From an uncultured Fluviicola sp. (GTDB lineage Bacteria; Bacteroidota; Bacteroidia; Flavobacteriales_D; Crocinitomicaceae), in assembly GCF_902168135.1 (NCBI RefSeq), contig NZ_CABHOL010000023.1:1-33074 (forward strand): DNA of 33,074 nucleotides, in the 5' to 3' direction. Positions within the stretch are counted from its first letter, which is position 1; every line of letters starts with the position of its first letter. Shown one piece after another: positions 1 through 33,074 of this stretch. A program made the position numbers and the translations under genes. The notes under the pieces were generated by a model. The model searched no databases. It saw nothing but the letters and a program-made list of their open reading frames with translations, and was not told the DNA's origin.

Positions 1-2416
1 CTACCACTTTTACGTTGATCGGTCCGCCGTTGTAGTCATATTGTACTTTATCCAGGAATCCGTTCGCAACGATCGAATTCTCGGATGCCGATGTCAACTC
101 CAATTCTCTTCCTCCGTTTCCGGTTCCATCCAAACGCGTGATGCGCGGAGTAAGACCATATGCAGACAAATGCATGGTTCCCATCGCTTCGGGAGCGGGG
201 TCATGCGGAATAAGTTCCAGTACTTTCACTTCTCCAATCGCAGCTTTACGACTTCCCAGGAAAGGTTTCTTCTGTCCGTCCAAAGCAATCGGATCTGTTG
301 GGTCATATGTCTTGTAATTGTTGTAAGCATACGAAATGGCCATGAAGTAATAGCGCTTGAAATTAACCAGACGTCTGTCCCCGGAAGAAAATAAATCTTC
401 TGTGACCCGGAATGAATGCTTGATCCCCAAATCTGCACCTTTCACCTTTTCCACCGGGAATGAAGCCTGAAGGTTTTCATCGTATTCGAAATTCACCAGG
501 CGTTTAATCCCATCCTTGAAATCCACCTGAGCAACCAAACGCGCCTTGGTTGGGTCCTCCAAATCCGATACGCTGACATTGGATTTTTCCAGCTGATAGA
601 TCATATATCCCTGGAACCGGTAATACTTATCTGCATTGGGAACGGAAGTAACAATAAAAGGATCCAATTCCTGGTAATCTTCCTGTTTATTATTCGAAGC
701 GGAGCCGTTGGATAAGTATAGAATCAGTTCATTTTTCAATTCCTGACCGGTTAAATCCGGAGCATGCGGTCCTTCCAGTACCCGGAAACAGTTTTCAAAC
801 AATGCCTGCGCTTTGTCATCTGCCAAACGCAGTGCTTTAACGGATTCAAAAGGATCTCCGCCGGCAGATCTCGCCCAAACCATTCCCACTGTAATATTGT
901 TAACAGCTCCTGGTTTCAGAACAAAAGGCCCTGCAGATTGAAGAAAACGCCGGTCATAGGGTAAATTATTTGCTGTTTGTTCCGTCCATGCAGGTTGTGG
1001 AATTCCATCTGTCCCCCATCCCAATGGATCAGTATCATCCGGGAACATGAAATCACAAGTTACATTCGGATTGACAGTCGGATCGGAAATATGTCCGTTA
1101 CCACCATAGTAAAACGGTGTATTGTCTTTCCACCTTCCTCTCAGGAAATTGTAATAATCTGCCGCAGTGGTTGGATCAGTCTGATTCGGATTTGCTCCTC
1201 CTCCGGTATTGATGTAATACAGGAAACGTCTCATTCCATACCGTTCATTGTCCACAATTCCATCTCCGTAACCGATTCCGTTCAGCGCTTCTCCCGAATC
1301 AATTCCATAAGCATTATCTATTGAATCGTTGTCCTGGTAAGGACCTTCAAAAAAGTCTACTCCGGCAGCGGGCGGACTTGCCCCGTAACCGTAAAATCCC
1401 TGGTTATCTCCGTCTACTGCATCTCCATTGTAGAAATATCCCAATCCACGGTTCACATCGCAGCCCACGTAATCATCAAAAGGATCTCCGAGTGCTCCGT
1501 CCACAAAAACCCCGAAATAGGTATTGTAAAGGGTTTGGGTTCCGCGGTTTATCAATTCGTAGTTGTAGAAGGTCATGTTATTGATCTCATCATTCGTAGC
1601 AAAAGCAAATGCCTGCGCTCGGATTTCCATTCCGATAGGTTCACCCTGGGATTCGGTATGGATATTCCCTTTGTCATTCATGACCCACCACATGTTGAAG
1701 TCTCCGTAAAGAGAAACTCTTCGATCGGTTTTACAATCTTTTGTGCCGTTAATGTCGTACCAGGGATAGTCTCCTTCTTCCCATTCGTAATCGCCGTCAT
1801 TATCCCGGTCATAGAAAGGTGCCAAATGATAATCCTGTCCTTTACTGACATCTCCGTGAGCCGGCCAGTTCTTAATAAATTCAGGAACCTGGTAATTCGG
1901 GAAATTGGCAGATTGAAGGCTTGTACCATTTTGCTGGTCTTGTATTCCGGCATTATACCATGCATCGAATTGTCTTACCAGGTCTTTACTGGAGGTAAAG
2001 TGATTATCGTATTTCAAGCATTCGCTCGGATCGATTTCGGCTGTTCCGTTGGATAAAGGTCCGGTCCAGTAATCTTGTCCCTGACGGTAACGCAAGGCAG
2101 CTAATTTCAACTGTCCGTTGACATCTGTTCCACCCAGCCAAAGCGCCGAAGTGAAAAAACACATGATTTTTGAGTTCTTAGGAATTTCATATTGGGAGAA
2201 ATTTTGACCGGGAACCTGCCATAAATTTCCTGCTGTGTGAACCATTGCACGCACATTGTTGTATTCCATGTACGTAGTTTTATTGGGAGGTGCACAACTG
2301 GCAGCTTTTGTCTGAACAGGGTTTGTTTTACCACCAACTCCTTGATATACCTGGGCTGACAGGGATTTTGAGCCAATTAAAAAACCGATGAGAAGGAATA
2401 ATCGCATTTTCTTCAT
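1..2416 (-). CDS. Large secreted protein, 3' end outside the window (probable T9SS cargo)
   Basis: The minus strand is open from an ATG at 2416 to the left edge, giving about 805 codons without a stop, so the C-terminus is missing. The protein starts with a signal peptide (MKKMRLFLLIGFLIG...LSAQ) with probable cleavage after AQ. The mature part is rich in Asp, Gly, Asn, Tyr and Trp and has acidic loops such as DRDNDGDYEWEEGDYPWYD that resemble calcium-binding loops. I recognise the general type from Flavobacteriales: exported proteins of about 1,000 residues that usually end in a T9SS sorting domain, which here would lie beyond position 1. No catalytic motif is visible, so no function is assigned. 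A terminator-like hairpin lies just upstream (2457-2500), so the gene probably has its own promoter. The frame was checked by translating the whole stretch by eye. Confidence 0.85.
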   Translation of the reverse strand, partial: MKKMRLFLLIGFLIGSKSLSAQVYQGVGGKTNPVQTKAASCAPPNKTTYMEYNNVRAMVHTAGNLWQVPGQNFSQYEIPKNSKIMCFFTSALWLGGTDVNGQLKLAALRYRQGQDYWTGPLSNGTAEIDPSECLKYDNHFTSSKDLVRQFDAWYNAGIQDQQNGTSLQSANFPNYQVPEFIKNWPAHGDVSKGQDYHLAPFYDRDNDGDYEWEEGDYPWYDINGTKDCKTDRRVSLYGDFNMWWVMNDKGNIHTESQGEPIGMEIRAQAFAFATNDEINNMTFYNYELINRGTQTLYNTYFGVFVDGALGDPFDDYVGCDVNRGLGYFYNGDAVDGDNQGFYGYGASPPAAGVDFFEGPYQDNDSIDNAYGIDSGEALNGIGYGDGIVDNERYGMRRFLYYINTGGGANPNQTDPTTAADYYNFLRGRWKDNTPFYYGGNGHISDPTVNPNVTCDFMFPDDTDPLGWGTDGIPQPAWTEQTANNLPYDRRFLQSAGPFVLKPGAVNNITVGMVWARSAGGDPFESVKALRLADDKAQALFENCFRVLEGPHAPDLTGQELKNELILYLSNGSASNNKQEDYQELDPFIVTSVPNADKYYRFQGYMIYQLEKSNVSVSDLEDPTKARLVAQVDFKDGIKRLVNFEYDENLQASFPVEKVKGADLGIKHSFRVTEDLFSSGDRRLVNFKRYYFMAISYAYNNYKTYDPTDPIALDGQKKPFLGSRKAAIGEVKVLELIPHDPAPEAMGTMHLSAYGLTPRITRLDGTGNGGRELELTSASENSIVANGFLDKVQYDYNGGPINVKVV

Positions 2417-2456
2417 AAATAGTTGCGAGTGAATATACTCAAAAAACCAGAGTTCT

Positions 2457-2500
2457 AAAAAAACCAATGAGGCAAGGACATATCGTTCCTTGCCTCATTG
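2457..2500 (-). terminator. Strong rho-independent terminator-like hairpin upstream of the first gene
   Basis: A 14-bp perfect stem (2465-2478 with 2487-2500, core AATGAGGCAAGGA) encloses an 8-nt loop. Read on the minus strand it is followed one base later by seven T (2457-2463). It sits 300 bases after the M28 peptidase stop and about 40 bases before the next start, so it would end a transcript coming from the peptidase operon or from a small RNA made in the 2501-2800 gap. Confidence 0.75.
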
Positions 2501-2800
2501 CTTATCTAACCGACTATGGGTACTTATGTTGTGTAGCAGCAGCTACTTCCGGAAGAAACGAAAACTAACTGACCTAAAACTAACCTATTATGAAACAACC
2601 CTTCCGGAAGCCGGCTTTGTTTTGAATACAAACACATGGTTTAATCTGATAGCTCAAAAGTAGCTTCGGAGTAGCTGTAATGAAATACCTGAAAAGGTCG
2701 TTTTTAAGTACTTGTTGGAAGTGAATGGATATCACCTAAAAAGTATTTACAAAGCCATACGATTAATGTCATGACTCCGTAAAAAGGAATTACTCTCTAA
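2501..2800. other. 300-base intergenic region, no gene recognised
   Basis: No credible protein-coding frame was found; the longest notable plus-strand frame is 11 residues (ATG at 2590). The stretch holds the word CTTCCGGAAG twice (near 2547 and 2602), a small hairpin GTAGC-TGCT-GCTAC when read on the minus strand, and a tandem AGTAGCT. With the terminator at 2457-2500 it could encode a minus-strand small RNA, but no exact TAnnTTTG promoter was seen, so this is only a possibility. Confidence 0.35.
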
Positions 2801-4084
2801 TTATCGTTTCCAGGCTACGACTTTTTCGAAATCGATCAGGAGCTGGTAGATGCTGTTGAATTTGTTGAAGCTTAATTCCTCGTAGGTATCGTAAACATCG
2901 TGGTAATGCTTGTTTGGCCCCATGGTGTACATGAAGAATGCCGGAACACCTTTTTGCGTAAAGAAGTAATGGTCTGAATTTGCAGCCGGACCACGTGACC
3001 CGATTTTTGGCAGGAATTGCTGTTTGTCGTTGATGGATTTTAACACCTCAAACTGTTCCGGGAACACAGTCGCGTTGACAACCGTTACTCCTTCTTCACC
3101 GCTACCCATGATATCGAGGTTGAACAAGAACTGGATTTCTTTCAATGGAAAAATCGGATTATCTGTGTAGTACCTGCTTCCAAGCAAACCTACTTCTTCT
3201 CCGGCAAATGCCATAAAAACGATGTTTACTTCTGCTGGATTATTGACGTAATAACGAGCCATTTCCAGTAAAAGCGCTGTTCCTGAAGCATTGTCGTTCC
3301 CACCCGGGAAATAAGCTTCCTGTCCCATCTGTCCGAGGTGGTCGTAATGCGCACTGAACACAAAATATTTCCTGGATTTCTTCTTTGCCGGAACGTAAGC
3401 AATCACATTTCTTGCAGTATGATTCACCAGTTTTGCATCAACCCGAATACTGAAGATCCATTCATCCATGGAAGCATCCAATGCACTTGACTGCACCTGC
3501 AGTAATGGAAAACGACTTTGTTCCTGGCTTACACTCCACGTAAACTTAGTATCAAACAGTTCAACAACCGGCATTGACTGCCCCAGGGTATTTGCCAGCT
3601 CTTTTGCTTTTTTCAGAGTATCCCCTTTCCACAAACTGAAGTGAAATGCAAAACCGATACCTGTTTTGGAACCGCTCATAGCTGCCTGGCTGATCTTATT
3701 TTTCAACTTCTTGCCATTGAAAATTTCTTCGGTTGAAATGCGGTATATTTTTAAGCTGTCTGTAAAAAATGACGGACAGGATGGATCAACTACAAATTCT
3801 TTTCCCGGTACCAAAACCTTCCCGTTTACGGAACAAAACATGCGATTGGGAAAAGTATTCACATTGAATTGAAAAGGCTGATATGGAGAGTTCTTAAAGA
3901 ATTTACAACCCATTTTTTCGAATTCGCCTGCTATAAAATTCGCGGCGATAGAATCCCCTCCGTTTACGTAGCCCCGACCGTGAAAAGCCGGCGAACATAA
4001 TTTCTCAACGGTCAAACGACCCTGTTCTACCTGCCCGAAACCGAGCAGCGGTATAAAAACCAGCAGGAAAACGAATTTATGCAT
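2801..4084 (-). CDS. Secreted M28 family zinc aminopeptidase
   Basis: A 427-residue exported metallopeptidase of family M28. The signal peptide MHKFVFLLVFIPLLGFGQ is followed by about 210 residues of variable sequence and then the two-zinc catalytic domain. The metal ligands appear in family order: the His and Asp of AHYDHLGQ, the Asp of GGNDNASG, the catalytic and ligand Glu pair of FAGEEVGLLGS, the Asp of FNLDIMG, and a C-terminal His in KHYHDVYDTYEEL. Such enzymes remove N-terminal residues from peptides in the periplasm or outside the cell; the exact substrate cannot be read. The start codon overlaps the end of the upstream gene by eight bases (ATGCATAA), so the two are almost certainly co-transcribed and translationally coupled. 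The first residues of mature enzyme are not conserved with anything I recognise. Confidence 0.93.
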   Translation of the reverse strand: MHKFVFLLVFIPLLGFGQVEQGRLTVEKLCSPAFHGRGYVNGGDSIAANFIAGEFEKMGCKFFKNSPYQPFQFNVNTFPNRMFCSVNGKVLVPGKEFVVDPSCPSFFTDSLKIYRISTEEIFNGKKLKNKISQAAMSGSKTGIGFAFHFSLWKGDTLKKAKELANTLGQSMPVVELFDTKFTWSVSQEQSRFPLLQVQSSALDASMDEWIFSIRVDAKLVNHTARNVIAYVPAKKKSRKYFVFSAHYDHLGQMGQEAYFPGGNDNASGTALLLEMARYYVNNPAEVNIVFMAFAGEEVGLLGSRYYTDNPIFPLKEIQFLFNLDIMGSGEEGVTVVNATVFPEQFEVLKSINDKQQFLPKIGSRGPAANSDHYFFTQKGVPAFFMYTMGPNKHYHDVYDTYEELSFNKFNSIYQLLIDFEKVVAWKR

Positions 4085-4904
4085 ATTTGCGCTCTACTTT
4101 TTGAACGAGTTCAATCGCCAGTTGACTGTCTGCGTCCCAATGATACTTATTTGCATAACTGCTTACCAAAGACCTTGCCTGATCTTTCGAAGAAATATTT
4201 TCTATCTGGTCAATCAGGCTGTTGAATTCTTCATTGGAGCCATTGAACAATTCCTGGATAATTTGCAGACGTTCATTAAATCCGAAAGCACCTTTCAGGG
4301 TTTCCAGTCGAACAGACATTAATCGTGCGGCCAACGTACCGTCATTGGAATTCAGTTTTCCATAAATCGGGTGCAGTCCTTGTGTATTCTCGATCGGTGC
4401 TGCAAAAGCAGGTTCCGGAATTACCGGAGCTTTTTCTTCTTCTTTTTCAATTTCACTTACCCGCTCAACAAATGGCTGGATCGGTTCCTCGTCAACAGGT
4501 TCTTCCTCCACCTGATCTTCAATCAATTCGAAAGGGATTTCTTCCTCTTTTGATTCTGTATCTTTGTCGGATACAATCTCCGTCTTCGTAAGTGGTGTTT
4601 CCTCTTCAGTATCCATTCCGAACAGGTCATAAGACGGTTCTTCTTCTGGTTCCGGATGAACTTCCTGGGCTTCGATAATCGGAACAATTTCTTCCTTTAC
4701 AGCCGTAGGAGTTTCCGAAACAGGAGCAGTACCCGAACGTCCGTAAACCTTTGACTCTATAGCTTTATACCGCAAAATAATTGCGCGCTCATTCAATTGA
4801 TTGGCAGCCGCCGCAAAAGCTTCCAATTCATTCATGGTAGCTTCTCCGGACTTTATTTTTGCTAATAAGGCTGTAATTTCTTCGATCAATGCGTGCATTT
4901 CCAT
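4077..4904 (-). CDS. Conserved Bacteroidota protein of unknown function with acidic linker
   Basis: A 275-residue protein with no signal peptide or membrane segment. Three parts can be seen: a predicted helical N-terminus (residues 1-60, HALIEEITALLAKIKSG), a very acidic Glu/Pro/Asp-rich linker of low complexity (about 65-170), and a C-terminal folded segment of about 100 residues (LHPIYGKLNSNDGTLAARL ... FNERLQIIQELFNGSNEEF ... ANKYHW). The C-terminal segment resembles a family of hypothetical proteins I recall from Bacteroidota; no reaction is known to me. It precedes and overlaps the M28 peptidase gene by eight bases. An AGGAA lies just upstream of the chosen ATG, the first in-frame ATG. 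The acidic, flexible linker suggests a scaffold or adaptor, which is inference only. Confidence 0.85.
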   Translation of the reverse strand: MEMHALIEEITALLAKIKSGEATMNELEAFAAAANQLNERAIILRYKAIESKVYGRSGTAPVSETPTAVKEEIVPIIEAQEVHPEPEEEPSYDLFGMDTEEETPLTKTEIVSDKDTESKEEEIPFELIEDQVEEEPVDEEPIQPFVERVSEIEKEEEKAPVIPEPAFAAPIENTQGLHPIYGKLNSNDGTLAARLMSVRLETLKGAFGFNERLQIIQELFNGSNEEFNSLIDQIENISSKDQARSLVSSYANKYHWDADSQLAIELVQKVERKYA

Positions 4905-5039
4905 ATTTCCTGTATTTCGAAATTTTTCAACATTTGCTGCAACTTGTAAACCTCGCTTCGGATAAGAACCGATAAATCACAATTTTTGCAGTATAAAATT
5001 ACAATTCGTAAAAGTCCTTTTCGTTTCAAATATGAATAG

Positions 5040-5068
5040 TTGTTTATACCGGATTGTTGATAACCTTG
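5040..5068 (+). promoter_or_regulatory. Possible promoter of tdk-murF-alr
   Basis: TTG at 5040-5042, an 18-base spacer and TAACCTTG at 5061-5068 match the Bacteroidota promoter TTG-N17-23-TAnnTTTG with one mismatch in the -7 element. The transcript would start within a few bases of the ATG at 5073. The 168-base gap is divergent with the gene at 4904. Confidence 0.3.
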
Positions 5069-5072
5069 AAAA

Positions 5073-5651
5073 ATGATGTTTTTAGAGCAAATTCCTTCTG
5101 AAGCAAGACAAAACGGATGGATTGAAGTGATCTGCGGATCGATGTTTTCCGGAAAAACCGAAGAATTGATACGTCGTTTGAAGCGCGTTGAATTTGCACA
5201 GCAAAAACTGCTACTTTTCAAACCTGCCATTGACAACCGTTACCACGAAGAGCAAGTAGTCAGCCACAAAGGTTCTTCCCTGGAAGCAATTCCCGTAAAA
5301 AGTTCGGATGAAATCCTGAAGCATTGGAAAAAAGAGCGCATTGTTGCAATCGACGAGGCCCAATTCTTTGATGAAGGATTGGTAGATGTATGTACTGATC
5401 TGGCCAGGCTCGGTGTACGCGTCATTATTGCGGGATTGGATATGGATTATTTAGGCAAACCGTTCGGCCCGATGCCTTCTCTGCTCTGCATGGCAGAATA
5501 TGTGACAAAAGTACACGCGATTTGCGTTTCATGTGGTAACTTAGCACAGTACTCTCATCGAACCTCCAGGGATGAGGGACAGGTATTGGTTGGGGCGGTT
5601 GAGACATATGAGCCGCTTTGCCGCAGTTGTTACAATAAAATTGAGCATTGA
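5073..5651 (+). CDS. tdk: Thymidine kinase
   Basis: A 192-residue type II thymidine kinase, normal length for the family. It phosphorylates thymidine to dTMP with ATP in pyrimidine salvage. Visible hallmarks are the Walker A loop G22-T29 (GSMFSGKT), the Walker B/catalytic segment IDEAQFF, the lasso-side segment [12 protein letters not shown], and a four-cysteine zinc site (C151, C154, C183, C186). Two ATG codons are adjacent at the start (5073 and 5076); the first is used here and it makes no difference to the fold. Its stop overlaps the start of the MurF-Alr gene by four bases, so the two form a coupled operon. The pairing of tdk with murF-alr is something I recall from other Flavobacteriia. 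Confidence 0.96.
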
Positions 5652-7936
5652 GATTAAATTATTCCATTGAAGCGTGTGCGGAAATTTTTGAAGCAGAAGT
5701 AATCGGTTCAAGCATCGATTCCATTCTGCACGTTTATTTTGATTCCCGCAAAATTCAACAGTCAAAAGGAGCACTTTTTTTTGCTTTATCCGGTCATTCA
5801 AGATCTGGAAATGAATTTATTGACCACGCTTATCAACAAGGAATCCGTTTTTTTGTAATTGCGAAAAACACAACGCTTACTTTCCAACCGGACGCGGTAT
5901 ACTTCCAGGTAGAAGACGTACTTGGTGCTCTTCAAAAATTAGCCAAACATCACCGCAGGAAATTCACTTATCCGGTGGTTGCGATTACCGGAAGCGTAGG
6001 AAAAACAACTTTCAAAGAATGGATTTTCCATTGTATTTCTGACAAATTCAAAGTTGTCCGCAGTCCCAAGAGTTTCAACTCACAGATCGGCGTGGCTTTG
6101 TCTCTTTTGGAAATGCATGAAGGTGCTTCCATAGCATTTATCGAAGCCGGGATTTCGAAGCCGGGGGAAATGAAAATCCTGCAGGATATGATCCGGCCCG
6201 ATTACGGAATCTTTACAGCCTTTGGAAAAGCACATCGCGAGAACTTTGCAAATAACGAAGCTCATTTGTTGGAAAAATGGGTGCTTTTCCGCGAATGCCG
6301 TTTAGCGTTTATCCCACATACATTTGCTGATCTTGAAAACCGTCTTCCCGGAAATTTCCAGGTTTGCCAATCTTACGAGAATCCTCGTTTTCCGGCGGGA
6401 TATAATGGGATGCTGGGTGTTCTGAAAACATTCCTGGCATATCTGCAGTTGGATCCCTTAGAAATTAAAGCCCGAATGGATTCTCTTCCGACGCTTGCAT
6501 TACGCATGGAAGTTTTCGAAGGAATCAACGGGAATACGATCATCAACGATACTTACAACCTCGACCTGGATGCTTTGAGCGAAGCATTGATCTATCAAAG
6601 ACAATTAACTCCGGAAAAAAAACGGATTGTTGTTATTGGTTTATCAGAAAGACATCAGCACGAAAAACTGGAAATCGAAAAACTGATCCAATCCTTCAAC
6701 CCGGACGAATTCCATTTCATTCCCGAAGGAAAATCCATTCCATGGGAAAATTTCCACAATGCGGTTGTCCTGGTAAAAGCGCATCGCGACAGGGCTTTTG
6801 AGTACGAAGTTGCCCGGGGAAAAGCATTGAAACACCGCACGATTGTGGAGATCAACCTGAGTGCTATCAAGCGGAACATTTCGTTCTATCAATCCCGTTT
6901 ACCGAAAGATGTGAAAATCCTGGCCATGGTCAAGGCTTCTTCTTATGGATCAGGCGCTGATAAAGTAGCTCCGTTCCTGCAGCAAATCGGTATCCGGAAT
7001 TTCGGTGTAGCATTTGCCGATGAAGGTGTGGAATTGCGAAAAGCAGGGATCGGTGTTTCCTCATCGATTGTTGTGATGAACCCGGATCCGGAACACAGCG
7101 ACCTGATTATCGAATACCGCCTGGAACCGGCCATTTATTCATTCGAGCAACTGGACGAATTCATTACTACTTTGATCCACCGCAATATTTCTGCTTACCC
7201 GATCCATTTGAAATTTGATACGGGAATGCACCGTTTGGGATTTGCACCAACCGATAAAGAACGTGTTTTGGCAGTTATCAACTCACAACCTGAAGTACAG
7301 ATCAAAGGAATTTATTCGCACCTGGCAGATGCTGATAATCCGAACCACAGTGCATTCACACAAAAACAGCTGGCTTCATTCGATTCGATTGTTTCCTATT
7401 TCCGGGAACACAGCTCCGACTCATTTTCAGCACATATCCTGAATTCGGAAGGCTCTCTGCGCTACCCGGAAAACTGTTACGACATGATCCGTCTCGGGAT
7501 TTCCATGTACGGATATACCGAAAATCCGAAATTGAAAGCTTCTCTTGAAGCAAGTGTTTCCTGGTACAGTTCCATTTCGCAGATCAAGACTGTTCCTAAG
7601 GGGGACTTTATCGGTTACGGGATTTCCTATGAAGCCATGGAGGATATGAGCATTGCAATCGTCCCTGTCGGTTACGCAGACGGTTTCAGACGCAGTTTAA
7701 GCAACGGAAAGGGTTCTGTTTACATTCACGGGATCAAATGTCCGGTGGTTGGCCGCGTTTGCATGGATATGATCATGGTTGATATCAGTTCGGTGAATGC
7801 GAAGATCAATGACACGGTTGAAATTATCGGGCAGAACCAGCCGATGGATGTGTTTGCAAAAGCGATGGAAACTATTCCATACGAGGTGATGACGGGGTTA
7901 TCCAGACGGATGCACCGGGTTTATGTAGAAGATTAA
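5648..7936 (+). CDS. murF-alr: Bifunctional MurF ligase / alanine racemase fusion
   Basis: A 762-residue fusion of two peptidoglycan enzymes. Residues about 1-390 are the MurF-like ligase half, which adds D-Ala-D-Ala to UDP-MurNAc-tripeptide: an ATP loop [13 protein letters not shown], the segment [16 protein letters not shown], and [13 protein letters not shown]. Residues 397-762 are the PLP-dependent alanine racemase that makes D-Ala: the PLP lysine K429 in [33 protein letters not shown], the catalytic Tyr region GYGISYE and the C-terminal [12 protein letters not shown]. The fusion is typical of Bacteroidota, and this copy is somewhat shorter than the roughly 800 residues I expect. The only sensible start is a TTG at 5648 that overlaps the tdk stop as TTGA; the next in-frame Met is inside the ligase fold. 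No Shine-Dalgarno is visible, so translation probably depends on termination-reinitiation from tdk. Confidence 0.95.
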
Positions 7937-7943
7937 GGTTTCC

Positions 7944-7985
7944 CGCAGAGGTTCGCAGAAAATATTTAGCCGCAGAGAGCGCAAA
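7944..7985. repeat. CGCAGA-type periodic intergenic repeat
   Basis: The gap between two convergent genes holds CGCAGAG (7944), CGCAGAA (7954), CGCAGAG (7971) and CGCAAA (7980), spaced irregularly at about 9-17 bases. A related element (CGCAGAT words) occurs at 19036-19066. I recall similar CGCAGAG/CGCAAAG stretches in gaps of many Bacteroidota genomes. No clear terminator was found for either flanking gene. Confidence 0.6.
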
Positions 7986-8049
7986 TAGCAGTATTAACAC
8001 TTTCTCCGAGCAATTTTTGGAAACAAGCGATCTTCACGGTAAAAAGAAC

Positions 8050-8805
8050 TTATTCTTTCCGGTAGAAAATCGCTTCCACCCGGCGGTTCATCGACATGTG
8101 TGTTTCCGAGTCGTCCGGGAATAATTCCATTGTATTACTAAAACCTTCTGCCGACATGCGCGCCTTGTCCACACCATTCGAGATCAGGTATTTTTTCACC
8201 GCTTCAGCCCGTTTGACAGAAAGCGGCATATCGTTATCGCAGCAGACATGTCCGTGGAGTTTAACCTGGAGCGTGGTATCTTCCAGCATCAATGCTTTTA
8301 GCTTTTCAAGATTCGGATAAGATGTAGATAGAAAAACTGCCTGACCACCTGCAAAATTAATGTTCAGATTAACCGGTTTATTGAGTTCAAAAGCGAGCTT
8401 TGGTTTCTCAACTGCGTTTTTGCCGTAAATCAATACATCCACTCTGCGGTTCAATTCATCCGGAGCAATACGGAAACCCGAAGTTTCGTTCGCATTTATG
8501 ACCTCCACTCTCACTTCCTTTGACCCGGAGCTCTTCAGCAGAGTTTCGACGGATGTGATTCTATCTGCAGCCAGGATTCGGTTCCTTTTCAAAGATCCGG
8601 TTGAATCCGTATACCCGATCAGTTTTATGACGGTCAATAACGCTGCATCCTGTTTATCCAATTGGGTCAATAGCCTTTCAGCATCCAGGATATCTGATTG
8701 ATTGTATGCGAAAGATGCAGAAAGTGAATCTTTGAGGATTTCGTTTTGTGCAAAGCAAGATGTTGCTAAAAAAGCAATGAATGAGGAAAGTATGATTGAT
8801 TTCAT
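8050..8805 (-). CDS. Exported protein with two tandem OmpA-like domains
   Basis: A 251-residue envelope protein. A signal peptide (MKSIILSSFIAFLATSCFAQ) is followed by two OmpA-type peptidoglycan-binding modules. The first (about 28-130) has GYTDSTGSLKRNRILAADR and ends NRRVDVLIY; the second (about 140-250) has GHVCCDNDMPLSVKRAEAVKKYL, VDKARMSAEGFSNT and NRRVEAIFY. The paired NRRV-(D/E) endings show an internal duplication. Each module would contact diaminopimelate in the wall, so the protein could tether the outer membrane or another partner to peptidoglycan. A Cys pair (CC) takes the place of the usual residues after GH in module two. ATSC might be a lipobox, but cleavage after FAQ fits better. 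It lies 29 bases after the SpoIIAA/STAS-like gene and is probably the last gene of that operon. Confidence 0.85.
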   Translation of the reverse strand: MKSIILSSFIAFLATSCFAQNEILKDSLSASFAYNQSDILDAERLLTQLDKQDAALLTVIKLIGYTDSTGSLKRNRILAADRITSVETLLKSSGSKEVRVEVINANETSGFRIAPDELNRRVDVLIYGKNAVEKPKLAFELNKPVNLNINFAGGQAVFLSTSYPNLEKLKALMLEDTTLQVKLHGHVCCDNDMPLSVKRAEAVKKYLISNGVDKARMSAEGFSNTMELFPDDSETHMSMNRRVEAIFYRKE

Positions 8806-8834
8806 AAGTCGGTTTTAGATGAAACGGAAGAATA

Positions 8835-9242
8835 TCATTTCGTTACATCCAATTTCGAAAGCCAATTGCGGGCATCTTTAAAATTGGAAAAGGTTTTCAT
8901 TGGAATCGGAGGTTTCTTCATTCCGTAAATAAGGTTAATGATAAAGCCGGTTAATTTATTGGTAGCAATCATTGCCATCGCAGAGTAAGTTAACGGAAGT
9001 TCTTTTGCAGCCAATTCCCTTGTTGCTTGATCAGGAACCGGTGATTTCGCTATGGAAATAATCAACTTAACCGGTTTGTTGTCATTCATTGATTTCACCA
9101 AAGCAACATTGGAGGCAATCGTTTCAATTGTTCTGGCAGTGGATTTTGATTCTGCATACACGATATCCGGGGTTACACGCCAGTATTTCGCCAGTTCAGA
9201 TTCTCCGATCATGGGAGTTTGTAACAATTCTTCCAGTCTCAT
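8835..9242 (-). CDS. Small SpoIIAA/STAS-like (DUF7793-type) protein
   Basis: A 135-residue cytoplasmic protein. The order of predicted strands and helices, with the central KPVKLIISIAKSP, a helix with TRELAAKELPLTYSAMAMIATNKL, then FIINLIYGMKKPPIPMKTFSNFKDARNWLSK, matches a family of small STAS/SpoIIAA-like proteins (recalled as DUF7793) common in Bacteroidota. The motif KPPxPxKxFxxxxxAxxWL at the C-terminus is the best identifier. The biochemical role is unknown. The gene starts one base after the stop of the Ada-type gene, so the two are translationally linked. Family assignment rests on remembered pattern and should be treated as moderate. Confidence 0.75.
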   Translation of the reverse strand: MRLEELLQTPMIGESELAKYWRVTPDIVYAESKSTARTIETIASNVALVKSMNDNKPVKLIISIAKSPVPDQATRELAAKELPLTYSAMAMIATNKLTGFIINLIYGMKKPPIPMKTFSNFKDARNWLSKLDVTK

Positions 9243-9243
9243 A

Positions 9244-10059
9244 CTATTTTTCTATTGCCAATAAGATTTGTTTGCGCCATTTTCCCCAGCGAAAGGTTCC
9301 GATTTTCCCGCTGTGGTGCACTGCGCGGTGGCAGGGAATCAATAAAGCAATCGGATTTGCACCAACAGCTGATCCGACTGCCCGCAATAAATTCGGATCG
9401 CCCGGTTCCGCGGCAAGGTCACTGTAAGCAGCTAATTCTGATTTACCAAGAGCCTGAAGCCGGTTCCAAACACTCACCTGGAAAGGTGTTGCTTTAACAG
9501 CAACCGGAATAACAGGAATATCGTCTGTTTTTACAAAATAACTCATCAGAGCCTGGTAAGCTAATTCATGCAGTTCCGTTCGTTCCTCTTTGATGGTACT
9601 TTTCGGAAAAGTTTTCCTCAAACGGATCGGACCCACTTCCGAATCTTCAAATGTCACCTGGCAAATCCCCGATTCATGGCTTGCAATAAATACATTTCCT
9701 AAAAAATAAGGAAAGATGGAATAATAAATGGCTTCCGGGGATTCTTCCAGTATTTGGATGTCAAGATCAATGTGTGTGGACAACTTATACGTTTCATCAT
9801 CAACCGAATCAAAAATAGAGATCTGTGCCTGTTGTTTATCGACCCGAGCTAAAGAAGGAGAAAAAGCATCCTGCACAAAACGGATGGGATCTTTTCCCAA
9901 ATATTCCTGGAACAAATGCTGGGTCTCCCATTCTCCAAGTCCCAAATGTTTTGATAATTCTTCGATAGTAATGCCAATCTGCTGTGAATCAAGCATCCAT
10001 TTCAGGGTCTTGAAAAGCAAATCCATACGGGGAGCTTGATATGAAAAATCAGATTCCAT
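9244..10059 (-). CDS. Ada-like AraC-type HTH / O6-methylguanine-DNA methyltransferase
   Basis: A suicide DNA-repair methyltransferase fused to a helix-turn-helix. Residues about 10-75 form a degenerate AraC-type half (ITIEELSKHLGLGEWETQHLFQEYLGKDPIRFVQ). The C-terminal domain carries the acceptor cysteine in IPCHRAV (about C243), followed by FRWGKWRKQILLAIE, and FQVSVWNRLQALGKSELAAYSDLA just before. The N-terminal phosphotriester-sensing zinc domain of E. coli Ada is absent, so transcription control by methyl-phosphotriesters is unlikely to work the same way. The start is uncertain: the frame continues to a TTG at 10080, but the ATG at 10059 is preferred, giving 271 residues. It is followed after one base by the SpoIIAA/STAS-like gene. 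A TAATTTTG element on the minus strand (10191-10198) is a possible promoter, with a long leader. Confidence 0.9.
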   Translation of the reverse strand: MESDFSYQAPRMDLLFKTLKWMLDSQQIGITIEELSKHLGLGEWETQHLFQEYLGKDPIRFVQDAFSPSLARVDKQQAQISIFDSVDDETYKLSTHIDLDIQILEESPEAIYYSIFPYFLGNVFIASHESGICQVTFEDSEVGPIRLRKTFPKSTIKEERTELHELAYQALMSYFVKTDDIPVIPVAVKATPFQVSVWNRLQALGKSELAAYSDLAAEPGDPNLLRAVGSAVGANPIALLIPCHRAVHHSGKIGTFRWGKWRKQILLAIEK

Positions 10060-10206
10060 TGCAGGCCGAAAGTTAGGCAAAAGAAGTGAACTGTTGATGT
10101 TTTAGCCGGTAAACGGTTAATTTCTTGTCAGAATTGTGGATAACAATCCGGTTGTGAATCTGATTATAACATGAACGCTTCAAAATTAGCTAAAAATTAT
10201 CCGCTG

Positions 10207-10887
10207 CTATTCCGCCCACATGCGAATCAGGTTGCTGTGTGTCTGCTGAAGTACGTTCGCAGGTTCTGAAACCAGGTCCTGTCTGCGGAGTTCATCTATC
10301 ACTTCCTGGATATCTGACAATACTTTGCGCTGATCTGCGCTCTTCACCATACTTTGGATCCAGGTCACAGCTACTTTTCGTTCACCGCTAACGACTTCAC
10401 GCACCTGGTGCAGCTGGGTACACGGATAACAGACAGCGTCTCCGGCGGCTAATTTGTAAAGAACCGTTCCGGACGCCGTTTGAAGTTCCAGTTCCCCACC
10501 TTCGTATTCTTCCGGATTGTTCAGGAAAATGGTCATTGCGATATCAGTACGCATCATATTTGCCATCAAGGGACTGTCTACATGCCAGCCATAAGTCATT
10601 CCTTCGCGGTAAGTACTGATCAAAAAGGGATAGATTGTTTTCAACAAGACTGCATTTCGAAACTGCATGTTTGCGTTAAGCGCCTGAAGCAGCACTTGCT
10701 GTACCATTCCGTATTCCGGGCACTGCATGTCCATTTGCAGGTTGTTCTTCACTTCCCGGGCAGCTGCTGAAGCGGTTTTCTTGCCATCTTCAAACTTTGC
10801 GCGGGAGCTGAAAGCATCGATTTGCTGGATTTGTTCTTTGGTAAGCAGTCCGGGAATGGTCAGGTAGGTATTTTGAATAGTCATCAT
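10207..10887 (-). CDS. PKHD-type Fe(II)/2-oxoglutarate dioxygenase (PiuC/YbiX family)
   Basis: A 226-residue non-heme iron oxygenase. The facial triad and cosubstrate site are readable: His and Asp in YGWHVDSPLM, the distal His in TQLHQVREV, and the 2-oxoglutarate-binding Arg in GERKVAVTW. GGELELQ is the conserved strand before them. Family members of this length are usually annotated as PKHD-type hydroxylases and are often linked to iron uptake in proteobacteria; the natural substrate is not established, and no iron-uptake gene is nearby here. Two ATG codons stand at the start (10887 and 10884). It precedes the Ada-like gene by about 150 bases and may or may not share its transcript. Confidence 0.92.
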   Translation of the reverse strand: MMTIQNTYLTIPGLLTKEQIQQIDAFSSRAKFEDGKKTASAAAREVKNNLQMDMQCPEYGMVQQVLLQALNANMQFRNAVLLKTIYPFLISTYREGMTYGWHVDSPLMANMMRTDIAMTIFLNNPEEYEGGELELQTASGTVLYKLAAGDAVCYPCTQLHQVREVVSGERKVAVTWIQSMVKSADQRKVLSDIQEVIDELRRQDLVSEPANVLQQTHSNLIRMWAE

Positions 10888-11004
10888 GTCGGTTTATTTA
10901 AACGGTTCAGAGCTTTTTCTATAAAAGAACTCTTCACGGCACGAAAATAACCTTCAGAAATGAAAAAACCTACTTATTGTTAAAGATGTGGTTTCTCTGT
11001 TTTA

Positions 11005-11038
11005 TGATAAAAAGGGGCTCATTCTTCATGAACCCCTT
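11005..11038 (-). terminator. Terminator of the flotillin-like gene
   Basis: AAGGGG (11012-11017) pairs with CCCCTT (11033-11038), and after a C/A mismatch TCAT pairs with ATGA, around a 5-nt loop. On the minus strand it is followed by TTTTTATCA. It begins about 16 bases after the stop of the gene at 11054. Confidence 0.8.
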
Positions 11039-11053
11039 CCGGATTATTTGTTT

Positions 11054-13015
11054 TTATTCCGATTTAGCCGGACCTTGCTTTGGTTTTGCTTCCGGTTTTG
11101 TGATCTTTTGAGGGATTTCCGTTTTCTTTTCCGGGTCCATCATTTCCATCAACTTCAACCCTAAGAGGCCGTCCATTGCCGATCCGCCTTGCTGACCATT
11201 TCCACCGATCAACACATCCGGGATCAGCTTGATATTTCCTTTCGACAGCTCTTCTGTGATCTTGTAACGTGTAAAGTTCTCACCACCCAGCGCTTTAACT
11301 GCCAATTCGTAAGCTTCAGCGGTAGATTTACCGATAGCCTGGATCTTGCTCGCTTCCGCAATACCTGTTTTTGAGATGCGTTCCGCTTCCGCGTCTGCTT
11401 TCAATTTTACCGCTTCGGAATCTGCTTTCGCACGGGCTCTGGTTGCTTCCGCTTCTGCCAGTGCACGCATTTTGGTTGCTTCTGCTTCCGCACCAACAGC
11501 TAATTTCACTCCGGAGGCATCCCCTTCTGCTTTTTTCACCGTAGCATTTGCAGTACGTTCCGCAATCTCCACACTCTGCTGTGCTTTTACAATGTCTTTC
11601 TGCATATCTGCAATGGCAGTTTCCTTTTCCATTCCCTGGCGCGTTTCCTGTGCCTGCTTCTGGGTTTCGTAAGTCACTTTCTGTTCTTCTGCGATTTTAC
11701 GGTCTGTCAAGGTTTTCATCAGTGATTCTGGCGGCACAATATCCCCGATCAATGTATCTACCGCATTCACGTTATACTCATCCAACACTTTCTTGATGTG
11801 GTCCTTTGCAGATTCCTGGCGCTCTTTACGAGTCGACAAGAAAGCAATCACATCACTATCCTGCGCGGAGTTACGGAAGTAGTTACCGATAGTCGGCTCC
11901 AATACCTGTGTTACCAGATTCACCATGTTCCCGAAACGCGCAATTACTTTCGGTGCTTCATTGGTTGGAACGTGAATGATCTGCGAAACATCCAGGTTGA
12001 ACGGGAAACCGTCTTTCGAACGAACGGTAATCGTAGACAAGTTCTTATCGAGATTGTGCGATTCACTTCGTGCCTGTGCCCAGTTCAATACCAGGTTTGT
12101 TGTTGGTACCAGTTCGACTTTCATCGTGTACTTGTTCACCGGGTACTTTCCGGGACCAAATGGTTCCGACCAAACACCTTTACTTCCCTTCTCTACAATA
12201 TTTCCGTGCTTGAAGTCAATTCCGGTCAGATCTTTCCCGTCGTGGCCAATGTAGGAGATTACTACTCCCACATATCCGATCGGAATTTCTGTCATCGGTG
12301 TTTCTTCTACCTGCAGGGCCCATGGATTCAAGTTGTAAGATCCTGCCAAAATGACTGTCGGCTGCAAACCACGATTTCCGCCATTTTCCAGGAAAGTGTC
12401 AAAATCCTGGAAGTTATTGTGCCCGTTAACCGCTTTACCTGCGATTTCTCCGTGTTCAATCGGCATACCATCCAGGGTTGTAACGATACCTACCATACTT
12501 TCACGAATACGCACCATTTCTGTGATCGAAACCTGGAACAACATCGTATTGATACGGTATGAACCCGCCGTAATGTAGTTCGTTTGCCGGCCACGCTGAC
12601 CGTTATTTCTCAGGAACATGTCTGCATCCTGGAAATTATCGCATTCTACTTTACGTCCCAGGATATTTCCCGTTGGGATTTCAGCACCGTCTTTTGAAAG
12701 CACTAATCCGATCTTTCCCTCCGGAATAACGGTAAACTGCTCCATAGTGATTTCGTACTGCCAAACCCACATTCCGAAATACAATCCCGGAGCAAGCGTT
12801 TTAGCCTGGAAACCTGCTTCCCCGTTTATGGCCACAATGCGGCCATCAGGAAGCTCTTTGTGTTCACCGAACAGGACGAATTTTTTGGTTACCAGACCGA
12901 TCCTGTCTTCGGGAACGATGACCATTCCGAACAGGAATCTTAAAATAAATTTGTAGAGGATCAAACAGATTACGATCAATCCGACCCACCAATAACTAAG
13001 TAACATTTCTTTCAT
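11054..13015 (-). CDS. SPFH/flotillin-like membrane scaffold protein with N-terminal repeats
   Basis: A 653-residue protein of the SPFH (band 7/flotillin) superfamily. One N-terminal membrane segment (about residues 7-30, WWVGLIVICLILYKFI) is followed by four related units beginning near residues 33, 95, 168 and 242. These share an IPxxxIGxV opening, and units 2 and 3 also share NFQDxDxFL, GxRGxQ and AGSYxxN. The SPFH core follows (about 330-470), then a long Ala/Glu/Lys-rich coiled coil typical of flotillins (about 480-600, AEAEATRARAKADSEAVKLKADAEAERI) and a Lys/Pro tail. Flotillins oligomerise into membrane microdomains. The frame remains open 30 codons further, but ATG 13015 is chosen because it puts the membrane segment at the N-terminus and the extra residues look non-coding. 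It stands alone, ended by the hairpin at 11005-11038. Confidence 0.92.
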   Translation of the reverse strand: MKEMLLSYWWVGLIVICLILYKFILRFLFGMVIVPEDRIGLVTKKFVLFGEHKELPDGRIVAINGEAGFQAKTLAPGLYFGMWVWQYEITMEQFTVIPEGKIGLVLSKDGAEIPTGNILGRKVECDNFQDADMFLRNNGQRGRQTNYITAGSYRINTMLFQVSITEMVRIRESMVGIVTTLDGMPIEHGEIAGKAVNGHNNFQDFDTFLENGGNRGLQPTVILAGSYNLNPWALQVEETPMTEIPIGYVGVVISYIGHDGKDLTGIDFKHGNIVEKGSKGVWSEPFGPGKYPVNKYTMKVELVPTTNLVLNWAQARSESHNLDKNLSTITVRSKDGFPFNLDVSQIIHVPTNEAPKVIARFGNMVNLVTQVLEPTIGNYFRNSAQDSDVIAFLSTRKERQESAKDHIKKVLDEYNVNAVDTLIGDIVPPESLMKTLTDRKIAEEQKVTYETQKQAQETRQGMEKETAIADMQKDIVKAQQSVEIAERTANATVKKAEGDASGVKLAVGAEAEATKMRALAEAEATRARAKADSEAVKLKADAEAERISKTGIAEASKIQAIGKSTAEAYELAVKALGGENFTRYKITEELSKGNIKLIPDVLIGGNGQQGGSAMDGLLGLKLMEMMDPEKKTEIPQKITKPEAKPKQGPAKSE

Positions 13016-13062
13016 AGGTTTTCTATTGTTTAATTTAAAAGTTGGCACGTTACTTGCCGTGT

Positions 13063-13070
13063 CAAATTTA
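13063..13070 (-). promoter_or_regulatory. Putative -7 element of the flotillin-like gene
   Basis: The minus strand reads TAAATTTG, an exact match to the Bacteroidota -7 consensus TAnnTTTG, giving a leader of about 40 bases before the ATG at 13015. No well-spaced -33 TTG was found, so confidence is limited. Confidence 0.4.
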
Positions 13071-13105
13071 GAAGAAAAGCATTCAAAACTCCCAGTCGGA
13101 CCCAA

Positions 13106-13772
13106 TTACTTATACACGGAAACCCTTATCAAAAGTTCATGTATTCGATATGAGTCCCGACTTGGGAGCGCCTTTGGCGGCAGGTTGACAGAATGCATCG
13201 CTTACCGGCCGGGCAAAAGACACATTTGGTCAAACTGCTTTGATCCAATTTCTTTAAAAATGATTCACTTCAGTACCGTACGTTCCGCCGCTGTGCCTTC
13301 GCTAACCTTGTTTTGCCGAAACGCTTATGCTGTAGCTTGTGCCGCCGCTAAAGCTTTGGCGACATGCGGTCAGCGTAGGCACAGCGGCTTCACCAAGACA
13401 AGAGCTTTAGCACAAACATTGCGGACGAACGCTTATTCCGATAGGAAGCTTGAGGGAAGTGGCCTGATTCCGGTGGGCTGTATCGCGAATGTGACATTCA
13501 CGAGGTAAATGTATATAACCTGGAATAATCCGGAAGATATTTAGGATATTTTTACTTAAAATCTGTTATTTTCAGCACAACTTTTAGGTGCTTTTACCAA
13601 GCTGTTTCCCTAGTAAATACGGGAGATACAAGGATATTTTTTAAAATTTGGAACATCCGAATCAATGGGACCTGTCATTTTTTATTTTGGATCATTTGGC
13701 GCGATTAAAAATAGAGATTAATGTCACGAACAACCTTCTTGTCGGTCTCATTGGTTGAAGTGTTTTCGACAG
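13106..13772. other. Long non-coding region, palindrome-rich, no gene supported
   Basis: Between the flotillin-like gene and the atpG terminator there is no frame with recognisable protein features. A plus-strand frame at 13026-13508 is open but has no domain, no signal and the composition of a chance frame. The first 400 bases are clearly richer in G+C than the flanking AT-rich gaps and are full of short palindromes: CGCC-TTT-GGCG near 13170, CCGGCCGG near 13207, the 17-bp inverted repeat at 13287-13388 and GAATGT-g-ACATTC near 13490. The last 260 bases (13509-13770) are AT-rich and I see nothing in them. Confidence 0.5.
13287..13388. repeat. Structured element with 17-bp inverted repeat
   Basis: The arm at 13287-13303 (GCCGCTGTGCCTTCGCT) is the reverse complement of 13372-13388 at 16 of 17 positions. 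Inside lies a second near-palindrome at 13346-13361 (CGCTAAAGCTTTGGCG, one wobble). The segment is flanked by related words such as GCTAAAGC and GAGCTTTAGC near 13412. The layout suggests a folded RNA or a REP-like mobile or repeated element; I cannot test copy number here. Confidence 0.5.
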
Positions 13773-13812
13773 AAAACAAAAAAGGCCCTTCCGCCGCAGC
13801 GGAAAAGCCTTT
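13773..13812 (-). terminator. Terminator of the ATP synthase operon
   Basis: AAAGGC (13781-13786) pairs with GCCTTT (13807-13812) and TTCCGC (13789-13794) pairs with GCGGAA (13799-13804). On the minus strand the hairpin is followed by TTTTTTGTTTT. It starts about 20 bases after the atpG stop, ending the atpBEFHAG transcript. Confidence 0.85.
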
Positions 13813-13833
13813 CCTCTTATTATTCTTTCAATA

Positions 13834-14709
13834 TTAGCCGTTCAATGCTTCCGCACCACCAACGATCTCCAGGATCTCGTTTGTAATTGCAGCCTGACGG
13901 GCTTTGTTGTAGCTTAATTTCAAACTACGCTGTAACTCCTTGGCATTATCCGTTGCTTTGTGCATTGCAGTCATACGCGCTCCGTGCTCGGATGCGTTTG
14001 AATCCAACAACGCTTTAAACAATTGGATTTTCAAAGTTTTCGGGATCAACTCTTCTACGATCTCTTCTTTCGAAGGTTCGAAGATGTAATCTCCGGCTTG
14101 TTTATCGCTTGCCTGCTCTGTAGGAACGATAGGCAATAACTGCTCTTCCTTCACTTCCTGGGAAGCTGCATTGATGAAGCTATTGTAGATCACAACCACT
14201 TTATCGAACTTCTTTTCCAGGAAAGACTTCATTGCAAAATCAGCAACTACGGAAACGTTTCCGAAAGTCAATTCAGCAAAGATATCATCAACGATTCCTG
14301 TTCCGGAAGTTTCAAAATACATATTAGAGCGCTTGAATGCGTCTTTTGCCTTTTTACCTAAACAAAGAAGGCTCACATTTGCATTTGAATATTCTTCATT
14401 GATTGCCAGGTTCACCCGTTTGATGATGTTGTTATTGAAACCACCACACAATCCTCGATTGGAAGTAATGGTAATGATCAATACGTTTTCAACAGGACGT
14501 GCAGCAGCCAATGCATTTTCTGAAATATCCAGCGAAGCAGTCAAATTACCCAAGATCTCCTGCAATTTCTCAGCATACGGACGCATTTGAGTAATAGCAT
14601 CCTGAGCACGCTTTAATTTTGCAGCGGAAACCATCTTCATTGCAGAGGTAATCTGCATCGTAGATCCTACTGAAGTAATTCGATTTCGTATTTCTTTAAG
14701 ATTCGGCAT
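13834..14709 (-). CDS. atpG: ATP synthase F1 subunit gamma
   Basis: A 291-residue gamma subunit, the rotating central stalk of F1 that links c-ring rotation to catalysis. The conserved N-terminal helix MPNLKEIRNRITSVGSTMQI with ITSAMKMVSAAKLKRAQ and the C-terminal helix with SEHGARMTAMHKATDNAKEL are both intact, as is the central ITSNRGLCGGFN. Length is normal. It is the last gene of the operon and is followed by a strong terminator. A 91-base gap containing an AT-rich inverted repeat separates it from atpA, in contrast to the 9-26 base gaps at most other junctions here. Confidence 0.98.
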   Translation of the reverse strand: MPNLKEIRNRITSVGSTMQITSAMKMVSAAKLKRAQDAITQMRPYAEKLQEILGNLTASLDISENALAAARPVENVLIITITSNRGLCGGFNNNIIKRVNLAINEEYSNANVSLLCLGKKAKDAFKRSNMYFETSGTGIVDDIFAELTFGNVSVVADFAMKSFLEKKFDKVVVIYNSFINAASQEVKEEQLLPIVPTEQASDKQAGDYIFEPSKEEIVEELIPKTLKIQLFKALLDSNASEHGARMTAMHKATDNAKELQRSLKLSYNKARQAAITNEILEIVGGAEALNG

Positions 14710-14715
14710 AACTTT

Positions 14716-14798
14716 AATTATGAATTATCAATGGATCAATTATCAAGAAGTTTCCCTCCGGATAATTGATAATTGATAATTATTTTAATTCATAATTC
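14716..14798. repeat. AT-rich inverted repeat between atpA and atpG
   Basis: The left arm (14716-14744, words TAATTATGAATTATCAAT and ATCAATTATC) is complementary to the right arm (14761-14797, GATAATTGATAATTGATAATT then AATTCATAATT) around a GC-rich loop. The word ATAATTG is repeated in the right arm. It fills almost the whole gap and would form a long hairpin in the polycistronic RNA. No U-tract follows, so it is not a classic terminator. Confidence 0.7.
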
Positions 14799-14800
14799 TA

Positions 14801-16375
14801 TTAATATTTAGCAGCGATCTCTTTCGCAACTTTTCCTAAAAGATCTGTATCAGCATCTTCGTATTTTCCAGCTTTCAAACGAACCAATACATCTGCATGT
14901 TTCGCCTCCAGGAAATCCAAATATTCCTTTTCGAAATCTTTTACTTTGTTTACAGGAACATTTTGCATCAATCCTTTTGTACCAACGTAGATGATAGCAA
15001 TTTGCTTTTCTACCGGGTAAGGATCTCCTTCGCGTTGCTTCAAGATCTCTAAGTTACGCGCTCCTTTGTCCAAAACAGACTTCGTAGCTGCATCCAAATC
15101 TGAACCGAACTTCGCGAACGCTTCCAACTCACGGTATTGTGCCTGATCCAATTTCAAAGTACCAGCTACTTTCTTCATGGATTTAATTTGAGCGTTACCT
15201 CCTACACGAGATACAGAGATACCTACGTTGATTGCAGGACGGATACCAGCGTTGAACAAGTCATTCTCCAGGAAGATCTGACCGTCAGTAATCGAAATTA
15301 CGTTTGTAGGAATGTACGCAGATACGTCACCCGCTTGTGTTTCGATAATTGGAAGTGCAGTCAATGAACCTCCTCCTTTAACGATTCCTTTCAAAGATTC
15401 CGGAAGGTCATTCATTTGCTTAGCGATGTTATCATCAGCGATGATTTTCGCAGCACGCTCCAACAAACGGGAGTGAAGGTAGAATACGTCACCTGGGTAA
15501 GCCTCACGGCCCGGAGGACGACGTAGTAACAAAGATACCTCACGGTAAGCAACTGCCTGCTTGGAAAGGTCATCAAATACGATCAATGCAGGACGTCCTG
15601 AATCACGGAAGAACTCACCGATAGCGGCACCAGTCATTGGAGCGTAGAACTGCATTGGAGCCGGATCAGAAGCGTTTGCAGCAACGATTACCGTGTAAGC
15701 CATTGCACCTGCATCTTCTAATTTCTTATAGATTCCCGCAACTGTTGAACCTTTTTGTCCTACTGCAACATAGATACAGAAAACAGGTTCTCCGCGGTCA
15801 TAAAATTCTTTTTGGTTGATGATTGCATCGATCGCAACCGTTGTTTTTCCTGTTTGACGGTCACCAATGATCAACTCACGTTGTCCGCGCCCGATCGGAA
15901 TCATCGCATCAACTGCTTTGATACCTGTTTGAAGAGGCTCAGTTACCGGCTGACGGAAGATAACTCCCGGAGCTTTACGCTCGATCGGCATTTCATACAA
16001 CTGGCCTGCGATAGGACCTTTTCCGTCGATTGGGTTACCGATAGTATCCACAACACGACCAACCATTCCTTCACCAACATTTACAGAAGCAATGCGGTTT
16101 AAGCGTTTTACAGTATCTCCTTCTTTTACTGCAGAAGAACGACCTAATAATACTACCCCTACGTTATCTTCTTCCAGGTTCAATGCAATTCCCTGCAATC
16201 CACCGTCGAATTCAACTAATTCTCCGTACTGAACACCTTTCAATCCGTAAACGCGAGCGATACCATCACCGATCTGTAATACGGTACCTACTTCCTGCAA
16301 CTCAGCTTCCGAACGGAATCCTGATAATTGCTCTCTTAAAATCGCAGAAACTTCTGCTGGTTTAACATCTGCCAT
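14801..16375 (-). CDS. atpA: ATP synthase F1 subunit alpha
   Basis: A 524-residue alpha subunit of the F1 hexamer, carrying the regulatory nucleotide site. The Walker A loop GDRQTGKT is near residue 170, [16 protein letters not shown] is the Walker B strand, and [25 protein letters not shown] and [17 protein letters not shown] are the usual alpha signatures. Length and composition are normal. It begins 11 bases downstream of atpH. The catalytic beta subunit gene that often lies nearby in other phyla is not in this window, nor is epsilon. Confidence 0.98.
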
Positions 16376-16386
16376 GTCTTTCCTTA

Positions 16387-16920
16387 TTACCTTGTTAAAC
16401 GTTGTTTCAATTTATTAATTTGCGATGCAACGGATGCATCGATTTGAGTATCGCCCATACGAACGACAAAGCCTCCGATCAGGTCCGTATCAATCTTCTC
16501 GGTCAACTCAACAGTTCCTGATATAGAAGCCTGAACTTTGGAAACGATCTCTTTCTTTACTTGTTCATCCAATTTATGTGCGCTGATCAATGTCACCGGA
16601 ACAATTCCCTGATGCGCTTTCAACAAGCTATCAAAGGACGCAGCGATTTGTGACAAATATGCTTCGCGACCATTCTTCACAATCAGTTCCACGAACATGT
16701 TTGTTACTTTATCGAATTGGTCAAAAATTGCATTCAAAACAGCAATCTTCTTATCTGCTTTTACTACCGGGCTTTGAAGCATGTTCTCCAAATCCGGGTT
16801 TTCAGCACATACTGTTGCCATGTATTTCATGTCTGCCGCAACTGCATCCACTTTGTTTTGTTCGATCGCAAGATCCAACAAAGCTTGTGCGTAACGGGAA
16901 GCTGATTTCGAACTCTTCAT
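16387..16920 (-). CDS. atpH: ATP synthase F1 subunit delta
   Basis: A 177-residue delta (OSCP-type) subunit that fixes the peripheral stalk to the top of F1. The opening [19 protein letters not shown] and the C-terminal [41 protein letters not shown] are diagnostic. It lies 9 bases after atpF and 11 bases before atpA in the usual order. Nothing unusual was seen. Confidence 0.97.
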
Positions 16921-16929
16921 TTCTATCGA

Positions 16930-17424
16930 TTAGTTCAAGTTAATATCACCTGCCATTTTCTCAGCCAACGCTTTTTGCTTCTCATCTGAAGACAACTCTC
17001 CACGAATGATTTTCTCGGCGATTTCCAATGAAATTGCAGCAACTTGTGTTTTCAATTCAGCAATTGCAGCTGTTTTCTCTGTGTTGATGGTAGCACGAGC
17101 CGACTCAACGATTTTGTTTGCTTCAGCTTTCGCAGTATTCTTAGCATCTTCAACCATTTTCACAGCTGTTTCTTTCGCATCTTTCACAATTGCGTCACGC
17201 TCAGCACGAGCTTCTTTCAACAAGTTCTCGTTTTGCGCCTGCAAAGCATGCATTTCAGCTTTTGTTTTTTCAGCCAATTCCAATGCATCGGAAATCTTTT
17301 GCTCACGTGCATTTACGGAAGCTAAAATCGGTTTCCAAATGAATTTGGTTAAAATAACCAACAACAGAACGAATACTAAACCCGTCCAAAAAAGTAATCC
17401 TAAATCTGGTGTAATCAACCCCAT
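16930..17424 (-). CDS. atpF: ATP synthase F0 subunit b
   Basis: A 164-residue peripheral stalk subunit. A single N-terminal membrane helix (about 8-28, LLFWTGLVFVLLLVILTKFIW, then KP) is followed by a long charged helix for dimerisation along F1 (ALELAEKTKAEMHALQAQNENLL and so on) and a short C-terminus (IIRGELSSDEKQKALAEK). Typical length. It starts 74 bases after atpE, a gap filled by a strong terminator-like hairpin, so its expression is probably lower than that of atpE. Confidence 0.97.
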   Translation of the reverse strand: MGLITPDLGLLFWTGLVFVLLLVILTKFIWKPILASVNAREQKISDALELAEKTKAEMHALQAQNENLLKEARAERDAIVKDAKETAVKMVEDAKNTAKAEANKIVESARATINTEKTAAIAELKTQVAAISLEIAEKIIRGELSSDEKQKALAEKMAGDINLN

Positions 17425-17454
17425 CTTATTTCTGTTTTAATTTTTCAATTTTGT

Positions 17455-17495
17455 AAAAAAGGCTTGCTGCAACCAACCGTTGCAACAAGCTTTTT
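17455..17495 (-). terminator. Hairpin with U-tract directly after atpE (intra-operon)
   Basis: Arms 17462-17473 and 17479-17490 (GCTTGCTGCAAC / GTTGCAACAAGC) pair with one mismatch, and the flanking A and T tracts extend the stem to about 16 bp. On the minus strand the hairpin starts 3 bases after the atpE stop and is followed by TTTTTTAC. It has every feature of an intrinsic terminator although atpF, H, A and G lie downstream, so it most likely works as a partial terminator or as a 3' end that stabilises atpBE messages. Confidence 0.75.
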
Positions 17496-17498
17496 CAA

Positions 17499-18853
<1,355 letters not shown>

Positions 18854-18891
18854 CGCTTATTAATATTTAGATAAAACCCTAAATTTTGGCG

Positions 18892-18921
18892 CAAAGGTAG
18901 TTAATCTTTCAGAAACACCAA
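18892..18921 (-). promoter_or_regulatory. Promoter of the ATP synthase operon
   Basis: On the minus strand TTG (18919-18921), a 19-base spacer and TACCTTTG (18892-18899) match the Bacteroidota sigma-ABfr consensus exactly. The predicted start of transcription is near 18885, leaving a leader of about 30 bases before atpB. Confidence 0.65.
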
Positions 18922-18976
18922 GAAAAAATTGCAAACAAATCTGTTATTTACCCCATTCACGGTAAAGAAGTTCACC

Positions 18977-19003
18977 CCTGTGAAAAAAAATGATTTTCAC
19001 AGG
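18977..19003. repeat. Perfect 10-bp hairpin upstream of the atpB promoter
   Basis: CCTGTGAAAA (18977-18986) and TTTTCACAGG (18994-19003) form a perfect stem around a 7-nt loop. It lies between the end of the upstream membrane-protein gene and the atpB promoter. There is no clean U-tract after it on the minus strand, so it may be an operator-like site or a weak terminator. Confidence 0.5.
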
Positions 19004-19035
19004 CTTGTTTAACGGGTGATTTCTGTTTCAAGGTG

Positions 19036-19066
19036 TCTCACGCAGATCTCGCAGATTACGCTGATT
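19036..19066. repeat. CGCAGAT-type periodic intergenic repeat
   Basis: CTCACGCAGAT, CTCGCAGAT and TACGCTGAT follow each other at 9-10 base spacing. The pattern is related to the CGCAGAG words at 7944-7985. It sits just downstream of the gene ending at 19099. I recall this kind of sequence in gaps of other Bacteroidota genomes; function is unknown to me. Confidence 0.6.
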
Positions 19067-19098
19067 TTGAACATTTAATACGCGCTTATTTGGATGGA

Positions 19099-19467
19099 CT
19101 AGCTCTTACGAACCTTCAGCAACATCCAAAGTGCCTGGGTAAAGAGCATCACGACAAAGAAACTCATGAAGTACCAAACGAATTCTTTGAATGAATCTTT
19201 CCAGATGTATTTAACGATCAGCACGAAAAACAAAACGAGGATCATTTGAACAGCTGTTCCGAGAATAAAACGCTGGGCACGTGACTCTGCGGTTGCTTTG
19301 GATCCGGACATCATAATCGCTGTGCTTGAGAAAAAGATTCCCAGCAGACCAACTATTCCGGCAATGTGACTCTTTGGAATTTCCCAGTTGTGATTCAATC
19401 CTATTAACACCAAATACGTGGCTGCTATCACTACCAAACTCAAAAAGGCTCCCAGGCTTTTACTCAT
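19099..19467 (-). CDS. Small four-helix membrane protein upstream of atpB
   Basis: A 122-residue membrane protein with four predicted transmembrane helices (about 5-25 SLVVIAATYLVLIGL, 33-52 IAGIVGLLGIFFSSTAIMM, 66-88 FILGTAVQMILVLFFVLIVKYI, 95-116 FVWYFMSFFVVMLFTQALWML). The start is an ATG at 19467 overlapping the AtpZ-like gene by eight bases (ATGAGTAA); a further-upstream ATG at 19491 would place eight charged residues in front and is less likely. Its position is that of AtpI-like proteins in atp operons, which assist ATPase assembly or magnesium uptake, but the sequence itself does not prove this. Confidence 0.85.
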   Translation of the reverse strand: MSKSLGAFLSLVVIAATYLVLIGLNHNWEIPKSHIAGIVGLLGIFFSSTAIMMSGSKATAESRAQRFILGTAVQMILVLFFVLIVKYIWKDSFKEFVWYFMSFFVVMLFTQALWMLLKVRKS

Positions 19468-19705
19468 TATCTTTTTCTTTTGACATATCAATTACTTCCT
19501 TAATGATAATGTACATAGAAACCACTACTCCGGTCAGGGTGCAGATCAGCGTCCACATGTTTCCTCCCGCATTGAATTTCTTGTCCAGCCATACACCAAG
19601 GAAAGCTGTTGCTACGATTGTTCCGGCCATTTGGAATGCAGCGCCGGTAAACCGAACGTAATTCTTTAGCTGTTTTTTCGGCTTATTCTCCCGATTTTCT
19701 TCCAT
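19460..19705 (-). CDS. AtpZ/AtpI family F0F1 accessory protein
   Basis: An 81-residue protein with two transmembrane helices (about 17-37, FTGAAFQMAGTIVATAFLGVW, and 48-67, WTLICTLTGVVVSMYIIIKEV) separated by LDKKFNAGG. The pattern of AFQMAGTIVATAFLGVWLDKKF plus a second helix matches the AtpZ/AtpI family that sits in front of F-ATPase operons and is thought to help c-ring assembly or divalent cation transport. The ATG at 19705 (MEENRENKPKK) is preferred because the open frame further upstream overlaps the SprE-like gene and looks non-coding. It begins 16 bases after the SprE-like stop. Confidence 0.85.
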   Translation of the reverse strand: MEENRENKPKKQLKNYVRFTGAAFQMAGTIVATAFLGVWLDKKFNAGGNMWTLICTLTGVVVSMYIIIKEVIDMSKEKDNE

Positions 19706-19721
19706 GACATTCTTATTTGAA

Positions 19722-22388
19722 TCAATAGTTCTCGTCAAAGAACAACTGGTATTCTTCCAGCTTGTTTGTATCAAATAAGGTAAGCATATTTTTCTCGGAA
19801 ATGAATAAAATTTTCATTTTTTGCATATCCAGCAAGTGGTTACGCGTGCGTTTGTAGAACGAAACATAAGAAGCTGCCTCGATATCATCCTTGAATTGCT
19901 TCACTAAAATCACATTGTCTTCTTTAAACACTTTCGAAGTCACACTTAAACGCAATTTGCCGTAATATTCCTTGTTAAAGTCAACCACTCGTGTTTTTGC
20001 CACCACATTATTAATCTTTTCTGTCAGGAAGATCATCACGAACATCGGTTCGCCTTCCTTGTATTCATAGATGCTTTTGTTGGAGAAGTCAACTGCTTCG
20101 TTTGTAGAATATCCGTTCAGGATAATCTTTTTCATTTCCAGCGCCTTGTCAGATTCCGGTGTTTTCGGGTAAAGGGCAATCAATGTATCCAAAGTCGGGA
20201 TGATTGACTTCTTATCTTCTGTCATTTTGGCCTGGGCCATAGCTTTCAGCAACAAATATTTACTTCTGTACGGATTGTCTTTTTCTTCAGCCAATACTTT
20301 GTCTGCTTTGGCTACAACCGGATAGTACAATCCTCTTTCGTAACGATCCAAATCCGTTAAGTAAGCTTCCTGCGTCAGTTTTTCGCGCTCCTTTTTCTTC
20401 AGGAAGTAATCCGGATCCCGCAGGTAACCTGCATAATCCGATGTCGGATAGTTGATCAGAATGTAATCCTTCTGTTCCACTGCTACCGGATCCTCAGGAC
20501 TGTGTAAGCTATAAATCTGGTATGCTGCCAACAATTTCATATCGTGGTTAAAATCCTGTCCCAGCATGATACGGTATTGTTTTTCTGCAAGTGCCGATTC
20601 ATTCAATTGTTCATCGTAGATACCTCCGGCGTCAAAATAAGCATTCATCATTCTGTCACGGGAAGCTGTCAAAGCCGAATCAGAAAGCGGAAGTTTTGCC
20701 ACCAGCATCTCCGGTGTCAATGAATCTAAGGCAGTTACATCCGAAGATTCGGGTTTATCGGAAATTGCTGTAGAATCTTCCGGATCGACAAAGCTTGCGA
20801 ACACAATTTTTTCAGATCGGCGCCAATCATCTTCATTGGCACGCTGCCCCCACTGCTTTCTAAATTCTTCCAATCCTTCTGCTTTCGCTTTTTCGTTGTT
20901 CCAATAGAATTTATTCCCGCTTCCGTCGGATGATTTTTTGCTCTGGATTTCCTGTAAAGCAGCCAGACGAATGGCGTCTTGTCTTTTACGCTCCTCTTCG
21001 TCTTTCTTCATCTTATTGATCACTCCTTCGGCAAAAGCCAGCTGCTCAGACGGAGAAAGCTTAGCAATTCGCTGGATACTATCTTCATAATGAGCGATTT
21101 CCAATGCATTTACCAAACTTTGCAATTTGGATGCTTTATTTTTAATTCCTTCGTAATTCGGATATGTTTCCGGAATGACTTTCGCACAACTGTCGTAATA
21201 TTTCTGTGCACTCAAATAATCTTTTTTGGCAAAGCTCATATCTCCGAGCTTCTCGTAAGCCATCCCTTTTTGGCGGTTATTCGAAGTGGAATAGAACGCT
21301 GAACGGGTATAGTTGGTTTTTGCTCCTTCTTCATTCGATTCCTGTTGGTCCATTTTACCCAAAGTGTAATAGATCTGGTCCTTGAATTCGGCATTCTTGG
21401 TATCACGAAGCATTTTCTTCAGGCTCTTGCGTACTTTTTCACCCCCTGCATTCAATGCATTCTTCAAATTCGCGTTGAAACTCATTTCATAACCCGCATT
21501 GTACTTTTTCACACGACCGTAATGATAAGCAGCTTTCCCCCTGTCCCCGGCATTTTCATACAGCTGACCAAGAATGTAATTGATACGTGCTTTATCGCGT
21601 GATTTTTTTGCATATTCCAATGCTTTCGTCAAAGCCTTTATCTCACTTTCCGGATCCTTTTTCTTTTCTGCAAACATGGCCCTGGTAATTGCCAGGTCGT
21701 ATCTTAGTTTCTTAGGGAAAGGCGGAACTTCTTTATCTTTATTCTTCTTGCTTTTCTTCTTTTTTGACTTCGATGATTTGGAGTTCTTACCGCCTTTAGG
21801 CCCTTTCGAATCTCCATTTTCCATCGACTCCTGTGCTTTCTCCAGGTTGGTAATCGCGTAATTGGCTTCCGTAAATTTTCCTTGTGCAATGTAAGTCCTT
21901 GCCATCCACATTTCTGCGATGTAGGAAGATTTATCTGCTGAGAAGAATTTCTTGGTGTATTCAAAGTTTTTGAAAGCTAAATCGTAATCCCTTCTGTAAT
22001 AATTCGCAATCCCGATTGTAATCCAGTTTTCATCGATCCAACGATTGTGTTCTTCTTTTTTGGAGGCCGGTTTTTCCATGGACGGCATTGCGTGGCGCTG
22101 AATGACCTTTGTACATTTGGAAATCGCAGTATCGATGGGCGCATACATGTTTTTCACTTCCTCTTCACTAGGCAGCTGAAGGATTGGAAGTACCGAATAA
22201 TAATCTTCTTTTTGATTTTCCCGATAGGTTTTCATTGCTTCTTCAAGCAAATCGTTTGCATTGAAGTATCCGTTATAATGTGCTGTGGTACCGTGATAAG
22301 CCCTGCTAAGCATGGTGTTCTTCTCAGTAGAACATGCCCATACAAGGGAAAGGATCCCTAAATAAACCAAAAAATATATTCTCTTCAT
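19722..22388 (-). CDS. sprE: SprE/PorW-like gliding motility and T9SS lipoprotein
   Basis: An 888-residue lipoprotein. The N-terminus has a lipobox with C19 (ILSLVWAC-S). TPR-like helical pairs follow (for example YHYGRVKKYNAGYEM, DQIYYTLGKMDQQESNEEGA, MAYEKLGDMSFAKKDYLSAQKYYDSCAKV), with a Ser/Lys-rich low-complexity stretch around residue 205 and a folded C-terminal domain (FVMIFLTEKINNVV ... VSFYKRTRNHLLDMQKMKILFIS). The opening YHGTTAHYNGYFNANDLLEEAM and overall design fit SprE of Flavobacterium and PorW of Porphyromonas, which are needed for type IX secretion and gliding. Its place ahead of the atp genes agrees with synteny I recall from Flavobacteriia. A consensus promoter lies upstream at 22438-22466. 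Confidence 0.85.
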   Translation of the reverse strand: MKRIYFLVYLGILSLVWACSTEKNTMLSRAYHGTTAHYNGYFNANDLLEEAMKTYRENQKEDYYSVLPILQLPSEEEVKNMYAPIDTAISKCTKVIQRHAMPSMEKPASKKEEHNRWIDENWITIGIANYYRRDYDLAFKNFEYTKKFFSADKSSYIAEMWMARTYIAQGKFTEANYAITNLEKAQESMENGDSKGPKGGKNSKSSKSKKKKSKKNKDKEVPPFPKKLRYDLAITRAMFAEKKKDPESEIKALTKALEYAKKSRDKARINYILGQLYENAGDRGKAAYHYGRVKKYNAGYEMSFNANLKNALNAGGEKVRKSLKKMLRDTKNAEFKDQIYYTLGKMDQQESNEEGAKTNYTRSAFYSTSNNRQKGMAYEKLGDMSFAKKDYLSAQKYYDSCAKVIPETYPNYEGIKNKASKLQSLVNALEIAHYEDSIQRIAKLSPSEQLAFAEGVINKMKKDEEERKRQDAIRLAALQEIQSKKSSDGSGNKFYWNNEKAKAEGLEEFRKQWGQRANEDDWRRSEKIVFASFVDPEDSTAISDKPESSDVTALDSLTPEMLVAKLPLSDSALTASRDRMMNAYFDAGGIYDEQLNESALAEKQYRIMLGQDFNHDMKLLAAYQIYSLHSPEDPVAVEQKDYILINYPTSDYAGYLRDPDYFLKKKEREKLTQEAYLTDLDRYERGLYYPVVAKADKVLAEEKDNPYRSKYLLLKAMAQAKMTEDKKSIIPTLDTLIALYPKTPESDKALEMKKIILNGYSTNEAVDFSNKSIYEYKEGEPMFVMIFLTEKINNVVAKTRVVDFNKEYYGKLRLSVTSKVFKEDNVILVKQFKDDIEAASYVSFYKRTRNHLLDMQKMKILFISEKNMLTLFDTNKLEEYQLFFDENY

Positions 22389-22437
22389 TCGAATGAAAAA
22401 TCTGCGCCGATGTGATTAACGATTAACTAAGAAAAGG

Positions 22438-22466
22438 CAAATATATTGTTTTGTTTATCAAATCAA
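22438..22466 (-). promoter_or_regulatory. Promoter of the sprE-like gene
   Basis: On the minus strand TTG (22464-22466), an 18-base spacer and TATATTTG (22438-22445) fit the Bacteroidota consensus exactly. The leader to the ATG at 22388 would be about 43 bases. The rest of the 231-base gap (22389-22619) shows only a small hairpin, CAAATAGA (22565-22572) with TCTATTTG (22579-22586). Confidence 0.6.
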
Positions 22467-22619
22467 TTCCAAATCCGGCAATTAGATGGTGGATTCTGGT
22501 AAAAAAACAGATTATGAGGTGAGTGTTAGATCTCGGTTTCTGATACACAGCTTTCACAAAAAGACAAATAGACATCCATCTATTTGAGCAGTAGCGACGA
22601 GGAATACAGATCAATAAAG

Positions 22620-23276
22620 TTAAGGTCCCGGATCCGCTTCCTTATCACCATATTTCTGATGAATCTCCAGTATTTGCTTTGCGTCATTGGCATCAATTCC
22701 CAAACTATCAGCGATTTCTTTAGCGCGAAGCACCTGGTCGACCGTCAATCCGGTACTATCGGTTTCGTTATGCAGTGCATTTTTCAGAAAAATGGTACTT
22801 TCTCCGAGGGCCGGAACAGTTTTGGTTGAAACAGCCTTCACAGGTTCATACAATAAGGAAGATTTCTTTGTTTTAGCAGGAAAAAAATTGCTCTTTTCGT
22901 CGTATGATTCTACCAGAACAAGTACAACACTCACAATATAAAGGGATTTGATGGTAGCAAACAAAACTCCCAAAAACTTGTTTAACGGAGAAAGCTGAAC
23001 GACTTTGATCATCTTCTCGATCATTTTTCCGGCAAAAAAGATCATGGCCCCAACAATCAGGAAGGTAAATGTAAACGCAATAACCGGCAAATATTCCGAA
23101 TCGATTTCCAGGGATGATTTCAACCAGTTGGCCGTGTAATCTGAAAAATGGATACCGACGTAGATTCCGACTAAAATAGCCAGTAAAGTGAAGAGTTCAA
23201 TTACGAACCCGTGCTTAAATCCTTTGTATGCACCATAAAGGATCGGAATAAGAATCAGGATGTCCAGGAAATTCAT
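22620..23276 (-). CDS. CvpA family membrane protein
   Basis: A 218-residue protein of the CvpA/colicin V production family. Four transmembrane helices fill residues 1-125 (MNFLDILILIPILYGAYKGFKHG, LFTLLAILVGIYVGIHF, VIAFTFTFLIVGAMIFFAGKM, LGVLFATIKSLYIVSVVLVLVE), including the typical first-helix YKGFKHGFV turn. The remaining 90 residues are soluble. CvpA proteins affect the cell envelope and, in some enterobacteria, resistance to bile acids; the molecular role is unsettled. It follows yebC by 125 bases in the same direction, with a palindrome between them. Confidence 0.92.
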   Translation of the reverse strand: MNFLDILILIPILYGAYKGFKHGFVIELFTLLAILVGIYVGIHFSDYTANWLKSSLEIDSEYLPVIAFTFTFLIVGAMIFFAGKMIEKMIKVVQLSPLNKFLGVLFATIKSLYIVSVVLVLVESYDEKSNFFPAKTKKSSLLYEPVKAVSTKTVPALGESTIFLKNALHNETDSTGLTVDQVLRAKEIADSLGIDANDAKQILEIHQKYGDKEADPGP

Positions 23277-23351
23277 GCATCAAAATTGGGAAATTCCGAT
23301 GTGGGAAAAATGAATGATTCGGAAAGATACAAACGAACCATTGTTAAACAA

Positions 23352-23379
23352 GTGGGGGCGCGATTAATCGCGCCCCCAC
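23352..23379. repeat. Perfect 28-bp palindrome between yebC and cvpA-like gene
   Basis: The half GTGGGGGCGCGATT (23352-23365) is the exact reverse complement of 23366-23379, with no spacer. It is far richer in G+C than its surroundings. On the minus strand it follows the YebC stop by about 22 bases and is followed by CTTGTTT, so it could terminate that transcript, but a perfect palindrome without loop is more typical of a REP-like repeated element. Confidence 0.75.
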
Positions 23380-23401
23380 CCAATATTTATCTGGTATTCA
23401 A

Positions 23402-24112
23402 TCATCCCATATTGGTGAAAATCTGCTGCACATCATCGTCGTCGTCGAATTTGTCCATCATTTTTTCAATATCAGCCAATTGTTCCTCGGTGAATTCAAC
23501 CGGTGTTGTCGGGAAACGCTCCAGGTTTGATTTCAACACTGCAATTCCGCGCTCTTCCAAAGCAGAACCGATTGTTCCGAATGCCGTGTAATCACCGTAA
23601 ATGAAAATGCGGTCATCCGTTACTTCAATTTCCTCGCATCCCGCATCGATCAATTCCAATTCCAGTTCTTCCGGGTCAATTGATCCCGTATTTTCCAATT
23701 CGAAAACAGATTTGCGGTTAAACATAAATTCCAACTGTCCGTTCGGAACTACTCCACCACCTGCTTTATTGAAATAAGATTTCACGTTGGCAACAGTACG
23801 TGTTGGATTGTCGGTTGCGCACTCCACATAAACCAATACTCCGTGAGGTCCTTTTCCTTCATAATCCACCTGGGTGAAAGAAGCAACATCTTTTTGAGCT
23901 GCTCTTTTAATCGCTGCATCAATATTGTCCTTCGGCATATTTTCAGCCTTCGCATTCTGAATAGCCGTACGCAGCTTCGCATTTGTAGCCGGATCCTGCC
24001 CGCCTTCTTTTGCTGCCATCGTGATTGCCTTTCCTAGTTTCGGAAATAATTTAGACATTTTGCCCCAACGCTTTTCTTTAGCTGCTCTGCGATATTCAAA
24101 TGCTCTTCCCAT
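23402..24112 (-). CDS. yebC: YebC/PmpR family protein (transcriptional regulator or translation factor)
   Basis: A 236-residue YebC-type protein. The family opening [30 protein letters not shown] is complete, then [44 protein letters not shown] and the acidic C-terminus [19 protein letters not shown]. Members act as DNA-binding regulators or, according to more recent work, help ribosomes through proline stretches. The ATG at 24112 is chosen over an earlier in-frame codon at 24187 because the family always begins at MGRA. A TATTTTTG element on the minus strand at 24135-24142 is a plausible -7 box. Confidence 0.96.
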
Positions 24113-24134
24113 TTCTGTTCTTTTATTATGATCG

Positions 24135-24142
24135 CAAAAATA
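24135..24142 (-). promoter_or_regulatory. Putative -7 element of yebC
   Basis: The minus strand reads TATTTTTG, an exact TAnnTTTG match, 22 bases before the ATG at 24112. No -33 TTG at the right distance was seen. Confidence 0.35.
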
Positions 24143-24147
24143 ATTCT

Positions 24148-24164
24148 TTAATTGAAAATGTAAA
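24148..24164 (+). repeat. 17-base word repeated on both sides of the hydrolase gene
   Basis: TTAATTGAAAATGTAAA occurs here and again at 25718-25734, directly after the hydrolase gene. The downstream copy is one arm of a larger inverted repeat (25721-25795). It is AT-rich, so the match could reflect a shared family of intergenic words rather than a target-site duplication. Confidence 0.5.
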
Positions 24165-24248
24165 ATCGAAAAATTGAAAAGGTGCAATGAATGTTCAAAA
24201 GGTTAAACAACTGTTTTGGGTTGCGTTTCCGTCACGACAGACTTCCTT

Positions 24249-24290
24249 GAACAGCGCTAACGCTTGTTCTTTATCAAAAGCTATGCTTTT
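24249..24290. repeat. Two small hairpins upstream of the hydrolase gene
   Basis: GAAC-AGCG-CTAA-CGCT-t-GTTC (24249-24269) and AAAAGC-TAT-GCTTTT (24276-24290) lie next to each other, just before the start of the plus-strand gene at 24306. The words CGCTAACGC and AAAGC recall the element at 13287-13388. They may form a structured leader or a divergent terminator. Confidence 0.4.
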
Positions 24291-24305
24291 TCTTATATTT
24301 ACAAA

Positions 24306-25721
24306 ATGAAGGTCTTAGTGGTAATTTTTGCAATTTTCAGCTTGCATTCCCTTTCTGTGTATGGCCAGGATGATGTTGTTCGAAGGCCAAAATTCCAGAC
24401 AAAAACCAGTTTGGTTTATTACTATTTTTGGGAAGAAAATGAAGACGGGACCATTACCGACTCCCGAACATATGCTCCTTTTAGCCTGAACCGAGTGGTG
24501 CTGATCGATACCGCCAAATCCAGAAAGAAATGCACTATCAGTGATACTTTATTCATGCAGCAGGTATTGAAAATCGGAAGGAACTACATTCATAAAGATC
24601 GATTTACCCAAAAATTATCCGACAATAAGTTCTTCTTTAATTGCACTTACCCGTCTGAACCGCAAACAGTCATTTATATCAAACGAAATCAAAAATGGTA
24701 CAGCTACAACGCCGGCCTCGTGTTAAATTTCTTTTCCCAGGGAAACAAACTTACTTTCAAGTCCTCCGGAGGAAACCTCTCACTTTTCAACCAAAAAAAC
24801 ATCGAGATTAAAAACAATACTTACCGGGTTGTTTCTTATTACCTGGCCGATAATACCACCGGGGAACGGAAAAAACCAGCTTTTCAGCATGTTTTTGCCT
24901 TTACCGGAGATGAACTGAGCCGGGAAATCATTCAGAATCAGCACCCGCAGGCAAAACGTTATTTGGTGTTTGTAAATGGTTACCGTGGACCTAAATACGA
25001 TAAGAACGAAAGCAGGAATGAGGTTTATATGAATGACCGTACCAACTACTGGTTTAAAATAGACGACCGTTTTATCAAACGCTTAAATCCGGATACCAGC
25101 TTTTACCTGGACGGCAGTTTTCCGGTAAGTACTTCAAATCATCAGTCGAAGCTTGGTTTCGGGTGGAGCTTCGTTCGTTCGGTTAATTCGCGGCTTTCAA
25201 GCAAAAAGTATAAACGGTTAAACCAGGTTTCGAATCCGGAAGGTTTTGATTACAGATTTTCCCGTGGAGTACTTGTAGGAAAAGCACTTTTAAACCAGAT
25301 CCGCAATACTCCCAACAGCTATTTGGTAAAAGATACCATAGACGTTGTTTGCCACAGTATGGGCTATGCATATACGCTTGGTTTTCTGGAAACATTGAAA
25401 GACGAGGTTGTATTTGGCAAATTGTATTTTCTCGCACCTGAAAATGCCGGTTACAAAGGAATGGACTGGAACCAGTTTGAAGAAGTCTGGCAATACGGTT
25501 CGAACCTTGGACAAAAAGATGCTGATCCGCTTTGCTACCAGGATGGCGTTGCGCCACAAGCAACCGTTTGGGGAATTGACAGGCAGCAGTCAAATCACGT
25601 GGGAAGAGTCTGTTCGCCGTATAACTGGCCGAATAAGCATTTTGTGCATTCACATATGGTCTATAGCTACGACTGGATCTTTGACCGTATCCAAAAAGGA
25701 CAGCCAGGATACATTCATTAA
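24306..25721 (+). CDS. Secreted alpha/beta-hydrolase-like protein
   Basis: A 471-residue exported protein. The signal peptide is MKVLVVIFAIFSLHSLSVYGQ. The first 200 residues are a beta-rich domain I do not recognise (YYYFWEENEDGTITDS, CTYPSEPQTVIYIK). From about residue 215 a hydrolase-like fold appears: the strand RYLVFVNGYRGP, then a nucleophile elbow DVVCHSMGYAYTLGFLE where Ser is flanked as C-H-S-M-G, instead of the usual G-x-S-x-G, LYFLAPENAG, and candidate late His residues in HFVHSHMVYSYDW. This suggests a lipase/esterase-type enzyme, but the substrate is unknown. The ATG at 24306 is chosen because it begins the signal peptide, although the frame extends 14 codons upstream. It is divergent from yebC. 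Confidence 0.85.
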   Translation: MKVLVVIFAIFSLHSLSVYGQDDVVRRPKFQTKTSLVYYYFWEENEDGTITDSRTYAPFSLNRVVLIDTAKSRKKCTISDTLFMQQVLKIGRNYIHKDRFTQKLSDNKFFFNCTYPSEPQTVIYIKRNQKWYSYNAGLVLNFFSQGNKLTFKSSGGNLSLFNQKNIEIKNNTYRVVSYYLADNTTGERKKPAFQHVFAFTGDELSREIIQNQHPQAKRYLVFVNGYRGPKYDKNESRNEVYMNDRTNYWFKIDDRFIKRLNPDTSFYLDGSFPVSTSNHQSKLGFGWSFVRSVNSRLSSKKYKRLNQVSNPEGFDYRFSRGVLVGKALLNQIRNTPNSYLVKDTIDVVCHSMGYAYTLGFLETLKDEVVFGKLYFLAPENAGYKGMDWNQFEEVWQYGSNLGQKDADPLCYQDGVAPQATVWGIDRQQSNHVGRVCSPYNWPNKHFVHSHMVYSYDWIFDRIQKGQPGYIH

Positions 25722-25795
25722 TTGAAAATGTAAATTGAGTTCCGATAATTATCGGAATGAAAAGTCTTGTCAATTTTACATTCTGCATTTTCAAT
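25721..25795. repeat. Nested inverted repeats after the hydrolase gene
   Basis: ATTGAAAATG (25721-25730) pairs perfectly with CATTTTCAAT (25786-25795), TAAATTGA pairs with TCAATTTTA with one bulge, and the centre is a perfect 18-bp palindrome TTCCGATAATTATCGGAA (25740-25757). The whole would fold into a long hairpin starting at the stop codon. It may end transcription, but no U-tract follows on the plus strand. Confidence 0.7.
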
Positions 25796-25821
25796 TCAAG
25801 TGTCCTTTAGCAGTAAATACG

Positions 25822-25829
25822 TAATTTTG
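25822..25829 (+). promoter_or_regulatory. -7 element almost touching the next start codon
   Basis: TAATTTTG is an exact TAnnTTTG match, ending 5 bases before the ATG at 25835. If used, the messenger would be leaderless or nearly so. No -33 TTG was recognised. Confidence 0.4.
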
Positions 25830-25834
25830 TGATT

Positions 25835-26194
25835 ATGGATTATGCATTGGAATTACGTTACCAAAACCTCACCAAGCAATTAGAACCAACTTTCGGACCG
25901 GGTATTGACCTTCAGGCGATGCTGTTCTTAATTGGTGTAGAGGAATTGGGCGTCGGATATAAATTATTTAAAAAGCACGAGAAGACAGATTTAATGCACG
26001 TTGCAATCTGCACTTTGCTGGAACCTTACGGATATTACGCTTTCAAAGGACGGGATACGGATAATTGGCCGCATTTCGAGTTCCTGAAAGAACTTCCTCC
26101 TTTGAGCGAAGAAGAACAACAGGCTTTTATGAAAGAAGCTATTTTGGAATACTTCGAACATCATGGGTATTCAACCAAGCATGTACAGCCTTAA
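25835..26194 (+). CDS. Small conserved protein of unknown function
   Basis: A 119-residue soluble, acidic protein without signal peptide or membrane helix (MDYALELRYQNLTKQLEPTF ... LIGVEELGVGYKLFKKHEKTDLMHVAICTLLEPYGYYAF ... DNWPHFEFLKELPPLSEEEQQAFMKEAILEYFEHHGY). Mostly helical by eye. I recall similar hypothetical proteins in Flavobacteriales but no function. The frame also contains a GTG two codons earlier (25829); the ATG is preferred. It lies between the hydrolase gene and rseP, with large inverted repeats on both sides, so it is probably transcribed alone. Confidence 0.8.
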   Translation: MDYALELRYQNLTKQLEPTFGPGIDLQAMLFLIGVEELGVGYKLFKKHEKTDLMHVAICTLLEPYGYYAFKGRDTDNWPHFEFLKELPPLSEEEQQAFMKEAILEYFEHHGYSTKHVQP

Positions 26195-26197
26195 TTT

Positions 26198-26275
26198 AGT
26201 GAAGAGGCATTGGTGAATAGGCAATAGTTAAATAATCATCGGAAACCAATCACTATTGCCTAATGCCTAATCACT
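26198..26275. repeat. Inverted repeat built from GCCTAAT/AGGCATT words
   Basis: TAGGCAATAGT (26218-26228) pairs perfectly with ACTATTGCCTA (26252-26262), and further out AGTGAAGAGGCATTGG (26198-26213) matches the reverse of CTAATGCCTAATCACT with a few mismatches. The right arm repeats the unit GCCTAAT. It fills the gap between the small conserved gene and the rseP promoter. Confidence 0.7.
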
Positions 26276-26282
26276 TATTAAC

Positions 26283-26290
26283 TATATTTG
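26283..26290 (+). promoter_or_regulatory. Putative -7 element of rseP
   Basis: TATATTTG is an exact TAnnTTTG match, 19 bases before the ATG at 26310. A TTG at 26257-26259 is at a slightly long spacing (about 23-24 bases) and would lie inside the inverted repeat. Confidence 0.45.
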
Positions 26291-26309
26291 TCCACTTTAA
26301 ATAAAAACT

Positions 26310-27647
26310 ATGGATTTTTGGGTTCGCGCAGCTCAGCTGATTTTATCACTTTCTCTTCTGATCGTATTACACGAGTTCGGTCATTACTTACCGGCAAAAT
26401 GGTTCAACACCAAGGTGGAGAAGTTTTACCTGTTCTTTAATCCTTATTTCTCGGTTTTCAAGAAAAAGATCGGAGAAACGGAATGGGGATTGGGTTGGAT
26501 TCCGCTGGGTGGTTATGTGAAAATTGCCGGAATGGTAGATGAATCCATGGATAAAGAGCAGTTGGCACAACCGCCGCAACCCTGGGAATTCCGTTCGAAG
26601 CCGGCCTGGCAGCGTTTGATTATTATGCTTGGAGGAATAATCGTGAACGTGATCGTATGTTTCGCGATTTACATCATGGTATTGGCTGTTTGGGGCGAAG
26701 AAAAGATCGACCAGAACAAAATGGTAAATGGAATGGCTATTCATCCTTACATGGAGCAGTTCGGTTTTCAACAAGGTGACCGCGTTTTAACGGTCGATGG
26801 AAAAAAACTGGACGAGTTACAGCAATTGGGCGGAGAGATCCTGATCTTCAATATGCGTCATTTCAAAGTAATACACCCCGACGGAAAAATTGAAACAATT
26901 GTTCTTCCGGAAGATATCGGTGACAAAATGTGGGAAAATGGTGCGGAAAAAGGAACTTTCGACTTCAGAAGGTTCATGGGTGCTACAGATTCCGTTGTTC
27001 CGAAAAGTACAGCTGCAAGAATCGGGATGAAAAAAGGAGACCAAATCTTAAAGGTAAACGGGAAAAATATCAATTTTCACGATGAATTGACTTCCCAATT
27101 GTATCACAACAAAGGTAAAAAAGCGCACCTAACCATTTTAAGAGATGGAAAGGAAATCGAAAAAGAAGCATTTATCGGACAGGATGGTATGCTGGGATTA
27201 AATTATAAGAATCTGAAGCTGAGTACCGATACCAGTGCTTTTTACACTCAGAATTATTCTTTCGGAGAAGCATTTGTTTCCGGTTTCGGAAAGGGACTTA
27301 GAACGATGTATATGAACGTGGCGCAATTCAAATATGTTGCAACCAAAAAAGGAGCCAGTTCAATCGGTGGTGTAGGTTCAATCGGGAAACTGTTCCCGGC
27401 AACCTGGAACTGGCAGGCATTCTGGACCCTTACCGCATTCCTTTCCATGATGCTGGCAATTATGAACCTGCTTCCTATTCCGGCATTGGATGGAGGACAT
27501 GTCATGTTCCTGTTGTATGAGATGATTACGGGTCGTGCTCCGGGACAGAAATTCATGGAATATGCCCAATATGTAGGATTCTTCTTGCTGCTTGGTTTAA
27601 TTCTTTATGCAAACGGAAAAGATTTGATAATGGCTATTACGGGATAA
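26310..27647 (+). CDS. rseP: Site-2 zinc metalloprotease RseP
   Basis: A 445-residue intramembrane protease of family M50B. The zinc motif HEFGH (21-25) lies in the first membrane helix, and the third ligand is in the C-terminal LLPIPALDGGHVMFLLYE. Between the helices is a large periplasmic part with two PDZ-like modules (FGFQQGDRVLTVDGKKLDEL and ARIGMKKGDQILKVNGKNINF). RseP cleaves anti-sigma factors or remnant signal peptides within the membrane, releasing envelope-stress responses; the particular partner is not seen here. The length is as expected. It is preceded by its own -7 element and followed by a palindromic gap, so it looks monocistronic. Confidence 0.97.
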   Translation: MDFWVRAAQLILSLSLLIVLHEFGHYLPAKWFNTKVEKFYLFFNPYFSVFKKKIGETEWGLGWIPLGGYVKIAGMVDESMDKEQLAQPPQPWEFRSKPAWQRLIIMLGGIIVNVIVCFAIYIMVLAVWGEEKIDQNKMVNGMAIHPYMEQFGFQQGDRVLTVDGKKLDELQQLGGEILIFNMRHFKVIHPDGKIETIVLPEDIGDKMWENGAEKGTFDFRRFMGATDSVVPKSTAARIGMKKGDQILKVNGKNINFHDELTSQLYHNKGKKAHLTILRDGKEIEKEAFIGQDGMLGLNYKNLKLSTDTSAFYTQNYSFGEAFVSGFGKGLRTMYMNVAQFKYVATKKGASSIGGVGSIGKLFPATWNWQAFWTLTAFLSMMLAIMNLLPIPALDGGHVMFLLYEMITGRAPGQKFMEYAQYVGFFLLLGLILYANGKDLIMAITG

Positions 27648-27653
27648 AGAACT

Positions 27654-27719
27654 GTTCAAAAAGTTCAAAGGTTCAATTTTGAACGATTGAAAGTATGAAC
27701 CTTTTTCAACTCTTTAACA
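27654..27719. repeat. Inverted repeat built from GTTCAAA words
   Basis: GTTCAAAAAGTTCAAAGGTTC (27654-27674) is largely complementary to GAACCTTTTTCAACTCTTTAAC (27697-27718), and GTTCAATTTTGAAC (27671-27684) is itself palindromic. A GTTCAAAAGGTT word also occurs near 24193. It starts 7 bases after the rseP stop. A terminator role is possible, but the repeated word suggests the same class as the other intergenic repeats in this window. Confidence 0.7.
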
Positions 27720-27833
27720 ACTAAAATTCACGAAATACATAAAAGGTGGCATAAGTCTAAAGATTTATGCCATTTTTGTAAAAAAGAAATCACCCTGATC
27801 CCGCACGTGCAGGACAGGATAAAAAAAAGCGAC

Positions 27834-28490
27834 ATGAAACATTTACTATTATCAATTTTATTTCTTGCTGTAGTAGGAACTTCTATAGCACAACAAAAAA
27901 CGGGTCAGATTTCCTATTCGATGGATTTTGCCAGCGATAATCCCGATATGGCAATGGCACTACCTATGATGCAAGGTTCAACCATGGAAATGTACTTCAT
28001 GCCTAATAAATCCAAAATCGACATGACAATGGGAACGTTCATGAAAATGAATACGGTTGCTGATACAAAAGCAAACAAAGGATTGATGTTGATGGAAATC
28101 ATGGGTAATAAAACAGCTACTGAATTGGATCTTTCCAAAACGGACAAGGAAGAAAAAGCAGAGCCTACTATTGAAGTAACTACCGAGACAAAAGAGATTG
28201 TTGGTTACAAATGCACGAAAACAATTGTGCGTGATGCAGATGGAAACGAAGCTATCATGTGGATTGCAAGCGATCTGCAAGCTTCATTGAAGGGGCAGCA
28301 ACAGTTCGGGAACAGTAAAGTAAACGGAGTTCCTTTGGAATTCTCTACAGTTAACAATGGAATGACTATTCACTTCATTGCTACGAAGTTTTCAAAGAAA
28401 GTGGATAAAAAAGCATTCAGCCTAAAGATCCCGGAAGGATATACTACAGTAACCGAAGATGATTTGAAGAATATGGGTGGTGGAATGTAA
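27834..28490 (+). CDS. Exported DUF4412 family protein
   Basis: A 218-residue protein with signal peptide MKHLLLSILFLAVVGTSIAQ. The mature part fits the DUF4412 pattern: GQISYSMDF at the start, a Met-rich segment (DMAMALPMMQGSTMEMYFMPNKSKIDMTMG), a GYKCTKTIVRDADGNEAIMWIASDL core and the end FSKKVDKKAFSLKIPEGYTTVT. Such proteins are exported in Bacteroidota and the function is unknown. The ATG at 27834 begins the signal peptide; an in-frame GTG at 27807 is rejected. It ends in a bidirectional terminator shared with the convergent DUF1501 gene. Confidence 0.88.
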   Translation: MKHLLLSILFLAVVGTSIAQQKTGQISYSMDFASDNPDMAMALPMMQGSTMEMYFMPNKSKIDMTMGTFMKMNTVADTKANKGLMLMEIMGNKTATELDLSKTDKEEKAEPTIEVTTETKEIVGYKCTKTIVRDADGNEAIMWIASDLQASLKGQQQFGNSKVNGVPLEFSTVNNGMTIHFIATKFSKKVDKKAFSLKIPEGYTTVTEDDLKNMGGGM

Positions 28491-28512
28491 ATTCCAAAAT
28501 CACTAAAAAAAC

Positions 28513-28542
28513 AAACCCCGACATTTATCGTCGGGGTTTTTT
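28513..28542. terminator. Bidirectional terminator between convergent genes
   Basis: AAACCCCGAC (28513-28522) and GTCGGGGTTT (28530-28539) form a perfect 10-bp stem with a 7-nt loop. A T-run follows on the plus strand (28537-28542) and an A-rich tract precedes it (28505-28515), so it can stop both the DUF4412 gene and the DUF1501 gene. Confidence 0.9.
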
Positions 28543-28546
28543 AGTA

Positions 28547-30100
28547 TCAGATATTTTTCAGCTTGATAAACTTTCTGGTAAATGTTCCGGAATTCTTATG
28601 CACGGTAACAATGTAGTTCCCGGATGGTGTTCCATCCATATAGATAGGGACCAAATGCTCTCCCGGTTGGAATTCTTTTGAGCAGACTTCGCTGATCAAT
28701 GTACCTGCAGTATCGTAAACACGAATGGTTACACGTTCTCCGGCACATTTAAATTTCAGGGTAGTTTGGTCCACACATGGATTCGGGAATATCAACACAT
28801 CATTTTCCATTGATTGCTCGTTCACTCCTAAATTGCATGAATCCAACACAGAAATGAAATTGATGGTTTGTTCGAACATTCCCTGGATGTCGGCAACGTC
28901 TGCCTCAAACCAATCTCTTAAAATCGAAGCATAAATGTCTCTAAAGTCGATTTGCATCGGTACCCCTGCCTGGTCGGTAATCGTATTTGGAATAACCGGA
29001 TTCGGGCCAATGATACCACTGCTGATACACGCACCGAAAAGGAACAATGGTGCCGCATCCCCGTGATCAGTACCATCACTCGCATTGGAAGCAATTTGTC
29101 TTCCGAATTCCGAGAAAGTCATTCCCGCAACCCTGTTTTCAAGCCCCAACAGGCTTAAATCGTTTTGGAAAGCAGCAACTGCGGTGGATACACGGGAAAG
29201 CAAATTTGCATGCACGCCGGTTGCCGGAGCTCCGTCCACGACCTGGGCATCGTGGGTGTCAAAACCGTTTACATTGACAATGTAGATTTTCGTTTTCAAA
29301 CCTCCGGAGATCATTTGAGCAATGTATTTGAGGTTTTTCGAGATCTCATCATTGGGATCATACATGGTTGAAAGTGAATTCCCGGCATTTGCTGCTGCAT
29401 TCACCTGTGCTCCGTAAGCATTTGCCTGCATGATCAGGGTAGACAAGTATTCCATGTGGGCGCCATAATAGGTCCCGTCATTTACTTGTCCCGTTTCAAC
29501 CAGGTTATAACTGTCGAACGGATTATTGATAGCAACGGAAAAGTTAGCTGCTAATCCCTGGCAGGTTGCGGATACTTCGTAACCCATACTGATGGCAAAC
29601 GGATCCGGGTTAGCAGTATCCGGATAGTCATCCGGGAAGTTGGGGAATTCATGGTCCAGGTACCTTCCGAGCCAGCCACGTGTGGCATTTTGGTCCAGCA
29701 TACCGGAAGTCCAGATATCCATCGATCTGAAATGTGAACGGTTTTGTTCCGGATATCCCACATTCTGAATAATGGATAAACGCTCGTTATCAAACATATC
29801 CCGCATTCCTGACATAGCAGGATGCAGTGCATTGGTCGGCGTAATTGTCAGCAATTGATTCTGTGGAATCAGGATATTCGGACGTTGAATTGCCAGGTTG
29901 GCATATTGGTCCAGGGGAACCAAAGTCCCCAATCCATCATTTCCACCATTTAAACGAATAATTACCAGAACCCGGTCTTCCGCAGCTCTGGATGACTTAA
30001 ACAGGTCCTCGGTAACAGCTCCGAATTTAAAGTTCTTTAAAACCAGTGGTGCTCCAATAGATGAAAGCGCGACCGACTGTACAAAATTTCTTCTTTTCAT
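28547..30100 (-). CDS. DUF1501 family exported protein with T9SS type A sorting domain
   Basis: A 517-residue protein. The N-terminus, MKRRNFVQSVALSSIGAPLVL, resembles a twin-arginine signal. The DUF1501 core follows (VLVIIRLNGGNDGLGTLVPLDQY, MSGMRDMFDNERLSIIQNVGYPEQNRSHFRSMDIW, VNGFDTHDAQV, MTFSEFGRQIASNASDGTDHGDAAPLFLFG), a fold related to alkaline phosphatase/sulfatase. The last 75 residues (DVLIFPNPCVDQTTLKFK ... YDTAGTLISEV ... GNYIVTVHKNSGTFTRKFIK) are a T9SS C-terminal sorting domain, so the product is likely cell-surface or secreted. It lies 22 bases after the DUF1800 gene, the usual partner of DUF1501. No substrate is known. Confidence 0.93.
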   Translation of the reverse strand: MKRRNFVQSVALSSIGAPLVLKNFKFGAVTEDLFKSSRAAEDRVLVIIRLNGGNDGLGTLVPLDQYANLAIQRPNILIPQNQLLTITPTNALHPAMSGMRDMFDNERLSIIQNVGYPEQNRSHFRSMDIWTSGMLDQNATRGWLGRYLDHEFPNFPDDYPDTANPDPFAISMGYEVSATCQGLAANFSVAINNPFDSYNLVETGQVNDGTYYGAHMEYLSTLIMQANAYGAQVNAAANAGNSLSTMYDPNDEISKNLKYIAQMISGGLKTKIYIVNVNGFDTHDAQVVDGAPATGVHANLLSRVSTAVAAFQNDLSLLGLENRVAGMTFSEFGRQIASNASDGTDHGDAAPLFLFGACISSGIIGPNPVIPNTITDQAGVPMQIDFRDIYASILRDWFEADVADIQGMFEQTINFISVLDSCNLGVNEQSMENDVLIFPNPCVDQTTLKFKCAGERVTIRVYDTAGTLISEVCSKEFQPGEHLVPIYMDGTPSGNYIVTVHKNSGTFTRKFIKLKNI

Positions 30101-30122
30101 AGTTTCTGATTTTGGTCTACAC

Positions 30123-31733
30123 TTACATTACTTGAGATTCAGGAAGCTGGAACAACCTGTAAAGCACCAGTTCTACCCGTTGGCGGACCGGACCGCTTAC
30201 TGTTGTATTTCCGGGATCTGCTAAATAATCATTGTATTGGATTGTCCATTCAAAATCAGGCTGTCCGTTGGTCAAAATGGATTTCAAAACCGCTTTTTCT
30301 ATCACAGAAACGCCTTTGCAGGTGAAAACGGTCAGAATGTCCTCTATTACCTGGGGAGCGCTGGAAGGTATGCTCAAATTATCCAGGAAATTTAGTGTAT
30401 TGATCTTAAATGAATTCCCATTCACCACTATTCCATTTGTAAGTGTCATCAATGCACTTAAATCAAAACGCAATTTCAACAAACTTGAATTTGCCCATAA
30501 TCGGGAGAAAGCCGGAGTTTGATAATAGGCTGTCCAACCGCCGACGCTCGGAGTTCTTAAGTATTCCATTCCCATCACCTGGGACAAGTAATAAAGGTTC
30601 AGGTAAATTTCATAATTAACCGGAACAGAATAGTTCGGAACCGAACCGGAAGCATTGAGCATTGTGAACAATAATTCCAATGGATTTTTAATAATAGCTC
30701 CGCGCACAGAGATATCGTAAAAATGTTCACTTTTCAGCAATTCCTCTATGACCGGCATGACTTCAAAATTATTGGAAGTCAGCGTAGCAGCCATATCCGT
30801 AATAACGGTACTTTCCACACTCGGTGTCAGGTCGTAATTAACAAACCAGCGGTAAATCTTCCGGCATAGGTACTTAGCCATATCCGGCTGGCTGAAAATA
30901 ATATCGACATAGTTGGCATATTCGGTATTTCCGGAATCAGGAACCACTGCCGAACCGAAATAAGCGCTCAGGGTCTTGCTCGATGTATCGTGGAGAATCG
31001 GGTAAAACACACTGGAAGGCTGACTGGCAGAAGTACTGTACAGGTCCGTAACCGTCCACCCTGTTAAAATTTTTGCACCGGCAGCAACATCTGCTTCGGT
31101 ATAGTTGGTATAATCACCCGTTCCGACCTGCGGGCCTTTCCCCACTGTAAACAATTCCAAAAGCTCACGCGCATAGTTCTCATTCGGAGAGAACTGATTA
31201 TTTGTTGCACCATTGAGGAATAAAAGCATCATCGGATCGATGGTCATGTCTTTTACCAGCTGTTTAAAGTTCCCCAGGCAATTCAAGCGGTACTTTTCAT
31301 GCATTCCATAAACCGCTTTCGCCTCGTTGGTACCGTCCACTCCAAAATGGTTGTCCCAAAACAAACACATTTTCTCCTGGATACTAACCGTGGGTTGGTT
31401 AATCCGCTGCATGAACCATGCTCCCAGCGAGTATAAACGTGCGTTATTCGTTGGTCCGGGATTCGCCGGATAAACATCATTGATCCACGTTGAACCGATT
31501 GTTGTAACTGCTTCGTCGGGGTGGAAAGCCAAGGGTGGTGAAACACTCGGAAGTGTCAATAATTGAGTAACAGTTGCATTCATCCCGTTTGTTACAGCTT
31601 GTGTAATCTGGGTGAGAGTAGCACCAAACATGGTCCTGCGCAATAAATGTGCAGCTTCTGCCTTTGTCCAGGCACCGGTGTATGGCGTTAAACTCAGTGA
31701 AATGGGCTCCTGTACGTTTTCTTCAGGAATCAT
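30123..31733 (-). CDS. DUF1800 family protein
   Basis: A 536-residue protein with the DUF1800 hallmarks: WTKAEAAHLLRRTMFGAT near the N-terminus, MCLFWDNHFGV, FLNGATNNQFSPNENYARELLELFTVGKG (visible as NENYARELLELFT), DVAAGAKILTGWTV, and KYLCRKIYRWFVNYD. No clear signal peptide is seen with the ATG at 31733; the frame reaches a TTG at 31784 but the added residues do not form a signal peptide either. DUF1800 and DUF1501 genes are commonly adjacent in Bacteroidota and Planctomycetota, and the two probably act together at the cell surface. Function is not established. Confidence 0.9.
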   Translation of the reverse strand: MIPEENVQEPISLSLTPYTGAWTKAEAAHLLRRTMFGATLTQITQAVTNGMNATVTQLLTLPSVSPPLAFHPDEAVTTIGSTWINDVYPANPGPTNNARLYSLGAWFMQRINQPTVSIQEKMCLFWDNHFGVDGTNEAKAVYGMHEKYRLNCLGNFKQLVKDMTIDPMMLLFLNGATNNQFSPNENYARELLELFTVGKGPQVGTGDYTNYTEADVAAGAKILTGWTVTDLYSTSASQPSSVFYPILHDTSSKTLSAYFGSAVVPDSGNTEYANYVDIIFSQPDMAKYLCRKIYRWFVNYDLTPSVESTVITDMAATLTSNNFEVMPVIEELLKSEHFYDISVRGAIIKNPLELLFTMLNASGSVPNYSVPVNYEIYLNLYYLSQVMGMEYLRTPSVGGWTAYYQTPAFSRLWANSSLLKLRFDLSALMTLTNGIVVNGNSFKINTLNFLDNLSIPSSAPQVIEDILTVFTCKGVSVIEKAVLKSILTNGQPDFEWTIQYNDYLADPGNTTVSGPVRQRVELVLYRLFQLPESQVM

Positions 31734-31852
31734 AATAGTACGTTTTAGCGAAGGGAATTTAGTATAAAAAGCCGGAACGGACAAGCTAAATTGTTCATCT
31801 TGTGATTTTCAACTAGTTTGTCGGATATTGACCCGGAACTCAACACTATCTA

Positions 31853-33028
31853 TCAATATTTGACCAGTTGAATAGTGCGGGTATTTCCCGTTTCATCCGA
31901 AACATTCACCAGGTAATTTCCGGACTGCCATTCCTGAGCGGTTAATACCGTAATTCCATTTTCCAGGCTGCCTTCTGTTATGCGTCGTCCTGACAAATCA
32001 TACACTGCATAAGTTCCTTTTACTTCACTTCGAATGGTGAACGAATTGTTGGAAGGATTCGGATAAATCAGGACTGAAGACATTGCAAGCTCATGCAATT
32101 TCAAAGCACAATTATTGAGTGCATCAAATGTGGGATCGGCAAATGTAAATGTTCCTCCGTCGGGGCATCTTGCATAGGAAACATCCTGTGACTGCTGCCC
32201 GAAATCTACCTGGTCATAGATCATAGTTCCATCCGAAAGAATGAGTGATTCACCGGCTGAGCTGAGTTTAAAATTCGCATGCAATCCGCTTTGTTCCGAA
32301 TCATTATCCGTCCATATAATCAGTACATCGTTTGCATTTACAGCCGTTCCAAGCGGGATTTGCCATTTCATCAGATTCGAAATATCATCCGAAAGATACA
32401 ATCCCGAAAGATCTTTTGCTGTTGAGGTATGATTGTATAATTCAACCCAGTCATCGTTTTCACCGTTTGAATCGTATGCTGTTAAACCGTTATCAGCCAT
32501 CAGCTCATTGATTACAATATCCCCGGAAGCTGGCAAAACTATCGCAATATTCACCGAATGAAATTCGTGCTCAGCACGAGCAGGACTAAAAATACCTGCA
32601 TTTGTATTTTCAGCATAGATGTAGTATTCCATCACAATTCCATTTAGTACCACATCAGCTCCGTATACATGATCGCCGGCTGATCCGTCATTGTGCATTC
32701 CGTCATCGAACATTTGAATGCGGTTAAAGCGCAAAGGATGCTCCAGGCGATATCCCAGGAAAACACTTGTTTCATTCGAACAAACTGCTGTAACAGTTAT
32801 CGTTTCGCCATAGTTCGGGCTATTATTACTTACTGCATGAGATGAAATTGCAGGAGCTGCTAACAGGTAGTCTGAATTTGACTGAAAGAATGACACGCGT
32901 GATGCCATCAGTTGCTGGATTCCAGGAATGGATGATCCACCTCCCGGTCCGCCGCCGCCTGTTACAGCGGTTGTCATTCCATTTTGGAATTGTGTATAAG
33001 TATAAAACTTGTAAGGATCAGCCTGCAC
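31853..33028 (-). CDS. CotH/lamin-tail protein with T9SS sorting domain, 5' end missing
   Basis: The last 391 codons of a secreted protein; the start lies beyond the real end of the sequence. The first 50 residues (DPYKFYTYTQFQNGMTTAVTGG ... PGIQQLMASRVSFFQSNSDYL) look like the end of a CotH kinase-like domain. A beta-sandwich follows, then a lamin-tail domain (DIVINELMADNGLTAYDSNGENDDWVELYN ... KDLSGLYLSDD ... FKLSSAGESLILSDG) and a T9SS type A tail (VLIYPNPSNNSFTIRSEVKG ... YDLSGRRITEG). CotH proteins are atypical kinases. The open frame continues into the adapter to a false ATG at 33043, giving the sequence MYKRQ, which must be trimmed. It is followed by the DUF1800 and DUF1501 genes in the same direction. 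Confidence 0.9.
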   Translation of the reverse strand: MQADPYKFYTYTQFQNGMTTAVTGGGGPGGGSSIPGIQQLMASRVSFFQSNSDYLLAAPAISSHAVSNNSPNYGETITVTAVCSNETSVFLGYRLEHPLRFNRIQMFDDGMHNDGSAGDHVYGADVVLNGIVMEYYIYAENTNAGIFSPARAEHEFHSVNIAIVLPASGDIVINELMADNGLTAYDSNGENDDWVELYNHTSTAKDLSGLYLSDDISNLMKWQIPLGTAVNANDVLIIWTDNDSEQSGLHANFKLSSAGESLILSDGTMIYDQVDFGQQSQDVSYARCPDGGTFTFADPTFDALNNCALKLHELAMSSVLIYPNPSNNSFTIRSEVKGTYAVYDLSGRRITEGSLENGITVLTAQEWQSGNYLVNVSDETGNTRTIQLVKY

Positions 33029-33074
33029 CTGTCTCTTATACACATCTGACGCTGCCGACGAAGAGGATAGTGTA
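33029..33074 (+). other. Illumina Nextera adapter (not biological)
   Basis: 33029-33047 is the 19-base Tn5 mosaic end (CTGTCTCTTATACACATCT). 33048-33061 is GACGCTGCCGACGA, completing the reverse complement of the Nextera read-1 adapter. 33062-33069 is AGAGGATA, the reverse complement of the i5 index TATCCTCT (known as S503/N503), and 33070-33074 is GTGTA, the start of the P5-side sequence. The read therefore ran through the insert into the adapter. Confidence 0.98.

Follow-up and report, generated by a model that had tools for sequence, protein, structure and literature searches.

A Nextera adapter at a contig end of an uncultured Fluviicola genome and the gene that it interrupts

The DNA analysed here, a stretch of 33,074 nucleotides that we refer to as the window, ends in 46 bases (33029-33074) that raise a simple question: are they part of the bacterial chromosome, or are they a remnant of the sequencing procedure? 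The window is contig C23 of an uncultured Fluviicola sp. genome (G000; 56 contigs, 4.38 Mb, 99.87% complete), and we examined all 112 contig ends of this assembly together with related genomes and public sequence collections.

Identity of the terminal bases

An earlier note had read the final 46 bases as a mosaic end followed by the read-1 adapter, an 8-base index and the start of P5, and exact matches to the oligo, the index and P5 bear this out. All four parts lie on the minus strand. Directly abutting the insert, positions 33029-33061 are identical over 33 nt to the reverse-complemented Nextera read-1 transposase oligo as printed in PMC3906532; they comprise the 19-nt Tn5 mosaic end (33029-33047; AGATGTGTATAAGAGACAG on the minus strand), which is contained in that oligo, and the remaining 14 nt of the read-1 adapter (33048-33061), again an exact match to the printed 33-mer. 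The next eight bases (33062-33069) read AGAGGATA, the reverse complement of TATCCTCT, which is listed as i5 index 503, or S503 (PMC7589761, PMC4712552). The last five (33070-33074; GTGTA) are the beginning of the P5 side, the sequence of which is in print (PMC7589761), and the longest i5 tail of the same genome runs on as GTGTAGATCTCGGTGGTCG. Even at up to three mismatches the window has a single copy of the mosaic end, and 100 shuffles gave no copy; from base composition one expects 4e-7 copies for the 19-mer and 1e-23 for the 46-mer in the window, so that a chance match is excluded. The 46 terminal bases are thus confirmed as a technical sequencing-adapter artefact of a known and well-understood kind, and are no biological feature; a search for evidence against the adapter identity of 33029-33074 found none.

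The minus-strand frame across the junction continues without interruption as ...SAASDVYKRQ-VQADPYKFYTYTQF... A mechanical ORF caller starts this frame at the GTG at 33043-33041, within the mosaic end, and yields an ORF of 396 aa (31853-33043, minus strand), so that the false N-terminus MYKRQ would open a database protein. The frame had thus been named correctly in the earlier note, which placed its start at an ATG in the adapter; the start is the GTG, whereas the ATG at 33045-33043 opens a separate frame that begins MCIRDRC and stops after 23 codons. The third minus-strand frame meets a stop codon within the mosaic end itself. MYKRQ had also been described as a known database artefact. Among the matches listed, we found no literature treating MYKRQ, MCIRDR or their kin as an artefact; the one MYKRQ paper among them is about a fish oestrogen receptor, and four of the papers contain DVYKRQ. 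The claim is confirmed in kind by VUF54202.1, an annotated coliphage protein whose MCIRDT start derives from the same adapter. Two further annotated proteins carry related ends, VUF54226.1 with QMCIRDS close to a cut start, and VUF52988.1 with SYTHLTLPTICSV at its C-terminal end.

One gene on two contigs

The genuine sequence next to the adapter is the 3' part of a gene for a protein with a CotH kinase, a lamin-tail domain and a T9SS tail (31853-33028, minus strand), as judged from Pfam, from the frames of relatives and from an N-terminal half found on another contig; its 5' side is cut by the contig end. In the window's half, Pfam recognises only LTD (lamin tail) and Por_Secre_tail. Ten relatives within the genus have a strong match to it, and in eight of them (56-80% identity) the open frame is 756-771 aa long, compared with 406 in the window. 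The relative G012 has a protein of 756 aa, the frame in G004 is 506 aa, and the closest relative, G002 (94-97% identity), has the gene in two shorter frames; on its contig C106 (L265, 569-605 and 1044-1124; DNA 95-98% identical) two short stretches of the same gene are missing, so that the copy is either broken or wrongly assembled.

We searched our genome with the G012 protein's N-terminal half and obtained a single match, on contig C25 (60-1079, 89% identical), which extends about 5 codons into adapter sequence. Contig C25 starts with a 75-nt i7 tail, adjoining this N-terminal half of the gene. The CotH domain (PF08757) is matched there over profile positions 1-257 of 322, and over 1-306 of 322 in the G012 relative, and the C-terminus of the C25 half is the adapter-made CLLYTSPSPRDS. 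Five of the ten relatives (G001, G002, G007, G008 and G012) were aligned to both contig ends. On the side of the window the alignment stops at 33028 in three relatives and at 33029 in two, one extra base being what chance allows, in keeping with the earlier reading that the real sequence reaches to 33028. On the side of C25 all five alignments start with the first real base, and each of the five relatives has 91 nt between the two real ends. Given the N-terminal half on C25 and this constant spacing, we conclude that one gene became two false proteins; the relatives' longer frames likewise agree with the earlier proposal that the adapter makes a false protein N-terminus.

The gene is followed, within 28547-33028, by a DUF1800 gene and a DUF1501 gene with a T9SS tail. 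Elsewhere in the window, 5648-7936 is a single frame combining Mur ligase domains with an alanine racemase.

Tails, indices and libraries across the assembly

The window is not an isolated case. The mosaic end has 30 matches in the genome, all of them free of mismatches where two were allowed (reversed control, 0), and all 30 are located at contig ends, in tails of 19-77 nt. Three further contig ends carry a partial mosaic end of 16, 12 and 7 nt, while an end with 5 nt of it, which may be chance, was left out of the count. Scoring both the whole and the partial mosaic ends as adapter ends leaves 79 of 112 contig ends adapter-free, and read-through therefore marks some of the breaks and not every one. 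The 30 tails divide into 21 on the i7 side, 8 on the i5 side and one that ends with the mosaic end. The longest i7 tails, at 76-77 nt, correspond to the 66-nt i7 adapter plus 10-11 A's, and several i5 tails end at 46-48 nt. The i7 tail at the right end of C22 lacks one adapter base, as would be expected from one or a few error-bearing reads or from a faulty oligo. False frames were counted in stretches of about 660-870 nt, which makes the frame lengths lower bounds. At 14 of the 30 adapter ends a frame starts in the adapter and continues for 60 real codons or more; in 11 cases this is the MYKRQ frame and in 3 the MCIRD frame. At 8 of the 30, a frame with 100 or more real codons runs into the adapter to give a false C-terminus.

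The tails also carry barcodes. Over the 21 i7 tails we read six different indices, TAAGGCGA (4 tails), CGTACTAG (4), AGGCAGAA (1), TCCTGAGC (7), GGACTCCT (3) and TAGGCATG (2), which correspond to N701-N706 as listed in PMC7589761. Six of the eight i5 tails reach far enough to include an index, and these divide equally between AGAGGATA (3) and TCTACTCT (3), the indices 503 and 504 given in PMC4712552. With one i7 index per library, six i7 indices mean that at least six libraries were pooled. It is very likely that the tails form an accidental provenance record, in which the barcodes reveal the libraries behind the outermost reads of each contig, and that the genome is a pool of six or more Nextera libraries (N701-N706, combined with 503 and 504). 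As a yardstick we used public accession groups with more than one adapter site, drawn from 80 loci listed out of at least 120 stretches, with 12 groups picked by hand, one more added, and two groups left out for an incomplete second i5 index. Among the matches listed, 13 groups have at least two complete i5 indices, and these comprise 11 with one index, one with two indices differing by a single base, and one with two distinct indices (CAMFLH). Compared with these public adapter-tailed groups, which mostly show one i5 index, the present genome is different in carrying eight indices, two of them i5.

The contig ends offer a second view of the assembly. With the adapter tails kept, no two of them overlapped end to end by as much as 20 nt. 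Once the tails were stripped, shared 31-mers linked the starts of C43 and C48 and two pairs of ends with 127-nt shared suffixes. Exactly 127 nt are common to the right end of C17 and the left end of the window, and likewise to the left ends of C20 and C30. This exact sharing fits a de Bruijn assembly and points to a k of 127, in which case the left end of the window would be a repeat break. Window positions 1-127 are the reverse complement of the final 127 bases of C17, and a frame at 2-2467 is cut there. The starts of C43 (L214) and C48 (L032) overlap by 32 nt from the point where the C48 adapter ends, with C43 continuing as genomic sequence, and they would have stayed unjoined because an overlap of 32 nt is too short for a k of 127. 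Genomic sequence in C43 at the place where C48 has adapter is further proof, from within the assembly, of the adapter reading. A k of 77, which we had considered from the tail lengths (up to 76-77 nt), was dropped in view of the exactly 127 nt common to each of two pairs of ends.

Several indices in one genome could in principle also be obtained from an undemultiplexed pool or from repeat libraries of one isolate, as opposed to a co-assembly of several metagenomes. The indices reveal the number of libraries and not the kind of sample, and an exact 127-nt shared suffix would suit a SPAdes isolate run as well. There is, however, a precedent on the metagenomic side in a cross-assembly of 16 metagenomes, trimmed for these same Nextera oligos and run with k up to 127 (PMC6460022), which we cite as precedent and do not claim as the source; since this metagenome cross-assembly also reached 127, a k of 127 is no argument for an isolate. 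We regard the isolate or undemultiplexed pool as possible, though the less probable account; the adapter reading is unchanged by it.

Adapter read-through and its consequences

Nextera adapter sequence is absent from the relatives of this genome and widespread in public data. In the relatives set, the mosaic end is present in 1 of 99 genomes, this being the present one, and in 0 of its 98 relatives; in a sample of the phylum it is found in 7 of 395 genomes, again including the present one, with no control matches. Both genome_contigs and IMG/VR contain the 33-mer in at least 120 stretches each, and it is also present in 26 phage records and 8 plasmid records, so that public MAG, phage and plasmid records include adapter-tailed contigs with the same 33-mer. 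A search of 20,395 E. coli records gave no match. For 80 genome loci, among the matches listed, the outer end of the adapter is no more than 38 nt away from where the database stretch ends at 81 of 85 sites, and at 136-466 nt from it at the other 4. The identical 46-mer, including S503, is present in 14 IMG/VR stretches, near the stretch end in 13 of them and internally in one. Adapter located inside public contigs (L270, 5047-5092; L286, 2154-2186; L076, 3882-3914) probably marks false joins.

These tails resemble Nextera and Nextera XT read-through as described in PMC3906532, both in the oligo itself and in the order of insert, reverse-complemented adapter, reverse-complemented index and PCR primer, and also in the runs of A after the P7 side, which are found there in reads that pass the whole adapter. 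They differ in that the adapter here persists beyond the reads, in an assembled contig. We consider it practically certain that Nextera adapter was carried by read-through into the contig end, splitting the gene. Sequencing of short-insert fragments would have run beyond the insert into the adapter on the opposite side, the reads were probably left untrimmed or incompletely trimmed, and the assembler would have kept the adapter bases as a contig end where genuine coverage gave out, with coverage at the gap presumably low. At the end of the window, an insert ending at 33028 would have been read on through the mosaic end, the read-1 adapter and the S503 index into P5. The chromosome continues, and C25, which opens with the i7-side adapter, follows 91 bases on, judging from the relatives. 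A single CotH-kinase gene is in this way presented as a pair of false proteins, the N-terminus of one and the C-terminus of the other being made by adapter.

The 19-nt mosaic end is a site of Tn5 transposase, and one could thus also imagine that a genuine Tn5/IS50 end, or a construct based on Tn5, had inserted into the chromosome. Native Tn5 ends, however, differ from the synthetic mosaic end, and beyond the site come the Illumina read-1 primer, an 8-nt index and P5, after which the contig ends; the body of a Tn5/IS50 element is absent past the transposon end. Moreover, the sites in this genome are confined to contig ends and show two adapter types and eight indices, and the 98 relatives are free of the mosaic end, which makes such an insertion extremely improbable. 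Still less credible, to the point of being negligible, is the idea that the contig end matches by chance or is truly genomic, for which we found no supporting point and against which stand the vanishing expectation for the 46-mer in the window, the five relatives' alignments that stop at 33028 or 33029, and the identical 46-mer in IMG/VR.

With adapter read-through as the explanation, the biological significance of the terminal bases is small, and the matter is one of data hygiene. Frames made by the adapter can enter databases as seemingly new protein ends, and split genes falsely raise gene counts. The pooling of several libraries, in turn, matters to users who treat the genome as that of one strain.
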